Assembly: GCF_000172155.1 (NCBI RefSeq) | Contig: NZ_ABIZ01000001.1 | Span: 2,637,105-2,701,104 of the forward strand | Direction of reading: 5' to 3' | Source: Verrucomicrobium spinosum DSM 4136 = JCM 18804 | Lineage (GTDB): Bacteria; Verrucomicrobiota; Verrucomicrobiia; Verrucomicrobiales; Verrucomicrobiaceae | DNA: 64,000 nt | Part shown: positions 1 through 64,000 of the stretch, one piece after another | Numbering within the stretch: the stretch's first letter is position 1 | How the letters are laid out: each line of letters starts with the position of its first letter | Made by a program: the position numbers and the translations under genes | The notes under the pieces: generated by a model | What the model saw: only the letters and a program-made list of their open reading frames with translations | The model's database searches: none | What the model was told of the DNA's origin: nothing

Positions 1-2
1 GG

Positions 3-1358
3 TCTAGGGAGCTTTATTTCCTCGCTACCTTTGTCGGGCTCGGCCTGCTGGGTTGCATCATGGTCGTAGAGCGGCAGCGACGCCGTCTCTTGGAAAGGGG
101 CGAACCAGAAGAGGGGGTGCCCCCTGCGCCGACCCCGCGGAGGGGGAGAAGCGAGCGTGCCGGCACTGAAAAGGCGGGCCGGAAAGAGTGGTGTTTGAAG
201 CTGGTGGATGAGTTGCTCAACAACACCCGCCTGCCCTCCCTGGCGAACGCCGTACTGGTCACGGTCAAGGTGTTAGGAGTTACGAGCCTGATGCTGCTCC
301 TCGCCGCGTTCCTTTTTGACTGGAACCTCGGTCTGGAAGATGTGGCCTGGGCCTCCGGCACCAGCATCTGGCCCAGCATCCTCATTCGGCTGGTGGCTTT
401 CATGTTGGCGGTCAGTTTGCTCAAGACGGCCTTGAGAGACCAGGAAACCCGTCGGCGGGAGCTCGATTCCGCCCTGGCCAAGCATTTGGAGAAAGCCTAC
501 GACAAGGTGGATGTGCCCATAGCCATCAGTTGCTGGGAGCTGCTCCGCCAGTCCGTGGGGCTGCCTCCCTATCGGATAGGCACCCATTTACCCGATGGAG
601 AGCCGCCGCGGCCCATGAAGAAGATCTTCCTGCTTGTGCGGTCCCAGCGCACCCGGCTCTGCCGTGTGGCCATCTTCGCGGTGGTGTATCTCTTTCTCTG
701 TGGCTGGCTCTTTGTGCGCTGGCCCACGGTCGTCCCGGCCCGCGGCGACTTTGCCTTCGTGGTGGAGCGATTCATCCTTCTGCTTGGAGTCGCCATGTAC
801 ATCGTGCATCTGGTGTTTTGCATCGATCTCCATCTCTCTGCGCTGCACCTCATCCGGGCGCTCAAAAAACTTGCGCGCCTTGATCGCAGTCCGGAATTTC
901 CTCCCACCTTGAACTGGGCTTGCATTCTCGCCATCGTGGCAGATTTCACGTCCTCCGTGGGCCGTACGCTCCTCTATCCCCTGATGGTGCTGCTGCTCAT
1001 GATTGTCTCCCGCTTCCGCATTTTTGACAACTGGTCCATGCATCCCAGTCTCATGATCACGTTTGGTTTGGGGGCGGTATTGCTTCTCAGCATCTCGCTG
1101 GTACTCGTGTTTGCCGCGCGGGAACTGCGGCAGCTCTGTCTTTCTGTGGTGAAGGAGAAGCGCCAGCACTTTGCCCTACGTGATGCTGCTGCCGCCAAGT
1201 CGCACGAGGATGAGCTGGCTGAAATCGAAAAACTCAGTGCCGGAGCCTTTGCCCGGTGGTATGAACAGCCCGTTGTCGTCGCCCTCGTTTCCTTTATCGG
1301 GGTCTTCGGCAGTACGGCTGTCGCCGAGCCCCTGGTTCGTTTGCTTGTGGGAGGGTGA
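3..1358 (+). CDS. Multi-pass membrane protein, 5' end outside window
   Basis: I do not recognise the family. The frame is already open at the window edge. The residues before the first ATG (position 60) form a hydrophobic stretch (LYFLATFVGLGLLGCIMVV) followed by ERQRRR, which looks like a real transmembrane segment with a basic cytoplasmic flank. The gene therefore probably starts before base 1. Further hydrophobic segments lie near residues 67-87, 105-125, 200-222, 232-256, 280-300, 320-350 and 405-425 (counting from the ATG at 60), separated by charged stretches such as the loop with KEKRQHFALRDAAAAKSHEDELAEIEKL. The topology resembles large multi-pass proteins of the ion-channel or mechanosensitive type, but I see no diagnostic motif. 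The stop codon is followed within 5 bases by a tandem 8-bp repeat. Confidence 0.6.
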   Translation, partial: SRELYFLATFVGLGLLGCIMVVERQRRRLLERGEPEEGVPPAPTPRRGRSERAGTEKAGRKEWCLKLVDELLNNTRLPSLANAVLVTVKVLGVTSLMLLLAAFLFDWNLGLEDVAWASGTSIWPSILIRLVAFMLAVSLLKTALRDQETRRRELDSALAKHLEKAYDKVDVPIAISCWELLRQSVGLPPYRIGTHLPDGEPPRPMKKIFLLVRSQRTRLCRVAIFAVVYLFLCGWLFVRWPTVVPARGDFAFVVERFILLLGVAMYIVHLVFCIDLHLSALHLIRALKKLARLDRSPEFPPTLNWACILAIVADFTSSVGRTLLYPLMVLLLMIVSRFRIFDNWSMHPSLMITFGLGAVLLLSISLVLVFAARELRQLCLSVVKEKRQHFALRDAAAAKSHEDELAEIEKLSAGAFARWYEQPVVVALVSFIGVFGSTAVAEPLVRLLVGG

Positions 1359-1362
1359 GCTG

Positions 1363-1466
1363 GTGCGTCAGTGCGTCAGTGCGTCAGTGCGTCAGTGCGT
1401 CAGTGCGTCAGTGCGTCAGTGCGTCAGTGCGTCAGTGCGTCAGTGCGTCAGTGCGTCAGTGCGTCA
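1363..1466. repeat. Tandem repeat, 13 copies of an 8-bp unit
   Basis: The unit GTGCGTCA is repeated 13 times without interruption, starting 5 bases after the stop codon of the upstream membrane protein gene. Eight is not a multiple of three, so the array cannot encode a regular amino-acid repeat in one frame. Such an array is prone to copy-number change by slippage. Confidence 0.95.
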
Positions 1467-1560
1467 GTTGGGGTTCGAGGTAATTGTGAGGTCCGATTGC
1501 TTTTGTATGAGCTCTGTCTGCGACGTCTCGAGTCGATCCTGTCTGAGAACTGCCCCAGCC

Positions 1561-1690
1561 AACCAACACCTGGATGCGAAGCATCTTTGGGACTGCGGTG
1601 AGAATCACCGCTTTGGGGAGATCTGTGTGAAGCTAACTACCCAGAACCTTGCCGGAGTCCATATTGTGCTCGTAGCGGGTATCGAGAGGT
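1561..1690 (+). repeat. Interspersed repeat, copy 1
   Basis: This roughly 130-bp block begins AACCAACACCTGGATGCGAA. It recurs exactly 420 bp downstream (1981-2110) with scattered substitutions. Its core contains a hairpin-forming stretch, GCGGTGAGAATCACCGC, with GCGGTGA and TCACCGC as arms. No open frame with recognisable protein content covers it. Shorter relatives occur at 2133-2163 (inverted) and 8921-8974. Confidence 0.85.
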
Positions 1691-1980
1691 TAGAACCGCC
1701 ACCTTGGAGACTCCACCAGTTACTCGCTGCGAGACGGTCGTCTCCAGGTAATCTGGACGGTTTGTAGAACTCCGTTGGAGTTCCATCGCTTCACCGTTCA
1801 AACCCGGGGTGGCGACCGCTTCGCGGTCTGACCCCGGGCTGTTTTGTATCACGCCGTTGGCGTGGAGCTTCCGTCATGAAATCACGCAGTACGGGATCGA
1901 TCGCAGGCAGCACTGTAACGAGGGAGGTATTTCCTGCATTCGATGGCTCAAGCCATTTTCCTGTTCTTGTTTCCCAAACC

Positions 1981-2110
1981 AACCAACACCTGGATGCGAA
2001 GCATCTTTGGGACTGCGGTGAGAATCACTGCTTTTGGGAGTCCTGTGTGAAGCTGACTACCCAGAACTTTACCGGAGCCCGGAGCTCGGTCGCAGCGGGC
2101 ATCTATAGGT
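1981..2110 (+). repeat. Interspersed repeat, copy 2
   Basis: Second copy of the block at 1561-1690, in direct orientation. The first 48 bases match copy 1 and later bases differ at scattered positions. The hairpin arm here carries a mismatch (GCGGTGAGAATCACTGC), so this copy may be decaying. Confidence 0.85.
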
Positions 2111-2132
2111 TTGAGCCCGTCACAAGGCCCTG

Positions 2133-2163
2133 CCAAAAGCGGCGATTCTCGCCGCACTCCCCA
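2133..2163 (-). repeat. Inverted short copy of the hairpin repeat
   Basis: The bases GCGGCGATTCTCGCCGC, flanked by CACTCCCC, are the reverse complement of the core of the repeats at 1561 and 8921. The arms GCGGCGA and TCGCCGC pair perfectly around a 3-nt loop. Confidence 0.8.
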
Positions 2164-2318
2164 ATCCTGTTTTGCAGGATCAGGGGGAGGTCGTGCTGGC
2201 TAGGGGGTGATCTTCTCTGCCTCCGACGTCATAGGCAGATCACCCCGCCGGAGCCCCAGCCCTTAAGTCTGACGTCTTCTGTCTTCCAGTCTTTTGTCTC
2301 CCGCGCAGCGGGTCGCGG
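2164..2318. other. Remaining gene-free DNA of the 1359-2318 gap
   Basis: The gap between the first two genes (1359-2318) holds the 8-bp tandem array, two direct repeats and one inverted hairpin repeat. It also holds short self-complementary bits such as GACCGCTTCGCGGTC near 1818. The last 155 bases show no gene-like frame and no clear terminator. Open frames across the gap lack coding-like composition, and I call none of them. Confidence 0.5.
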
Positions 2319-3710
2319 CTACTTCTTCGCCGCAGTTGGTGCGGGGCCCCCTGCGGTGGAGTTGTACTGGTCCCACCATGCCTTTACGGAGGCAGGCTCG
2401 AACAGACGGGCACGGAAGCCGGTCATTTGTTCGAAGCTGAAGGAAGCCTCCTTCACCACATCCAGATTCTGATCTTCCAGAATCGCCTTCACCAGTGCGT
2501 CGCCGGCGTTTTTGGAGCGACGCAGACCGATGAGGTTGGCGGCCTTCATCCGGACCTGCCAGGGGTGTTTGGGATTGGCGAGGAGAGTGACGAGTTCGTC
2601 CTCCTTGAGCTGGCTGTCTTTGAGGGCTGCGGAATCTGGGAAATAAGTGGCCACCGGGATGTCATACGCATCCAGGCGGGAGCCGCTGAGGTAGTAGTTC
2701 TGGACCCGGAGAATTTCGGCACGGGCGGCATGCACCAGGCTGGCCAGACGGGGATCGTCCAGGGCCTCCCACAGGCGGTCATAGGGTGCCCGGGCACCCG
2801 TGGCAATCGCTTCATCTGCGTAGCCAGCCAGACGATTGCGCTCCTTCAGAAGTACGAGCTCTCCCTGCGTGCTGGGAGTCAGGGCAGTCGCCGCGCCTGC
2901 GTTGGAACTTGCTCCCGGGGCACCCGACGCGTTGGGAGCTGTCGCGATTGCACCGCGGTTCGCGGTGTTTTCCATCAGATCCTTCAGACTCTGTGTCTGC
3001 TGTTTGTTGAGCTGTTCGGCTTCTGAGAGACGTTTTTGCGTAGCCAGGAGCTGGGCCTGCACATCCGCCAGCCTGTTCTCCAGGCGGCTCTCGACGACAC
3101 TCAGGTCATCCGATGCCGGTGGCGGGGGGCTGGGGGCGACCGTGTTGGAGTTTCCGCCACCGTTGGGGAGAGCTGTGTTCACTGAAACCAGATCCGCCAG
3201 ACGGGACTCGATGTCTGTGACCAGCAGGTTGTAGATCCAGGCACCCGCCGCTGCGGTGATGAGGGTGTTCATCACCAGCAGGAGGAAGATGAGACGCCCG
3301 ATTCGCGGATTGCGTTTGGTGTTCGCCGGCCGCGTGGGATTCATCGAAATATAGGTGGTGGGCTGCGGAGGGGCTGACCGGTCTGGCAGGCCGAGCTGAG
3401 ACGCCTTGTCCATGCTCTCGTTGAGGATGGCCTTGCGCTTGGGGGAGATGTACACTTTGGGGCTGTTGGGCTGGTCTGGGCTCACTTGATCGTGCACCGC
3501 CTGGGCAAAATGATCGTGTGCTCCGTACTGGACAGGGTCGGCGTGTTCACCATGATCTTCTGGCCACCCCCCAGGAGGGACCTCTGGCCACGCTGCACTC
3601 AATCCCTGTGGCGCGGGAGCCGGGGTCGAAGCGAAGGTCCCGAAGTCCGGGATCGGCACCTGCTGAGCGTCATAGGACGGCGTCGGGGTGGAGGGAGGGC
3701 GGTTCTCCAT
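2319..3710 (-). CDS. Membrane-anchored coiled-coil protein, unknown function
   Basis: About 463 residues from MENRPPSTP. The same frame also opens at 3827, but those extra 39 residues look non-coding and would leave little room for the promoter of the divergent exosortase gene. The order is: a Pro/Gln-rich cytoplasmic N-terminus, a single transmembrane helix (RLIFLLLVMNTLITAAAGAWIY), a coiled-coil stretch (SVVESRLENRLADVQAQLLA, then QKRLSEAEQLNKQQTQSLKD), an Ala/Ser-rich linker, and a C-terminal helical domain that includes HPWQVRMKAANLIGLRRSKN, suggestive of HEAT-like helices. The C-terminal part is probably periplasmic. I do not recognise a family. No Shine-Dalgarno sequence decides the start. 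Confidence 0.6.
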   Translation of the reverse strand: MENRPPSTPTPSYDAQQVPIPDFGTFASTPAPAPQGLSAAWPEVPPGGWPEDHGEHADPVQYGAHDHFAQAVHDQVSPDQPNSPKVYISPKRKAILNESMDKASQLGLPDRSAPPQPTTYISMNPTRPANTKRNPRIGRLIFLLLVMNTLITAAAGAWIYNLLVTDIESRLADLVSVNTALPNGGGNSNTVAPSPPPPASDDLSVVESRLENRLADVQAQLLATQKRLSEAEQLNKQQTQSLKDLMENTANRGAIATAPNASGAPGASSNAGAATALTPSTQGELVLLKERNRLAGYADEAIATGARAPYDRLWEALDDPRLASLVHAARAEILRVQNYYLSGSRLDAYDIPVATYFPDSAALKDSQLKEDELVTLLANPKHPWQVRMKAANLIGLRRSKNAGDALVKAILEDQNLDVVKEASFSFEQMTGFRARLFEPASVKAWWDQYNSTAGGPAPTAAKK

Positions 3711-3884
3711 GCGTGGGGAAGGGGGTGACGGGACGAAAAGCGAAATCAGACAGGAAACGCCGCAAGGGCGGGTTCCTGAGAGACCAGACCGGACGGAACC
3801 GGGAGGAAAGATAGGGAGTTCCCGCATTTTGGCGAGTTGAAAGTTGCCAATGTACCCCGGGTACCCGCATGTTATGCTTTCGCC

Positions 3885-5618
3885 ATGAACCCCGCCTCCG
3901 CTGCCCTCGACACCAAGCTATCGCCCGCTGTGCAGCACGGCCGTCGTGTGCCGTGGCTGGCGCTGGGCACCGGCTTGGGGGTCATGATGGTGCTCTTTGC
4001 CGTCTGGCCCTACCAGCACTGGCAGTTCGCCCGACGCGGCAGCGTGCTGGAAGGCTGGTACAAGGTGCTCAACTTGGCGGATAATTCTGAGTGGCAGTTC
4101 TGCCTTTTCGTCCCCTTTATCGTTGGGTTCCTCGTTTACCGGGTGAGGGATACGCTGGCCCGTCTCCCCATCGCCGGCTCCTGGTCGGGAGCGATCGTGC
4201 TCGGGTTGGCGGTGATCTGCTACTGGCTCGGGTACAAGGTGGACACCGGTTATCTCGGGTTTGCCGCACTGCAACTGGCCGTGGCGGGCTTGGTGCTGCT
4301 CCTGGCGGGCACCGCATGGATGAGGGCGTTGTTCTTCCCTTGGTTGTTCCTGGCCTTTGCCTGGCCTTTTTTCCCTCTGGACAGCCTGCTCGCGGCCAAG
4401 CTGAAGATTCCCACCGCCCAAATCGCCTGCCAGATCCTCTCTTGGACGGGTGTGGATGTGGTGCGGGAGGGATCCACCGTTCAGTCCGCGGCGAACTTTG
4501 CCACCGGGCTCAAGCAGGGCGCTGCATTCACTTTTGACGTGTCCGACTCTTGCAGCGGCATGCGCTCCCTCTACGCACTGATGATGGTGGGGGTGCTGTA
4601 CGGGTACCTCAGCCTGCGTCGCACGGGTCCTAGGCTGCTATTGGCGGCCAGCACCATCCCGCTCGCGGTGGCGGGAAATGTATTCCGCCTTCTCATGCTC
4701 GCCGTCGGCTCCCTGTGGTTCGGTCAGGAGTTTGCCGTGGGGCGACAGGTGGATGGCAAGCAGGTGGACTCAGCTTTTCACCTTTTGGCGGGGTTCATGG
4801 TCTTCGGCGTCGCGTTGGCTGGTATGTTTGGCCTCGCGACGCTGTTGGAGGGGCGCCACTGGAACCGTTTGCGACTCTGGACGGGTGCTGAAGGCGATGC
4901 GGTCACCAGCGGTCGCACGGAGTCGCGCTTCAACGCCGCCCTTGTGAAGTCTGGTGCGGCGGTTGCGTTGGCGCTGGGGGGGATTCTCTTGTGCTGGACC
5001 ACTCCCACCGCTCCCACTCTCGCGGAGCCCGGCCTGAAAATGGAGCTGCCTGCCATGGTGGACAGCTACCAGAGCATGCAGCTCACCATGACGGCCAAGG
5101 AAGCCTCCATTTTCGAGCCCGGGGTCAAGCTGGACCGTCGCGTCTATGGCAACGGACAGCGACAGATCCTCGGCACGTTGGTCATGAGCGGCCCGGCCAA
5201 AAAGAGCCTGCACCAGCCCGATATCTGCCTTCCCAACCAAGGATGGATCATTGCCAGTACCCAGGAGGTGCCCATCGCCATGAAAGATGGCCGATTTAAG
5301 AAGGTCACGCTCATGCGCGTCTTCCGTGATCAGGAGACTGCTCCGGGCGTCCGGGTCCGTTCCTGGGGGCTCAACATTTTCTGGTATGAGGGTTCCAGTG
5401 GTGTCAGCACTCCCAGCTACCTGATGAGCAACTTTATCAGCTACCGGGACGCCATCCTCTTCAATCTCAACCACCGCTGGGGTATGGCCTCCTACTTCAT
5501 GCGCTTGCCGGACAAGGAGCTGGGGGTGGTGGACACTGACCCCTTGGGCGAGCTCCAGGCCATTGATGCCCTCATGCAGTTCGTCTCCGCCTCCCTGCCC
5601 GCGATCGTGGTGGATTAA
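3885..5618 (+). CDS. Exosortase fused to EpsI-type C-terminal domain
   Basis: Integral-membrane transpeptidase of the exosortase/archaeosortase family, which cleaves C-terminal sorting signals (PEP-CTERM-like) on exported proteins. The hydrophobic N-terminal two-thirds holds the three signature sites of the family: the Cys in VSDSCSGMRSLY, the Arg in AGNVFRLLML, and the His in AFHLLAGFMVF. The C-terminal third (roughly residues 360-577) resembles EpsI/DUF3485, with HQPDICLPNQGWIIAS, and is a separate protein in many bacteria. I chose the start MNPASAALD at 3885; the frame extends to 3837, but the upstream residues (MKVANVPRVPACYAFA) look untranslated. No protein with an obvious C-terminal sorting motif lies beside it, so its substrates are presumably encoded elsewhere. 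Confidence 0.85.
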   Translation: MNPASAALDTKLSPAVQHGRRVPWLALGTGLGVMMVLFAVWPYQHWQFARRGSVLEGWYKVLNLADNSEWQFCLFVPFIVGFLVYRVRDTLARLPIAGSWSGAIVLGLAVICYWLGYKVDTGYLGFAALQLAVAGLVLLLAGTAWMRALFFPWLFLAFAWPFFPLDSLLAAKLKIPTAQIACQILSWTGVDVVREGSTVQSAANFATGLKQGAAFTFDVSDSCSGMRSLYALMMVGVLYGYLSLRRTGPRLLLAASTIPLAVAGNVFRLLMLAVGSLWFGQEFAVGRQVDGKQVDSAFHLLAGFMVFGVALAGMFGLATLLEGRHWNRLRLWTGAEGDAVTSGRTESRFNAALVKSGAAVALALGGILLCWTTPTAPTLAEPGLKMELPAMVDSYQSMQLTMTAKEASIFEPGVKLDRRVYGNGQRQILGTLVMSGPAKKSLHQPDICLPNQGWIIASTQEVPIAMKDGRFKKVTLMRVFRDQETAPGVRVRSWGLNIFWYEGSSGVSTPSYLMSNFISYRDAILFNLNHRWGMASYFMRLPDKELGVVDTDPLGELQAIDALMQFVSASLPAIVVD

Positions 5619-5725
5619 GCCAAGAGGAGCGGGGGGCAGCCGAGTCTAGCGACGGGCGTTCAAGCACTAAGCGCGCCGATTTGCGACGGCAATGGTCATG
5701 TGTCTTGGGTTCCCGCGCAAGCTGG

Positions 5726-6040
5726 CTACAGCGCTGTCAGCCAGTAGGCCAGCACCAAGAGCAGCAGAACCGCCAGCACCAGCCACATAAACACCTTGGT
5801 GCGCGGCGGTTGCTCCAGTGCGGTCGGGTGGGGTGCCAGGGCACTGGCCCGGGGTTTCGCTGAGGGAATCCAGTTTTCCAGCGTGCTCCATTCGTCGGAT
5901 CCTTCATCCTTCATGGGGGTTTCCGCGGGGAACGGATCCACCTGATGCATCTTAATGATCTGCTGGAGAGAGTACGGTCCCTGCACTTCCGCCCCGTCGC
6001 GGCTCAGCCAGTACGAATTGGTCATCGGTGGCTTTTTCAT
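5726..6040 (-). CDS. GYF_2-like domain protein with C-terminal membrane anchor
   Basis: 104 residues. The N-terminus (YWLSRDGAEVQGPYSLQQI) fits the GYF_2 domain, a short module found in many PVC proteins with the pattern W-x(n)-G-PY/PF-S. A proline-rich linker follows, then a single C-terminal transmembrane helix (VFMWLVLAVLLLLVLAYWL) with no sorting tail. The domain probably faces the cytoplasm with the protein tail-anchored. The start may be the first Met or the Met five codons in. The gene is convergent with the exosortase gene. Its partner is unknown. Confidence 0.7.
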   Translation of the reverse strand: MKKPPMTNSYWLSRDGAEVQGPYSLQQIIKMHQVDPFPAETPMKDEGSDEWSTLENWIPSAKPRASALAPHPTALEQPPRTKVFMWLVLAVLLLLVLAYWLTAL

Positions 6041-6226
6041 AGGAATAGTGCCTGATTGTTAACGAAAGGCGCGCTCTCTCTATTTACGGTCCGCAACCCG
6101 CGCTGGATCGAACCACCCAGCGAAGAGCGGTGCAGAGGGCACCTTTGGCTTCGGGTCGGCAGGGTTCTTTCATCCCAGCGGGTTCAGCTTGCAACCGTCG
6201 CACAGTGATATTATGCCTACTTGACC

Positions 6227-7276
6227 ATGTCCGACGCCGCCTCGTTCTACACATCTTCCTCCACCCACCAGTCCTCCGAACCCCCGAAAGGGCATACGTA
6301 CAAGCAGGCCGGGGTGGACATTCGTGAAGCGGCGGCCCTCGTGGGTGACATTGGCCAGCTCGTGAAGCGCACCCAAAAGCGCCGCCAGCTTGCCGGGGCT
6401 TTCGGTCTTTTCGCGGCCGCATATGACCTGAGCGCATACAAGCATCCGGTTATTGTCACCGGCTGCGATGGCGTCGGCACCAAGCTGGAACTTCTCCTCA
6501 AACACGACCTGCTGGAGAATGCGGGCAAGGACCTCGTCGCCATGAATGTCAACGACGTGCTCACCACCGGGGCGGATCCGATTCTTTTCCTGGACTATGT
6601 GGGCATTGGTCGGCTTGAGAAGGACAAGATCACGCGCTGTATCGCCGGCATGGTGGAGTACCTCGAAGCGTGCGGCTGTATCCTCGCTGGCGGCGAGACG
6701 GCCGAGATGCCTGGCATGGTGGCTGATGGCGTGGTGGAACTGAGCGGCTTTGCCATTGGTGCCGCAGAAAAAGACAGCCTCATCGATCCCACCACCATCC
6801 AGCGCGGCGACGTCCTCGTTGGTTTCCCCAGTGCCGGTTTCCACGCCAACGGTTTCAGCCTCGTGCGTCGCGTGCTTGAAGCGGAGAAACTCGAGCTCAC
6901 CGACGAGGAATACCAGACCCTGCTGTTGCCTACGAAGCTGTACCATGTTGAAGCTGAGGCCCTTCGCAAGAACGTGCCCTCTCTTCGTGCCATGTCTCAC
7001 GTCACAGGCGGCGGTCTCCCCGAGAATCTTGGCCGTCTTCTCGTCTTTGGGGGTCACGGTACTCATCTGAAAGTTCCCACCTGGAACAATCCCGTCGTGC
7101 AGAAGATCTTGGCCCACGTGGATCCCAAGGACGCCTTCGACACATACAACATGGGCTTCGGCTGGGTGGCCATCGTCGCCAAGGAAGACGTGGACAAGGC
7201 GCTGGCCTGTGGCGAAGGCGCGGTGGTGCTCGGTGAAATCGACGGCAGTGGCGAAGTCACGGTCGAGCTGGTTTGA
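6227..7276 (+). CDS. purM: Phosphoribosylformylglycinamidine cyclo-ligase (AIR synthetase)
   Basis: Fifth step of de novo purine synthesis: ATP-dependent ring closure of FGAM to aminoimidazole ribonucleotide, in the cytoplasm. The length (349 aa) is normal. Family motifs are clear: TYKQAGVDI near the N-terminus, TGCDGVGTKLELL, the metal/substrate loop ALNVND-type element (AMNVNDVLTTGADPI), LAGGETAEMPGM, and GFPSAGFHANGFSLVRR. The ATG at 6227 is preferred; a TTG two codons upstream keeps the same frame. It stands alone here, about 9 kb from purF-purD-purE, so the purine genes are only loosely clustered. Confidence 0.95.
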   Translation: MSDAASFYTSSSTHQSSEPPKGHTYKQAGVDIREAAALVGDIGQLVKRTQKRRQLAGAFGLFAAAYDLSAYKHPVIVTGCDGVGTKLELLLKHDLLENAGKDLVAMNVNDVLTTGADPILFLDYVGIGRLEKDKITRCIAGMVEYLEACGCILAGGETAEMPGMVADGVVELSGFAIGAAEKDSLIDPTTIQRGDVLVGFPSAGFHANGFSLVRRVLEAEKLELTDEEYQTLLLPTKLYHVEAEALRKNVPSLRAMSHVTGGGLPENLGRLLVFGGHGTHLKVPTWNNPVVQKILAHVDPKDAFDTYNMGFGWVAIVAKEDVDKALACGEGAVVLGEIDGSGEVTVELV

Positions 7277-7432
7277 AATGCTGAGCCGCAACAGATTCTG
7301 GACGGCCCGCTCAAATATTTCGTGACAAGAAAACGTCTTTCTGATCGTTATTAAACCGATGGTCCTCCGCCCATACCGGGGGGGAGGTCCGGCAGTTTCA
7401 TTCTACGACCAACCGTCAAATCATCAAACTAC

Positions 7433-7642
7433 ATGAAAACTCTGCTCTCCGTTTTCGCCCTCTCGCTGGCCATGGCTGGCCTGTCCACTGCTTCCGCTGC
7501 TGACGCGTGCCCTGTGAGCGGCAAGCCCGCCAAGGACGGCATCACTGCCAAGCATGAAGGCAAAGAGTATGGCTTCTGCTGCAACAACTGCAAAGGCAAG
7601 TTCGAAAAAGAACCTGCCAAGTACCTCGGCAAGGCCAAGTAA
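7433..7642 (+). CDS. Small secreted Cys-motif (YHS/TRASH-like) protein, paralogue A
   Basis: 69 residues with a clean signal peptide (MKTLLSVFALSLAMAGLSTASA). The mature part of about 47 residues contains CPVSGKPA and then EYGFCCNNCKGKFEKEP. The C-P-x-S/T-G and F-C-C-x-x-C-x-x-x-F pattern resembles YHS/TRASH domains, which bind metals through cysteines. A periplasmic metal-binding role is inferred. A strong intrinsic terminator follows directly. The start at 7433 is set by the signal peptide. Confidence 0.75.
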   Translation: MKTLLSVFALSLAMAGLSTASAADACPVSGKPAKDGITAKHEGKEYGFCCNNCKGKFEKEPAKYLGKAK

Positions 7643-7679
7643 TCTCCCGGTCCCGCAAGGGACTTGAGACCTCTCTTTC

Positions 7680-7718
7680 GAAGCGGAGCTGGGAAACCGG
7701 CTCCGCTTCTTTATTTTT
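7680..7718 (+). terminator. Intrinsic terminator after paralogue A
   Basis: A perfect 10-bp stem, GAAGCGGAGC pairing with GCTCCGCTTC, around a 10-nt loop and followed by TTTATTTTT. Confidence 0.9.
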
Positions 7719-7906
7719 CGGTGAATAGCCGGATGGCTTTGCCAGTCAGACTGCGCGCCCCTTTGAGGCCCCGAAAATCTCCGCGTTTTCTGCTCTCGAT
7801 CACCAATTTCTTGCGATCTGGAGCGTTGTATCATTAATTAATTCCCGTTCATGACCCTTTGGTCTCTGCCTACACACCAGGGGCCCCACCTGCATACCTG
7901 ACCTTG

Positions 7907-8113
7907 ATGAAAACTCTGCTTACCCTCGCCTTCGTTGCCATCGCTGGCATCGCCTCCGCAGCCCCTGTCAACAAGACCTGCCCTGTCGGCGCCCGTCCGG
8001 CGCGTACAGACGTGACCTCCACCTACAACGGCAAGGAAATCGCCTTCTGCTGCAACAACTGCAAAAAGAAGTTCGATGCGGATCCTGCCAAGTACGCTGA
8101 CAAGGTGAAGTAA
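7907..8113 (+). CDS. Small secreted Cys-motif (YHS/TRASH-like) protein, paralogue B
   Basis: 68 residues from MKTLLTLAFVAIAGIASA, a signal peptide. The frame extends upstream to 7859, but only this start gives a typical leader. The mature region has CPVGARPAR, then IAFCCNNCKKKFDADPAKYA, matching paralogue A (7433-7642) in length and in the FCCNNC cluster. The two lie in tandem about 260 bp apart, each with its own terminator, so they look like a duplication with independent transcription. A metal-binding periplasmic role is inferred from the cysteine pattern; the true ligand is unknown. Confidence 0.72.
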   Translation: MKTLLTLAFVAIAGIASAAPVNKTCPVGARPARTDVTSTYNGKEIAFCCNNCKKKFDADPAKYADKVK

Positions 8114-8173
8114 GGGCAGGGAGGCATCGCCACGCGGTTCCAGCAACCCAATTTTAAATTCAAACCACGACGA

Positions 8174-8201
8174 GACCGGGGAGTGTTCCCCGGTCTTTTT
8201 T
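8174..8201 (+). terminator. Intrinsic terminator after paralogue B
   Basis: A 9-bp stem, GACCGGGGA with TCCCCGGTC, around a 4-nt loop, followed by six T residues. Confidence 0.93.
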
Positions 8202-8295
8202 GTGGCCGTGGGGGATCTATCGGAATGCCCTTGGAGCTTCCTTGGCCACTCTTTGTCGAACCGAACAGTCGCTTGCAGCTGGTAGCCCGAATACG

Positions 8296-8613
8296 CTACT
8301 CCTCATCTTCTTCGTACTCGCTTGAGTAGAAAATAAAACCCTTGGCGTACTTGCCAAACAGATACTGCCATAGTGTGATCTGCCCCACCGTGTCGACCTG
8401 AATCACTGGCGTGCTTCCATTCTCCCGGGCATCACTCCGCAGCCGCTCGACGTTTTCCTCCTGCTCTAGACTATCCAGAGCCAGAATTCTGGCCTCCCTT
8501 GCATTGACGGTCCACACCCGGCGCACGGTGTAGAACCCAATGAGAGGTTTGTCGTCCCCCTCTACCTGGGTGTTGAATCCTGAACCGTGGAACGTGATCT
8601 GGTAAAACGGCAT
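8296..8613 (-). CDS. Hypothetical 105-residue protein
   Basis: Soluble, acidic at the C-terminus (SSEYEEDEE), with no signal peptide or membrane segment. It begins MPFYQITFHGSGFNTQVEG and has an evenly mixed, coding-like composition (VWTVNAREARILALDSLEQE). I recognise no family. It stands alone between the terminator of paralogue B and a repeat-bearing gap. Confidence 0.55.
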   Translation of the reverse strand: MPFYQITFHGSGFNTQVEGDDKPLIGFYTVRRVWTVNAREARILALDSLEQEENVERLRSDARENGSTPVIQVDTVGQITLWQYLFGKYAKGFIFYSSEYEEDEE

Positions 8614-8920
8614 GGCAAATGGAGGAGGGGCGCTCAGGGGGACATTCCTTGCACCCTATTCTGTGTGCTGGGAGATATCCTTTCAACGCTCCAAGCTGCT
8701 TTTTCATCCTTCTGCCGTAGCTCTGATTTTGGCTGCAAGGTGAAACGGCAGGATGATGGGGCTCCGGTGCCGTATTATGCCGTTCGTACGACACAGGACT
8801 CTCCAAAGCGGTGATGCTCACCGCAGTCCAAAAATCCCGCTTCGCGGGATCAGGCGTAGGGGACGTGGAGTGGATTGCGAAGTCGGAGGCTTGGCAAGTG
8901 ACTTGTGCCGATGATCTGAC
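8614..8920. other. Intergenic DNA, no gene seen
   Basis: Frames here are short and non-coding in character. A small palindrome, CCCGCTTCGCGGG near 8838, is similar in style to those at 1818 and 2164, which suggests a dispersed repeat family. Confidence 0.4.
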
Positions 8921-8974
8921 AACACCTTGATGCGAAGCATCTTTGGGAGTGCGGCGAGAATCGCCGCTTTCGTG
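8921..8974 (+). repeat. Interspersed hairpin repeat, third direct copy
   Basis: Contains ATGCGAAGCATCTTTGGGA followed by the perfect hairpin GCGGCGAGAATCGCCGC, the same core as at 1561 and 1981. Only about 54 bases of the longer block are shared. Confidence 0.85.
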
Positions 8975-9435
8975 GCTCAGGTGATTGTCTAGAATACTTG
9001 GTTCTCCAGCAGGGCTCTTTTCACACGGTGATGCTGCTTTTATGACGCTCGCAATCGCCGCTGTGCTCTTGTCGATGCTATTCTCATCAAGCCGGGAAAT
9101 CTGAAGCAGCCTTGTCTGACATGATATTTGGGAGTGAGTTCTACCACCCTGCGAACAGCCCCGGTTGCCTCATCATCGAGGCTGGCGTCAAAGCGTGATG
9201 AGTGTCCATCACGATCAGCGGTTGTGCTTAAGGCACAAACCGCCGATCCCTGGATAATGGTAAATGAGCTCCAGGTTTTTTGTGCGCTGGGGAGACTTTG
9301 GGGCTGGAGCCGATTGCCAATCGGCGGCACAGCAGATTGCCAATCTGCGCTACGCTGGTGCGACGTCAGGGGAGGTGGGGTGCCAAACCGGCGGGACGCC
9401 GGTGGCACGCACAGGCAGGATGCCTGTGTCACTCG
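8975..9435. other. Gene-free region with hairpin-type repeats
   Basis: No convincing gene. Near 9308-9350 the DNA has paired elements (GATTGCCAATCGGC, then AGATTGCCAATCTGC). Near 9388-9430 it has ACCGGCGGGACGCCGGTGG and CAGGCAGGATGCCTG. Each is self-complementary. Frames that cross it give low-complexity translations that I treat as artefacts. Confidence 0.5.
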
Positions 9436-10734
9436 CTACACGAGTTCGTTCATCACTCCGGTGCTGCTGCCGAACTTGTCGGTCTCCACACCCATTTGTT
9501 GGAGGAGGGTGACGAAGAGATTGCAGAGGGGCGTGTTGTTGTCGTGCTTGAAGGCGTGGTGCTGGCCGTGCTTCAGGCCTCCGCCGCTGAGGATGATGGG
9601 GAGGTTGGTGTTGTCGTGCTTGTTGGCGTCGCCCATGTTGCTGCCGAAGAGCACCATGGTGCGGTCGAGCAAGCGTTCCGCGCCTTCTCGCTTGGAGGCG
9701 AGGTTTTGGATGAGCTTATTGAGGATCACCATCTGCTGGCGGTCGGCGTCGGCGAGTTGACGGACTTTATCAGGGGCCTGGCCGTGGTGGCTGAGCCCGT
9801 GGTAGCCTTCGGTGGTGGCGGCATCCTCATGGATCTTGAAAGCCGGGGTGGCGAACGCGTCCACCATGAGCGTGACGATGCGGGTGGAGTCTGACTCAAA
9901 GGCGAGCTGGGCCATGGCGAGCATGAGTTCCAGTTTGTCGAAGATGAGCTTCTTGTCCTGAATGTCCGTGGGTTCGGGCAGGGTGGTGAGGGGCTTGGGC
10001 TTCAGTTCCCACTCGCGGGCGGTGACGAGACGCTCCTCCACTTCCCGCACGGAGGTCAGGTACTGATCCAGCCGGGCACGATCCTCACTGTCGAGGGTCC
10101 GGTTGAGACTGCCCATGTGATCCTTGAGGGTATCGAGGATGCTGCCGCGTTCATCAAGGCGGTTAAGCTGCTTTTTGACAGCCTCCGGATCGCCCTGGAC
10201 GAACATGCGGCGGAAGAGGGCGGTGGCGCTGTCTTCCGCAGGGAGCAACACTCCGTCGCGCGTCCAGGAGAGGCTGCGATTGGCCTTGTCGATGTTGACC
10301 CCAAGATTCAGGGTGGAAAAGCGGGTGAGCTGACCGAGCTTTTCCACCGCGAACTGGTCAAGCGAGATCTGGTTGCGGAAGCCGCTCTTCGTGGGTCCGC
10401 GGGCGGCAGTGAGGAAACAATTTTCCGCGCTATGGCCACCATTCACATCTGGGTGGGAGATGCCGCTGAAGATGCTGAACTCGCTCCGCACGTCGGCAAG
10501 AGGGGCGAGGGTGGGCGTGAGTTCATAGTCACGTCCCGTGGCGGTGGGGAAGAAGGGCTTGGGCAGGAAGCCGAGGTTGTTTGAGATAAGCAACAGGCGG
10601 CGGGGTGCCTTCACTTCTGCGGCCCGGCCAAAGACGGGTGTCATGCACTCGAGCAGCGGCAGAGCCAGGGTGACCCCGGCGCTGCGAAGAAATCGGCGTC
10701 GGGAGAAGGGCTTCGCGATGTAAGGGGAGTTCAT
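9436..10734 (-). CDS. DUF1552 family secreted protein
   Basis: 432 residues. The N-terminus carries a twin-arginine-like signal (SRRRFLRSAGVTLALPLLE), so export by the Tat route is likely. The body matches DUF1552, a family frequent in Planctomycetes and Verrucomicrobia: LLLISNNLGFLPKPFFP near the start, FSIFSGISHPDVNGGHSAE, then SLDQFAVEKLG. Its biochemical role is not established. It lies 24 bases downstream of the DUF1592/DUF1588 cytochrome-like gene, the usual partner of this family, so the two form an operon. Confidence 0.88.
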   Translation of the reverse strand: MNSPYIAKPFSRRRFLRSAGVTLALPLLECMTPVFGRAAEVKAPRRLLLISNNLGFLPKPFFPTATGRDYELTPTLAPLADVRSEFSIFSGISHPDVNGGHSAENCFLTAARGPTKSGFRNQISLDQFAVEKLGQLTRFSTLNLGVNIDKANRSLSWTRDGVLLPAEDSATALFRRMFVQGDPEAVKKQLNRLDERGSILDTLKDHMGSLNRTLDSEDRARLDQYLTSVREVEERLVTAREWELKPKPLTTLPEPTDIQDKKLIFDKLELMLAMAQLAFESDSTRIVTLMVDAFATPAFKIHEDAATTEGYHGLSHHGQAPDKVRQLADADRQQMVILNKLIQNLASKREGAERLLDRTMVLFGSNMGDANKHDNTNLPIILSGGGLKHGQHHAFKHDNNTPLCNLFVTLLQQMGVETDKFGSSTGVMNELV

Positions 10735-10758
10735 GAAATAAAGAAGGGGTGGATAAAA

Positions 10759-13323
10759 TCAAGGGGTGCCGCGGAAGATGCGGCTCTGCACCAGGGCGAG
10801 CATGAGGTCCTGCACGCGGTAGCCATCGGCTGCGCAGGCATCAAGCAGGGACTCAATCTCCGGGCGGTCGGAGTAGCGGACGGGCGTGCCGGTGGCGTAG
10901 AGGGTGAACTGATGGAGCATGTTCCGACCCAGTTGGCGAGGATCAGAGGCCAGAATGGCTTTCAGTTCGTTCACATCCTTAAAGGCGGGACCGTCCAGCA
11001 GCTTGGCGCTGGCATCCACGCGACCCGCCAGCGTGTAGCTGAAGTCGTGTCCCGCCCGATCAATACCGCTGATTCGTTCGCCCTCCTCAAGGCCGCGATA
11101 GCGGGCGCGCCAGCCACCGAGGATGTCAAAGTTCTCCAAGGCAAAGCCGACTGGATCAAACCGGGCATGACAGGCGGCGCAGGACTTGGACTTCGTGTGA
11201 AGAGAGAGGAGATCTCGGATGGTCTTCGCGCCGCGAATGTCCGGCTCGACGGCCGCGACGCTTGGCGGGGGCGGCGGAATGGGCCTGCCAATGAGGCGTT
11301 CTGTCACCCAGGCCCCACGGATTACGGGCGAGGTGGTGGTCCCGTTAGAGCTGACCTTCAAGACCGCCGCCTGGGTCAGCAAGCCTCCAAATGGGCTGCC
11401 TGCGGGCAGGGTCACTTTTCGCATCGCGGAGCCCGTCATCGTCGTGAGCTGGTAGTGGCGGGCAAGACGGTCATTGGCGAAGATGAAGTCTGACTTCACC
11501 AGCACGCTGGAGGGGAGGTTTTCCCGGACCATGGCCGTGAAGAAAGTGCGGGTCTCCCGCTCCATGCTCTCCACGAGGTATTCATCGAATCGATACTCAG
11601 GAAACAACCGGATGTCCGGGTCGTCGCGGCGGATGTGCCGGAGACTGAGCCAGTAGTCGGTGAAGCTTTTCACGAAACGTTCAAAGCTGGGGCCGCCGAT
11701 GAGGCGTTGAGTTTCTTCTCCGAGAACCTTCGGATCCTGCAGCTGGCCCTTCGCCGCGAGTTCGAGCAGGCGGGTGTCGGGACGGGAGTTGGTGAGGAAA
11801 TGGGAGAGGCGGGACGCGATGGCGAAGGAGTCAGATGCGGCTTTGGGCTCGCGCAAAAAGATGAAATCGCCGGAAGCCAGGAACGCTTTGTAGCCTGCCA
11901 GCATGGCTTCGACAAAGGGGGCACCCTTGTCCAGACGCTGCTGGATGAGGGCATCAAACCGGGCGATATCCTCCTCCGACACGGGTTCCCGTGCTGCGAG
12001 AGTGACAAAGCGGCGCAGCAGGCGCTTGGCCTCCTCGGAAGCGTTTGCGGGTTTCACCTGAATGCCGAGGTCATCAAACAGGACGTGGTGGGAGGCCGGC
12101 GGCCAGGTGGGAGGCGGGAGGGGGCCTTCAACCTCAAGCCACTGTACGGCGATGCCGGGTTGTCCTCCCACGGGGAACGGGGGATATCGATACGATGGCG
12201 CGGATCCATTGGGGTTCCTCGCCAGGGGCATGGGCAGTCCGAGCAGGCTGTACTCAAAAGACTCACCTTCACGCATGCGGATGGTGGTTTCATAGACCTG
12301 CTTTTCCGGCTGCACGTCGATGATGCCTCCCTCAGCCCGCACCTCATTGATGATGTCGGCACCAGCAGGCTTGCGGGTGCGGAAGGTCAGCGGCACGGGT
12401 GCTTTGGCCGCGGTGAGAACATAGCCGGGCTGCTGGAGCACGGCGCGTGCAGAGATCCGCACCCGGTAGTGGCCGGCGTGTTTCGCCACGATGCCCTTGG
12501 GATTGCCGATGTACGGCCAGCTTGCAGAGCGAAAGAGGGCCATCTCGATGCTCTCATCCGTGGCACCTTTTTTGACGGCGTCCCTCTCTGCGTCTTTGCC
12601 TTTCATGGCCCCCCAGTCGATGAACCTGCCGTCACGGGCGAAGAACATGGACTCGCGATTGCCAAAGGTGCCGGTTCCGGGAAATAGATCTGTGCCCACC
12701 ACCCGCCATGTGGTCACGGGAGGTGGTGTCGGTTCCGTCACCATGGCGGAACGCAGGGCAGTCTCCGCCGCATCCAGATAGGCGGTGAGCTGCACCCTCG
12801 ACATGTCGAGCGTGGCGGTGGTCTTGTTGAAGTGATGGCCTTCGCGGTCCTCAGGCAGGATGTCGCGAACATCCAGGTCTGGAAGATTCAGGACATCGCG
12901 CAGGTTTTGCTCGTACTCATCCCGGTTCAAGCGCCGCACAGGCCCCCGCCCGTGGGACTTCACATCGGCGAGGTCGATCTTGGAGAGCTCAGTGTCCAGC
13001 GCATGGACGAGGGCTGCGCGATCGGCGGCGGGGAGATCTTCCGCGTCGGGGGGCATTTCCCCCTTTTCCACCCGATCATGAATGCGCACCCAGCGCTCCC
13101 TCAACGAACGGTTGGCGAGGTCGTAAGGGAGCGCAGTGAGATCGAGACCGCCTTTTTGGACATCCTGGTCGTGGCACTCGAGACAGGTCTGATTGATGCG
13201 CGAGGCAACCTGGTCGGCGGCCGAGGCGTGGCAGGGCGGAGTCGGTAACAGGGTGACCAACGCAAGCAGGCTGCCTGTGTGCAGATTCTGAAACGGGGCT
13301 TGGCTGACAGGAAGGAACGGCAT
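10759..13323 (-). CDS. DUF1587/DUF1592/DUF1588/DUF1585 protein with two haem-type CxxCH motifs
   Basis: About 854 residues from MPFLPVSQAPFQ, which starts a plausible leader ending CHASA; the frame runs further upstream to 13422. A CLECH motif sits at residues 47-51 (planctomycete cytochrome c-like region). The DUF1587 element RRLNRDEYEQNLRDVLNL follows, then the DUF1595/DUF1592 regions, and near the C-terminus CAACHARFDPVGFALENFD, the DUF1588 signature, followed by a DUF1585-like end. The two CxxCH motifs suggest covalent haem in the periplasm. Family members occur in PVC bacteria next to DUF1552 proteins, as here. Function is unproven; a redox role is inferred. Confidence 0.87.
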   Translation of the reverse strand: MPFLPVSQAPFQNLHTGSLLALVTLLPTPPCHASAADQVASRINQTCLECHDQDVQKGGLDLTALPYDLANRSLRERWVRIHDRVEKGEMPPDAEDLPAADRAALVHALDTELSKIDLADVKSHGRGPVRRLNRDEYEQNLRDVLNLPDLDVRDILPEDREGHHFNKTTATLDMSRVQLTAYLDAAETALRSAMVTEPTPPPVTTWRVVGTDLFPGTGTFGNRESMFFARDGRFIDWGAMKGKDAERDAVKKGATDESIEMALFRSASWPYIGNPKGIVAKHAGHYRVRISARAVLQQPGYVLTAAKAPVPLTFRTRKPAGADIINEVRAEGGIIDVQPEKQVYETTIRMREGESFEYSLLGLPMPLARNPNGSAPSYRYPPFPVGGQPGIAVQWLEVEGPLPPPTWPPASHHVLFDDLGIQVKPANASEEAKRLLRRFVTLAAREPVSEEDIARFDALIQQRLDKGAPFVEAMLAGYKAFLASGDFIFLREPKAASDSFAIASRLSHFLTNSRPDTRLLELAAKGQLQDPKVLGEETQRLIGGPSFERFVKSFTDYWLSLRHIRRDDPDIRLFPEYRFDEYLVESMERETRTFFTAMVRENLPSSVLVKSDFIFANDRLARHYQLTTMTGSAMRKVTLPAGSPFGGLLTQAAVLKVSSNGTTTSPVIRGAWVTERLIGRPIPPPPPSVAAVEPDIRGAKTIRDLLSLHTKSKSCAACHARFDPVGFALENFDILGGWRARYRGLEEGERISGIDRAGHDFSYTLAGRVDASAKLLDGPAFKDVNELKAILASDPRQLGRNMLHQFTLYATGTPVRYSDRPEIESLLDACAADGYRVQDLMLALVQSRIFRGTP

Positions 13324-13456
13324 GAAGTAAACGAGTGGCGGCTCCCAGTAATACGGGGGCTGGTGCTCGTTTTTGTCTGACGGTCCCAGCGGATAATCCA
13401 CCAGGACCTCTGTAGAATCCACATGGGCGCATCAGGTGGCGGCCTTGATCCTGACG

Positions 13457-14062
13457 TCACTCCTGTGACTTTGCTGCGCCAGGTTCGGGCCGGATGAACT
13501 TGCCGTTGCGATACCGGAGGTGGGTCACATTTTGGAATCCACCGGTCCCAGAGATGTGACCCGTGATCTTGATTCCAGTGGGCCCTTCGCCGCCAGATGG
13601 CAAAGCTTGAGCGACCCAATTGTAGATTTCAGGCCCGCCATTGGAGAAGAAGATGGGAGTGCAGAGAACTGGGGCAGGGGAGCCGTCCTGCTGGCGAGCG
13701 AGGAGAAGGATGGTTTCAGCCTGGTCAAGCCCTTGATCAAGGCGCTTGTCGGACACGTACCGGATGCAGAGGATTTCATGTCCGCCAAGATGGCCGAGGG
13801 AGCTCATGGAGGCATGGCATCCGGCAATGGGAACCCAGGAGAAGGTGGTTGGTTCATTGATGCGCATATCCCACTCCAGCTTGGCCATGTGAGTGAGATA
13901 ATGTCGGAGAGGCTTGTCTGATGGAGGAATCTGGAAAATCGGCCCCCGTTCTGATGCCTTGGCATCAGGGACGCCGACGTAGGGGCCACCGGAATCTGCA
14001 TAGGCTGACAGAGCGGCGACGGCTGTAAAGATAGCGCTGAGGAGTGTTCGATGAATCATCAT
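13457..14062 (-). CDS. Secreted protein of unknown function
   Basis: 201 residues from MMIHRTLLSAIFTAVAALSA, a signal peptide that fixes the start; the frame continues to 14182 without coding character. The mature part contains GGPYVGVPDAKASERGP, a middle region with single cysteines (PIAGCHASM, GGHEILCIRYVSD), and NGGPEIYNWVAQALPSG. No domain is recognised. It lies upstream of the DUF1592 gene on the same strand with a 133-bp gap, so co-transcription is possible but not obvious. Confidence 0.6.
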   Translation of the reverse strand: MMIHRTLLSAIFTAVAALSAYADSGGPYVGVPDAKASERGPIFQIPPSDKPLRHYLTHMAKLEWDMRINEPTTFSWVPIAGCHASMSSLGHLGGHEILCIRYVSDKRLDQGLDQAETILLLARQQDGSPAPVLCTPIFFSNGGPEIYNWVAQALPSGGEGPTGIKITGHISGTGGFQNVTHLRYRNGKFIRPEPGAAKSQE

Positions 14063-14197
14063 GGTGAGCTGAGGCTTCGAAAGTAAGACGCATCGTGAGT
14101 TCCGACCCTTGGCCTCAGTTGGCTGTTTTCGGAGCGCGGCCGCCAATGAGTGCAATCGACCGGAAGGTGGGGGCAAGGTCACCTCCTCGATTTGTGG

Positions 14198-14545
14198 TCA
14201 AAAACCTTTCTCAAGTCGGGAGGGTTGATCGAGAAGCAGAAAATGTCGTGCGGATGCCAGCCCGTCGCTGGAAAGGGCGAGATACTTGTTCTGCTCGGTC
14301 ACAGGCTTGGGGGTGCCCTCCGCTAGGATGTGCTCGGCGAACTTCAGCTTTGTCATGGTGTACTCATAGTACCCAATGGGGAGGGAGAGGACAAAGTCCC
14401 CCACACTGTACTGATAGCGGTCTGGGAAGAGCACGTGCTGTGCGCTGTCCTGTGAGCTGGTGTCCTGAGGCAGGGGTGCTGTGGCGCAGCCAGTCGCAAG
14501 AAGCAGGGGTACAATGGGGATGGCATGAAGGAGGCGCTGGAGCAT
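14198..14545 (-). CDS. Small lipoprotein, unknown function
   Basis: 115 residues from MLQRLLHAIPIVPLLLATGC, which ends in a lipobox (LLATGC) for lipid attachment and signal peptidase II cleavage. The mature chain is short and polar (SVGDFVLSLPIGYYEYTMTK). The frame extends to 14587, but the Met at 14545 gives the proper leader. Divergent from the lipoprotein gene at 14660. Family not recognised. Confidence 0.62.
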   Translation of the reverse strand: MLQRLLHAIPIVPLLLATGCATAPLPQDTSSQDSAQHVLFPDRYQYSVGDFVLSLPIGYYEYTMTKLKFAEHILAEGTPKPVTEQNKYLALSSDGLASARHFLLLDQPSRLEKGF

Positions 14546-14659
14546 GGTCCGTGGGAGGAGCCTCCATGCTACCATGGAGAAATGCAATCATGGACTGGCC
14601 TGCGCATTCGCCGAAATCCTTTCCTGTCTCGGACCGTTCCGTCTTGTCCACCCGATCTC

Positions 14660-15277
14660 ATGCACGCTTCCTCGTCTCTGCGCCGCACTCTCCAGCTTGT
14701 CTTTCCCTGTGCCGTCGCCATTTGCCTCCTGCCCTCTTGCAGCACCCCGGACCTGGTTTGGAATCCGGATGCCAGATCGATGACGAATTTGCGGTCCCTG
14801 CGGCTCAAGGGGGATCGCCCCAGTGTTACGCTGGACAAGGACGTCACGCTCCATGCGGACCGGATCGACTACCACGACAAACGTCGCCGGGTAGGGGAGG
14901 CGGTGGGTCGGGTCTATCTGGAAGTGGGCCCAGCGGGTCGCTACGGCTGGCTGGTGGAGCATGGGTATGCTGAGCGGGCTGCCTTCGACAGGCGTGACCA
15001 CTGGTTGATGCTTCACGGCCATGCCATGCTGGAACGGGAAAAGATGACCCAGATCGCCACGGCTCCCTATACCGAGCTGGAAATCCGCTGGGGCCACCTG
15101 ACCAGTGACATCATCGTGCGCGGCCCGACCCGTACGGATTTCGCAAAGTCCAATCCCGTCCCACCAGGCGTTACTGTTCACGACGCCGCCGTGGGATCCA
15201 GCGCCCCGGCGGTCGCAGCACCGGGGCGGCAGTCGGAGTCTTCCCGGGGTGTACCACGTTTCCCCGTCAAAAATTGA
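14660..15277 (+). CDS. Lipoprotein, possibly LptA/OstA-like
   Basis: 205 residues from MHASSSLRRTLQLVFPCAVA, with a lipobox at LLPSC. The mature protein has a beta-rich stretch (SVTLDKDVTLHADRIDYHDK, then GRVYLEVG and ELEIRWGHLTSDIIVRGP) that recalls the repeating pattern of LptA/OstA-type proteins (V-x-x-x-A-D-x-x-x-Y-x). That likeness is weak and is inference. A Ser/Ala/Pro-rich tail follows. The next gene, purF, begins 68 bases after the stop, but a functional link is not implied. Confidence 0.6.
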   Translation: MHASSSLRRTLQLVFPCAVAICLLPSCSTPDLVWNPDARSMTNLRSLRLKGDRPSVTLDKDVTLHADRIDYHDKRRRVGEAVGRVYLEVGPAGRYGWLVEHGYAERAAFDRRDHWLMLHGHAMLEREKMTQIATAPYTELEIRWGHLTSDIIVRGPTRTDFAKSNPVPPGVTVHDAAVGSSAPAVAAPGRQSESSRGVPRFPVKN

Positions 15278-15344
15278 AGAAAATGTTTCCCGCCTTGCCA
15301 ACCGCTGGAATGCAGGCATAGGTTCTTTCCCCGAAATTCCAGGC

Positions 15345-17321
15345 ATGAGCGACCCTATTAGGCACGAGTGCGGCATCGCCGCGGTAAGGCTGCTGAAGCC
15401 TCTGGGCTACTACGAACATAAATATGGCAACGCGCTCTGGGGGCTGGACCGCCTCCATGCGTTGATGATCAAGCAGCGCAACCGCGGCCAGGACGGCATG
15501 GGCGTGGGTTGTTGCAAGCTGAACATGCCCCCCGGGCTGCCGTACATGTTCCGCGTGCGCTCCAGCAAGAATGACTCGCTCGAGGAGGTTTTTGGCGAGG
15601 TCATGGACGACTTCAAGGACGTTTCCCGCAAGGCCAACAAGGAGCGCAAGCAGATCGCCCTGGAGCGGAACAAGGAGTACGTGAAGTTCGAGCACGACCC
15701 TGACGCGATCAAAGAACATTTCGAATTCGGCGGGGAGGTCCTCATGGGCCACCTGCGCTACGGCACCAGTGGCGGCTTCGGCAAGGCCTCGTGCCACCCC
15801 TACCTGCGCCGGAGCAACTGGCCCACGCGCAGCCTCATGGTCATGGGGAACTTCAACATGACCAACACGCGGGAGCTCAATGACGTGATGCGCCGCCGTG
15901 GTCAGCACCCGGTGGTGGACACGGACACGCAAACCGTGCTGGAGGAGATCGGTTTCCATCTGGATGAGGCTCACAACCGCCTCTACCACGAACTGCGTGA
16001 TGACGGCATGGACGGCCTGGCGATCCCCGCCGAGATCAGCAAGCGCATGGACGTCACCCAGATCATCCGTGACTCCGCCGCCATCTGGGACGGGGGCTAC
16101 GCCATCGCCGGGGTCATCGGAAACGGCGACATGTTCGTGATGCGCGATCCGAATGCGATCCGCCCCTGCTTCTACCTGCAGACGGACGAGTTCATCGCTT
16201 TCGCCAGTGAGCGCGCCGCGCTCCGCACCGTGTTTGAGGTGCGCGAAGAGGACACCCAGGTCATGCCAGCGGCTCACGTGGCCGTGGTGAAGAGCGACGG
16301 TCGATTCAGCGTGGAGCCTTTCACGGAGGTGCGCCCGCCGACGCCATGTGCCTTTGAGCGCATCTATTTTTCTCGGGGCAATGGTGCCACCATCTACACC
16401 CAGCGGAAGGCGTTGGGTGAGGCGCTTGTCCCGCAGTTGCTGGACGCCGTCGGCAACGACCTGGAGAACACCGTGGTCAGCTTTGTGCCGAACACGGCTG
16501 AGACTGCTTTCTACGGCTTCATGGACGGCCTCCGCAAGTCCCGCCGGTTCGAGGTGAAGAAGGCTCTGATGGACATGCTCGCCTCCGGGAAGCTGGACGA
16601 GTCCAAAGTGGACGACCTCATCCTGCGCAACTGGCCGCGGAGTGAGAAGATCGCGCACAAGGACATCAAGAGCCGCACTTTCATCTCCCAGGAAGAGGGG
16701 CGTGATGCGCTCGTCTCCAGCGTGTACGACATCACCTATGAGGTGGTAAAGCCCACGGACAATCTTGTCGTACTGGATGACTCCATCGTGCGCGGGACCA
16801 CGCTCAAACAGAGCATTCTGCGCATCCTGGCCCGGACCAATCCCAAGCGCATCATTGTCGTATCCACTGCTCCACAGATCCGGTATCCGGACTGCTACGG
16901 CATTGACATGAGCGAGCTCGGGAAATTCATCGCCTTCCAGGCCGCCATTGCCCTGCTCAAGGACCGGAACCGCCGGGATCTCATCGACCAGACTTACGAG
17001 AACTGTCTGGCTGAACTCAAAAAGCCTGCGGTGCAGCAGCGCAACGTGGTGCAAGACATCTATGCGCCCTTCACGGCGGAGGAAATCTCCGCCAAGGTCG
17101 CCGAGTTGGTGCGTCCCCAGACCACCACTTGGAAGGGCGAGGTGGACGTGATCTACCAGACCATCCCTGACATGCGTCGCGCCTTGGAGCCGCATTGCGG
17201 CGACTGGTACTTCAGCGGCGACTATCCCACCCCTGGCGGCCATGTAGTCGCCAATGAGGCCTTCATCCGCTACTACCGCGGGAAGACAGGCCGTGCCTAC
17301 GACATGTTGTTTGAGCCATGA
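15345..17321 (+). CDS. purF: Amidophosphoribosyltransferase, long type
   Basis: First committed step of purine synthesis: PRPP plus glutamine to phosphoribosylamine. The start MSDPIRHECGIAAVRLL at 15345 places the glutaminase cysteine at residue 9 of the class II (Ntn) glutamine amidotransferase domain; the frame opens much earlier (15105) without coding sense. The C-terminal phosphoribosyltransferase domain has the PRPP loop VVLDDSIVRGTTLKQS. At 658 residues it is longer than E. coli PurF (about 505) and resembles the long Bacteroidetes-type enzymes. Cys9 is not at position 2, so N-terminal processing would have to remove eight residues, or the enzyme works differently. Its stop overlaps purD by 4 bases. 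Confidence 0.9.
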   Translation: MSDPIRHECGIAAVRLLKPLGYYEHKYGNALWGLDRLHALMIKQRNRGQDGMGVGCCKLNMPPGLPYMFRVRSSKNDSLEEVFGEVMDDFKDVSRKANKERKQIALERNKEYVKFEHDPDAIKEHFEFGGEVLMGHLRYGTSGGFGKASCHPYLRRSNWPTRSLMVMGNFNMTNTRELNDVMRRRGQHPVVDTDTQTVLEEIGFHLDEAHNRLYHELRDDGMDGLAIPAEISKRMDVTQIIRDSAAIWDGGYAIAGVIGNGDMFVMRDPNAIRPCFYLQTDEFIAFASERAALRTVFEVREEDTQVMPAAHVAVVKSDGRFSVEPFTEVRPPTPCAFERIYFSRGNGATIYTQRKALGEALVPQLLDAVGNDLENTVVSFVPNTAETAFYGFMDGLRKSRRFEVKKALMDMLASGKLDESKVDDLILRNWPRSEKIAHKDIKSRTFISQEEGRDALVSSVYDITYEVVKPTDNLVVLDDSIVRGTTLKQSILRILARTNPKRIIVVSTAPQIRYPDCYGIDMSELGKFIAFQAAIALLKDRNRRDLIDQTYENCLAELKKPAVQQRNVVQDIYAPFTAEEISAKVAELVRPQTTTWKGEVDVIYQTIPDMRRALEPHCGDWYFSGDYPTPGGHVVANEAFIRYYRGKTGRAYDMLFEP

Positions 17322-18565
17322 AGATACTCGTCACTGGAAAAGGAGGACGCGAGCACGCCATCATCACCGCGCTCCGTGAAAGCGCCCCGGAAGCAACCCT
17401 GTACGCCTACCCAGGCAGTGACGCCATTGCGGATCTCGCCACCCGCGTGGAGGCAAAGGACCTGCTGGATCTCATTGCGTTCATGCAGCGGGAGCAGGTG
17501 GACCTCTGCGTCGCCGGGGAGGAGGCCTACCTCGTGAAAGATCGTGGTCTGGCAAATCTCTGCGCGGAAGTCGGCATTCCCTGTTGGGGGCCGATCAAGG
17601 AGGCCGCCCAACTCGAAGCCAGCAAGGCGTTTGCGAAGAATTTCCTGCAGAGGCACAACATTCCTACTGCCGCCTTCAGCGTGGTGCACACCAAGCATGA
17701 AGCCCAGCGAGCCATCACGAAGTACCCAGTGGTGCTCAAGTTCGACGGCCTTGCTGCAGGCAAAGGCGTCGCCGTGTGCCCTGATGAAGCCGCTGCCACG
17801 GAGTTCCTGGACGAGGTCTTCACGAAGCGTTCTTTTGGCGAGGGGGACCTCATTGTGGAGGAATGCCTCACTGGTCCAGAGATCTCGATCTTTGTCTCCG
17901 TCTGCGGGGATCAGTACCACATCCTCATGCCTGCTCGCGACTACAAGCGCATCGGCGATGGTGATGCCGGGCCCAATACCGGCGGCATGGGTGCCGTGGC
18001 CTCCCGCCAGATCATTTCTGCGGAACTCCTCGCCGAGATCGAGGAAAAGATGGTGAAGCCCACCGTGGCTGGCTTGCAGAAAGATGGCCTCAACTATCGA
18101 GGCTTCCTCTACTTTGGCATCATGCTTACGCCCACCGGCCCGCAGATGCTGGAGTACAACTGCCGGTTTGGTGATCCTGAAGCGGAAGCCGTGCTGCCCA
18201 TGGTGCGAGGCGATTTTGCCGGATATCTTTTCAGCGCTGCCAAGGGCGAACTGAAGCCGGAACTGGTGAGCTTCAATGAAGGCTGGAGCATCTGCGTCAT
18301 CCTGGCCAGCGCTGGGTACCCGGCCTCCTCCCGCAATGGGGATGTGATTGCTGGCTTGGACAGCGTGAATGGCTCCCGCGTGTTCCATTGCGGCACCCGC
18401 CGTGGTGATTCGGGCTTTGAAACCAACGGCGGTCGCGTACTGGCCGTGGTAGCCCAGGGCGATACGCGCGAGGCAGCCCGTGAAAAAGCCTACCAGAGTG
18501 CCGGTGGAATCATCTTCGACGGCCAGCAGCGCCGTTCTGATATCGGCCGGATGCACTTTGAGTAA
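17318..18565 (+). CDS. purD: Phosphoribosylamine-glycine ligase (GAR synthetase)
   Basis: Second purine step: ATP-dependent joining of phosphoribosylamine and glycine. It begins MKILVTGKGGREHAI, the usual N-terminal nucleotide-like loop; PVVLKFDGLAAGKGVAVC is the ATP-grasp binding strand, and YNCRFGDPEAEAVLP is the metal-binding signature near the C-terminal part. The length (415 aa) is typical. The ATG overlaps the purF stop (ATGA), indicating translational coupling, which makes sense because the product of PurF is unstable and is used directly by PurD. Confidence 0.95.
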   Translation: MKILVTGKGGREHAIITALRESAPEATLYAYPGSDAIADLATRVEAKDLLDLIAFMQREQVDLCVAGEEAYLVKDRGLANLCAEVGIPCWGPIKEAAQLEASKAFAKNFLQRHNIPTAAFSVVHTKHEAQRAITKYPVVLKFDGLAAGKGVAVCPDEAAATEFLDEVFTKRSFGEGDLIVEECLTGPEISIFVSVCGDQYHILMPARDYKRIGDGDAGPNTGGMGAVASRQIISAELLAEIEEKMVKPTVAGLQKDGLNYRGFLYFGIMLTPTGPQMLEYNCRFGDPEAEAVLPMVRGDFAGYLFSAAKGELKPELVSFNEGWSICVILASAGYPASSRNGDVIAGLDSVNGSRVFHCGTRRGDSGFETNGGRVLAVVAQGDTREAAREKAYQSAGGIIFDGQQRRSDIGRMHFE

Positions 18566-18647
18566 GTCCACTTGGCCATTCCTGTACGAATAACGTCACT
18601 TTCCCCTCAGACATAACCCAAGACACCACACTACCTGCTCCCCACCC

Positions 18648-19055
18648 ATGAAAGCCATCATCATCTACGGAAGCGCCAATGACATGGCGTTTATGCAGCC
18701 TGGACGCGACTACCTCGACAAGGAGGCTGTTGCCTATGAGGAAAAAGTTCTTTCCGCCCACCGCAACCTTCCGGAGCTGCTGGCTTACCTTGAGGAGCTG
18801 AACAAGAGCGGCGAGAAAATCGTCATCCTCGCTGTGGCCGGCCTTTCCGCCGCCCTCCCTGGCGTGGTGGCGGTGGCGACTGAGTACCCGGTCATCGGGG
18901 TGCCAGTTCCTGGCGGCCCGCTCAATGGCATCGATGCTCTCCTCGCCATCTGCCAGGTGCCCGGACAGGTGCCGCTCGGTACCGTGGGCCTGCACAGCAA
19001 GGCTGGTCTGAACGCCTGCATGTTCGCCCATCGCATTCTCAAGCTGGGCGCCTAA
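18648..19055 (+). CDS. purE: PurE-type AIR carboxylase / N5-CAIR mutase, short form
   Basis: 135 residues. Signature elements of PurE are present: GSANDMAFM (usually GSxSDW), VLSAHRNLPE (the SAHR motif), and a glycine-rich AGLSAALPGVVA segment followed by PVPGGPLNGIDALLAI. It is about 25 residues shorter than E. coli PurE, and the first motif differs (AND rather than SDW), so substrate handling could be of the AIR-carboxylase (class II) kind. I cannot tell which reaction it uses. No purK is visible here, which mildly favours the class II reading. It follows purD by 82 bases and is closed by a strong terminator. Confidence 0.85.
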   Translation: MKAIIIYGSANDMAFMQPGRDYLDKEAVAYEEKVLSAHRNLPELLAYLEELNKSGEKIVILAVAGLSAALPGVVAVATEYPVIGVPVPGGPLNGIDALLAICQVPGQVPLGTVGLHSKAGLNACMFAHRILKLGA

Positions 19056-19079
19056 GCCCAGGCTGGAGCCTGTATTTTT

Positions 19080-19119
19080 GACCCCACTTTCGCCTCTGGG
19101 CGGGAGCGGGGTCTTTTTT
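19080..19119 (+). terminator. Intrinsic terminator closing the purF-purD-purE group
   Basis: GACCCC pairs with GGGGTC across a GC-rich internal region that can extend the fold, followed by TTTTTT. Confidence 0.85.
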
Positions 19120-19219
19120 GCCCCGGTGTCTGCGCCAGCCTCCGACTCCATGCGCGGATTGGGGGAGGGATCGCTTGCCTGCGGGTGAATTCTTTGCCAC
19201 ACTGCGGCACCACCTTCCC

Positions 19220-19762
19220 ATGCCGGACCTCGCGCCGATCCTCTCCAAACAAGACGTTACGCAGCGCATTGAGCGCATTGCCCAGGCCATTCAAGAGCGT
19301 TCCCCGGGCAAGGACCTCGCCCTCGTGGGCATTTATCGCCGTGGCGTGCCCCTCGCAGAGCGGCTCTACACGCTGCTCAAGCCGCATTTCCCCGACCTGA
19401 ACATCGGCCGGGTGGATATTTCCTTATACCGGGATGATCTGAAGGCCCTGGAACTCATTCCGAAGCTTGTCGGCTCGGAGCTCGCCTTCGATCTCGACGG
19501 ACGCCACGTCATCCTCTGTGATGAAGTTCTGCACACCGGACGCACCGCCCGTGCCGCGCTGGATGAACTGCTCGAGTACGGCCGCCCCCGCAAGGTGGAG
19601 CTGGCTGTGCTTGTGGACCGGGAGGGCAGGGAACTGCCCATCGCCGCCGACTACGTAGGAGAACGTGTGACCATCAAACCTGAAGAACGCATCGCTGTGA
19701 GATTTGTGGAAGTGGACGGCGAAGATGCCGTGTATGTGCAACAAGGAGGAGCCCGCCGATGA
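19220..19762 (+). CDS. pyrR: PyrR-type uracil phosphoribosyltransferase / attenuator
   Basis: 180 residues from MPDLAPILSKQDVTQRIERI; the frame starts earlier at 19118 but overlaps the terminator region. The PRPP-binding motif VILCDEVLHTGRTARAAL and the segment DISLYRDDL are those of PyrR, which in Gram-positive bacteria regulates the pyr operon by attenuation and has uracil phosphoribosyltransferase activity. It is the first gene of pyrR-pyrB-pyrC and overlaps pyrB by 4 bases. I did not find an obvious PyrR-type attenuator hairpin in front, so an RNA-binding role here is inference. Confidence 0.9.
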   Translation: MPDLAPILSKQDVTQRIERIAQAIQERSPGKDLALVGIYRRGVPLAERLYTLLKPHFPDLNIGRVDISLYRDDLKALELIPKLVGSELAFDLDGRHVILCDEVLHTGRTARAALDELLEYGRPRKVELAVLVDREGRELPIAADYVGERVTIKPEERIAVRFVEVDGEDAVYVQQGGARR

Positions 19763-20700
19763 CCCCCCGTAAAGACCTGTTGGACATCCAGAGCCTGACG
19801 GATGAGGAGCTTGAGTTCATCCTCTCCAACGCCGTCCCCTTCAAGAACCTCTTCAAGAGGTCCGTGAAGAAGGTGCCCACGCTCAAAGGGCGCACCGTGC
19901 TCACGCTCTTCTACGAGCCCTCCACCCGCACCCGTTCGTCGTTTGAGATCGCCGCCAGCCGCCTCTCGGCCGACGTCACGAACTTCTCCGTGAGCACCTC
20001 CTCTGTGGTGAAGGGGGAGAGCGTGCTGGACACCGTGGCCACTCTGGAGGCCATGCGCACTGACTATGTGGTGGTGCGCCACAGCATGTCCGGCATTCCC
20101 AACCTGATTGCGAAGCACACGAACGCGTCCGTCATCAATGCGGGCGATGGTTTCCACGCGCACCCGACCCAAGGGCTGCTGGATGTGTTCACCATGCGTG
20201 AGGTCTTTGGCGGCGATGTCCGGGGCGCTCGTGTAGCCTTCATTGGCGACATCCAGCACTCCCGCGTGGCCCGCTCCACGAACCTGCTCTGCCGTCGCAT
20301 GGGCATGCAGACCGCCATGCTCGCCCCTGGCTCCCTGATCCCGCGGGAACTGCCGCAGGAGATCGCCGTCTTCCAGGATTGGAAAGAACTCTACGCCTGG
20401 AAGCCCGATGTCATCTACCTCCTGCGCGTGCAGACGGAACGGCAGAATGTGCCATTCTTCCCCAGTATCGGCGAGTATCACCGCCTCTTCGGCCTCACGG
20501 ATGAGCGTCTGAAGTGGGCTCGTGACAACGGCATCTGGGTCATGCACCCAGGGCCCGTGAATCGCGGTGTGGAGCTCACCGACTCCGTCATGGAGTACGA
20601 GCGCAGCCTCATCGACCAGCAGGTGGAGAACGGCATCGCCGTGCGCATGAGCGTGCTCTACTGGCTCAAGCCCGGCAGCTCCACTGAAGACAAGCCCTGA
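19759..20700 (+). CDS. pyrB: Aspartate carbamoyltransferase, catalytic chain
   Basis: Makes carbamoyl-aspartate in pyrimidine synthesis. The carbamoyl-phosphate loop FYEPSTRTRSSFEIA is near residues 54-68; VVVRHSMSG and NAGDGFHAHPTQGLLD are the other active-site stretches. 313 residues, standard. No regulatory chain (pyrI) is nearby, so this is probably the unregulated trimeric or DHOase-associated kind. It starts inside the end of pyrR (ATGA) and is followed 38 bases later by pyrC. Confidence 0.96.
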   Translation: MTPRKDLLDIQSLTDEELEFILSNAVPFKNLFKRSVKKVPTLKGRTVLTLFYEPSTRTRSSFEIAASRLSADVTNFSVSTSSVVKGESVLDTVATLEAMRTDYVVVRHSMSGIPNLIAKHTNASVINAGDGFHAHPTQGLLDVFTMREVFGGDVRGARVAFIGDIQHSRVARSTNLLCRRMGMQTAMLAPGSLIPRELPQEIAVFQDWKELYAWKPDVIYLLRVQTERQNVPFFPSIGEYHRLFGLTDERLKWARDNGIWVMHPGPVNRGVELTDSVMEYERSLIDQQVENGIAVRMSVLYWLKPGSSTEDKP

Positions 20701-20738
20701 TCCAATCTGTTCCTGTTTCCTCTATCCGTTCCTCTCAC

Positions 20739-22013
20739 ATGAAGCGTCTGTTTAAAGGCGGCGAGATCGCCACCGAAGATTCCCCCAAGCTCACCCGTGT
20801 CGATGTCCTCGTAGAGGACGGCAAGATCGTGCAGGTCGCCCCCGGCATTGCCGCAGGGGAGGGGACCGAGGTGGTGGACTGCACCGGCAAGGTCATCCTG
20901 CCCGCCCTTTTTGACGTGCACGTGCATGCCCGTGAGCCCGGGCAGGAGCAGAAGGAGAACATCCTCACCTGTAGTGAGGCCGCGATCAACGGCGGGGTGG
21001 TGGGCTTTGTCATGATGCCCAACACCGCTCCGGCAATCGATACCGCTGGCGTTGTGAAGACGGTGCTGGAGTCGGCCCGCAAGTGCCGCATCCCCCTCTA
21101 CACCAGCGGGGCCATCACGAAGGGGCGTGAAGGCAAGGAACTCGCCGCCATCGGTGCCATGAAGGCCGCCGGTGCCGTGATGATCACAGATGACGGCTAC
21201 CCCGTGAGCAACCCCGTGGTGCTGCGCCGCGCCATGGAGTACGCGAAGAATTTCGACCTCATCCTGGCCAGTCATTGCGAGACCATGGAGCTCAGCGGGA
21301 AGGGCTCCATGCACGAGGGCAAGGTGTCCTACAGCCTCGGTCTGGAAGGCATCCCCGCCATCAGTGAGGAGATTTGCCTGGACCGCGACATCCGCATCGC
21401 CCAGTACACCGGGGCGCACGTTCACATCCAGCATGTCACCACCGCCCGCGGTATGAACACCATCCGTCGGTTCAAGGAAGAAGGCGTCAAGGTCACTTGC
21501 GAAATCGCCCCGCACCACCTCATCTTCAACCATGAGGACATCCGGGACTATGACACCTCGTACAAGATGAACCCGCCCCTCCGCACGCCGGAGGACAATA
21601 CTCTGCTCCTGCAGGGACTCATCGACGGTGTCTTTGATGTCATCGCCACCGACCACGCTCCGCACACAGAGTTCGAGAAGAAGAACGACTTCCAGAGCGC
21701 GCCATTTGGCATCACGGGGCTGGAAACGGCACTGCCCTGCCTCTATGACCGGTTCATGAGCAAGGGCGTCTTCGGCTGGGACGTGATCGTGAAGCGTTAT
21801 TCCGCTGAACCCCGCCGCATCATCAAGCTTCCTCCCGTCCCTGTGGTGGAAGGCGGTGTCGCCGAGTTCATCGTGTTTGACCCCAACGGCAGCACCACCT
21901 TCACCAAGGAGTTCATGAAGTCCAAGAGCAGCAACACGCCGTTCTTGAACCAGACCCTGAAGGGCAGTGTGGATGTGGTGGTGCTGAAGGATGAGGTGCT
22001 GCTGAATCGGTAG
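20739..22013 (+). CDS. pyrC: Dihydroorotase
   Basis: Amidohydrolase that closes carbamoyl-aspartate to dihydroorotate. FDVHVHAREPGQE provides the HxH zinc ligands near residues 63-65, SHCE and VHIQHVTTARG later ligands, and ATDHAPHTEFEK the C-terminal metal Asp. At 424 residues it is the long (type I, ATCase-associated) form, in line with its place directly behind pyrB. The carbamoylated Lys expected in this type is not certain from inspection. The 3' end runs into a repeat-bearing gap. Confidence 0.95.
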   Translation: MKRLFKGGEIATEDSPKLTRVDVLVEDGKIVQVAPGIAAGEGTEVVDCTGKVILPALFDVHVHAREPGQEQKENILTCSEAAINGGVVGFVMMPNTAPAIDTAGVVKTVLESARKCRIPLYTSGAITKGREGKELAAIGAMKAAGAVMITDDGYPVSNPVVLRRAMEYAKNFDLILASHCETMELSGKGSMHEGKVSYSLGLEGIPAISEEICLDRDIRIAQYTGAHVHIQHVTTARGMNTIRRFKEEGVKVTCEIAPHHLIFNHEDIRDYDTSYKMNPPLRTPEDNTLLLQGLIDGVFDVIATDHAPHTEFEKKNDFQSAPFGITGLETALPCLYDRFMSKGVFGWDVIVKRYSAEPRRIIKLPPVPVVEGGVAEFIVFDPNGSTTFTKEFMKSKSSNTPFLNQTLKGSVDVVVLKDEVLLNR

Positions 22014-22099
22014 GACCGGCTTCGCCGGAGACACCCGACTGGAAGACACCAGACATCAGACTTGAGGCACACCGGCTTCAGTTTGATGCTGCGTCTGGC

Positions 22100-22230
22100 G
22101 TAGTCCGGCTGTCCCAGCCGGTAGTGGGAGCGGGGGGGGGATGACACGCCCCGCTGCATTGAACGTCTGCCCATCTTTGACTCCTGTAGGGCGGGCGCTC
22201 CGCCTGCCACGAGCGTCTCCTGAGGTCACC
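22100..22230. repeat. Dispersed intergenic repeat, copy 1
   Basis: Two conserved blocks: TAGTCCGGCTGTCCCAGCCG at the left and a block starting CCTGTAGGGCGGGCGCTCCG at the right, separated by unrelated sequence with a G9 run. The same pair in the same order recurs at 23626-23757. Each block holds a short self-complementary stretch (CCGGCTG...CAGCCGG; GGCGGGCGCTCCGCC). Confidence 0.8.
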
Positions 22231-22325
22231 CCAACTCCCGATGGCCGTTGTGCGGCTGACGTGTTGACATCCTGTGGAGAAATACTGAAGATCCCCCAGC
22301 TCATCCTTCTTCAGCCCGCTGCCAT

Positions 22326-23597
22326 ATGAAGTTCGTCTATATTCTGATCTCTGCGGTGACACTGGCCGCTGCTGGCTACGCGGCCTGGCAGTGGCTTCCC
22401 ATTGGCACCGTCCACGGGCGGACTGTAAGATTGCGCGAATGGTTCAGTTCCAACACCAGGCTGCAGCTTCGCGTAGGAAAAGCAGATCAAATCCTGAAGG
22501 CGTGTCTGGCTCTCCCACGTGAACAGCAGTTGGCTGCCCTCCTGGCTCTGGAGCAGAAGTACGGAGAAGTCTTCCTTTCTGGAGACAAGATCAGGAGGGC
22601 GATCGTTGCCACGGGTCAGGATGCCTCCTTGCCCGCAATCCGTCGGTGGCTGCAGAACGTGCCCCACCTGGGGCAAAGGGCTTTGATTTCCGGAGTCGAA
22701 GAAGCTCTTCGATCTGGCCGAGCGGCTCCGCATTTCAGAATCCAGGTCTTGCAAATGCTGCTTCCCGCGTTGGATGGCCACGGCGACTGGTCCTCGGTCT
22801 ATGCGGACCACATTCCCGCTTTGCTGCTCAAACTCGATCCTGCTTGGGGTGAGCGTGTCCTGAAGTCTCCCGAGTACCTGAATCCAGACTACGACTACTT
22901 TGACGATATCCTCAATGCGTTCAGTGCCACCGGGGTGATCATCCCCCGGAGCATGATTGATTCATGGCTTCCACGCTGGGACAAGGCTGACCTCTCTTAT
23001 AGCGAAGTAAAGACGGCAATCGAGGTGCTCAAAGCCCTTTCATTTCATGACGAGGCGGCGGCGGACGCCGGCCTTTACAAGCTAGTTCTTGCCAGGACGG
23101 AAGCCAGCGCGCTCGCCGCTGAGGTCCTGTTGAAAATGCGGGAGCTTCCGCATCCCAGATTCCAACTCTCAGACAAGGCCGAGAAGGATGGTGGTGCATC
23201 CCTCAACGCTCATGAACGTGCCGCCTGGCTTGTGGACCGCTACAACTATGCCATCTCCTGTGGAGGACTGGCCACCTTTGAGCATGACGAGGTGGGCAAT
23301 TTCCTTCCTGAAATCATCGCGGCATTGCGTGAGGTCGGTAGTGCCTACAACGCTCGCCGTCTGGAGGCCTTTTGCGTTCTCTTCGGCCCTGGTGGCCCAC
23401 CTAGAGACCACCTCGCCCGGAGCCAATATGTCGAAAGCCGCGGGGAAGACTGGATCGCCGCCCGCGAAGGGTTGGACGAAATGTTTACGGAATTCGAAGA
23501 CACTGAGTGGCTGCTCCTCAAGTACGTTCTCGACCATCCCGATCACTTTGACAAAGTGCCCCGGCGCGAGATTGAAAGCGAAGATGAAGCGGAATAG
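22326..23597 (+). CDS. Hypothetical protein with N-terminal membrane anchor
   Basis: 423 residues. An N-terminal hydrophobic helix (VYILISAVTLAAAGYAAWQW) acts as anchor or uncleaved signal. The rest is soluble and mostly helical with many Leu/Ala/Glu (ILKACLALPREQQLAALLAL), ending in an acidic tail (EIESEDEAE). Repeated short helices suggest an alpha-solenoid, but I see no strict repeat. Bounded on both sides by the paired intergenic repeats, so it could have arrived or been moved as a unit. Function unknown. Confidence 0.62.
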   Translation: MKFVYILISAVTLAAAGYAAWQWLPIGTVHGRTVRLREWFSSNTRLQLRVGKADQILKACLALPREQQLAALLALEQKYGEVFLSGDKIRRAIVATGQDASLPAIRRWLQNVPHLGQRALISGVEEALRSGRAAPHFRIQVLQMLLPALDGHGDWSSVYADHIPALLLKLDPAWGERVLKSPEYLNPDYDYFDDILNAFSATGVIIPRSMIDSWLPRWDKADLSYSEVKTAIEVLKALSFHDEAAADAGLYKLVLARTEASALAAEVLLKMRELPHPRFQLSDKAEKDGGASLNAHERAAWLVDRYNYAISCGGLATFEHDEVGNFLPEIIAALREVGSAYNARRLEAFCVLFGPGGPPRDHLARSQYVESRGEDWIAAREGLDEMFTEFEDTEWLLLKYVLDHPDHFDKVPRREIESEDEAE

Positions 23598-23625
23598 TAA
23601 GGGGCTCGTTGAAGGTGCTGCGGGA

Positions 23626-23757
23626 GTAGTCCGGCCGTCCTCAGCCGGTGGAGGGAGCAGAGGAACAACACAACCCATTACCTTCTCACGGCTGGCCGCC
23701 CCCGACCCCTGTAGGGCGGGCGCTTCGCCTGCCACGAGCGTCTCCTGAGAAGTCACC
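23626..23757. repeat. Dispersed intergenic repeat, copy 2
   Basis: Same two blocks and order as at 22100-22230: TAGTCCGGCCGTCCTCAGCC, then CCTGTAGGGCGGGCGCTTCG followed by the shared CCTGCCACGAGCGTCTCCTGAG. The block at the right extends about 45 bases with few differences. Confidence 0.8.
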
Positions 23758-24288
23758 TCGTCTCGCGCTCCCGAGGGCACGCCTCACCCGTTGACCTCAA
23801 CAAGGCCGCGGAAACTATCCACGGCAGGCGAAAGCGGCGTCAAGCTGCCAGCACTCCAAGACGCTGGCGCGCTTTTCCCTGTGCCATCTGCATGGCTCCC
23901 ATCTGTCCCAGTTCACTATCTCTCCAATTCGCTCCTCCCGCCGTCTATGCGCCACCCCACACCCGCCCGCTCCTGAGCGTATCCAGCCGGTAGTCAGTGT
24001 ATTTCCTGCTGAAGAACTCCCGGCCCAGTCGTTTTGCCTGTTCCAACGGCCCACCGGGATCGGCGGCCACTTCACCTCGGCGGTTTCCCGATCCTCGAAC
24101 CACGCCAACGAACTCTGAGTGCGTGTAGCGTGAGTACTCCTGGAGGGCTGTCGGACTGGCTCGCCGCTCGCTCCCCATCGGTGCTGCATGGCGATCTCAG
24201 TCATGCCCGATATCGACTGTCCACCGCGACCGGTTGCGCGGATGCAAGAATTTTTGTGGGCTTGCCCCACGCCTGGTTCTTCGACGTC
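23758..24288. other. Gene-poor stretch, possible remnant frames
   Basis: Nothing convincing. On the - strand a stretch around 23960-24150 translates as ALQEYSRYTHSEFVGVV, then REFFSRKYTDYRLDTLRSG, which has protein-like composition but is short and cannot be placed in a family. It may be a gene remnant. No promoter or terminator is clear. Confidence 0.35.
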
Positions 24289-24629
24289 TCAATGCGCGAC
24301 CGACTTCGAAAAACCATTCACAATGACCACCCCTATGATGATGAAGCCGAGTCCAATGATTGCGGGTGTGTCCAGTTTCTGCTTGAACACGATCCATCCC
24401 ACCGCTGCGATCAGCACGATGCCCAGTCCGCTCCAGATCGCATAGGCAATGCTGACGGGCAGGGTCTTGAGGGAGATGGAGAGAAAGTAGAATGCCCCCG
24501 CATAGCAAAGTGTAGTGACGACAGTCGGCAGGGGCTTGGTGAACTGTTCTGTCTTTTGCAAATAGGATGTCGCGATCACCTCTAGGATGATGGCGCCATC
24601 AGGGTGCCGTAGGTGATGAAAGGGGACAT
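24289..24629 (-). pseudogene. Small multidrug resistance (SMR/EmrE-like) efflux gene with an early frameshift
   Basis: The C-terminal nine-tenths is a clear SMR transporter: EVIATSYLQKTEQF with the essential membrane Glu, SIAYAIWSGLGIVLIAAVGW (the family signature), and LDTPAIIGLGFIIIGVVIVN. Four transmembrane helices are present. In this frame no start fits, because the upstream reading is nonsense. In another frame an ATG at 24629 opens MSPFITYGTLM, which is how SMR proteins begin, and then stops at a TAG. Joining the two near 24590-24600 (in ATGGCGCCATC) by a one-base change restores an EmrE-length protein. Either the gene is broken in this strain or the assembly has a one-base error. Confidence 0.8.
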
Positions 24630-24865
24630 GATCAGAGAGAGGGATACGGTCGGAGGCCCGGCCAAGCCTCCTGCAAATAACCGCGTCTGGTTTTGCCGAC
24701 ACGAAGAGGCGGGTGCCAGACCCCGCCGCAGGAGTGCCCAAGGTGCCAAGATGCTGGCCGTCTGGAAGTGGACTGCCTGCTGGGGGAGATACGCCTTTGG
24801 GCGTAAGGGTTTCCCAGTTGGCGCTAGACTTTCGTGAAGCCAAGTGTATAAAAACCATATTAATC

Positions 24866-25285
24866 ATGCTGACCACTATTGAGCCTTCTGCCCACCAGTC
24901 CGAAGTTCTCGTCGTCGATGACGACCAGAGCATTCGGTCCATCATGACCGCATTGCTGAGGCGGGTGGGGCTGAAGGTCAATCTTGCCATTGACGGTTTG
25001 GATGCCGTGGAGTGGCTCATGCGTCCTGAAAACCACGCAGATCTGGTGATTCTGGACCTTGCCATGCCTCGCATGTCTGGAGCCGAGGCATTGGAGCACA
25101 TCCGGAGCATGCGGCCGGAGCTTGGCATCGTTCTCTGTAGCGGCTCCAAGACCGATCTTGCCACGACCCAGGAGCAAGGGGGGGACGCCGTGCTGTCTGC
25201 CTTCTCCAAACCTTTCGATATCGACGAGTTCTGTCGCGGCATACTCGTCGCCCTCAATCGCATGCGAGGCCGACCATTTCCATGA
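24866..25285 (+). CDS. Stand-alone response-regulator receiver protein
   Basis: 139 residues from MLTTIEPSAHQSEVLVVDDD; the frame opens at 24713 but the earlier part is not coding-like. It is a single REC domain: acidic pocket VVDDDQ, phosphoacceptor Asp in LVILDLAMPRMSG, and the conserved Lys in AFSKPF. There is no output domain, so it likely acts through protein contacts as in CheY or Spo0F-type relays. No kinase gene is adjacent. A stable hairpin lies about 160 bases downstream. Confidence 0.88.
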   Translation: MLTTIEPSAHQSEVLVVDDDQSIRSIMTALLRRVGLKVNLAIDGLDAVEWLMRPENHADLVILDLAMPRMSGAEALEHIRSMRPELGIVLCSGSKTDLATTQEQGGDAVLSAFSKPFDIDEFCRGILVALNRMRGRPFP

Positions 25286-25447
25286 CCACCGCGTGGAGAC
25301 AAAAGGCACCGGGATTTGAACTCACGCCTCGTGGGAGCGGGGGATCTTTCAGTTCCGGTACACGCAGGGTTCTTGCGTGATTCTCCTGACAGCTCCGGGG
25401 CATCCTTGAAGGAGTCATCGCGAACCGGCCTACAGTCAAAAGCCAGA

Positions 25448-25478
25448 CACCCTCCGCCTCGAAGAGAAGCGGAGGGTG
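25448..25478. terminator. Possible bidirectional terminator hairpin
   Basis: A perfect 10-bp stem, CACCCTCCGC with GCGGAGGGTG, around an 11-nt loop. It lies between the convergent receiver gene (+) and the HtrA gene (-). Neither side has a strong T tract, so efficiency is uncertain. Confidence 0.55.
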
Positions 25479-25562
25479 CCTTGGGGCTCAACAAACAGGC
25501 TAAGCGTTGACTACAATACCGTTCACATACTGACGACTGATCGACTGAGCTGAATCACTGAA

Positions 25563-27203
25563 TTACTGATTTACTGAACCGCTGGTTTCATCCACGGTCA
25601 CGAAGCGGCTGCCGCCGCGGCTCCACACTTTCACCAGGGTGTCGCCATTGGGGGCGTCTTCGGTGAGCTTCACCGCTTCCTCAGCGTTGCTCACGCCCTT
25701 GCGGTTGATTTGCTGGATCACATCTCCGGGGCGGAGGCCGGCTTCCCAGGCGGGGCTGTCCTGTTCCACGTTGGTAATCACCGCGCCCTGGACATCGGAG
25801 GGGATGTTGTTTTCCTGGCGCAGCGCCCGGGTCAGGTCGGCCACACCCACACCGTTCAGCGTGCCTTCGTTGTCGCCGCGGCTATGGTGTTTTGCAGGAA
25901 TGGCCTTGTCACTGCCGGGCTGGGGGGCCAGCGTGGCGGTGAGGGTCTTTTCCGTTCCGTCGCGCAGGATTTTCAGCTCTGCTTTGTCGCCCGGCTTCTC
26001 ACTGGCAACCGCCAGTTTCAAGCTGCGGGCATCTTTCACAACTTTCCCGTCGAAGTGGGTGATCACATCACCGCTCTCCAGACCGGCCTTGGCTGCAGGG
26101 GATTTGGCGGGGACATCACCCACGAGCGCACCTTTGGTTTCGGCTGGCACCTTGAACTGGCTGGCAAGAGAAGGCGTCAGGTCCTGGATCATCACACCCA
26201 GGTAGGCTCGGGTCACCTTGCCGTCGGTGATGAGGTCATTCATCACACTGCGGACCATGTTGGCAGGGATGGCGAAGCCCACCCCGTCATTACCCCCGCC
26301 ACGGCTCACGATGGCCGTATTGATGCCGATGAGGCGTCCTTGAGCGTCCACCAGGGCACCGCCGGAGTTGCCGGGGTTGATGGCCGCATCCGTCTGGATG
26401 AAATCCTCGTAGTCCAGGCCCATGGTCGCACGACCGGTGGCGCTGATCATCCCCAGCGTGACAGACTCTCCCAGGCCGAACGGATTCCCGGCGGCGAGCA
26501 CTACGTCACCCACTTCCGCAGTGCTGCTGTCAGCGAACGGGATGGCGGGAAGGTTCGAGGCATCAATCTTCACCACGGCCAGGTCCGACTTGGGATCGGT
26601 GCCGATCACCTTGGCGGTGAAAGTACGCCCGTCATGGAGGGTCACCTCCACCTTGTCGGCGCGGTCCACCACATGGTTGTTGGTGAGGACATAGCCGTCG
26701 GCGGTGGCAATCACGCCACTGGCAGCGCCGTGCTCGCGGGGCATGCGCATTTGACCGGCTCGATTGCTGCCGCCGCCTCCATTGCCTCGACGTTCAAAGA
26801 ACTGCCGGAGGTCGGGACTGCCGAAGTCGCCGAATGGGAGCTGCATGCCGGAGCCACCAAAGTCCACCGCGGGCTGGGCCTTGCCCACCACCTCGATCTT
26901 CACCACAGATGGGGTGACTCGCTTGATCACGCTGGAGAAGCTCATGGGCAGGCCTGCGGCGCGGTCGATGGGCTTTTCGTCGAGGGTGATGGCCGGCGGA
27001 GAGCCGCTGTCTTTGTTGGGGAGAATCTTGGTCTCCAGGGCAAGGGCTGTGGCCACGATGGCACCACCGCCCACGACAATGGCCGCGGTGCGGCCGAGGA
27101 TGGTTCTGGGTGTTTTCATAAATTTGGCAGGAGGGGTTGGCTCCTCGATCGGAGCCGGTTGGATGTCAGGGGATTTGGAGGAAGTTTGCAGGTCAGGTTG
27201 CAT
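25563..27203 (-). CDS. HtrA/DegQ-type periplasmic serine protease with two PDZ domains
   Basis: 546 residues. An N-terminal membrane anchor or signal (TAAIVVGGGAIVATALALET) follows a cytoplasmic or leader part; translation could also begin at the Met 28 codons later (27119). The trypsin-like triad is intact: LTNNHVVDRADK (His), KSDLAVVKID (Asp), NPGNSGGALVDAQG (Ser). PDZ1 starts near YLGVMIQDLTPSL and PDZ2 near GVGVADLTRALRQE, with EAGLRPGDVIQQINRKGV. It degrades or refolds damaged envelope proteins. The small membrane-protein gene just upstream ends 5 bases before it, so they are probably one unit. Confidence 0.92.
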   Translation of the reverse strand: MQPDLQTSSKSPDIQPAPIEEPTPPAKFMKTPRTILGRTAAIVVGGGAIVATALALETKILPNKDSGSPPAITLDEKPIDRAAGLPMSFSSVIKRVTPSVVKIEVVGKAQPAVDFGGSGMQLPFGDFGSPDLRQFFERRGNGGGGSNRAGQMRMPREHGAASGVIATADGYVLTNNHVVDRADKVEVTLHDGRTFTAKVIGTDPKSDLAVVKIDASNLPAIPFADSSTAEVGDVVLAAGNPFGLGESVTLGMISATGRATMGLDYEDFIQTDAAINPGNSGGALVDAQGRLIGINTAIVSRGGGNDGVGFAIPANMVRSVMNDLITDGKVTRAYLGVMIQDLTPSLASQFKVPAETKGALVGDVPAKSPAAKAGLESGDVITHFDGKVVKDARSLKLAVASEKPGDKAELKILRDGTEKTLTATLAPQPGSDKAIPAKHHSRGDNEGTLNGVGVADLTRALRQENNIPSDVQGAVITNVEQDSPAWEAGLRPGDVIQQINRKGVSNAEEAVKLTEDAPNGDTLVKVWSRGGSRFVTVDETSGSVNQ

Positions 27204-27208
27204 GGCTG

Positions 27209-27517
27209 TCAGGGGGATGGTTCAGGGTTTTTGGGTGGGGGAGAGAGGAAGGGGGCATTCGCTGCCGGATGCAGGGCATCACCGCCCTGGATCTGGCTGG
27301 CACCGGGGGCAGCGGCTGTAGCGGACAACCGGTCCCGATGAGCGGTGCACCAAGTGACCGCCAGCAGGCTGAGCCCACCGGCAATGACCAGGGCCGTGAA
27401 TACCGCGCCGCGTGCCAACCGCCGTCCAGCGCCGGGATGCAGCGCAGAGGAGGCGCTGTCCGTGTCAGACAAGGTGGGTGAATTCCAGGCGTGCATCACG
27501 ACGCCATCTTCCCACAT
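27209..27517 (-). CDS. Small single-pass membrane protein, unknown
   Basis: 102 residues; the start may be the second Met (27496, MHAWNSPTLSD). One hydrophobic helix (GAVFTALVIAGGLSLLAVTW) is preceded by Arg-rich residues and followed by a Pro/Ala-rich periplasmic tail. The gene lies 5 bases from the HtrA start on the same strand, which suggests a shared transcript. The layout is like small anti-sigma-type or protease-regulator proteins, but no motif supports that. Confidence 0.5.
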   Translation of the reverse strand: MWEDGVVMHAWNSPTLSDTDSASSALHPGAGRRLARGAVFTALVIAGGLSLLAVTWCTAHRDRLSATAAAPGASQIQGGDALHPAANAPFLSPPPKNPEPSP

Positions 27518-27602
27518 CCCGCCGTTCGCAAAATCGGACCCGGAACCGTCCCTCGTTAGGCAAAATGCCTACCGTCGGCCATGAGCGGCTTCTGATCAGC
27601 CT

Positions 27603-28271
27603 TTAGCCCTGGCTCTCGACATGCCGCACTGCCTGGCGGATCATCTCGGCGCTGGTGCTGAAGCCCAGCTTTTCCTTGATGTGATCCCGGTGCACGGAAA
27701 CGGTCTTGGGACTCAGATTGAGCTGGGCGGCGATTTCCTTAGCTGTCTTGCCTTCGCCAAAGAGGCGAAATACCTCGAACTCCCGGTCACTCAGCTTCTC
27801 AATGGGGGAACTGCTGCCACGGGGCTTGGACTGACCAAAGGACTCCAGCACACTGGCGGCCAGCCGGGAGCTCATGTACCGCTGACCGGCCAGCACGGTT
27901 CGCACGGCCGTCAGGAACGTGGGGCCGTCGGCGTCTTTCATCACATAGCCTCGAGCCCCGGCCTGCAGCGTGCGGTTGGCCCAGAGCATTTCGTCATGCA
28001 TGGAGCAGACCAGGATCTTTGTCTCTGGAAATAGGGCCATGACGTCCTTGATCAGGTCCAACCCGCTACGGCCGCCCAGGGTGAGGTCAGTCACCACCAG
28101 GTCGGGACGGACTTGCTCCAACAGTCCCAGGGCCTCTGCTGCACTCACTGCCGTGGCGCATACCTCCAGATCGGGCTGGGCATTGAGCATGAATCGATAG
28201 CCCTCAAGCACCATGCGGTGGTCATCCACCAGCAGGACGCGGGCTTTGGAGACAGGAGCGGGAGCTGGCAT
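27603..28271 (-). CDS. NarL/FixJ-family response regulator
   Basis: 222 residues. The N-terminal receiver domain has VLLVDDHRMVLEGY and the phosphoacceptor Asp in DLVVTDLTLGGRSG; the C-terminal LuxR-type helix-turn-helix reads LSDREFEVFRLFGEGKTAKE, then LSPKTVSVHRDHIKEKL. It is a DNA-binding transcription regulator. It lies 63 bases downstream of the histidine kinase gene on the same strand and is its likely cognate partner. Confidence 0.93.
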   Translation of the reverse strand: MPAPAPVSKARVLLVDDHRMVLEGYRFMLNAQPDLEVCATAVSAAEALGLLEQVRPDLVVTDLTLGGRSGLDLIKDVMALFPETKILVCSMHDEMLWANRTLQAGARGYVMKDADGPTFLTAVRTVLAGQRYMSSRLAASVLESFGQSKPRGSSSPIEKLSDREFEVFRLFGEGKTAKEIAAQLNLSPKTVSVHRDHIKEKLGFSTSAEMIRQAVRHVESQG

Positions 28272-28334
28272 GGAGGTTGGGGAAGCGGGGTGTCGAGATG
28301 GTGCGGATCTAGGAAATAGAGTGGAGGGGGCTGG

Positions 28335-29771
28335 TCACCTTGCCGGGGCTACACAGCGCACCCGGGTGCCGCCCGCCGGTGCAGGCCCAAAATCGACCTG
28401 GCCGTCGATCAGTTGCGCCCGATATCGCATCACTCGCAAGCCCAGGCCGGGGCCTTCGCGGTTCTCCCCGGGCGGGGCGGGAGTTTCGTCCAGGCCGACA
28501 CCATCATCGTCCACCTCCAGGATCACGTTGTCTCCCTGCACTTCCAGCCCGATGCGGATCTCCGACGCGGAGGCGTGTTTTAGCGCGTTGTTCACGGCCT
28601 CCTGGGCCATCCGGAAGAGATGCGTGGCCGTTTCCACATTCGGCAGGAGGACCGGTTGGGGGCAGTCCAGCACACAGCGCACTTTCCCGCTGCGGGATAC
28701 ACTGGTGGCCAGTTCCCGCAACGCGGCCATGAGACCGTCTGCCTCCAGGCTCACGGGAGCGAGACCGTGCGAGAGGGAGCGAGCCTCGGCAATCGCCTCC
28801 CGCAACTGCTGCGCCACCAGTTCGCCATGCGCCGTCAGCAGGGGGCCGGTGCTCTTTAACTGCTCCAGCATCGCGTTGGCCGTCATGGAGGCGGCGGTGA
28901 GCCGTTGCCCCAGACTGTCATGCAAGTCGTGTCCGATCCGCCGTCGTTCGCGCTCAGAGATGTTCAAAACCTCCCGCTCCAGGCGCAGCTTGTCCACCTC
29001 CTGGGACTGCAGACGGTCTGCCATGGTATTGAACACCTCAGCCAACCGCCCCACCTCATCTCCACCGCCCGGCATGAGAGTCCGGTCCCGCCGTCCCGCC
29101 CCCCATTCCTGAATGCCCCCGGCCAGCCTGGCGATGCGGCTGGCATAACCGTAGTGCAAGATGGCCCATAGCATGAAACTCAGCAGCGCCATGGCTCCGG
29201 AGATCCAGTAGAACTGCGTCCGGGCATCCTCACGTGCGCCATTGATGGCCTGTTGCCGGTTCAGCTCTGCCAGCGCCCAGCCTACTCCGCCGCGAGGCAG
29301 GGCAAAGGGGCTGGCGGCGTACACACGTTCCGCATTTTCACCGATCTCGATCACGACCTTGTTCACTGGTCGGATCAGAGTGGCCGCCGGGGCCAGTGTC
29401 GTCCCTTGCACGGGAAACCCTGCCCATCGTCCTGAGGAGTCTGCCAGAATGATTCCGCGGCTGTCCACAATGCCCGCCGAAACCAGCTCCGGCACATCGA
29501 ACATGCTGGTCAACTCGAGCTGCACCACCCGCTGCAGATTGTCCGCCAGCAGGTGTTCGCTCATCGCCGCCAACCGGGCCGCCACCCCCCCTGCGCGTTG
29601 CCGTACGGACGAGAGATCCCTCGCGAGGTTGGCGTCCAGCGTGAGCGTGTAGTTCAACCAAGTGGCCATCACCCCAAAGACGAGCACCAGCAGGGGAGCA
29701 GTCAGCCGCATGGGCAGGGAGATGTTCAGCGAACCTCCTTTGCCCGGTGTCTTGGAAGACGACAAGCTCAT
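28335..29771 (-). CDS. NarX-like membrane sensor histidine kinase
   Basis: 478 residues. Transmembrane helix 1 lies near residues 23-45 (LTAPLLVLVFGVMATWLNY), with a periplasmic sensor region after it; helix 2 is near 195-220 (FYWISGAMALLSFMLWAIL). A HAMP-like region follows, then the H-box ERRRIGHDLHDSLGQRL of the HisKA_3 type, and an ATPase domain (FRMAQEAVNNALKHA for the N-box, EVDDDGVGLDE, GPGLGLRVMR). This kinase class pairs with LuxR-type regulators, which is what the next gene encodes. The sensed signal is unknown. Confidence 0.92.
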   Translation of the reverse strand: MSLSSSKTPGKGGSLNISLPMRLTAPLLVLVFGVMATWLNYTLTLDANLARDLSSVRQRAGGVAARLAAMSEHLLADNLQRVVQLELTSMFDVPELVSAGIVDSRGIILADSSGRWAGFPVQGTTLAPAATLIRPVNKVVIEIGENAERVYAASPFALPRGGVGWALAELNRQQAINGAREDARTQFYWISGAMALLSFMLWAILHYGYASRIARLAGGIQEWGAGRRDRTLMPGGGDEVGRLAEVFNTMADRLQSQEVDKLRLEREVLNISERERRRIGHDLHDSLGQRLTAASMTANAMLEQLKSTGPLLTAHGELVAQQLREAIAEARSLSHGLAPVSLEADGLMAALRELATSVSRSGKVRCVLDCPQPVLLPNVETATHLFRMAQEAVNNALKHASASEIRIGLEVQGDNVILEVDDDGVGLDETPAPPGENREGPGLGLRVMRYRAQLIDGQVDFGPAPAGGTRVRCVAPAR

Positions 29772-29958
29772 CCTGAATCAACCGTTGTCCCTGCCGAATC
29801 GAAAGCAAACGGAAGGTGGGGGAAAGATCAATCTTCAAACTTCAAATGCCAAACTTCAAATGCCGAGGGGCTGCTTGGCTCATCATGAACCCGTCTTGAA
29901 GTACGGGGGCGACTGTCTTGGATATTGAATTTTGAGGTTTGGATTTTGAAGTTTTTTT
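29772..29958. repeat. Short intergenic repeats of the CTTCAAAT type
   Basis: Contains AATCTTCAAACTTCAAATGC repeated with small changes and, about 90 bases later, an inverted relative (TTGAATTTTGAGGTTTGGAT). Similar low-complexity intergenic stretches are seen near 36745-36837 and 63015-63066. Confidence 0.5.
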
Positions 29959-30630
29959 CTACCCGCCCATCTTGCCCCTCCTCAGCTTGTAAAGCCCATA
30001 CCCGAGTCCTGCCGCTCCGGTCATGGTTGCGGGAAAATACAGGGCAGGGTAGGACCAGCGGTGGAATGCCAGAGCTCCTGTAATGCCGCCGCAGAAAAAA
30101 CCGGTGATGATGAGCAATGCGATGCGAAGGCGTCGTCCATCCACTGGAAGGCCTCGCACGGCGTGCCCCAGAAAGATGCCCAGATCCGTGAACATGCCGG
30201 AAAGGTGTGTGGTGCGGATCACGGACCCGCTGTAGGTGGTGGCCATGGCATTCTGCAGTCCACAGGCGCAGGATGCCAGATAGGCACCCGCATCATGATG
30301 TGCCTGGAGCAGCGGCACCGCCGCAGCCAGCATCAGGGCCTCCATCACCAACGCCACCCCGTAACGTCGGCCGAGCTTCAGCGTGCTGTCCTGAATGATC
30401 ATGCCGCTGAGCACGGCACCCAGAAGAAATGACCCCGCCACAGCAGCCAGATGCAATGCCCCGCTTAAGCGCCCCTCCGCGATCGCTGCGGCCAGCATGG
30501 AGGTGGTGCCCGTGAGGTGGGTCACCGCCTGGTGCTCGAAGCTCAAGAACCCCACTACATTCACCATGCCAGCGACCATCGCCAGTGCCCATGCACCGGT
30601 GCCTACCCATCGCGGGAGCCGGGAGATCAT
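29959..30630 (-). CDS. DUF1275 (YoaK-type) membrane protein
   Basis: 223 residues from MISRLPRWVGTGAWALAMVA; the frame opens at 30864 but the extra 78 residues lack membrane or coding character. Six hydrophobic helices; DUF1275 features include GMVNVVGFLSFEHQAVTHLTG, then GLQNAMATTYSGSVIRTTHL and MFTDLGIFLGH. The function of the family is unknown; it looks like a transporter-type fold. Next to it on the right lies the leader of tRNA-Thr. Confidence 0.85.
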   Translation of the reverse strand: MISRLPRWVGTGAWALAMVAGMVNVVGFLSFEHQAVTHLTGTTSMLAAAIAEGRLSGALHLAAVAGSFLLGAVLSGMIIQDSTLKLGRRYGVALVMEALMLAAAVPLLQAHHDAGAYLASCACGLQNAMATTYSGSVIRTTHLSGMFTDLGIFLGHAVRGLPVDGRRLRIALLIITGFFCGGITGALAFHRWSYPALYFPATMTGAAGLGYGLYKLRRGKMGG

Positions 30631-30864
30631 GACTTTGGAATTGGAAAGTTCGGAAGAGGAGGGGAATCGACGAAAGAGCGGACTGGAGGGACGGTAGAGA
30701 GGCTTGGCGCGGATGCAAGGCTGGGGCAGGGATGATAGGGGATGATCATCCTCACGCGAAGGCACGAAGACACAAAGGGGGAGGGGACGGTCGGATAGCT
30801 TTGCGCTGCGCCAGGTCTCCTGGACACTGGCGTGCTCCAGGACGAGCCTTGTCAGAATATCCAT

Positions 30865-31143
30865 CTACGTCCTGCGTCGAGCGTATGGAAGTGGTATGGT
30901 TCGGTCGGCTCGCCTATGACCCGAAACCGTCCGGCGGGGCAGCGACCTGCCCTCGGACTCGCGTTGGGGGCATTTTACCACAAAGCCCACCCATTCGGCC
31001 AGCATCTGCGTACGCTGGATGGTTCGCGGGCCGATGCTTCACGCTCCGACTGAACAATTTTGGTTGTCCTCCGCTCTGTTCCGGTTATTGTTCCAATTCC
31101 ACGCCCGAAAAGGCGGTTCTGGACCTTCCCGTCTGGAGAGAAA
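30865..31143. other. Intergenic region upstream of tRNA-Thr
   Basis: No gene-like frame. It presumably carries the tRNA promoter, which I cannot place with confidence. Confidence 0.4.
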
Positions 31144-31216
31144 GCCGGTTTAGCTCAGTTGGTAGAGCAGCTGATTTGTAATCAGCAGGTCGTCGGTTCG
31201 AGTCCGACAACCGGCT
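31144..31216 (+). tRNA. tRNA-Thr (anticodon TGT)
   Basis: 73 nt. The acceptor stem GCCGGTT pairs with AACCGGC with discriminator T. The D-arm has GCTCAGTTGGTAGAGC, the anticodon arm CTGATTTGTAATCAG gives anticodon TGT, and the T-arm has GTCGGTTCGAGTCCGAC. The CCA end is not encoded. It reads ACA codons. Confidence 0.97.
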
Positions 31217-31378
31217 CTCTTTAGGAGTTCTGAGAATTCCGGAGACCGCCCAAGATGCTCCGTTTGGCGGGGGGGATTCTTGGATGTGGAAGACCTTTGT
31301 GATCTTATTGTTCCCACTCTGTGTTCTCAGTGACTTTGTGGTTGTTACCTCGTTCCCAAGCCGCCACCAGGGCCCCGC

Positions 31379-32719
31379 TCACTTGAGCACCCGCCACACG
31401 GGACCCAGCATGGACCAGCTTGCTCCGTCCCAGTAGAACAGGTGAAACTTCATGCCCGCCTCCGCGCCGGGTTCTAGGAACTCAACTTCGAAGAACGTCA
31501 CGCCGGGCTTGAGGATTCCGGCCTTTGCCAGGTCACGGGCGGCGCCGGGAAATTCGGCAAATGCCAGGGAGCCCTCCGCATAGAGGGCAAGTTCCTCAGA
31601 GGTGGCTCCGTGCACTTTGACCAGCGTTTGAGCGGGCTTGGCGGCCAGCAGTTTTGCCAGGGCCGCGTCGTCGGTCTTTGGGAGTTGGGCATGAAACCCC
31701 TGGATCTTCGCCCAGATCTCCGGCGTGGCATCAGAGCCCAAGGCCGCTCGGAGTCGGGTCTCATCCGGCAGCAGACCCCGCACGATCTTTGCTGCCGTCG
31801 CCTCATCTTGAGCCATGAGAGCGGCGTGGTGCTTCTCGAAGAGTGCCTTGAGAGAATTCGCCCTCCCAGGGGCAGGCACTATTCCTTTGGGCGTCGTATC
31901 AGCTTGCGCTGCGGTTCCCGTCCAGGATCGGAGGGCTTCAGACGCGGATTTGGAGCCCCCATTTGATGGGGGGGCCGCTGTAGCGGTCACCGGCAGAAAC
32001 TCCAGACTGTGGATCACTTTTTGGCTAAACCCTTTGGTCAGCAGATCTGCCTGCGTCTTGATCTCGCTAAGCTGCTTGTCTGCCATGAAGAAGGCCATCA
32101 CGCCGTTTTCAGAATTCGCCGGCATCACTCCCACTGTCTTCACCCAGTAGGCCTCACCGGTGCCCGGTTTCACCATTTCTGCCAGCAGACATACTGCGTC
32201 GTTACCCCGGACGCGGGTCGCATAAACGTCGAGTTGTCGAGCCTGCTCATAGTTGCTGGTGATCTGGGGAAGTGCCTTGGTCCTGAGGAGGTTCGCACAA
32301 ACTACCAAACGATCTTCCGGCGTGCGCTGGAGCGGGACGGTCATGGTCACGAAGCGAAGTATCTCCACCGCTGTCTTGTCTTCTGTTGCGATGCTCAGCC
32401 GCGCCAGCTCCGGCACTCCGGATTTTTTGCCGCCTGGCAGGAAATAGAGGTTGTTGTCCTTGGGCACCACTACCTTGAATGGTGTCTGCAGTGCGGGCAG
32501 TTCATGCTTGGCGGTGTAAGCCTCGTCGAGCACGAGGGGAGTGCCCATGAAGACGCCTTCCGCTTTGAAGCCCGGTCCCCGCACCACTCCCACGGTTTCT
32601 TCTCTGAACACCAGTTTTCCTGGTCGGCCCGCTTCTGCTGCCGGATCAGACTGGCTACAGACTTGTGAGAAAGAAAGGGGCAGGCACACCAACAGGAAGC
32701 AGGTGACGGTTCTCTTCAT
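31379..32719 (-). CDS. Secreted protein, unknown function
   Basis: 446 residues from MKRTVTCFLLVCLPLSFSQV, a signal peptide; the frame extends to 32959 but only this start gives a leader. The mature chain has a beta-rich N-terminal half (LVFREETVGVVRGPGFKAEG), a middle with TVGVMPANSENGVMAFFMAD, and a C-terminal half that is helical then ends LFYWDGASWSMLGPVWRVLK. I recognise no family. There is no obvious operon partner. Confidence 0.65.
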   Translation of the reverse strand: MKRTVTCFLLVCLPLSFSQVCSQSDPAAEAGRPGKLVFREETVGVVRGPGFKAEGVFMGTPLVLDEAYTAKHELPALQTPFKVVVPKDNNLYFLPGGKKSGVPELARLSIATEDKTAVEILRFVTMTVPLQRTPEDRLVVCANLLRTKALPQITSNYEQARQLDVYATRVRGNDAVCLLAEMVKPGTGEAYWVKTVGVMPANSENGVMAFFMADKQLSEIKTQADLLTKGFSQKVIHSLEFLPVTATAAPPSNGGSKSASEALRSWTGTAAQADTTPKGIVPAPGRANSLKALFEKHHAALMAQDEATAAKIVRGLLPDETRLRAALGSDATPEIWAKIQGFHAQLPKTDDAALAKLLAAKPAQTLVKVHGATSEELALYAEGSLAFAEFPGAARDLAKAGILKPGVTFFEVEFLEPGAEAGMKFHLFYWDGASWSMLGPVWRVLK

Positions 32720-32984
32720 GCGTAAGAGGGTAGGCTGAAAGCGCTTTATTGCAACGCCCTGTGGTTGGACCCGCTGGCAAGGGTGGGGGAAGGAGTGTCC
32801 CATTTTGGGCTTCCGGCCACTTTTTGAAGAAAGTTGAATAACGATACAGCGCTCCCGTCTGATTGGCTGAAGCGCGAGTGATCCATCGAGGAAACCGGCT
32901 CCCGACAGAGGGGCCAACCGACCGGACCCGTGCGGCAACCAAACCCTTCTATCAGCCACTCAGTCAACCGAGCCCCCCATCGCC

Positions 32985-33281
32985 ATGAAATCCAAATTCC
33001 TCTTCGCCTTCGCCGGGATCGCCCTTGCCCTTGGAGCCCTGGCACCCACCACCGCCAAAGCTGACCACTACGATGCTGGAGGCTACTATGTGACCCGGTT
33101 CGTCGGGTATGACCACTGCGGTCGCCCGGTTTACCAGAAGGTCTGGGTGCCTGTCTGCCGGCCCCGCCCCGTCTGTCCGCCCCCTGTCTGCAATCCTCGT
33201 CCCATCTGCCCCCCGTCCTGGGGTGATGGCAGCATTCACATTGACTTTGGCCATCGCAGGCATCACCACCACTGCCGCTAA
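32985..33281 (+). CDS. Small secreted Cys/Pro/His-rich protein
   Basis: 98 residues with a signal peptide (MKSKFLFAFAGIALALGALA, ending AKA). The mature part is rich in Pro and Cys (VCPPPVCNPRPICPPSW), with six cysteines in about 60 residues, and ends with a His run (RRHHHHCR). This suggests disulfide-bonded or metal-binding surface protein, but no family is recognised. A strong terminator follows. The gene is divergent from the 31379-32719 gene. Confidence 0.7.
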   Translation: MKSKFLFAFAGIALALGALAPTTAKADHYDAGGYYVTRFVGYDHCGRPVYQKVWVPVCRPRPVCPPPVCNPRPICPPSWGDGSIHIDFGHRRHHHHCR

Positions 33282-33322
33282 GGGCATGGGGTGAGACGGT
33301 GCCTCTTTGAAGGCAACTTAAG

Positions 33323-33357
33323 AAAAGGCCGCCAGCAGCAGATGCTGGCGGCCTTTT
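33323..33357 (+). terminator. Strong intrinsic terminator
   Basis: A 15-bp perfect stem, AAAAGGCCGCCAGCA with TGCTGGCGGCCTTTT, around a 5-nt loop. The A/T ends let it act in both directions, so it may also serve the Cu-ATPase gene reading from the right. Confidence 0.95.
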
Positions 33358-33549
33358 GCGGTCTCAAGGTGATGATCGTCATCGGTGAAGACCATCAGGG
33401 AAAGTTAATTTCCTAGTCCTCACCCAAAGGCACGAAGGCACAAAGCAAAATCGGTTCATCGCAAGCCTCGCCACCCGCGAGTTCCACATCCATCATCCCA
33501 ATCTTGTAAATCCTGTCTCTAGAATCGTCCTCCCAACCCCTGACTCCCA

Positions 33550-36072
33550 TCACAGTTTCGCGCGCCGCAACCGGAGGGCGTTGCTAATGACAGACACGGA
33601 GCTCAGGCTCATGGCCAGCCCGGCCAGCATAGGGCTCAGCAGCAGCCCAAAGAATGGATAAAGCAAGCCTGCTGCCACAGGGATGCCGAGGGCGTTGTAA
33701 AGGAAGGCGAACACGAGGTTCTGCCGGATGTTTCCCATGGTGGCGCGACTCAGGTGCACGGCCTTGGCGATGGCTCGCAGATCCCCCTTCACAAGGGTGA
33801 CATCGGCACTCTGCATGGCGACGTCGGTGCCAGTACCCATGGCAATCCCCACATTCGCTGCTGCCAGGGCTGGGGCATCATTCACCCCGTCTCCTGCCAT
33901 GGCCACGGACTTGCCGGCTTTGGTGAGTTCGTTGACATGTGAGCTCTTGCCTTCCGGCTCCACTTCCGCGTGGAACTGGTCCAGCCCCAGCTTTGCGGCC
34001 ACGGCGGCGGCGGTGCGTTGATTGTCACCCGTCATCATCACGAGTTCGATCCCCAACGCGTGCAGCTCCTTGATCGCCTCCGGAGTGGTTGACTTGATGG
34101 GGTCCGCCACGGCCAGCAGTCCGGCAGCGCGCCCGTCAACGGCGGCATACACGACGGTCTGTCCTTCCTCCTGAAGCTGGCGCGCCATTTCTTCCAGGCT
34201 CTGGAGGTTTTGGATGCCTTCGTCTTTGAGGAACGCCGGCTTGCCCACGCGCACTTCGTGACCCTCTACGGAGCCTGCCACACCACCGCCCGTCGTGGAG
34301 CGGAACCCTGATACTTCGGGAGCAATCGCTCCTTCAGCCCGGCTTTTCCACCCTTCAACTACTGCTGCAGCCAGGGGGTGCTCGCTGCCTTGCTCCAGGG
34401 CAGCGGCCAGACGCAACACTTCGTTCTCATCCAGCCCTACTCCCTGAGCTGGCACAACTCTGGTCAACCGCGGGCGGCCCTCTGTGAGGGTGCCTGTTTT
34501 GTCCACCAGCAAGGTGGTGATCTTCTCCAGTCGCTCCAGCGCCTCGGCATTTTTCACCAGCACGCCTTCCTGTGCGCCTCTGCCGATCCCGACCATGATG
34601 GACATGGGGGTGGCCAGGCCCAAGGCGCAAGGGCAGGCGATGATCAGCACCGTCACCGCATTGATGATGGCATGTGCCAGACGCGGTTCGGGACCCAGGA
34701 AGTACCACAGCACAAAGGTGAGCACGGCCACTGCCACGACCGCGGGCACGAAGATGGAGGCCACCTTGTCCGCCAGTCCCTGGATGGGGGCCCGGCTGCG
34801 TTGGGCATCCGCCACCAAGTTCACAATGCGGGCCAGCAGGGTGTCACTGCCCACGCGCTCTGCTTCCATCTCAAAACCGCCCGTGCCGTTGACCGTTCCG
34901 CCGGTGACCTTGTCACCCGCTTGTTTTTCCACGGGCAGGGATTCCCCCGTGATCATGGATTCATCCACACTGGAGTGCCCGTTGAGCACACGGCCATCCA
35001 CTGGCACTTTATCACCAGGGCGCACGCGCAAGCGGTCGCCGGTCTTCACCTTATCCAGCGGTATTTCCTCGTCCCCGTGCGCCGTGATGCGTTTTGCCAT
35101 CGGCGGAGAGAGATTCAGCAACGCCTTGATGGCAGATCCCGTGCGGCTGCGGGCCCGCAATTCCAGCACCTGCCCCAGGATCACCAGCACAATGATCACC
35201 GCGGCGGCTTCAAAGTAAACGCCCACACTGCCGTCGTGCCCGCTGCGCAGGGATTCAGGAAACCACCCTGGGGCCAGCATCGCGGACACGCTGTACAGGA
35301 AGGCGGCCGCCACTCCCAGGGAGATGAGCGTCCACATATTGAAGTTCAGCGTCACGAGGGAGCGCCATCCGCGGCGGAAGAATGGCCATCCTGCCCAGAG
35401 TACGACGGGTGTGCTCAGGGCAAATTGCAGCCAGCGTGAAGGTGCACTGTCTGCCCAGGACCCGTGGCCCTGGCCTGGCAGCAAGTGGGACATCGCCAGG
35501 ATGAACACCGGCAGGGACAGCGCAGCGCTGATCCACATGCGGCGCGTCATGTCACGCAGCTCCGCATGGTCGTCCTCAGGCTCATCGGCTCCGGCCACCA
35601 GCTTGGGTTCAAGTGCCATGCCGCATTTCGGGCAGTCGCCGGGATGGTCCTGCTGCACTTCCGGGTGCATGGGGCAGGTGTAGAGCGTGCGAGCCTCCGG
35701 CTTCCACGCCGGATTGCGCTCCAGGGCCATGCCGCATTTGGGGCAGTCGCCAGGTTTGTCAGACTCCACCCCGGGGCACATGGGGCAGAAGTACTTGGCG
35801 GAGGCGGAGGGCTTCACGTCCGCGCTGGCATGATGATGCCCATGCCCGCCGCAACATGAGGCCACCGGAGCCGGTTTCGCCGGCACCGGGGCGGGCTGTT
35901 TGCCGCCACCACAGCAGGACTTGGCCGGAGCCGGGCTGGATGCCATGCCAACGAACTTCGTCCGGCAGTGCTCGCTGCAGAAGTGCCAGGTCTGGCCATC
36001 CTTCTCCGCGCTCAAGCTCGTCGCCGGATCCACCATCATGCCGCATACGGGGTCTTTCACCTTGTCCATCAT
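33550..36072 (-). CDS. copA: Cu(+)-exporting P1B-type ATPase
   Basis: 840 residues. The N-terminus has a YHS domain ([14 protein letters not shown], then [11 protein letters not shown]), a Cys/His-rich linker ([20 protein letters not shown]) and two heavy-metal-binding modules of the CPMC/CPMHPEV type ([40 protein letters not shown]), rather than a classical GMxCxxC HMA. The core has CPC in [23 protein letters not shown], and MTGDNQRTA. The late helices carry the P1B-1 signatures YNALGIP and MSLSSVS, known for Cu(+) transport. It begins directly after the sigma-factor gene (36073), so the two form an operon and the sigma factor probably responds to the same metal. Confidence 0.92.
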
Positions 36073-36648
36073 TCAGTTCCTTCCATTGAGGTTGCGGTTG
36101 TCTTGGTTCTGGGCCGGGGCGTCGCATGTGCAGTCCAGGCATCCATGCGTCGCACAGCTTTGGCAGCTCAGCTCCAGCCGCTCTCTGAGCTGCTGGCGGG
36201 CACGATGATGTCTCACGACCAGGTTGTTTCTCGAAATCCCCAGTCGTGCGGACGCCTCTTCCGTGCTTTCACCGCCCAGGTCCAGCCGCTCAATGAGCTC
36301 CGCATACTCCGGTTTCATGGTCGGTAGCAGGGCCTTCATGCACTGGCAGGTCACCCGTTCTTCATCCAGATTCGGGGCGGCCTGCCGATCCAGCTCCACC
36401 TTCAGCTTTTCCACAGCCCGGGCATGCACGTCATCCCGCCGGTACAGGTCGATGATCGTCCTGCGCAAGATCCGGTAGAACCACGCCTTCGCGCTCTCGT
36501 CGTCCCGCAGTTCCCCGCTGGAGCGCAGTGCCTTCAGCAGGCTCTCCTGCACAGCATCCGCCGCCAGTTCAGGGCTGGACAGACGCTTCCGCGCAAAAGC
36601 GAGAAACTCGCTCAAGTGTTCCAGCAAAGAGGTTTCCAAAGTCTTCAT
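36073..36648 (-). CDS. ECF-type sigma factor with Cys-rich C-terminal tail (CorE-like)
   Basis: 191 residues. Sigma region 2 includes AKAWFYRILRRTIIDLYRR, and region 4 EEASARLGISRNNLVVRHHR. The tail, CQSCATHGCLDCTCDAP, packs five cysteines in about 14 residues. This arrangement is known from CorE-type (ECF44) sigma factors of myxobacteria, where the Cys-rich tail binds metal and controls sigma activity without an anti-sigma factor. The next gene, with no space between (36072), is a copper ATPase, which fits metal-controlled self-regulation. Which metal it senses is inference. Confidence 0.85.
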   Translation of the reverse strand: MKTLETSLLEHLSEFLAFARKRLSSPELAADAVQESLLKALRSSGELRDDESAKAWFYRILRRTIIDLYRRDDVHARAVEKLKVELDRQAAPNLDEERVTCQCMKALLPTMKPEYAELIERLDLGGESTEEASARLGISRNNLVVRHHRARQQLRERLELSCQSCATHGCLDCTCDAPAQNQDNRNLNGRN

Positions 36649-36744
36649 TCACCAGGGCTGACGCAAAGGTGGGGCGCTCATTACAGTGTACGCGTCTGAG
36701 CAGTGAAGAAATTTAACCACAGAGCCACAGGGAAGACCGAAATT

Positions 36745-36837
36745 ATGAATTGTGAATTAGGAATTAGGAATGGGCTCACTCTGACTGGGTCTTCGTGCCG
36801 ATCAGGGGCTCCATTCTTAATTTCTAATTCCTAATTC
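36745..36837. repeat. Imperfect inverted repeat, AT-rich
   Basis: The left part GAATTAGGAATTAGGAATG and the right part TTTCTAATTCCTAATTC form an imperfect inverted pair with a roughly 50-bp spacer. It resembles short AT-rich intergenic repeats elsewhere in the window. It lies between the sigma-factor and methyltransferase genes, both on the - strand. Confidence 0.6.
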
Positions 36838-36859
36838 ATCATTTTTGGAAGTTCTCCCT

Positions 36860-37801
36860 CTAGCTCACTTTCTTCCATAGCAGTCCCAGGAACAGCGGGA
36901 ATTCCTTCCGCGCTTTGTTCTCTGCCTTGGCCCTGGGGCCAGGCTCGCTCTGTTTGTGGGAGTACCATTCCTGAAACCCGGCGAGCACGAGGCCGGCGGC
37001 GAAGCCTTTGGCGAGCAGGTCAGAGAGGCTGAGATGGAAGGACGTGGTGGTCTCGCTCTCCCGTTGGCCAGGGTGCATGACGATGGGGATGGTCAGCGGG
37101 CTGCCGTAGGCATCCAGTCGGCGGTACTGGATATTGGCCTCTTCATCGAAGCCCCAGCTCGTCTGGCGGGGGATGCGGAAGGTGGGGTGGTTCGTGGCCC
37201 AAAGCATGCGACCGCCCGGCTTCAGTACCTTGGCCGTGGCCTGGCAGACTTCGCCCAGATGAGCCATGTTCTGGATGCAGAGGATGGCGGAGATGGCGTC
37301 GAAGGTGCCCAGATCGTTGAGCTTCGCTGCATCCCGCGCCACGTAGCGGATCGGAGCGGGCGAGGGGTAAGTTTTTGCTCGTTTGATCAGGGATGGAGCG
37401 GCGTCCACCCCGGTGACCTTCGCCCCCTCAGCCGTCAGAGCGCGGGAGAAGACCCCCTGTCCACAGCCAAGATCCAGGATGGACTCGCCCGCCTGAGGCT
37501 TCAGCAGGGCCAGGGCTCCGGGGATCACCACTTGCTGGTACAACTCAGAGCCGTTTTCGCCCAAGATCCTGTCGTACCATTGTGCCGACTGCTCCCAGGA
37601 GGTGGCGTGCTTCCTCAAGCCCGCAGGACCGTGACCAGGCCGGTATCCCGGCCGCGCCGGACTCTGGCGGCCCCCGGCACCTCCTTTTTGAGGTCGCGGT
37701 CCACGATAGGGTGCGGGAGAGGAGGAGCGTTCTTCCTGCTCTCCCCGATGACGACGGTTTTGGTTCTTATCGCCATCACGGTCACGTTTCTGCCAAGCCA
37801 T
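36860..37801 (-). CDS. Class I SAM-dependent methyltransferase with basic N-terminal tail
   Basis: 313 residues. The first 65 residues are Arg/Gly/Gln/Pro-rich and probably disordered (RDRDGDKNQNRRHRGEQEER), like RNA-binding tails. The methyltransferase core has motif I ILDLGCGQGVFSRAL, motif II-type acid in VTGVDAAPSLIKRAK, and FDAISAILCIQNMAHLGEV. It is of the UbiE/Methyltransf_11 fold. The substrate is unknown; the basic tail may mean a nucleic-acid target, but that is inference. Confidence 0.82.
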   Translation of the reverse strand: MAWQKRDRDGDKNQNRRHRGEQEERSSSPAPYRGPRPQKGGAGGRQSPARPGYRPGHGPAGLRKHATSWEQSAQWYDRILGENGSELYQQVVIPGALALLKPQAGESILDLGCGQGVFSRALTAEGAKVTGVDAAPSLIKRAKTYPSPAPIRYVARDAAKLNDLGTFDAISAILCIQNMAHLGEVCQATAKVLKPGGRMLWATNHPTFRIPRQTSWGFDEEANIQYRRLDAYGSPLTIPIVMHPGQRESETTTSFHLSLSDLLAKGFAAGLVLAGFQEWYSHKQSEPGPRAKAENKARKEFPLFLGLLWKKVS

Positions 37802-37846
37802 CGGTCAGGATAGCCGGAATGCAGAAGATCGAAACCGCAAAAACAA

Positions 37847-37872
37847 GAGGGCTCCCAAAATCGGGAGCCCTC
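37847..37872 (-). terminator. Intrinsic terminator behind GT2 gene
   Basis: A perfect 10-bp stem, GAGGGCTCCC with GGGAGCCCTC, around AAAATC, followed on the - strand by TTGTTTTTGC. It lies 39 bases downstream of the glycosyltransferase stop, between it and the methyltransferase gene. Confidence 0.9.
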
Positions 37873-37910
37873 TCAGGGACAGAAGTTACGGGACGATCTG
37901 CGGGAAACGG

Positions 37911-38633
37911 CTACTTCTTCCCGGACGAGATCCGCTCGAAGAAGTAGGGGATGGAGATCTTCAGGCACTGGATGCCGTAGCGCAGGGCCTTGGAGAAGGG
38001 GATGGAACTGCTGTCTTCCTCGTACACCGTGGGGCAGGTTACCTCGCTGGTGGCAAAGTCATGACGCAGCGCGCCAATGAGCATCTGGTTGTCGAAGATG
38101 AAGTCATTGCGAAACTCGTGGAAGGGCACCGTCTCCAGGAGCTTCCGGGTGTAGCCGCGGCAGCCAGTGTGGAACTCACTATGGCTCACCCCAAAGCACC
38201 AGCCCATCACCATGGTGAGCAGGCGGTTGGGCAGGTAGCGCCAGAAGGGCATCGTGCCGCGAGCCCCTTTCCCGGAAGTGCGTGCCCCCAGCACCAGGTC
38301 ATGGTAGCCCGTGGCCAGCATCGCCGCCATGGGCAGCGTCACCTTTGGCGGATACTGGTAATCCGGATGGAGCTGGATCACGATGTCGGCACCAGCGTCC
38401 AGAGCCAGTTGCAGACAGCGCTTCACGTTGCCGCCGTAGTTCAGGTTTTTCTCATTGCGGAAGACGGAGATCCCGAGGGCCTGTGCAGTGGCAAAGGTGT
38501 CGTCCTTGGAGGCGTCATCCACCAGGATCACAATGTCCACATACTCGCGTGGGATGTCTGCGACAGTCTTGCCCACGGTTTTGGCCGCGTAGTACGCGGG
38601 CATGGTGACGGCGATCTTTTTACCAAGAAGCAT
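37911..38633 (-). CDS. Family 2 glycosyltransferase, dolichyl-phosphate-mannose-synthase-like
   Basis: 240 residues, GT-A fold. VAVTMPAYYAAKTV-type start, ILVDDASKDDTFATAQ (nucleotide Asp), and a QLHPDYQYPP segment in the place of the DxD motif, where DPM1-like enzymes usually read DAD or QxDAD; here the acidic residue is H-P-D. There is no membrane domain, so it is a short enzyme of the type that loads polyprenyl phosphate sugars. It may supply a donor to the neighbouring membrane glycosyltransferase (39966-41924); this is inferred from context. Confidence 0.85.
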   Translation of the reverse strand: MLLGKKIAVTMPAYYAAKTVGKTVADIPREYVDIVILVDDASKDDTFATAQALGISVFRNEKNLNYGGNVKRCLQLALDAGADIVIQLHPDYQYPPKVTLPMAAMLATGYHDLVLGARTSGKGARGTMPFWRYLPNRLLTMVMGWCFGVSHSEFHTGCRGYTRKLLETVPFHEFRNDFIFDNQMLIGALRHDFATSEVTCPTVYEEDSSSIPFSKALRYGIQCLKISIPYFFERISSGKK

Positions 38634-38684
38634 GTGTGAGTGTGGTGCGGTGAATGACGGGAGAACGCTACCCGGAAGCAGGCA

Positions 38685-39866
38685 TCAAGCCAGTTCCAGG
38701 CTTTGTTGCCGAATGGACTCCCATGCCTTTTTGGCGAGGCTGTGGGGAATGTCCACATCGGAAGTCATCAAAGTCTGTCCCGCCGCAACGGAGTGCCGCA
38801 GCCGGCTGCCGGAAAGGAGGCCGATAGGCGGCGCGTCCGGAAGCTCTGAGATGCGGACCGTCTCACCGCGCAGCTCCACACTACCGATCGCGGTTTCTAT
38901 GAGTGTGCCAGCCGGAAGGTCTTTTTTGGCCACGGCTACCACATTGATCTTGGGCTGGGCACTGTTGTTCAGCAACACCCCGCCCCCAGCGATGATGCGG
39001 CGCAGTGTGCGCGGCAACTCCAGGTGACACAGGTGGTACGGGCGCAGCAGGGTATAGTACGGCCCCTCGCCCAGCTTCAGGTAGCGCAGGACGTGAGGGC
39101 GCTCAGTGGGGTGCTCGCAGGTCACGAAAACTCCGGCGGGCAGCTTTCGGTTGAGCACGTAGTCACTGAGCGGGATGCCCAGGCGTATGGCTTCGGTGCT
39201 CAGCAGGGCACCTGCTTCATCCAGCGTCAGGTCCTGGGGACCCAGCATGCCGCGCTGCGCGATATCAGCACCCAGCCCATTGGCCACCAGCGCTTGCTCG
39301 ATCTGCAGCTTTGTTCCGTCGGTGAAGCTCGTCACCTGCGTCCGGCTGATGCCATTGCGGCTGGCCCAGTAGGCCATTTCTTCCTCTTTAGGATGATGGT
39401 TCAGGAAGCCCTTGATGTTTCCGTAAACGAGCGGGTTGAAGCCCATCTGCACCGCCTCTTCATGCAGGGCTGCCAGGGATCCGGGCTGGTCGCCTTCAGC
39501 CTCAGTGAGAATGCCGCTGTTACAAAAGTAGGAGCCCACCGTTACGTGGAACTCTGCGCCCATCGTCACCACCGGCAAGCCTGCCTCATGAGCGGCCTGC
39601 ACCGTATTGCTGGCGTGCAGAATGTCCCCGCTGCACTCCACGATCACATCCGAGTGAGCCATCAGGTCCTCCATGGACCGTGTCAGGAGGTTGGAGTCAA
39701 TGTCCTGCACGGAATTGACCGGACGCCGGGTCAGGACCCGGGATACCGCCATGTCCGGCGTGGTGCGCAGCATCAAACACAAGCCCACAGCGATGAAGCC
39801 CGTCCCCACAATCCCAATTCTTGTTGGGACCGTACGAGTGATTCTGGGCGTCATGGGGCTTGGCAT
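38685..39866 (-). CDS. NAD(P)-dependent oxidoreductase with C-terminal SAF domain
   Basis: 393 residues from MPSPMTPRITRT (or MTPRIT, 12 bases later); the frame opens at 39965 without support. The N-terminal Rossmann fold has RIGIVGTGFIAVGLCLML, then SDVIVECSGD, as in homoserine-dehydrogenase-like proteins. The C-terminal part is SAF-like: VVAVAKKDLPAGTLIETAIG. SAF modules occur in antifreeze-like sugar-acid enzymes and in enzymes with a Rossmann N-terminus of this layout. It sits between two glycosyltransferases on the same strand, so a role in making an unusual surface sugar is suggested. Substrate not known. Confidence 0.78.
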   Translation of the reverse strand: MPSPMTPRITRTVPTRIGIVGTGFIAVGLCLMLRTTPDMAVSRVLTRRPVNSVQDIDSNLLTRSMEDLMAHSDVIVECSGDILHASNTVQAAHEAGLPVVTMGAEFHVTVGSYFCNSGILTEAEGDQPGSLAALHEEAVQMGFNPLVYGNIKGFLNHHPKEEEMAYWASRNGISRTQVTSFTDGTKLQIEQALVANGLGADIAQRGMLGPQDLTLDEAGALLSTEAIRLGIPLSDYVLNRKLPAGVFVTCEHPTERPHVLRYLKLGEGPYYTLLRPYHLCHLELPRTLRRIIAGGGVLLNNSAQPKINVVAVAKKDLPAGTLIETAIGSVELRGETVRISELPDAPPIGLLSGSRLRHSVAAGQTLMTSDVDIPHSLAKKAWESIRQQSLELA

Positions 39867-39965
39867 TCGGGGGTGGTTTTGCGGGGAGTCGCGGATACTG
39901 CCGACAACTGCTGCGAAAGCAAACGAATCCAGCAAGAAGCGTGATAATCTTGCGGGGAAAAACAA

Positions 39966-41924
39966 TTATCTGTCGCGATCTCCTCGGCGATATCGAAAGA
40001 CATCACGGGAGGTAAAGGGCATGAGACCGGAAAAGTGGCCCACATGCTCAAACTGTGCGGGATCCTCCAGAATGGCGATCACTTCCGCCAGCGTGGGATT
40101 GGCCTTGTGGAACCCCACATCTCCCAGGTTGAAGTAAAGCTGCCGTCCGCTGCGATCCGCCTCGGCAAGCACGGCGCGAAACTCGGTGAGATTGTCTGCC
40201 CGATACATGGCCGGGTCATAAGCTTCTGTGAACATGGAGAGGGCCCCGCCCATCACCTCCTTGTCAAAGTCCGGGTGGCGGGGGCTCATGATCTTCCGGT
40301 AGCTGGCTACGGACTCGCGGGACGGCTCGATGGGGTGGTGCCGCATCCGGTCCCTGGGGACAGCGGTGATCAGGACAAAAAGCGTGGTGACAGCCAGCAG
40401 CAGCCCATGTCGATGCTTCACCCGCCAGCGTGCCATTCCCGAGGCCGCAGCGGAGACGAGCATGAGGAGTCCTGGCAGGAACGGCAGCAGGTACCACGGA
40501 TAGGGCTTGTTCTGCCCCGCCGCCATGTGGGCGAGCATCAAGAGAGGGGGTGCCAGGACAAAAATCAGGAGCAAGCGGCGCGTTCGGTCCGTCACCAGAG
40601 CCCAGACGCCGACCACCAAGGTCAGGAGAAACGTGCCCGTGCCTGCCGCAAAAAGGACGGGATGCGCGGCGAATGCGGCTGAGAGGTGATGATGCAGCGG
40701 GTTGGCCTCCCTGCTCCAGGCATTCCACGGTTGGCCAAAAACCCAGCCGGAGAAGGAGTCCTGCCACCAGCGCAGGTCCATCGTGCCGTGAATCTCCCCC
40801 TTTTTCATGAACTCCAGCATCTGCGGCCAGCAGGGGGTGAGGTAGCCGAGCACCAGAAAGCAGGTGACGAGCCCCCCCACGACCCAGCGGCTGGCCAGGA
40901 GCAGCCGTGCCGGCCAGGTGAGCGTCGGGGAGCAGAGCGCCCCGATCACCAGCAGGTTGAATCCTGCCAAAAGGTAAACGCTTTGGAAATTGCTCCAGAG
41001 GATGAAAAACTCCAACAGTCCCATCAGCACCCACCATCGCCAGAGTCCAGTGTGCAGCGCCCGGCCCACCACCCCTACCAGAGCCGTGGCACCGAGCATG
41101 ACGAATCCGTAGCCTCGACCGTCCACGGCGAACCGGATGAACCACGGATGCGCGGCCATGAGCAGCGCGGTCCACCATCCCCCCAGGCCCCAAACCCGCA
41201 GGGACCAGATCATCAGTGCCAGGGTCGCCAGACCGCCCACGAACACAGGCGCGCGCAGGAGCGCCTCATTGAACCAGGGGGCGTCCGGCCCAGTGCCAGG
41301 GCGGAAAAAAGTCTCGTGGGTGAGCCGGGCAAAGGCGCTGTACCCCAGATGGTTCGTGGGCTTGCGCATGTTCCACAGGGTGGTGGCCCACGAGCGGGGT
41401 TCAATGGTGAGCGTGCCATCTGGCTGGCGCTCCACTTTGTCCAAAATGAACCGACTCGCGTTGAAGTCTTCGTCTCCCCACATTGAGAGAGTGAGGCGCG
41501 GGCTGTTCATCCACGCCCCCAGGCCCACCACTCCCACCAGTCCCAGCGTGTGCCACTTGGTCCAGGGTGGGCGGGTCGGGGCCTCCATCAGTGCCATGCC
41601 GTCTCGGTGCCGCCGGCCCAGCCAGGGACTGGCGAGAAGCAGCAGGGCGGACAGGCCCAGATTGAGCTTCAATCCCTTGTATAGCCATACTGGCACGTAG
41701 GCCTCTGGTGCCACCACCTTCCCTTCGGCCTTCAGGCGTTCAATGCGTCGCTCCTGCTTCACGGGCCGGTCGATGGTCAGGTAGGCCGTCAAAAATCCGG
41801 TAAACAAGAGCGCGCTCACCACGATGAGCACGCGGGACTCACGCAGCGGCAAAAAGGAGGGGGCTCGAAACATCCGGCCGCGACCATGGCTTTGAGGTTC
41901 CGTCGAGGCAAGCAGCAACTCCAT
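39966..41924 (-). CDS. Membrane glycosyltransferase, GT39/PMT-like
   Basis: 652 residues with about ten transmembrane helices, the first near VLIVVSALLFTGFLTAYLTI. After the third helix a long periplasmic loop begins with WGDEDFNASRFILDKVE, whose D-E pair matches the acidic catalytic motif of the GT39/GT83 fold, followed by helices such as LATLALMIWSLRVWGLGGWW. Such enzymes transfer sugars from polyprenyl-phosphate donors to exported acceptors. An alternative start is the Met at 41873. It lies upstream of the SAF-domain and GT2 genes, so a single surface-glycan unit is likely. Confidence 0.8.
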   Translation of the reverse strand: MELLLASTEPQSHGRGRMFRAPSFLPLRESRVLIVVSALLFTGFLTAYLTIDRPVKQERRIERLKAEGKVVAPEAYVPVWLYKGLKLNLGLSALLLLASPWLGRRHRDGMALMEAPTRPPWTKWHTLGLVGVVGLGAWMNSPRLTLSMWGDEDFNASRFILDKVERQPDGTLTIEPRSWATTLWNMRKPTNHLGYSAFARLTHETFFRPGTGPDAPWFNEALLRAPVFVGGLATLALMIWSLRVWGLGGWWTALLMAAHPWFIRFAVDGRGYGFVMLGATALVGVVGRALHTGLWRWWVLMGLLEFFILWSNFQSVYLLAGFNLLVIGALCSPTLTWPARLLLASRWVVGGLVTCFLVLGYLTPCWPQMLEFMKKGEIHGTMDLRWWQDSFSGWVFGQPWNAWSREANPLHHHLSAAFAAHPVLFAAGTGTFLLTLVVGVWALVTDRTRRLLLIFVLAPPLLMLAHMAAGQNKPYPWYLLPFLPGLLMLVSAAASGMARWRVKHRHGLLLAVTTLFVLITAVPRDRMRHHPIEPSRESVASYRKIMSPRHPDFDKEVMGGALSMFTEAYDPAMYRADNLTEFRAVLAEADRSGRQLYFNLGDVGFHKANPTLAEVIAILEDPAQFEHVGHFSGLMPFTSRDVFRYRRGDRDR

Positions 41925-42235
41925 CTCCTTCCCCAGGTTCAGCCGTGTTCAATCCAACAACCAAGAACTTGCTCACTTTAAAACTCCTGCTATCCTTCGC
42001 GCCTCATGTCGTCCGCAGCCTCCATCTGGCTCATTCGAATTATCTAGGGCTTCTGCAGCGCCTGAAAGGCGTTTTCTTGTGCAGACAGCCCGCATCCGAC
42101 CTTCCGACTGAGCGCCCGGACCCGGCGTCGAACTGGCGAAAGATTGACTTCGCCTCCCTGCGTCCGCCTTGCGCAAGCCTCCCTTCTTTGCTTTTCTCGT
42201 AACCCTGCTTTTTCGCTACTACCTCCCCGCTTCCT
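41925..42235 (+). promoter_or_regulatory. Divergent intergenic region, possible cimA promoter
   Basis: About 310 bases between divergent genes. A candidate sigma-70 promoter is TTGCTC (41969-41974), a 16-bp spacer and TATCCT (41991-41996). That would give a leader of about 240 bases for cimA, long enough for regulation, but I see no recognisable riboswitch. Weak evidence. Confidence 0.3.
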
Positions 42236-43819
42236 ATGATCACTGCACCGAAAGTTTCCCTTTATGATACCACGCTCCGTGATGGGACGCAGGGTGAAGG
42301 CGTAAACTTCAGCTCCCTCGACAAACTGCGCATCGCCCATGAGCTGGACAGCTTTGGCATGCACTACATTGAGGGCGGCTGGCCCGGCTCCAACCCCAAG
42401 GATGTGGAATTCTTTGAGCTGGCCAAGAAGCAGACTTTCAAGAACGCCAAGATTGCGGCCTTTGGAAGCACCCGCCGTGCCGATCTGGCCGTGGACAAGG
42501 ATCCCCAGGTGCGCACCCTTCTGGAGGCTGAGACGCCAGTCGTCACCTTCTACGGCAAGAGCTGGCTGCTTCATGTGACGGAGGTGCTGCGCACCACGCC
42601 AGAAGTGAACCGTGCGATGATCCGTGACACGGTGCGCCACTGCAAAGAGGCCGGCCGCGAAGTCTTCTACGACGCCGAGCATTTCTTTGATGGGTTCAAG
42701 GACGAGCCCGAATACGCCCTCTCCACTTTGGAGGCAGCGCTGGAAGGCGGGGCCGATGTGCTGGTGCTTTGCGAGACCAATGGCGGCACGCTTCCGCATG
42801 AAATCTCAGAGATTGTCAGCAAAGTCCAGGCCCGTTTCCCAGAGGCCAAGATCGGCATTCACTCCCATGATGATGGCGGCCTCGGCGTGGCCAACGCTCT
42901 CGCCGCCATCCGTGCGGGGGCGGTGCAGGTGCAGGGCACGATGAACGGCTACGGTGAGCGTACCGGCAACTGCAACCTCACCACGGTCATCCCGAACCTG
43001 CAGCTCAAAATGGGCATCCCCGTGGTGGGCGATCTTACCAAGCTCACCGTCCTCTCCAAGTTTGTTGATGACGTGGCCAACCTGCCACACTTCAACCGGG
43101 CTCCCTTTGTAGGCAGCACCGCCTTCTCCCACAAGGGGGGCACCCACGTGAATGCCGTACAAAAGCTGGCCCGCAGCTATGAGCACATCCAGCCCGCCAG
43201 CGTGGGCAACCGGCAGGTGGTGTTGGTGAGTGACATGTCTGGCCAGGACAACATCCTGCACAAAGCCGCCGAACTGGGCTTCCCCCTTCAACGCGGATCG
43301 GCCGAGGTGAAGCGCATTCTGGACCACGTGAAGACCCAGGAAAACGAAGGGTACGAGTACGAGGCCGCCGATGCTTCCTTCGAGCTCGTCCTGCGCAAGG
43401 ACATGGGCCAGTTCACCTCCAGCTTCCGGCTGCTGGAGTACCATGTAAGCCACCGCACCCATGGAGAGCGCGGTTTCGACACCTGCGAAGCCACCGTCAA
43501 AGTGGAAGTGAATGGCGAGCGCGTTTACACCGTGGAGGAAGGTGACGGCCCCGTGAACGCCCTTGACCGCGCCCTCCGCGTGGCCCTTTCCAGAGCCCAT
43601 CCGGAAATCGCAACCGTCCAGCTCTGCGACTACAAGGTCCGCATCATCGACAGCCGCACGGGCACCGCTGCCAAGACCCGCGTGCTGATCGAGAGCACCG
43701 ATGGTGTGAACCACTGGGGCACCGTCGGCGTGAGCACCAACATCATCGACGCCAGCTGGGAAGCGTTGGTGGACAGCCTAGAGTACTTCCTCTCCAAGAA
43801 GGCGAACTACGCGGAGTAG
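42236..43819 (+). CDS. cimA: (R)-citramalate synthase
   Basis: 527 residues. Condenses pyruvate and acetyl-CoA to citramalate, the threonine-independent entry to isoleucine. Opens KVSLYDTTLRDGTQGEGVNF, the metal-binding HMGL/LeuA-family motif; IGIHSHDDGGLGVANALAAI carries the HxH metal ligands. The C-terminal part (residues about 390-520) matches the LeuA allosteric/dimer domain, typical of the long citramalate synthase (about 520-540 residues), and was likely regulated by isoleucine. It stands alone. Confidence 0.93.
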   Translation: MITAPKVSLYDTTLRDGTQGEGVNFSSLDKLRIAHELDSFGMHYIEGGWPGSNPKDVEFFELAKKQTFKNAKIAAFGSTRRADLAVDKDPQVRTLLEAETPVVTFYGKSWLLHVTEVLRTTPEVNRAMIRDTVRHCKEAGREVFYDAEHFFDGFKDEPEYALSTLEAALEGGADVLVLCETNGGTLPHEISEIVSKVQARFPEAKIGIHSHDDGGLGVANALAAIRAGAVQVQGTMNGYGERTGNCNLTTVIPNLQLKMGIPVVGDLTKLTVLSKFVDDVANLPHFNRAPFVGSTAFSHKGGTHVNAVQKLARSYEHIQPASVGNRQVVLVSDMSGQDNILHKAAELGFPLQRGSAEVKRILDHVKTQENEGYEYEAADASFELVLRKDMGQFTSSFRLLEYHVSHRTHGERGFDTCEATVKVEVNGERVYTVEEGDGPVNALDRALRVALSRAHPEIATVQLCDYKVRIIDSRTGTAAKTRVLIESTDGVNHWGTVGVSTNIIDASWEALVDSLEYFLSKKANYAE

Positions 43820-44077
43820 AGTTGTCGGGCGTCCTTGGTGGGTAGGGAACGGAGTGGCAGTGCATGCTGCCCTCCGTCTGCACATCCTTCGGAAAAGGCG
43901 TGGTTCTGCCAATGTCATTCCGGCGGGCTAAATCCCCATTCCATCAGGTAAAAGCTGGCGAGGCTGATGACCTCGCTTCGTCAAACGAGCTGGGGGGCTG
44001 AAAGCCCGGCGTGATGGCCGCCATGGCCAACGCCCAAGGTTGGCGTTGGTTCTAGATATTGAGGGCTGTAGGCCCGG
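43820..44077. other. Gene-free DNA distal to the array
   Basis: Contains hairpin-type stretches such as GGGCTGAAAGCCC and CAACGCCCAAGGTTGGCGTTG. No gene is seen. It is at the degenerate end of the array, so probably not the leader. Confidence 0.5.
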
Positions 44078-47000
44078 GTCATTCAGGGAGGCTCGCTTAT
44101 TGACTGCTGCTGGTGATGCCAACCGCTCTGGCAATGTGTCGAGTGTCGTGTTGTCGCCATTGCCTTTCGGCTTACTGACTGCTGCTGGATGTTGTCCGGC
44201 TTGGTCATCGCCACCTCCAGGCGGTCGCCATTGCCTTTCGGCTTACTGACTGCTGCTGGTATCTTCAAGAAGGAGACGTGATCTCCTTCCGTACGTCGCC
44301 ATTGCCTTTCGGCTTACTGACTGCTGCTGGGGTCTATGAGATAACTTTTTTCGACTGCTTCTGCGAGGTCGCCATTGCCTTTCGGCTTACTGACTGCTGC
44401 TGGTTGACGGGTGCGGCCCCAAACGACTCACCATCGCGGAGGTCGCCATTGCCTTTCGGCTTACTGACTGCTGCTGGGCACGATTAAGTCCTTTGAGATC
44501 CGGTCACTGCAAAACGTCGCCATTGCCTTTCGGCTTACTGACTGCTGCTGGGACGACGCCACACCTGCGGACATCGCCACTGGCCTGGTCGCCATTGCCT
44601 TTCGGCTTACTGACTGCTGCTGGCCGTAGACAGCCTGGTAAACAGCCAGCTCCTCAATCCGTCGCCATTGCCTTTCGGCTTACTGACTGCTGCTGGGGGT
44701 AAGGGGCATCCGTCTGCGGACCTCCAACATCAAGTCGCCATTGCCTTTCGGCTTACTGACTGCTGCTGGGGATCTGGAGGCTACGGGGCCGGATGAGGCG
44801 GTGTCTGGTCGCCATTGCCTTTCGGCTTACTGACTGCTGCTGGACGACGGCCACGGTCTGCGCCTCGCCCTGGTCGGCATGGTCGCCATTGCCTTTCGGC
44901 TTACTGACTGCTGCTGGCGACGAACTCGCCTTTCCACTCCCAGCCGCCAGCGCTGTCGCCATTGCCTTTCGGCTTACTGACTGCTGCTGGAGCTGGACAA
45001 GTCGGGTGCATTGCAGTCTCGCGCTGAGTCGCCATTGCCTTTCGGCTTACTGACTGCTGCTGGTGCTGACTGCCCTCAAGATGACCCCAGAGCAGGCCGA
45101 GTCGCCATTGCCTTTCGGCTTACTGACTGCTGCTGGCCAGTGATATGGATGGGGAGTCGGTCCGTGGGTTCTGTGTCGCCATTGCCTTTCGGCTTACTGA
45201 CTGCTGCTGGTCCGCCTGCAACTCCGGGGGAGCCGTCCAGGAAAACCGTCGCCATTGCCTTTCGGCTTACTGACTGCTGCTGGTCCTTCATGTTGATTCC
45301 CGGAACCACCAGGGAGCCGCTCTGTCGCCATTGCCTTTCGGCTTACTGACTGCTGCTGGGTGTGCGACGTCGTCCGGTACTGGTCCCGCTTCGTTCCGTC
45401 GCCATTGCCTTTCGGCTTACTGACTGCTGCTGGAAGAACCGTTGGCTGGTTCGCTGCGGACCTTGACGCTGTCGCCATTGCCTTTCGGCTTACTGACTGC
45501 TGCTGGCGCTCATCAAAAACAAAACCTACTTCCTTGGGAACGTCGCCATTGCCTTTCGGCTTACTGACTGCTGCTGGACTGAACACGACCTGAAACACAC
45601 CGAACCCCTGCCATGGTCGCCATTGCCTTTCGGCTTACTGACTGCTGCTGGTCACTCGAAGGGGCCATGGCAGGTGCCGGCACCGGAGTCGCCATTGCCT
45701 TTCGGCTTACTGACTGCTGCTGGAACGGGCGGAGGGTTCTTTGCGCTTAGCCCTGAACTTGTCGCCATTGCCTTTCGGCTTACTGACTGCTGCTGGGTGG
45801 TTCACCAGCAGGTCATGGATCGCCATCGCATCGTCGCCATTGCCTTTCGGCTTACTGACTGCTGCTGGTGGAAGGGTAATACGCAAGAAGCCACTAAATA
45901 CAGTCGTCGCCATTGCCTTTCGGCTTACTGACTGCTGCTGGTGATCGGGTGGCAGTGACAAAATTTGCAAAGTTTGCGTCGCCATTGCCTTTCGGCTTAC
46001 TGACTGCTGCTGGGATATGTACTATGCCCCCAACAACATCGTGCCTCTGGTCGCCATTGCCTTTCGGCTTACTGACTGCTGCTGGCGAGTGGGGCGGCAA
46101 GTTCATCGACCTCAGCTTCGTGTCGCCATTGCCTTTCGGCTTACTGACTGCTGCTGGAATGAGCCCTCCGCCTTGATACCGCCCTGGTTGAACCGCGTCG
46201 CCATTGCCTTTCGGCTTACTGACTGCTGCTGGGATCTTCGTCGATATCGCCTTTGCCAAGCGTCGGGCCGTCGCCATTGCCTTTCGGCTTACTGACTGCT
46301 GCTGGACACCCGAATGGCGGGTTTGGCAGCACGAAATGATCTCTGTCGCCATTGCCTTTCGGCTTACTGACTGCTGCTGGGATCGAGACGGCGGAGGCTC
46401 GATACGCGGGCAAGCCGTCGCCATTGCCTTTCGGCTTACTGACTGCTGCTGGCAGCGAGAACCTTCCCGCCAGCCTTGTTCCATTTGAGGTCGCCATTGC
46501 CTTTCGGCTTACTGACTGCTGCTGGTCAATGAGACGGTGGTCGTCAGACTTCACCACCGACCTGTCGCCATTGCCTTTCGGCTTACTGACTGCTGCTGGC
46601 CGCCGACCTCAACGCGGTGTATGATGTTGAGATCGCATTGTCGCCATTGCCTTTCGGCTTACTGACTGCTGCTGGTGCCGTGAGGGCCAGCGTGAACACA
46701 GCCCCGACGGGCGGTCGCCATTGCCTTTCGGCTTACTGACTGCTGCTGGGGCATGGAGAAATACCAGGCCGGATGCCGCATCCTAAAGTCGCCATTGCCT
46801 TTCGGCTTACTGACTGCTGCTGGCTCCTTGAACTTTCCTTGAACCCACTCCGTGGAGACGGTCGCCATTGCCTTTCGGCTTACTGACTGCTGCTGGGATC
46901 CTCGCGACGCCGTCGCCTTGGTCGCCGCCGCGTCGCCATTGCCTTTCGGCTTACTGACTGCTGCTGGTGGAGCAAGCCTTCAAGGACTTGACCGGCGAAG

Positions 47001-48291
47001 GCGGGTCGCCATTGCCTTTCGGCTTACTGACTGCTGCTGGGATATCGATTCACGACGCCACCTCTTGCCCCGGGCGTGTCGCCATTGCCTTTCGGCTTAC
47101 TGACTGCTGCTGGAGGCGCTCGGCAGATAGGACATCACCTCATCGTCGGTGTCGCCATTGCCTTTCGGCTTACTGACTGCTGCTGGAGGCATTCTCCAAA
47201 ACACGTTCCCCGCCACGCACAGCGTCGCCATTGCCTTTCGGCTTACTGACTGCTGCTGGCAAGGTCCTTCGAAAGTCACCATCGACGCGGGTCGCGTCGC
47301 CATTGCCTTTCGGCTTACTGACTGCTGCTGGCTTGGCCTTTACCTAGGCGGCGAGTACCGACCGCACGGTCGCCATTGCCTTTCGGCTTACTGACTGCTG
47401 CTGGGCGCCTTGGTCAGGCCCAACTTGTGAGCAGCCCCAGCGTCGCCATTGCCTTTCGGCTTACTGACTGCTGCTGGGAAGGTCAAGATCACCGATCCCT
47501 ACTACCAGGGAAGTGTCGCCATTGCCTTTCGGCTTACTGACTGCTGCTGGATTTCTGGCAACTCTTGGCATGGAGTCACCACCCGCGTCGCCATTGCCTT
47601 TCGGCTTACTGACTGCTGCTGGCAACCTTGGCCACGCAAAGCGGTCGAGCCACAAGGCCAAGTCGCCATTGCCTTTCGGCTTACTGACTGCTGCTGGGAC
47701 CTGGTGATCGTGGCGGCGAGGCCGTCGGTCGGGAAGAGTCGCCATTGCCTTTCGGCTTACTGACTGCTGCTGGTCCGCGCCAGTGAGCAGTAAGTTTTGC
47801 ACGGCACACTCGTCGCCATTGCCTTTCGGCTTACTGACTGCTGCTGGCCGCAAGCGCCACGTTCACGAATTTCGCCCAGTGCCTGAGTCGCCATTGCCTT
47901 TCGGCTTACTGACTGCTGCTGGACATGGGCACTCCATATGGCACGGTGATCGACCGCATCGTCGCCATTGCCTTTCGGCTTACTGACTGCTGCTGGGCTC
48001 AGGCGGAATACTTGACCCACCTGGCTGAGCGCGAGTCGCCATTGCCTTTCGGCTTACTGACTGCTGCTGGATCATGAAGACGACCCTCGATTACCCCGAG
48101 GAGCTCGAGTCGCCATTGCCTTTCGGCTTACTGACTGCTGCTGGCCCTGATGGGAGAGGGCTACTATGGCGGCTTGAGTTTCGTCGCCATTGCCTTTCGG
48201 CTTACTGACTGCTGCTGGCATACCCGGCGGCAAGATCGACTGGCACGAAGCTATTGTCGCCATTGCCTTTCGGCTTACTGACTGCTGCTGG
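44078..48291 (-). CRISPR. CRISPR array, 57 intact 36-nt repeats plus one degenerate terminal repeat
   Basis: The repeat on the + strand begins GTCGCCATTGCC and ends TGACTGCTGCTGG; the intact copies start at 44153, 44224, 44295 and so on to 48256 and show no substitutions by eye. Spacers are 35-40 nt. At 44078-44113 the repeat is degenerate: its last 19 bases are conserved (one change), its first 17 are not. This marks the leader-distal end and puts the leader to the right (48292 on), with transcription on the - strand. In that sense the repeat ends AATGGCGAC, giving an 8-nt crRNA handle, and contains a small GCC-GAAA-GGC stem with a GNRA loop. It lies downstream of, and in line with, the Cmr operon. 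Frames inside the array (for example PLPFGLLTAAG) are repeat artefacts. Confidence 0.98.
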
Positions 48292-48747
48292 AGGTAACGC
48301 CTAGGAGCTTGAGTGTCAATGGTTCCGGTAGCAGTTTGCGAGAGGGGAGGCAAACTCCATGTGGAGAGACACTGCGGGAGCGCTTGATTTGGGCTAACTC
48401 CCACAGTCTCAGCACGCGAGCGCCCCCGGCACTTTGGGCGGCACGTGAGCGCTCGCAGATGTCGGCAGATCGCAGGGGTTTGCCTGGGCAGGGGGGGGGC
48501 GGCCCCCTCCACCTCCACCCCCTCGCTGCCATCAGCCGCAACTCCGCAGGAGGAAGAAGGCGATGACGAGCAGGATGGCGATCCCGCATCCGGCGTCGCC
48601 ACCGCCTCCGCTGCTGTGGGGGCGATGGACGACGACGTGTTCTCCACGGCGGGCATGAATGTGTCGGACGCGACGGGACATGAGACATTCTCCTCGTGGG
48701 AGGCCGAGCGGCGAACGTGAGGATGTCCCAGGATCTCCATGGAAGCC
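48292..48747 (-). promoter_or_regulatory. Putative array leader region
   Basis: The 456 bases between the last repeat and the NE0113 gene hold no convincing gene. They should contain the leader and promoter of the array if transcription is leftward. The region is GC-rich, with a run of nine G at 48491-48499, so it lacks the AT-rich look of many leaders. A frame opening at 48797 overlaps the array and is rejected. Confidence 0.45.
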
Positions 48748-49887
48748 TCACCCCACCCGGGGCGGAACGTCACGAACGGTGTCACGATGGATGTCAAACC
48801 CGATACGACTGCGCGCCGGTGCCAGAAACGGGATGCAGCTTGCGACGTTGTTTTTCTTCAGCAAGGTGCGCAACTCGCTGAGACTGCGAGTGATGTCCTC
48901 TTTGGCAGCTTTCCCGGCGATGTACCGGGATGTCTTGCGATGATGCGGGTACTGCTGTTGCCATTGGCGGACGAATGCCAGGTAGGCTTCGGCGGCATCG
49001 ACCACGTCTTCAAACATGGCCTGCCCTGCCAGCGCCTGCTCATAAAGAAAGCTGGCCACCACCAGGCAGCGGCCCACCAGAAGGATCGGTTTACCCTGAA
49101 CGGAGAGGATGCCGTTCGCGGCGTCCAGGGTGACGGCTGGGCTGCCCTGGAGCGGGCGCTCTGCCCGGGCGTAACAATCTACCAGCCCGGCAAAGGTGCG
49201 GCGCGGTTCGTTGAGTTCCTCAAACTTGTTGCGCAGGGGCACAAACGGCAGGTCTGCCAGTTCCACCACGGCGTCGCCAGGGTCGGCAGGTGCAGGCGGT
49301 CCATTGAAAGGCCGGAACTCCAGGATGGGCCCGGGCTGGCCCGGGTAGTAGAACCCCCGGATGAATTCAAAAGGCTCACTGACGAGGACGTGGGTGACGC
49401 GGTCCGTCTCCTTCCCCAGAAGGCTCATAGCGCCGTAGAGCAGCGCTCCCATCGTTTTGCGTCCGCCTGCGATGCTGGCGATGACCTGATGGTCCTGGGC
49501 GTCGCAGTAAGGCGCCAGCGTTTGGACGATGAAGTTCGCTGCTGCATCATTCTGAGCATGGGTGCGCAAGTCGTCGGCCTTCTGGCGCACGCCGGTGGCG
49601 GCGTCCGGCAGGTCGATGACGCGGGGGCTGAGTTGAAGCCGGAGGTTCTCTTTGGGCAGGCGGGCTCCGGCAAAGATGTCTTCCCTCAACTTGGCCCATA
49701 CCGTCTGACCGCCCCAGGCTTCCAGCGGGGTGAGCAGCTGTTGCTGAATGTCCTGCTCACCCCTGGAGGTGGTGATGACGACCACTTCATCCGGTACGAC
49801 AGGTGGGCTCTCCTGCGCAAGAGCCCAGATCGTCTCCGTGAGGATGGCCGGAGACATGCCACTAACAGCGACGAGGATGGTGGGCAT
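48748..49887 (-). CDS. CRISPR-associated NE0113-family protein (CARF-like)
   Basis: 379 residues. It begins MPTILVAVSGMSPAILTET, with VIASIAGGRKTMGALLYGAM near residues 135-155, the layout of the NE0113 family (Cas_NE0113, TIGR02584), which has a CARF-type Rossmann fold that would bind cyclic oligoadenylate. The C-terminal third (LVGRCLVVASFLYEQALAGQ) is helical with no nuclease motif I can place, so it could be an effector, a regulator or a ring nuclease. It is the last cas-type gene before the array, 112 bases after the CARF-RelE gene. Confidence 0.85.
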   Translation of the reverse strand: MPTILVAVSGMSPAILTETIWALAQESPPVVPDEVVVITTSRGEQDIQQQLLTPLEAWGGQTVWAKLREDIFAGARLPKENLRLQLSPRVIDLPDAATGVRQKADDLRTHAQNDAAANFIVQTLAPYCDAQDHQVIASIAGGRKTMGALLYGAMSLLGKETDRVTHVLVSEPFEFIRGFYYPGQPGPILEFRPFNGPPAPADPGDAVVELADLPFVPLRNKFEELNEPRRTFAGLVDCYARAERPLQGSPAVTLDAANGILSVQGKPILLVGRCLVVASFLYEQALAGQAMFEDVVDAAEAYLAFVRQWQQQYPHHRKTSRYIAGKAAKEDITRSLSELRTLLKKNNVASCIPFLAPARSRIGFDIHRDTVRDVPPRVG

Positions 49888-49999
49888 GGGGGCAAAAAAG
49901 CAACGATTGAGCTTCTGATAGATGGGCGAATTAGGATGCGTGATTATGCGCTGTGCAAAAACTGGGGTTCGAGGACAAAGCTCACCATGGAAGGGGTGT

Positions 50000-51151
50000 T
50001 CAGACCTTCACGATTTGGTAGCCTGAAAGGTCTGAGGGGACCGGTTGGATCACAATGGAGGTGACTTCCTTCTCGTAGTCATCGTGATCCCTCCATATCT
50101 TGCGCACAAGGATCTCATCGTCGCGATGTTGCCAGACAATTCGATTGCCCGATCCCATTTTGGCCAGGCGCCAAGGATGGGATCGGCCTGGGGTGCCAGT
50201 AAGGTCATGGTTGATTCCTTTGTAGTCAGGATCTATCGCTGCTTTATTCCTGATTTGGCCAAGTTGTGTAGAGAGATGGGTCGAGTCGCGGCGAAACTCG
50301 GCCATGGCTTCGGGCGACAGCCGCACTGGCAGTTGATCAAGACGGATATATTGACCCAATTCGTTTAGTTCGACGAGATCATCCACCCGCGTGAAAAATG
50401 ATGGGAAGCGTTCAACCACGCTGCGTTGTTCCGCGCTGAGATCTTTCATCTGGGCTCCATTGCCGATCTTGCGAGCGGTGGATGATATCGTGGCGCGATC
50501 ATCTTCAGAAAAATGAACGGGGGCTGGGGCAATTTCCTGGAGAACCTGACTATCCTCGTGCAGGTAGAGAGAGGGTAAGCCGTGAAAAGATGCCGCGATG
50601 TGACCCAAGGCGACCATAGACTTGTATCCTCCGATTGGAGCGAAGGCGGTGGTATCAGGATGCCCGTCGCGTAGCAGTCGGCTGATTTGTCCGATAAAGG
50701 CACCGCTTGCCATAGCCAGGCCTCCTCTCTGCGTGGGATCAAAAGGCACACTCAGCTCTTGGCGATGGACCTGCACACCGAGCTGGGTCTCAAGTGCAGT
50801 TTCCTGAATGGTTGCCGAAAGCCGCCCACCCAACGTGGGCGTATGAATGAGGTGGACCAGGGCCCCCTGGGCAAGGGCGTTGCGTTGTTTGGCGATGGCG
50901 TATAAAATAGAAAACTCCGCTGATATTTCCTCGGGTGGGAGTTGCTGGGCTTGCGATGTCTGATGTGCTGCCCAAGTCAGACACGAGTTGAAGACGGCCT
51001 CCTCACTCAATGTTGGATCCTTGGGCACCGGGTTTTGTTGTCCGTTATCGAATTTGATGGGACTGTCCTCTTTGCGGAATAATTTTCCGAAGTAGTTGCG
51101 TGGTGCGAGAGCCGATATCCCGGCGGTGAGGACGAGTGTGGAAAATGGCAT
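50000..51151 (-). CDS. CARF-domain protein with C-terminal RelE/ParE-like domain (Cami1-type candidate)
   Basis: 383 residues from MPFSTLVLTAGISAL; the frame opens at 51202. The N-terminal half is CARF-like and resembles the APE2256/TIGR02619 CRISPR-associated group: strand-loop TLVLTAGISAL at residues 5-15, and the nucleotide-contact segment FAPIGGYKSMVALGHIAA at 170-187. The C-terminal part (about 285-364) fits the RelE/ParE ribonuclease fold: YKGINHDLTGTPGRSHPWRL, then GNRIVWQHRDDEILVRKIWR and DHDDYE. RelE toxins cut mRNA in the ribosome. CARF-RelE fusions (Cami1) are known in type III systems and are activated by cyclic oligoadenylate. Here it follows cmr1 after 127 bases. The toxin assignment comes from motif reading only. 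Confidence 0.72.
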   Translation of the reverse strand: MPFSTLVLTAGISALAPRNYFGKLFRKEDSPIKFDNGQQNPVPKDPTLSEEAVFNSCLTWAAHQTSQAQQLPPEEISAEFSILYAIAKQRNALAQGALVHLIHTPTLGGRLSATIQETALETQLGVQVHRQELSVPFDPTQRGGLAMASGAFIGQISRLLRDGHPDTTAFAPIGGYKSMVALGHIAASFHGLPSLYLHEDSQVLQEIAPAPVHFSEDDRATISSTARKIGNGAQMKDLSAEQRSVVERFPSFFTRVDDLVELNELGQYIRLDQLPVRLSPEAMAEFRRDSTHLSTQLGQIRNKAAIDPDYKGINHDLTGTPGRSHPWRLAKMGSGNRIVWQHRDDEILVRKIWRDHDDYEKEVTSIVIQPVPSDLSGYQIVKV

Positions 51152-51278
51152 GGGTAAGGGGTGGTGGACAAAGTGTGGCGTTGTGACCCCATGAGGTCTC
51201 AAGTGGCGTCGTTTTGGGACTGGTGCTTATTGCTGTGAAGTGGAGAGGGCTGCCTCGACCGAAAGTCAAATATTGCTC

Positions 51279-52142
51279 TCAGCCTGGGAATGCTTCCCGA
51301 AGTACGGTGCCGATCTTTTTGCCCCGTTCAGCCAGCAGATTGATGACGGACTCCAGGTCGCCCGCGCGGTTTCCTGTCACGGCAGAACGATCGTCCCATA
51401 TCGCTGCGATATGACAGGCTCCTTCAAGCGCCACGACGCGCAGGCGCAGCGGTGAGGTTTTCCGACCGCCATGGACATTCCCCAGCGGATGATTGAGGCG
51501 CGCCAGGTCATCCTCCCCCCTGTAGTCATCGCGACCTCCAAGAGTGTCTGAAATGATCCGCCGGGCATCCTCAGCTTTTGTAAAAGGGGTGGGTGAGATG
51601 CCAAATCGCAACGGAGCTCCTTGAAGCAGGTCGCCACAGCGCTGACGGAACTCCGCAAGCGAGCTTGGTGGGGTAAGCCCGGAGTGGGGCTCTGTGAGCG
51701 GCTCGAACCGGAAGCTTCCTGCGCCACGGGTGCTGCGCAATCCCAAGGTGCCGAGCAGGAGCCAGGCTTCCACGCAGCGATCTAGCTGCTTCGCCAGCCG
51801 GTCATCGAGGGGGAGGTGCCGGAGGCTGAGATGCAGATCGCAGGAGGCACCGGGCTTGAAGCAGGCTTTTGAGCTGGCCTGTCCTCCCGATTTGTGGGGC
51901 AAGGTGGCCATGCTTCCTGGTTGACCGGTGATGTGGTTCACGCGTACCGCGAGCTTGCTGGCTTGGGCACCGCCGTGCACTGCGCCAAACAGGGCTTTCT
52001 CATCCTGATAGCTGCCGCCAATCGCCCGGAACCACCAATGGAGCTGGCCGCGGATGGAAGGGGGGCGAATCTCAGGCACATCCTCGTAACTGCCTTTGCT
52101 AAAAAGAGGTGTGATGAAGGTGAGGCGATAACTCTTCGTCAT
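51279..52142 (-). CDS. cmr1: Type III-B RAMP protein Cmr1
   Basis: 287 residues. N-terminus YRLTFITPLFSKGSYEDVPE, then EIRPPSIRGQLHWWFRAI, the hallmark Cmr1 motif. The glycine-rich segment RSTRGAGSFRF is near residue 145. Cmr1 caps the effector at the 3' end of the crRNA and helps target recognition. The end is shorter than usual for the family (often 300-450 residues), so a second RAMP domain may be reduced. It overlaps cmr6 by 4 bases. Confidence 0.93.
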   Translation of the reverse strand: MTKSYRLTFITPLFSKGSYEDVPEIRPPSIRGQLHWWFRAIGGSYQDEKALFGAVHGGAQASKLAVRVNHITGQPGSMATLPHKSGGQASSKACFKPGASCDLHLSLRHLPLDDRLAKQLDRCVEAWLLLGTLGLRSTRGAGSFRFEPLTEPHSGLTPPSSLAEFRQRCGDLLQGAPLRFGISPTPFTKAEDARRIISDTLGGRDDYRGEDDLARLNHPLGNVHGGRKTSPLRLRVVALEGACHIAAIWDDRSAVTGNRAGDLESVINLLAERGKKIGTVLREAFPG

Positions 52143-53527
52143 GGCAGGGGGGGCAGGTTGAGCTTGCTGCGCAGGCTTTCGATGGGCTGGGCGATCTCTG
52201 GCTTTTTCTTTTTCCAGGTTTTCCAGCGCTCCCGTTTTTCCTTGTGGCTGGAGAGCAGGCGGATGAATGCCTTCTGTTCGATCTCCGGCTTGGAGCCAAG
52301 TTCTTTTCCAAAGAGGGCGAACTGCTCGTCCGTCAACCGGAGCAGAGTCTCGGCAGCGAGATCCTCCGGGGAGAGACTGGCCTGGCGTTCCGCTTCTGCC
52401 TGCCGCCGGGCGGCTTCCTCTGCGCTGGCCCTGGCTGCAGCTTCGGAGGCGGTCCGCTCCTTCAATTCCAGGGCTTCGATGTCAGCGAGCACATCGGGCC
52501 GCAGCGAGAACCAACCGTAACCAGCGGCGGTTTTGGCCCCCAATCCGCGAACAGTGAGCGCTGACTCCAGCCAGCGCTGAGCGTGCTTGAGGAGGTGGGA
52601 ATCGGTGCTGACGCCGCTGAGCACCAGGCAGAAAGCGAACTGGGCTCCCACCTCAACCGCGGGGAAGGAATTCGGCTGGGGATTCTCCTTGGAAAGGTCC
52701 TCCATCCTCCCGGAACGGTAGTACTCAGGGGTGTGGACGTTGGTGAGATCCACCACCATGCGGGCCTCGTTAAGCGGATAGGCGGGAAGAAACGACACCG
52801 CTCCCTTGAGATCCAACGAGCGATCCCCAAGCAGGTGCCTGAAGGGGTGCAGATCACCCTGATGCTTGGCTTCATGCTTGTAGTCACTGTCTGCGGTGCC
52901 GAACACGGACCGGAAAGTCTCAAACAGCGCTGCTTGCTGCTCCCCAGTGGTTTCCTTTATCTCCTGGAGGGCGGCGTGGCGGCAGACGCCCTTGACCGCA
53001 GAGCCGGGAATGAAGGGGAGGCCAAAAAGCCGGTCCAGGCAGATGCCTGCGTTTGGAACAAGGCTGTCCGCCAGGTTGATGGCCAGACGCCCCTCTAGCT
53101 GGCCCACGATCACAGAGCTATTTTCTGGGTGGGCCTGGCGAAAGAGTGCAATGAACCGCCGGGTATGGCGGGACCTGAGGGTGGTGAGTTCCCGGTCGTC
53201 CCACTTCACACGAGACAAGCCAGAGGCCATCTCTGCCTCTGCCAGGTAGCGGTCACGGTTCTTGGGCTCCACATTTCTCCCTCCGGCTTTGCGGCGTCTC
53301 TCGTCTGCTTCTCTGGAGAGAAGGGCGCTGGCTCCGTCAGCAATGCGCATGAAGCTCCAGCGGGAGGCCTCGTCCCATTTGATCTCCCGACCTTGTTCAT
53401 CCTGGGCAATAGGCCAGTGTTTGTGAAACACAAACTTGTCCAGGAGCAGACTCCGATTTTCCACCCTCTCTGCGAGAGGGCCGATGAGGGCTGCAACATC
53501 CCCGGGCATTGGAATGGCCGGATTCAC
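52139..53527 (-). CDS. cmr6: Type III-B RAMP protein Cmr6
   Basis: 462 residues from a GTG at 53527. This start follows an AGGAGG site and overlaps the cmr5 stop as GTGA; the upstream frame to 53578 is rejected. RAMP features: LFGLPFIPGSAVKGVCRHAA and VRGLGAKTAAGYGWFSLRPD, the glycine-rich loop. The C-terminal 120 residues form an unusual helical, coiled-coil-like extension (ASEAAARASAEEAARRQAEA) not seen in short Cmr6 proteins. It overlaps cmr1 by 4 bases. Confidence 0.92.
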   Translation of the reverse strand: MNPAIPMPGDVAALIGPLAERVENRSLLLDKFVFHKHWPIAQDEQGREIKWDEASRWSFMRIADGASALLSREADERRRKAGGRNVEPKNRDRYLAEAEMASGLSRVKWDDRELTTLRSRHTRRFIALFRQAHPENSSVIVGQLEGRLAINLADSLVPNAGICLDRLFGLPFIPGSAVKGVCRHAALQEIKETTGEQQAALFETFRSVFGTADSDYKHEAKHQGDLHPFRHLLGDRSLDLKGAVSFLPAYPLNEARMVVDLTNVHTPEYYRSGRMEDLSKENPQPNSFPAVEVGAQFAFCLVLSGVSTDSHLLKHAQRWLESALTVRGLGAKTAAGYGWFSLRPDVLADIEALELKERTASEAAARASAEEAARRQAEAERQASLSPEDLAAETLLRLTDEQFALFGKELGSKPEIEQKAFIRLLSSHKEKRERWKTWKKKKPEIAQPIESLRSKLNLPPLP

Positions 53528-53901
53528 CGCGCCCCCTCCTTGTCTTTCTTGACGAAGCGCCGGGCATAGGTCAGCCATGCCATGGTCTCCGTGGTGGCCT
53601 GTTTGAGCACTTCGCTAGGTGTGTCTGGAGCTGTCAGGTGTTCCAGTAGAGCCCGGCGATCCTTGATCTTCGCTGGTACAATCGCAACGTGCTCATCTGC
53701 GAGATGCACTGCGATGGCGTCAAACACCTTTGGCCATCCCTCTTTTTCTGAAAACGAATAGGCCGCTGTGGCCAGAAGTCCGTGATTCTGGATCAATGAC
53801 GGGATCTTTTTGATTACTTCGCCTCCTTTGTCTCCCCCGATGGGGCCTTGGGCGGCGAATTTAAGCACATTGCGGGCGCGGATTTGTTCCAGGTTCTGCA
53901 T
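53524..53901 (-). CDS. cmr5: Type III-B small subunit Cmr5
   Basis: 125 residues from MQNLEQIRARNVLKFAAQGP; an upstream GGAGG supports this ATG, whereas the frame opens at 54066 inside cmr4. All-helical small subunit, with LIQNHGLLATAAYSFSEKEG in the usual central helices. Cmr5 subunits line the effector filament and support Cmr2-Cmr4 contact. It sits 20 bases after cmr4 and overlaps cmr6 by 4. Confidence 0.9.
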   Translation of the reverse strand: MQNLEQIRARNVLKFAAQGPIGGDKGGEVIKKIPSLIQNHGLLATAAYSFSEKEGWPKVFDAIAVHLADEHVAIVPAKIKDRRALLEHLTAPDTPSEVLKQATTETMAWLTYARRFVKKDKEGAR

Positions 53902-53921
53902 GTTCAGAGTCCTCCGTATGA

Positions 53922-54767
53922 TCAAGCGAGTTTGATGGTGCAGAAGCCCTGGCCTGTGGTGCCGTTGCCGCCGAATTGCACGAGCTGCTCGACTTCGAGC
54001 CGGGCGAAGGCCTCGTTCTCCCTGCTTTCCTGCCGCAGGGCGGTGATGGGCGCATACATCAAGCACTCTGAGGGGACCGTCTCTTCATTAAAGAGGCCTC
54101 CGTCATCAGCGGTGCCGGTGTTGTGGTCGATTCTGACGTGCTGGTTGATCTGGCAGGCATTAACTGCGAAGTGTGACAAATCGCCATCTGAGAGCAGTAC
54201 GAACCTTCCCACCGCACCTGCAAGGACAGCGTCTCCCAAAAGCGAGCTCAGTTTTGACTCCCATTCGTGGGGAAACTCCCCGGTGGACCGATAGCGGTAT
54301 TCCTCTAAAACGACGCCCTTTTCGCCCGCCCGGTCAATCACGAGCCTGGCACCGGCCAGGCAGGTCATTTCCTCGGGCGGTGCTGGGGTTTTTAGATCCC
54401 AACCGGCATCCCGCGCCAGACGGGAAAGCGTGAGCGGGGACACTGCGAGCGCGAATGCTCCTTTGGCTGAGCGGACAGGGAAGGCTACGAGCCTGGCTTC
54501 GCCAAAGCTGAGGTCTCCAGAACGGAAGAGATTATCGTCATTGCCGCCTTTGCCGAAAAGGCGTTCCACTTCAGCGAGAGGCAGGCCCGTGCCCGAGACG
54601 GGACGGCTGAAATGGTCCCTCAGCACGCCTTTGACAGAACTGCCAGGAATGATCGGGAAGCCCGTATGCCGCTCGCGTTGGACGGGCTGGTCAATGGCCC
54701 CGAGGCTTGCCCCTGCTCCTACATGCAGTGGGGTGCGGGTGAATAGGTAAAGGATCTTGGTGGTCAT
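53922..54767 (-). CDS. cmr4: Type III-B backbone RAMP and target-RNA nuclease Cmr4
   Basis: 281 residues. YLFTRTPLHVGAGASLGAID puts Asp at residue 26, the position known as the catalytic Asp of Pyrococcus Cmr4, so target RNA cleavage at 6-nt steps is likely active. FPIIPGSSVKGVLRDHF is the RAMP motif and VQFGGNGTTGQGFCTIKLA the C-terminal Gly-rich loop. It is present in several copies per complex. The distance to cmr3 is 87 bases, larger than elsewhere in the operon. Confidence 0.95.
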   Translation of the reverse strand: MTTKILYLFTRTPLHVGAGASLGAIDQPVQRERHTGFPIIPGSSVKGVLRDHFSRPVSGTGLPLAEVERLFGKGGNDDNLFRSGDLSFGEARLVAFPVRSAKGAFALAVSPLTLSRLARDAGWDLKTPAPPEEMTCLAGARLVIDRAGEKGVVLEEYRYRSTGEFPHEWESKLSSLLGDAVLAGAVGRFVLLSDGDLSHFAVNACQINQHVRIDHNTGTADDGGLFNEETVPSECLMYAPITALRQESRENEAFARLEVEQLVQFGGNGTTGQGFCTIKLA

Positions 54768-54854
54768 GGATTACGAGTGGGAGAAGATGTCAAAGGGGAT
54801 CCGGATGGCGAGCAGGGGGATGTCCGGGGAGGTCCTGGGATGGGAGGGCAGGGT

Positions 54855-56204
54855 TCACGGTTGATGGAACTCCCATGTGCCGCACACGCCGAGGCCGAAG
54901 CCTTTTTCTCCCATGAGGGTGGAGCGGCGGCTGCGGATGGTGGTGGCGTCCCCCGCGCCGTGCCAGTTGAGGGCGGTGGCGAGTTTCCGGGCCTCCTCTG
55001 AGCCGACGCATTCGAAGTAATACACGGAGCCTGCCGGGACAGCCAGATGAGTGGACTTGGCGCCGCCCTTGGGGCGTTCCGCAGCCTCTTGGGGGAGGGC
55101 GTAGCCGGTGACGAAGACGGGTTTTCCTACAATGGCGGCGACGAGTCGAGCCTGGAGCGGCTTGCCTGACTGAATGCTGCGACGTTTCGCGGCATTCTTT
55201 CCCGGGCCGTCGAGCAACTGAACCTTCCCATCGTCCTCCGGACGCACCCAGTTGGGAATCCATCCTCCACAATGCTCAGCAATCTGCTTCTCGCTGTTGC
55301 TTTTGATATGGGGGAAGATGGCGGGAGCAAGCAGAACCCACTTGACGCGGTAGATGTCCCCAGAGTGGCTGAACCCTTCTGTCATGCCTTTGGGCAGGGG
55401 AAGCTGAGCCAGGGACTCTCGTTGTACCGTGCAGATACGTTGCTGGCCGCCGGCGACGATGGGGGTGTGGGTGCCACTGTTGGGGAACAACTCTGCAATC
55501 AGGTCCCGGCCGGGGTCTGCATTTTTACCTCCCCGTTCTCGGGCCTGGGCGAGTGTACCCAAGGTCCAGCCGTCTCGGAGGCGGAGGTAGGAGGCGGAGT
55601 AGAAGCTCTTGCCATCTTGGGTTCCGGTTTCCGGATCGATGCCGATGCCGTAGCTGAACTCTGTCTCAACAATGCTGTCATCCTGCTGGAAATGCCTGGC
55701 CCCGCCGTCTGGGGGGGCGTGATTTCTGAGGCTGGCCTCAATGGCGGCTCCGCTCCACCACTGAGCCGGGGTGGCCTTGCCCTCGCGTCCGGTGCTGACC
55801 ATGACCACCGGATACCGTAGGCAGGCTGGAAGGCTGGAGGGCGATTTTGACTCTGAAGAAGAGGCAAGGGGGACGTATGCCGGTCTGGTATCGTCCGTCC
55901 CGCCCGCATCCAGGGGACGGGGGAAGTGCCATTTGTTTCCCTCGTCTGTGTGCAGTACAGGGAAAGGTCCTGCGGTGAACAAGCTGCCGAATTTCCGGCT
56001 GGTTTCCCGCTTGTTCCCATCAAGGGGAACGTGCCAGTGGGGCTGTACCGCTTCCAGGTCTGCCCGGTGCAGAGCTGCGTGAAAGGCGGCGCTGATAACG
56101 GTGGGCAGGGGCCATGCCGCACCGTGACCGCTCAGAGAGCCGGACATGGGTCTCCCGTCTCTAAAGAAGAGCACGTCCGTGGGATGGAGGAGAAGGGTGT
56201 TCAT
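54855..56204 (-). CDS. cmr3: Type III-B protein Cmr3
   Basis: 449 residues. MNTLLLHPTDVLFFRDGRPM is the typical N-terminus; the Gly-rich end is MGEKGFGLGVCGTWEF. Cmr3 binds the crRNA 5' handle together with Cmr2. The ATG shares one base with the stop of cas10. After its UGA stop the same frame goes on for 27 codons to a TAA, which I treat as untranslated. Confidence 0.93.
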   Translation of the reverse strand: MNTLLLHPTDVLFFRDGRPMSGSLSGHGAAWPLPTVISAAFHAALHRADLEAVQPHWHVPLDGNKRETSRKFGSLFTAGPFPVLHTDEGNKWHFPRPLDAGGTDDTRPAYVPLASSSESKSPSSLPACLRYPVVMVSTGREGKATPAQWWSGAAIEASLRNHAPPDGGARHFQQDDSIVETEFSYGIGIDPETGTQDGKSFYSASYLRLRDGWTLGTLAQARERGGKNADPGRDLIAELFPNSGTHTPIVAGGQQRICTVQRESLAQLPLPKGMTEGFSHSGDIYRVKWVLLAPAIFPHIKSNSEKQIAEHCGGWIPNWVRPEDDGKVQLLDGPGKNAAKRRSIQSGKPLQARLVAAIVGKPVFVTGYALPQEAAERPKGGAKSTHLAVPAGSVYYFECVGSEEARKLATALNWHGAGDATTIRSRRSTLMGEKGFGLGVCGTWEFHQP

Positions 56205-58018
56205 CAGTCTGGGAGATTCGCGGTTGCGCGGGACGTGGAAGAATCAGTACGGGTGCGATGGGCGAATGCCACCGTGGTACAGAGGCCAATGACATCCGAG
56301 AGAAGCTGCTGTACTGCGGAGGGTTCCCTGGGCGCGCTTCCGTTTTTACGATCCTCTCCGGCGGTGTTCCACTGCTTGAGGATGGCGCTGAGGTAGCTTT
56401 TCAGGGTGGCTGAAAGGGGCGGGCTGGAAGAGGTATCCGGGTAGCTCTTGGCATGCCGGGCGATGGCAAACTCAAACTCGCGGTGGATGACTTCCTCCGC
56501 TTCAGCGACTGTGAAGGCGTCCAGGCTGGCTTGACTGCTCTGGGGCAGGCTCCGAGTGAGGCCCGTTTTCCGGGAGCGGTAGGGTTCAAGGAGTGCGCAA
56601 ACCCGATGGGGGAACCGGGAGGCGAGCGTCCCTTCCGTGAGGCAGGCGGCAATCTGTTCGCAGAGTTGCAACCCTTGTGAGTCCCATTGGGCACCCCACT
56701 CTGTGATTTCACCGGAACGCTTCATCAGCGTTACGGAAAAGGCCTTGCGTCCCACCACGTTTTTGGCCCGCTCTTCGGCCGTCCGGGCCGCTTGGATGAG
56801 ATCCTGAAGAGGAGTGTAAACGTGGGCGATGACGATCCCTGCGGAAGCATCCGGGCGTTCGCCATCCTGGTCTTGGAATTGAGCGGTGGAGGTCTGAAAC
56901 TCGCGGCGTAAATCGGCCGCGCAGATCAGCGCCTTGTCTGCCGGCACGAGGGCGAGCACATCATCGCCACCCGCGTAAATGAGGAACCCACGGTGTTGAT
57001 TGACAGTCTTCCTGGCCTTCTCCAGGGCAAAGGAACTCAATGCCTTGCTAAAGGCTTTCTGATGGCGGTGGAGGTCCAATGTGTCTGAAAGGCCTCTGCC
57101 GCTGATCCATTTACCGATGGCGTCTCCGTCGAACGCGATGGCGGCGATGTACGCACCTTCAGCGGGGGTGGCATCAATATTGCGTTCATCGTCCGATTCA
57201 TCGGTCCGTGCTGCGATGGCCAGAACCGAGGGAATGGGCTCTAAAGAATTCTTCGTCTCCCGGAGGTAAGCCAGATGCCAGACCCGCTTGATCAGGGTAA
57301 TGGCCCCGAAGGGGTCCGGGTTCTTGAACAAGCGTGCGCATTCCTCCCGCATGAGTTTTTTTGGCTCACGCAGAAGACGGATGTCATCGACGAGAGATTC
57401 CTCTTTGCCTGTCAGGCTGTCTTTTTCATGACCTACCTTCCATTTGCCCTCGGCCCATGCTGAAAATTCGCGAGTTTGCCGCACGCCGTTGAGGGAGCGA
57501 GCGTTGGATTCGTAGGCAGACTTGTAGGCAGCAGCGTCTGAAGTCCCTTCAACTAAAGTGACCTGCCAGGACACGGAGAAAAACCCCCTGGTTTGCTTGA
57601 AATAGGTCTGAGCGGCATCCGAAAGCGGTGGGCGTGGCAGGCAATATTCCCAAACGGATGTGGCAATGTTGTTCCATTCATCCTCGATCTTCTGCCTCGC
57701 CTCTCTGGCGAGGCTTTCCGCGCTGTCGGCGGAGGTTAGCACAATGAAGATGTTGGTGAGATTGGGCGTGCGAAGCTGTCTGCTCGTGGGGTGGGTCGCG
57801 TCCTTTCGATCAAAATCGGGAGCAAGAAGCGGTTGATTGTCTCCGCTGGGGAAGACGAGTTCAGCCTCTTTATGCAACAGGTGGCGGATGCCCGCTGCGG
57901 TGAGCCAGCTCAGCAGGTAACTGCCACTCCACAAGTCGCGCGTGGAACGGGCGGCTGCAATGAAGTCCTGTACCGGGCCGATTTGAAACTTTATCAAAGC
58001 TTGAGTGAATGCGGGCAT
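56204..58018 (-). CDS. cmr2: Cas10/Cmr2 without HD domain, GGDD cyclase intact
   Basis: 604 residues from MPAFTQALIKFQIGPVQDFI, followed by AARSTRDLWSGSYLLSWLT, the Cmr2 N-terminal motif; the frame opens at 58228 but that part is not coding-like. There is no HD nuclease domain before it, so single-stranded DNase activity of that type is not expected. AIAFDGDAIGKWISGRGL (about 294-311) and FLIYAGGDDVLALVPAD (GGDD at 350-353) form the cyclase palm that makes cyclic oligoadenylate when target RNA is bound. This fits the two CARF genes downstream. No four-Cys zinc motif is evident. First gene of the cmr operon. Confidence 0.94.
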   Translation of the reverse strand: MPAFTQALIKFQIGPVQDFIAAARSTRDLWSGSYLLSWLTAAGIRHLLHKEAELVFPSGDNQPLLAPDFDRKDATHPTSRQLRTPNLTNIFIVLTSADSAESLAREARQKIEDEWNNIATSVWEYCLPRPPLSDAAQTYFKQTRGFFSVSWQVTLVEGTSDAAAYKSAYESNARSLNGVRQTREFSAWAEGKWKVGHEKDSLTGKEESLVDDIRLLREPKKLMREECARLFKNPDPFGAITLIKRVWHLAYLRETKNSLEPIPSVLAIAARTDESDDERNIDATPAEGAYIAAIAFDGDAIGKWISGRGLSDTLDLHRHQKAFSKALSSFALEKARKTVNQHRGFLIYAGGDDVLALVPADKALICAADLRREFQTSTAQFQDQDGERPDASAGIVIAHVYTPLQDLIQAARTAEERAKNVVGRKAFSVTLMKRSGEITEWGAQWDSQGLQLCEQIAACLTEGTLASRFPHRVCALLEPYRSRKTGLTRSLPQSSQASLDAFTVAEAEEVIHREFEFAIARHAKSYPDTSSSPPLSATLKSYLSAILKQWNTAGEDRKNGSAPREPSAVQQLLSDVIGLCTTVAFAHRTRTDSSTSRATANLPD

Positions 58019-58236
58019 GGGGTTGAGTTGACAGGAGGTGAGGCGGAAAATGGAGAGTGCGCAAGGGAGGGACCCGGTATCGTGATTAATCCCCGGAAGA
58101 TTTGCGCTCAAGTGGCCGCACATTGCCAGCAATCGAGCAGGGCTGCCACTATCGGGACCTCCGGGGACATCCTGAAAAACTCCAACCCAAACGGGCCAGG
58201 AGCTGACAGGGGGCGGAGGCGCTTGCATTTCCCAGA

Positions 58237-58264
58237 AACATCGGCCTACAGTTAGACCGATGTT
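58237..58264. promoter_or_regulatory. Dyad-symmetric site upstream of cas10
   Basis: Arms AACATCGGCCTA and TAGACCGATGTT around a central CAGT: 12-bp arms with one mismatch. It is about 220 bases before the cas10 start and 112 after the stop of the STAND gene. It could be an operator for the cas operon or an RNA hairpin ending the upstream transcript; no T tract follows it. Confidence 0.6.
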
Positions 58265-58375
58265 GGGTGGTGATGTCTAATAAATTTCTCCACTCACAGG
58301 CTGAAATGTGTGCCTGATGGCAGGGGTTGCTTTTTGCGAATCCCCTTGCCGAAAGTGATGCTGTCGGAACGTGCC

Positions 58376-60991
58376 TCAGTTCTTCCCTGTGCTCTCCGGC
58401 ATCAGCCGTGACAACAGGTGCTCGTACCGTTGCCGGTGGGGGTGTCCTTCTGGGAAAATCTGGCGGGCGGTGTCCACGGCATGCTGTGCGAGGGTGATTG
58501 CCTCCTGGGGGCGTCTGAGCTGCACGCAGAGACGGGCGTAGTTGTAGGAGGTCATGGCGGTGTCGGGATGGAGAGAGCCCAGCACCCGGATTTGAGCTTC
58601 CAGCGTGCTCCGGTAGAGGGGCTCCGCGAGATTGAACTCGCCTTTGTCCAAAAGCAGGTTGGCCAGGTTCTTTGCGCTGACCAGGGTGTCCTGGTGCTCA
58701 GGGCCGAGAATGCGCACCCGCCCTTCAAAAGAGGCCCGGTAGAGCGTTTCTGCTGCATTCACGTCCTGGCGATCCGCCAGGACGTTGGCCATGTTGTTCT
58801 TGCTGCTGAGGGTGTCGGGATGGTCCGGGCCGAGGATCTTTTCCCGCAACTGGAGGGTGTGCCGATAGAGAGGCTCAGCGGCACCCAGATCCCCCTTGCG
58901 ATAGTGCAAGGTGGCCAGGTTGTTCATGCTGGCGAGTGTCTCGGGATGCTCCGGACCATACAGGCTTTGGGACAGGGAGAGGAGACGTTCTGAGAGGGGC
59001 TGGGCTGAGGCAAAGCGCCCCAGCAGGCGGTGCAATGCTGAGAGCCAGCGCAGTGCGGCCAGGAGATTGGGCGAGGAAATACCCTCGTTGCGCTCGATGG
59101 CACGGAGCAGGGCATGCAGATGCGGCTCCAGCAATTGATAACGCTCTGTCCCGCCCACGACGCTCCGGATCTTCCAGCACTGGCGCAGGTAGGTGAGCAC
59201 CCAGTCTCTCCAGCGTTGATAAACAGCGCGCGGATCAAAGAGGGAATGCTGCTGGATGGGGTCGCGCCACTCCCACTGGAGGCGGGCGGCTTCTGCCAGG
59301 CCTACGCTGGTGAGGGTCCATGCCTTCTCTTTCGTCCCCGGTTCTGCTCCTGGCACCTCCTGTTCGGTGAGGAAGCCGCGTCGCATCAGATGCTGAAGGG
59401 GGGGCTCCACCTCGCTGGGACGTACTCCCAAGGCCGTGGCAATGGAAAGTGCGGGTGCCGGGGTGGGGGCGTACAGGGAGAGCGCGTACCACGCGGGAAG
59501 GGCCTCCGCATCCAGACCGTTGAAGGACTGGGCGTACTGGGCCAGAATCCATGGCACGTTCTTCTTCTCGGAGGCAATGGTTTCGAGGAAATCAATGCCG
59601 TCCCGGCGGAGGCGTGCCAGATACGAGGATGGAGCGATCTGTTCTGAGGCCAGGTGCTGGGCAGTGAGCTCCAGCATCAAAGGGTGAGAGCCCATGCGAC
59701 CGGCAATTTCCACCCAGACGGGATCGTTGAACTGTGGCAGCGAATGCGTGGGTGAGGGGGGGCTCGTCGCCCCTGGGGCGACAGCCTTTGCGGAAGCGCC
59801 GACGCTTGCCAGTTCTGGCTGCGCCACGGCGGGAGAGATGGTGGCATGGGGCTCTTTTCCCAAGCGAGAGCGATAGAGGCAGAATGCGCCATCCTCCAGC
59901 GACAGCGGATGGAGCGTCACCCTCGGGATGCCGGGTAAGGTAAAAGGCTCGAGGGCCTCCAGGACGAGGTGGGCGGGGCCAGCCAGTTGGAGCAGGCGCC
60001 CCAGATTTTCCGCGAACTCTGCGCCTTCAAGGATCAGGCACACGTCACGTCTGGAGAGGAGTTGTTTCACGGCCGCCTCGTGCTTGGTGTCAGGGATGTC
60101 CCCCAGACCAGCTTGGGTGAGGATGCCTGCGAGGGCGGAATAGTGCCCCTGCGCCTCGTGGAAATTGTAGCGGAAAATCCCTCCAGGGTAGGCACCGGGT
60201 GCATCGGGACCAGGGGCGATCTGTGCCAGCGAGGCGGCGATCAAGGAACTCTTGCCAATGCCCCGGCTTCCCGTGACGCAGACGCGAAAAGAGCTTTTCA
60301 GCGCCTGCTGAATGGACTCTTTTTCCAGCGTTCGGCCTACAAAGTTCGGCGCTTGTGGCGGTGCGTGCCACGGGGGTACGTTACGGGGGATCGGTGGTTT
60401 GGCGAAAAGTTCGGTGCCAGCCGTCAGCACCGGGAGCGGCGGTGCCTGCGGGCTGGCTTCCGCCGGAGGGGGAGGGGAGGGCGGTTCCTGTGCGAGATGC
60501 TGCCGCGTCTTGTCTATCCAATCCTTTAACCGACGAATGCTGGTGCGCAGGGCTTCCATGTCCTGCACGCGGATTTCGGCCCCATTGTGGCGCACCAGCC
60601 TTTCCTGGTGAGAGTGTTGAAGCGCCGCTGCCTCCTCCTGCTCTGGCGGGTGGGAGAGAAAAGGGAACTCCGCATCGCAAACCACGGCGAAGACGGTCTT
60701 GCCCAAGGATCGCGCCATCGCGTACTCAAGTTGCGCGTAGCTCCGGCGGGGTTCTGCGGTGGGGCGGTTGGCGGGCTCTGGTCCAAAGCAACTCCCCGCG
60801 AGATGAATCATCGCATCGCACTTGCTGATGTGATGTTCCATAAGGCTCCACGCCGCGGCCCACTGTGTGGGGTAGTTGTCCACATGGACTGGCGTGGCCT
60901 CCATCTGAAGAATCTCCGCCCGCACCAAGTTGACCGCTATGCCCAGGTCAGGACTTGCCGCGCTGATGTAGATCTCCGGTCGCCTTATCAC
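58376..60991 (-). CDS. DUF4062-NTPase-TPR protein (STAND/NLR-like)
   Basis: 871 residues, GTG start (60991). N-terminal DUF4062 domain: RRPEIYISAASPDLGIAVNL, and SYAQLEYAMARSLGKTVFAV. A Pro-rich linker (about 165-215) is followed by the NTPase: Walker A VCVTGSRGIGKSSLIAASLA and a Walker B-like VCLILEGAEF. A helical region follows, then four TPR repeats of about 42 residues of the kinesin-light-chain type (GPEHPETLASMNNLATLHYR; LGPDHPDTLSSKNNMANVLA). Proteins of this plan act as sensors with an N-terminal effector. It is directly upstream of the cas operon on the same strand, 357 bases from cas10. A defence role is inference. Confidence 0.85.
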   Translation of the reverse strand: MIRRPEIYISAASPDLGIAVNLVRAEILQMEATPVHVDNYPTQWAAAWSLMEHHISKCDAMIHLAGSCFGPEPANRPTAEPRRSYAQLEYAMARSLGKTVFAVVCDAEFPFLSHPPEQEEAAALQHSHQERLVRHNGAEIRVQDMEALRTSIRRLKDWIDKTRQHLAQEPPSPPPPAEASPQAPPLPVLTAGTELFAKPPIPRNVPPWHAPPQAPNFVGRTLEKESIQQALKSSFRVCVTGSRGIGKSSLIAASLAQIAPGPDAPGAYPGGIFRYNFHEAQGHYSALAGILTQAGLGDIPDTKHEAAVKQLLSRRDVCLILEGAEFAENLGRLLQLAGPAHLVLEALEPFTLPGIPRVTLHPLSLEDGAFCLYRSRLGKEPHATISPAVAQPELASVGASAKAVAPGATSPPSPTHSLPQFNDPVWVEIAGRMGSHPLMLELTAQHLASEQIAPSSYLARLRRDGIDFLETIASEKKNVPWILAQYAQSFNGLDAEALPAWYALSLYAPTPAPALSIATALGVRPSEVEPPLQHLMRRGFLTEQEVPGAEPGTKEKAWTLTSVGLAEAARLQWEWRDPIQQHSLFDPRAVYQRWRDWVLTYLRQCWKIRSVVGGTERYQLLEPHLHALLRAIERNEGISSPNLLAALRWLSALHRLLGRFASAQPLSERLLSLSQSLYGPEHPETLASMNNLATLHYRKGDLGAAEPLYRHTLQLREKILGPDHPDTLSSKNNMANVLADRQDVNAAETLYRASFEGRVRILGPEHQDTLVSAKNLANLLLDKGEFNLAEPLYRSTLEAQIRVLGSLHPDTAMTSYNYARLCVQLRRPQEAITLAQHAVDTARQIFPEGHPHRQRYEHLLSRLMPESTGKN

Positions 60992-61133
60992 AATCAGAAG
61001 TTGGTAGATTCACTCTATGCGGAGATCTCCCCCTTTAACAAGTAAAGGTATCTAAAAGAAATAATAATAGCAATAACGGATCGGTTTTTGAGGAAATAGC
61101 AATTTTGGTGATTTTATTTCGTATTCGACGCAA
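60992..61133. promoter_or_regulatory. Divergent promoter region
   Basis: 142 bases between divergent genes, with an AT-rich stretch near 61045-61125 (AAGAAATAATAATAGCAATA) unlike the GC-rich surroundings. It probably has promoters for both sides; I do not place boxes. Confidence 0.4.
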
Positions 61134-62939
61134 ATGGTCGAGTGCATGGTCGGTGAAAAGCTTGCGCACCTCTGGCAATTCGGCTTCGTTGGCGCGATGC
61201 GCGGCGTTTCAAAACCCCAAATGGCAGCATTGTTGGCCACGCTTGCCGCATGGTGGGAGCGGTTCTGTCGTGTGCCCGTGGTGCAGCACTGGGGGCGGGA
61301 ATTTGCCGCGGTGGGGGCCATTTTGATGGTGCTGGCCGCCCCATTTCTCCTGAAACCGGCGGAGGGCAGTGCTCCGCGGGAGTACCAGCGCCGTCTGGTG
61401 ATCTACACCCCGCATCACGAAAAGATCCGGTACGAATTTGGCCGGGCCTTTGCCAAAAAATGGAAAGATGAGCGCGGGGAGATTCTCTATGTGGACTGGC
61501 GCGTGGCCGGCACTTCAGAGATCGCGCTCATGATGCGGTCAGACTACGCGGCCGCGTTCGAGCGCTACTGGAAGGAGACATTGAATCGCCCTTGGTCGCC
61601 GGAGGTGGCCACCTCCTTTGGGAATTCCAAAGTAGTGCTGCCCAAGCCAGGGGAAAAGGGAGAGCTTTCGCTCCAGCAATCCGCGAGGAAGGAGTTTTTG
61701 GCCTCTGCCGTCGGAATCGGAGTCGATCTCTTTTTTGGTGGAGGGGCAGTGGACTATGAGTCCCAGGCCAAGGCGGGATTCCTAGTCGCTGCGGACGCCA
61801 GCGGTCAGTTCGGGTTGAGGTCAGTGATGAAGAAACACCCGGAGTGGTTCCAGCCCCAGTCCATTCCTCAGAGCCTGGGAGGGGAGAGCTACTATGACAA
61901 GGAAGCCCGCTGGGTGGGAACGTGTCTTTCCAGTCTCGGCATTTGTTTCAATCGAGATGTCTTGAGGCGGTTGGGGATCGAGAAGGAGCCAGTGCAGTGG
62001 CAAGATCTGGGGGATCCGCGCTACTTTGGACAGGTGGCTTTGGCTGACCCTAACAAGAGCGGCACGGTGACAAAGGCCTTTGAGCAACTCATCCAGCAGC
62101 AGATGCAGCAGGCCATTGATGAGCGGCGGGATGACCCGAAGGCGGAAGGGGACCCGGAGAAGCTTGGGATCGAGATCGGCTGGGAGCGTGGGGTGCATCT
62201 CATCCAGAGGATCAGTGCGAATTCCCGCTACTTCACAGACAATGCCACAAAGATTCCGCTTGAGGTGTCTCAAGGGGATGCCGCCGCTGGTATGTGCATC
62301 GATTTCTATGGCTGGACGTTTGAGGACATGGTGCGCAGGCCAGATGGCACCTCGCGAATGGGCTATGTGACTCCGCTGGGAGGCACCTCCATGGGCGTGG
62401 ACCCGATAGGCATGCTGCGGGGCGCGCCGGAGCCGGAGGTGGCCGCCGCATTTATGGAGTTCGTGCTCAGTGATGCAGGGCAAAAGCTCTGGAACTTCAA
62501 CCCCGGTACGGCCGGTGGACCCGTCCGCACCCCGCTCCGTCGTCTGCCCGTGCGGCTCGATTTTTATAATGAGGTCAACCGCGTCTCCATGACGGATTCC
62601 CATGCTGACCCGATGGAGACGTCCCGTGCCTTCACCTACCATCCTGAATGGACCAGCCACCTCTTTGGTGTGGTGCGGTATCTGGTGAAGGTCATGTGTG
62701 TGGACACTCATGAGGAGCAACGTCGTGCCTGGGAAATGCTGATCAGCCGCAACTTCCCACCCCGGGCCACGGCAGTCTTTGAAGACACCCGCTTGCTCAA
62801 CTACCAGAACGCCCAAGACCTCGCCGCCCTCTTGCAAAAGAAGGACAAGGTTCAAGAAGCCCGCAAGGCCACGGAACTGAGTGTCGCCTTTCGCAATCAA
62901 TACCGTCGTGCCTACGAACTGGCCAAAGACGGGTTCTAA
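61134..62939 (+). CDS. ABC transporter solute-binding protein, anchored
   Basis: 601 residues. A hydrophobic segment (AAVGAILMVLAAPFLLKPAE, about residues 58-77) anchors it or serves as an internal signal; the N-terminal region before it is unusually long and has two further Met codons, so the start is uncertain. RLVIYTPHHEKIRYEFGRAF is the usual start of family 1 (iron/putrescine-type) binding proteins; CFNRDVLRRLG, ALADPNKSGTVTKAFEQL and FMEFVLSDAGQKLWNFNPGT match the later parts. At 601 residues it is larger than typical 340-residue members. The ligand is unknown; metal or polyamine is typical of the family. The permease gene follows after a 143-base gap with a poly-C run. Confidence 0.85.
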   Translation: MVECMVGEKLAHLWQFGFVGAMRGVSKPQMAALLATLAAWWERFCRVPVVQHWGREFAAVGAILMVLAAPFLLKPAEGSAPREYQRRLVIYTPHHEKIRYEFGRAFAKKWKDERGEILYVDWRVAGTSEIALMMRSDYAAAFERYWKETLNRPWSPEVATSFGNSKVVLPKPGEKGELSLQQSARKEFLASAVGIGVDLFFGGGAVDYESQAKAGFLVAADASGQFGLRSVMKKHPEWFQPQSIPQSLGGESYYDKEARWVGTCLSSLGICFNRDVLRRLGIEKEPVQWQDLGDPRYFGQVALADPNKSGTVTKAFEQLIQQQMQQAIDERRDDPKAEGDPEKLGIEIGWERGVHLIQRISANSRYFTDNATKIPLEVSQGDAAAGMCIDFYGWTFEDMVRRPDGTSRMGYVTPLGGTSMGVDPIGMLRGAPEPEVAAAFMEFVLSDAGQKLWNFNPGTAGGPVRTPLRRLPVRLDFYNEVNRVSMTDSHADPMETSRAFTYHPEWTSHLFGVVRYLVKVMCVDTHEEQRRAWEMLISRNFPPRATAVFEDTRLLNYQNAQDLAALLQKKDKVQEARKATELSVAFRNQYRRAYELAKDGF

Positions 62940-63067
62940 GAATGCCGGTGCGTCTTGATCTGGCCTGCACGGGGAAGTATCTGGAGAACCAGAAAGCGCC
63001 GATGCAAACCAAGCGCTAGGAACCAAGCACCAAGGATCAAGAACGAAGAACGAAGAACCAAGAACCT

Positions 63068-63082
63068 CCCCCCCCCCCCCCC
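63068..63082 (+). repeat. Homopolymer of 15 C immediately before a start codon
   Basis: Fifteen C residues end at the base before the permease ATG (63083), occupying the ribosome-binding-site position. Preceding DNA (63015-63066) is a short-period repeat of AAGAACG/AAGAACC type. Confidence 0.9.
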
Positions 63083-64000
63083 ATGCCTCGCTCTTTCAAC
63101 TACGCAGTGTTCGTGGTGATGGCGTTCTTCTTCGCCTGTTTCTTCCTCATGCCCATCTGGAGCACGCTGGAGGTGGCGTTTCTAGGAGTGAAGGGCCAGT
63201 TCACCTTGGATTACCTGGCGGGCATTTTTCGCAGTCCCATGTACCGGGAAGGGCTGGCGAATGCCTTCATCATCGGAGTGTGGACCACCCTGGGCTGCTT
63301 GCTGCTCTCCCTGCCACTCGCGGTGCTTTACCACCGCTTTGAATACCCGGGAAAGAATGTCCTCAATGGGTTGATGCTGCTGCCCATGATCCTCCCCCCT
63401 TTTGTAGGTGCAGTGGGGGTTCGTGCCATGCTGGGGCAGGCAGGAGCCTTTAACAGCCTGCTCATCAAGCTGGGGCTCATGGACCCATCGCACCCGAAGG
63501 ATTGGCTGGGGGAGGGGCAAATGGTTGGGGTCATCATCATGACGACGCTGCATCTTTTCCCCATCCTCTACCTCAATGTGACGGCGTCACTCTCCAATCT
63601 GGACCCTGCCCTGGATGAGGCTGCGGCAAATCTAGGGTGCCCTCCCTGGCGTCGTTTCTGGCGCATTACGCTACCGCTCATTATGCCTGGGGTTTTCGCC
63701 GGAGGCACCATCGTCTTCATCTGGGCTTTCACTGAGCTGGGGGTGCCGCTGGTTTTTGACTACACCCGGGTCACCTCTGTGCAGATCTACAATTCCTTGC
63801 GCGATCTGAGTGACAATCCCCAGCCCTACGCGCTGGTGGTGGTGGTGATGCTTGCCACCGTGCTGATTTATCTCGTCAGCAAGTACCTCTTCGGGCGCAG
63901 TCATGTGCTTGGGGGCGGGCGCAACGTCGTCGCGCGGGAGCCGGTGCGGCTCGGTCCAGTATGGGCATGGGGTGTGACGGCACTTTTCGGCGGGATCATC
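63083..64000 (+). CDS. ABC transporter permease, 3' end outside window
   Basis: 306 codons from ATG at 63083 to the window end, no stop. Opens MPRSFNYAVFVVMAFFFACF, a transmembrane helix, with several more helices (GVWTTLGCLLLSLPLAVLY; MLLPMILPPFVGAVGVRAML). The EAA loop is LDEAAANLGCPPWRRFWRIT, followed by LPLIMPGVFAGGTIVFIW. These fit a fused or paired iron-type permease (binding-protein-dependent transport, family of FbpB). It is the natural partner of the 61134-62939 binding protein. Confidence 0.9.
   Translation, partial: MPRSFNYAVFVVMAFFFACFFLMPIWSTLEVAFLGVKGQFTLDYLAGIFRSPMYREGLANAFIIGVWTTLGCLLLSLPLAVLYHRFEYPGKNVLNGLMLLPMILPPFVGAVGVRAMLGQAGAFNSLLIKLGLMDPSHPKDWLGEGQMVGVIIMTTLHLFPILYLNVTASLSNLDPALDEAAANLGCPPWRRFWRITLPLIMPGVFAGGTIVFIWAFTELGVPLVFDYTRVTSVQIYNSLRDLSDNPQPYALVVVVMLATVLIYLVSKYLFGRSHVLGGGRNVVAREPVRLGPVWAWGVTALFGGII

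Follow-up and report, generated by a model that had tools for sequence, protein, structure and literature searches.

A divergent CARF-RelE protein in a type III-B CRISPR operon of Verrucomicrobium spinosum is a probable Cami1-like effector

The window analyzed here is a stretch of 64,000 nucleotides from Verrucomicrobium spinosum. Its minus strand contains, at positions 50000-51151, an intact ORF of 383 amino acids that begins with ATG and whose product has the N-terminal sequence MPFSTLVLTAGIS. A TTG codon located 51 bases upstream could also serve as the start and would add 17 residues; as the ATG agrees with the start of the related protein L009, we consider it to be the start of the gene. 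The earlier note, written from the letters of the DNA, had proposed that this ORF encodes a fusion of a CARF domain and a RelE/ParE-type domain next to a type III-B operon. Both parts of the proposal were borne out: the protein matches the PADLOC profile PDLC01935, its C-terminal part is modelled as a RelE fold, and the adjacent ORFs match profiles for Cas10/Cmr2, Cmr1, Cmr3, Cmr4, Cmr5 and Cmr6. The features of the locus are the following:

44158..48300 (ends approximate), no strand assigned: CRISPR array with 57 exact copies of the repeat core, spaced 71-76 bases
48748..49887, minus: second CARF gene (Cas_NE0113 / TIGR02584, CARF5), 379 aa; TIGR02584 E 1.5e-95, PADLOC Csx1/CARF5 models
50000..51151, minus: CARF-wHTH-RelE candidate effector gene (P0001), 383 aa; PADLOC PDLC01935, Cami1 chains top for the full-length model
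50003..50329, minus: predicted RelE-fold domain, about residues 275-383, with H315, R337, H356 and Y359; domain model of residues 270-383 and VIA matches
50084..50086, minus: codon of H356, aligned in sequence with Cami1 H343 (alanine in 8PHJ)
50336..50512, minus: winged-helix part, about residues 214-272; secondary structure of the model, structural alignments with SSO1393, Sis0811 and Csa3 reaching residue 273
50513..51151, minus: CARF domain, about residues 1-213, with S13, E79 and GGYK at 174-177; Pfam Cas_APE2256, matches to Sis0811/SSO1393 and other CARF proteins
51279..52142, minus: cmr1; TIGR01894 E 1.8e-9, PADLOC Cmr1 E 1.3e-16
52139..53578, minus: cmr6; TIGR01898 E 2e-28
53524..54066, minus: cmr5; Pfam Cas_Cmr5 E 6.4e-11 over residues 80-173, the true start being probably further in
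53922..54767, minus: cmr4; TIGR02580 E 2.6e-49
54855..56204, minus: cmr3; Pfam Cas_Cmr3 E 1.1e-33, TIGR01888 scoring 33.1 bits, below its cut-off of 100.4
56204..58228, minus: cas10/cmr2; TIGR02577 E 3.9e-54, GGDD motif at ORF residue 420 by motif search

Read along the minus strand, the order of the operon is cas10, cmr3, cmr4, cmr5, cmr6, cmr1, the CARF-RelE gene and the second CARF gene, and the CRISPR array lies beyond the latter. The CARF-RelE gene is separated by 127 bases from cmr1, which precedes it, and by 112 bases from the second CARF gene, which follows it; all of them are on the same strand. The Cas10 ORF contains a single His-Asp pair, situated in a short N-terminal stretch ahead of the Cmr2_N match, and the Pfam, TIGR and PADLOC profile scans recovered no HD-nuclease family. 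Taking into account also the presence of the GGDD motif, signalling is probably the main output of this Cas10.

The product of the second CARF gene is the only match to the TIGR02584 family in the genome. The NCBI name of this family is ring nuclease Csm6, and PADLOC lists it under Csx1/CARF5. Its C-terminal part gave no match in the Pfam and TIGR profile scans, and a phmmer search for a solved relative returned none (best E 0.89, unrelated). The protein could be either a second effector or an off-switch. Homologues were found by phmmer (E 1e-3) in none of the 11 neighbourhood loci of CARF-RelE relatives (L001, L026-L035), and a conserved pairing of the two CARF genes therefore gains no support.

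We then analyzed the CARF-RelE protein with profiles. PDLC01935, which belongs to the PADLOC group CARF7--CARF_RelE and describes precisely this fused architecture, matches residues 3-365 over profile positions 2-353 of 369 (190 bits, E 2.2e-56, judged by E-value). The CARF-like N-terminus and the RelE/ParE-type C-terminal motifs read in the earlier note are both recovered: GGYKSMVALGHIAA, placed near residues 174-187, begins at residue 174, and GNRIVWQHRDD and HDDYE start at residues 335 and 356, respectively. Of the profile families that the note had named as a check, Pfam Cas_APE2256 (PF09651) matches residues 75-201 over its cut-off (E 2.3e-8) and TIGR02619, for the APE2256 CARF domain, remains just under its curated cut-off (36.0 versus 37.45 bits, E 5.8e-9); no Pfam RelE/ParE family matched either the whole protein or the C-terminal part alone, which gave weak unrelated hits only. 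The RelE assignment is therefore based on the fold prediction, on the profiles of PADLOC and on how the sequence aligns with Cami1. Profiles and predicted model together give a three-part architecture, in which a winged helix that was absent from the note's description lies between the CARF and the RelE parts. A winged helix is present in Cami1 as well.

For structure prediction, AlphaFold2 was run with an 11-row alignment (A3). The full-length model reached a pLDDT of 81.2 and a pTM of 0.57, and the model of residues 270-383 alone a pLDDT of 86.2 and a pTM of 0.82. When the full-length model was searched with Foldseek, four Cami1 chains came first (best E 3.0e-16), directly followed by the CARF ring nucleases Sis0811 and SSO1393. 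With VIA, the Cami1 chain 8phj_X aligned over 345 residues (Z 19.6; the rmsd of 15.1 reflects a domain arrangement that is not superposed); SSO1393 and Sis0811 (Z 19.5) tie with Cami1 but cover only the CARF and winged-helix parts, and matches to these and other CARF proteins support the CARF fold. In the model, the winged-helix region consists of helices at 216-229 and 240-248 and strands at 253-262. The structural alignments of SSO1393, Sis0811 and Csa3 extend across CARF and winged helix up to residue 273. For Csa3 (2wte_A) the alignment covers 191 residues within 3-273, with a Z of 12.0 and an rmsd of 7.5, as would be expected if the protein were a transcription regulator like Csa3, made of CARF and winged-helix parts and followed by a C-terminal part that has decayed. 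We consider this very improbable: the C-terminal 114 residues are predicted as a confident RelE fold that is recognisable across the branch to which the protein belongs, and SSO1393 and Sis0811 fit the CARF-wHTH part better than Csa3 does.

The C-terminal domain model shows the order strand-helix-helix-strand-strand-strand-helix-strand. The model speaks against a helical HTH-type domain in this place, so that neither of the two results by which the note would have seen its proposal refuted came about. A Foldseek search with the domain alone gave weak matches (best E 1.6e-3, none at or below 0.001), with HigB2, HP0894, Cami1, RelJK and YoeB at the top. VIA found Cami1 closest (Z 10.6, 102 residues, 3.1 A), before HigB2 (8.4), YoeB (7.9), Thermus thermophilus RelE (7.8) and ParE (6xrw, 7.4); judging by title, 48 of the 50 matches listed are Cami1, toxins or complexes of toxin and antitoxin, and the remaining two are HP0892, a hypothetical protein, and TrmO. 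As ParE lies within about one Z unit of HigB2, YoeB and RelE, the fold alone does not decide between a gyrase poison of the ParE type and an mRNA interferase. The former is nonetheless hardly to be expected here, since Cami1 is ahead by more than two Z units, a histidine occupies the place of the histidine mutated in Cami1, and ParE toxins are described, in the part of the source bearing on them, as being devoid of the catalytic residues of RNases (PMC11980606).

The comparison with Cami1 (PDB 8PHB and 8PHJ), a type III effector, can be extended to single residues. Domain order and fold are shared with the window protein. Direct similarity in sequence is low: phmmer with the single protein against the PDB gives an E of 0.12, and BLASTP aligns one 44-residue stretch with 34% identity. 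A profile built from an 18-row alignment finds Cami1 with an E of 2.5e-50 over profile positions 4-352, and a five-row profile of the protein's own branch reaches it with an E of 9.1e-17, over the CARF and winged-helix parts only. The Cami1 chains of 8PHJ, which are bound to the 70S ribosome and to cA4, carry at least two changes relative to those of 8PHB, S11A and H343A. In the sequence alignment the window protein has S13 and H356 at these two positions, so that both mutated residues are kept. From the alanine construct in 8PHJ we infer that H343 is catalytic. In the C-terminal alignment A5 (9 sequences), the histidine column holds a histidine in seven, Cami1 and the window protein included; the exceptions are L004, with a histidine one column off, and L009, with a lysine. 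The tyrosine at Y359 is invariant in A5. H315 and R337 show no variation in the 11-row A3 but do vary in A4 and A5, which cover the C-terminal part alone. In the CARF domain, the D/E position of the [TS]-[DE]-T motif is occupied by P105 (50837-50839, minus); Cami1 and all the other 17 A2 rows keep the D or E.

The CARF domain also contains S13, E79 and K177, the latter within GGYK. These residues are likely the counterparts of S12, E70 and K167 of the Synechocystis protein SyCsm6 (Sll7062), which resembles the window protein both in its CARF7-RelE pair and in these S/E/K residues; SyCsm6 belongs to a type III-D system of a cyanobacterium, whereas the window holds a type III-B system (PMC9676260). 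The available part of that report implicates the three residues in ring cleavage and ligand binding, and describes that SyCsm6, the only other tested relative to come up, broke down cA4, whereas no RNase activity was seen with total RNA as the in vitro substrate. As ribosomes are not mentioned in that account of the assay, the negative RNase result speaks neither for nor against ribosome-dependent cleavage. Were the window protein mainly a ring nuclease, with a weak or inactive RelE domain, it would destroy cyclic oligoadenylate and thereby shield the cell from the second CARF protein. The three CARF residues, the behaviour of SyCsm6 and the position of Sis0811 and SSO1393, next after Cami1 in Foldseek and tied with it in VIA, lend themselves to such a role. 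We regard it as unlikely, however, because the predicted RelE fold is of high confidence, H356 and Y359 have been kept despite the very divergent branch, and a RelE domain would be superfluous in a pure ring nuclease.

We analyzed as well to which branch of the CARF-RelE proteins the gene belongs. Alignment A2 comprised 17 of 22 located relatives plus the window protein; L013, L015, L018, L024 and L025 were left out by eye as near copies or apparently other fusions. A3 and A4 keep 11 of these 18 rows, seven with a doubtful C-terminal alignment having been dropped by eye. In L008 and L011 there is one stop inside the match, and the open stretch after the stop was used. PDLC01935 is the best profile for the window protein (190 bits) and for L008 (446), L009 (404), L010 (258) and L001 (128), the latter four all from Bacillota. 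The best PADLOC profile for Cami1 is a different one, PDLC01939 (residues 4-352), and hence the window protein is, by its sequence match, not a member of Cami1's own subfamily. L004, L005 and L006, from the phylum of the window, and L011, L012 and L020 prefer other CARF-RelE profiles. L004 ends at the end of its contig. In L005 and L006, about 100-120 extra residues, coiled coil by eye, follow the RelE part, and RAMP-like genes are present in their loci.

Two trees were built, one from 24 rows and the other from 16 of these, without L001 and seven others in order to lessen long-branch effects. Both separate the window protein and L008-L010 (with L001 where kept) from Cami1 and all the rest, with supports of 100/99 and 100/100. 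Constraining the window protein to group with Cami1 and L004-L006 is rejected with a p-AU of 8.6e-7, and with Cami1 alone with a p-AU of 8.4e-5, values that are indicative because the clades were named after the trees were seen. Long branches lead to the window protein and to Cami1. We are unsure of the exact position of the protein in the tree, given these long branches and the skewed composition. The earlier suggestion of a possibly divergent branch agrees with this rejection and with the different PADLOC subfamily. Taking into account that the subfamily is already represented in PADLOC, and that CARF-RelE proteins with other best profiles occur in the same phylum, the protein is less unusual than the note held.

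Among 57 genomes chosen as relatives of the window, only its own genome matches. The whole-genome search covered samples of two phyla, that of the window and Bacillota. At E <= 1e-5, PDLC01935 is matched in 4 of 387 sampled genomes of the window's phylum, its own being by far the best; at E <= 1e-10, in 1 of 384 of its class, namely its own, and in 18 of 398 Bacillota genomes. A pattern scan of genome contigs using this one protein as query, an approach limited to close relatives, returned one relative, from Exiguobacterium, a member of Bacillota. There was no tblastn match in plasmids at E 1e-3, and a pattern scan of viral contigs, subject to the same limit, gave none. Two of the other four branch members, L001 and L010 (in locus L027), belong to a III-B operon in which they come immediately after cmr6. 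For L009 (in L026) and L008 (in L028), no match to the Cas proteins of the window was found within the fetched stretch; inspection by eye shows repeats and Cas-like ORFs there. The window gene has best profile, branch and, for two of the four, the place after cmr6 in common with relatives of a different phylum. A transfer between phyla is likely.

Cami1 has been characterized as a dimer that, once activated by cA4, cuts mRNA at the ribosomal A site; Cami1-type effectors were counted in 135 of 1113 type III loci (PMC11229360, from the part available to us). Parts of two further reports attribute ring nuclease activity to Cami1 (PMC12409355, PMC12830947), and RelE-family effectors are named in the available part of the current classification (PMC12669027). 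Fold, residues and context lead us to expect that the window protein works in the same manner. We estimate at roughly 0.83 the probability that it serves the neighbouring type III-B system as a Cami1-like effector that cuts mRNA on ribosomes. Most likely it would be an mRNA interferase activated by cyclic oligoadenylate that also degrades its activator. According to this model, recognition of phage RNA through the crRNA would lead the GGDD palm of Cas10 to make cyclic oligoadenylate, most likely cA4, which a dimer of the window protein would bind in the CARF pocket, with K177 of GGYK. The winged-helix part would relay the conformational change to the RelE domains, and these would cleave mRNA in the ribosomal A site by means of H356, so that translation halts and the phage burst is limited. 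Slow breakage of the ring by the CARF domain, with S13 and E79, would finally switch the enzyme off. What the analysis itself establishes is the domain architecture, the predicted RelE fold, the occurrence of the key residues, the setting in the operon and the GGDD motif of Cas10; we infer activator, dimerisation, ribosome dependence, cleavage site and self-inactivation from Cami1 and SyCsm6.

Going by the title of the 2023 Science article of Mogila et al., Cami1 is reportedly captured by the ribosomal stalk. It is conceivable, if rather unlikely, that the PDLC01935 branch, whose sequences are very far from Cami1 and whose member in the window is without the acidic residue of the [TS]-[DE]-T motif, would use another ring size or get to the ribosome without the help of the stalk, in which case the term Cami1-type would embrace two CRISPR mRNA interferases of distinct mechanism. 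Considering the Cami1-like reading of the protein, the gene alone does not represent a new kind of system: the kind is already catalogued (CARF7--CARF_RelE in PADLOC), Cami1 has been studied in depth as its one example, and the window protein, though divergent, is an unremarkable representative of the CARF-RelE effectors. It indicates that CARF-RelE CRISPR effectors are present in this bacterial lineage through a branch distinct from that of Cami1. As a distant homologue, it can help to tell how far the mechanism of Cami1 holds generally with regard to the ligand, capture by the stalk, cleavage and hydrolysis of the ring.

Two further observations concern the surroundings of the operon and the rest of the genome. 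Upstream of cas10 and on the same strand, positions 58376-60991 (minus) encode an 871-aa protein with DUF4062, a STAND-like NTPase and TPR; PADLOC gave no match to it at E 0.1, and it may be a defence protein of its own or belong to the CRISPR locus. The sole Cas1 match in the genome is located about 3 Mb away (G000:C1:5678417-5679331, locus L038), within an ORF of 847 aa whose N-terminal part, behind a long low-complexity leader, is Cas4-like by eye.
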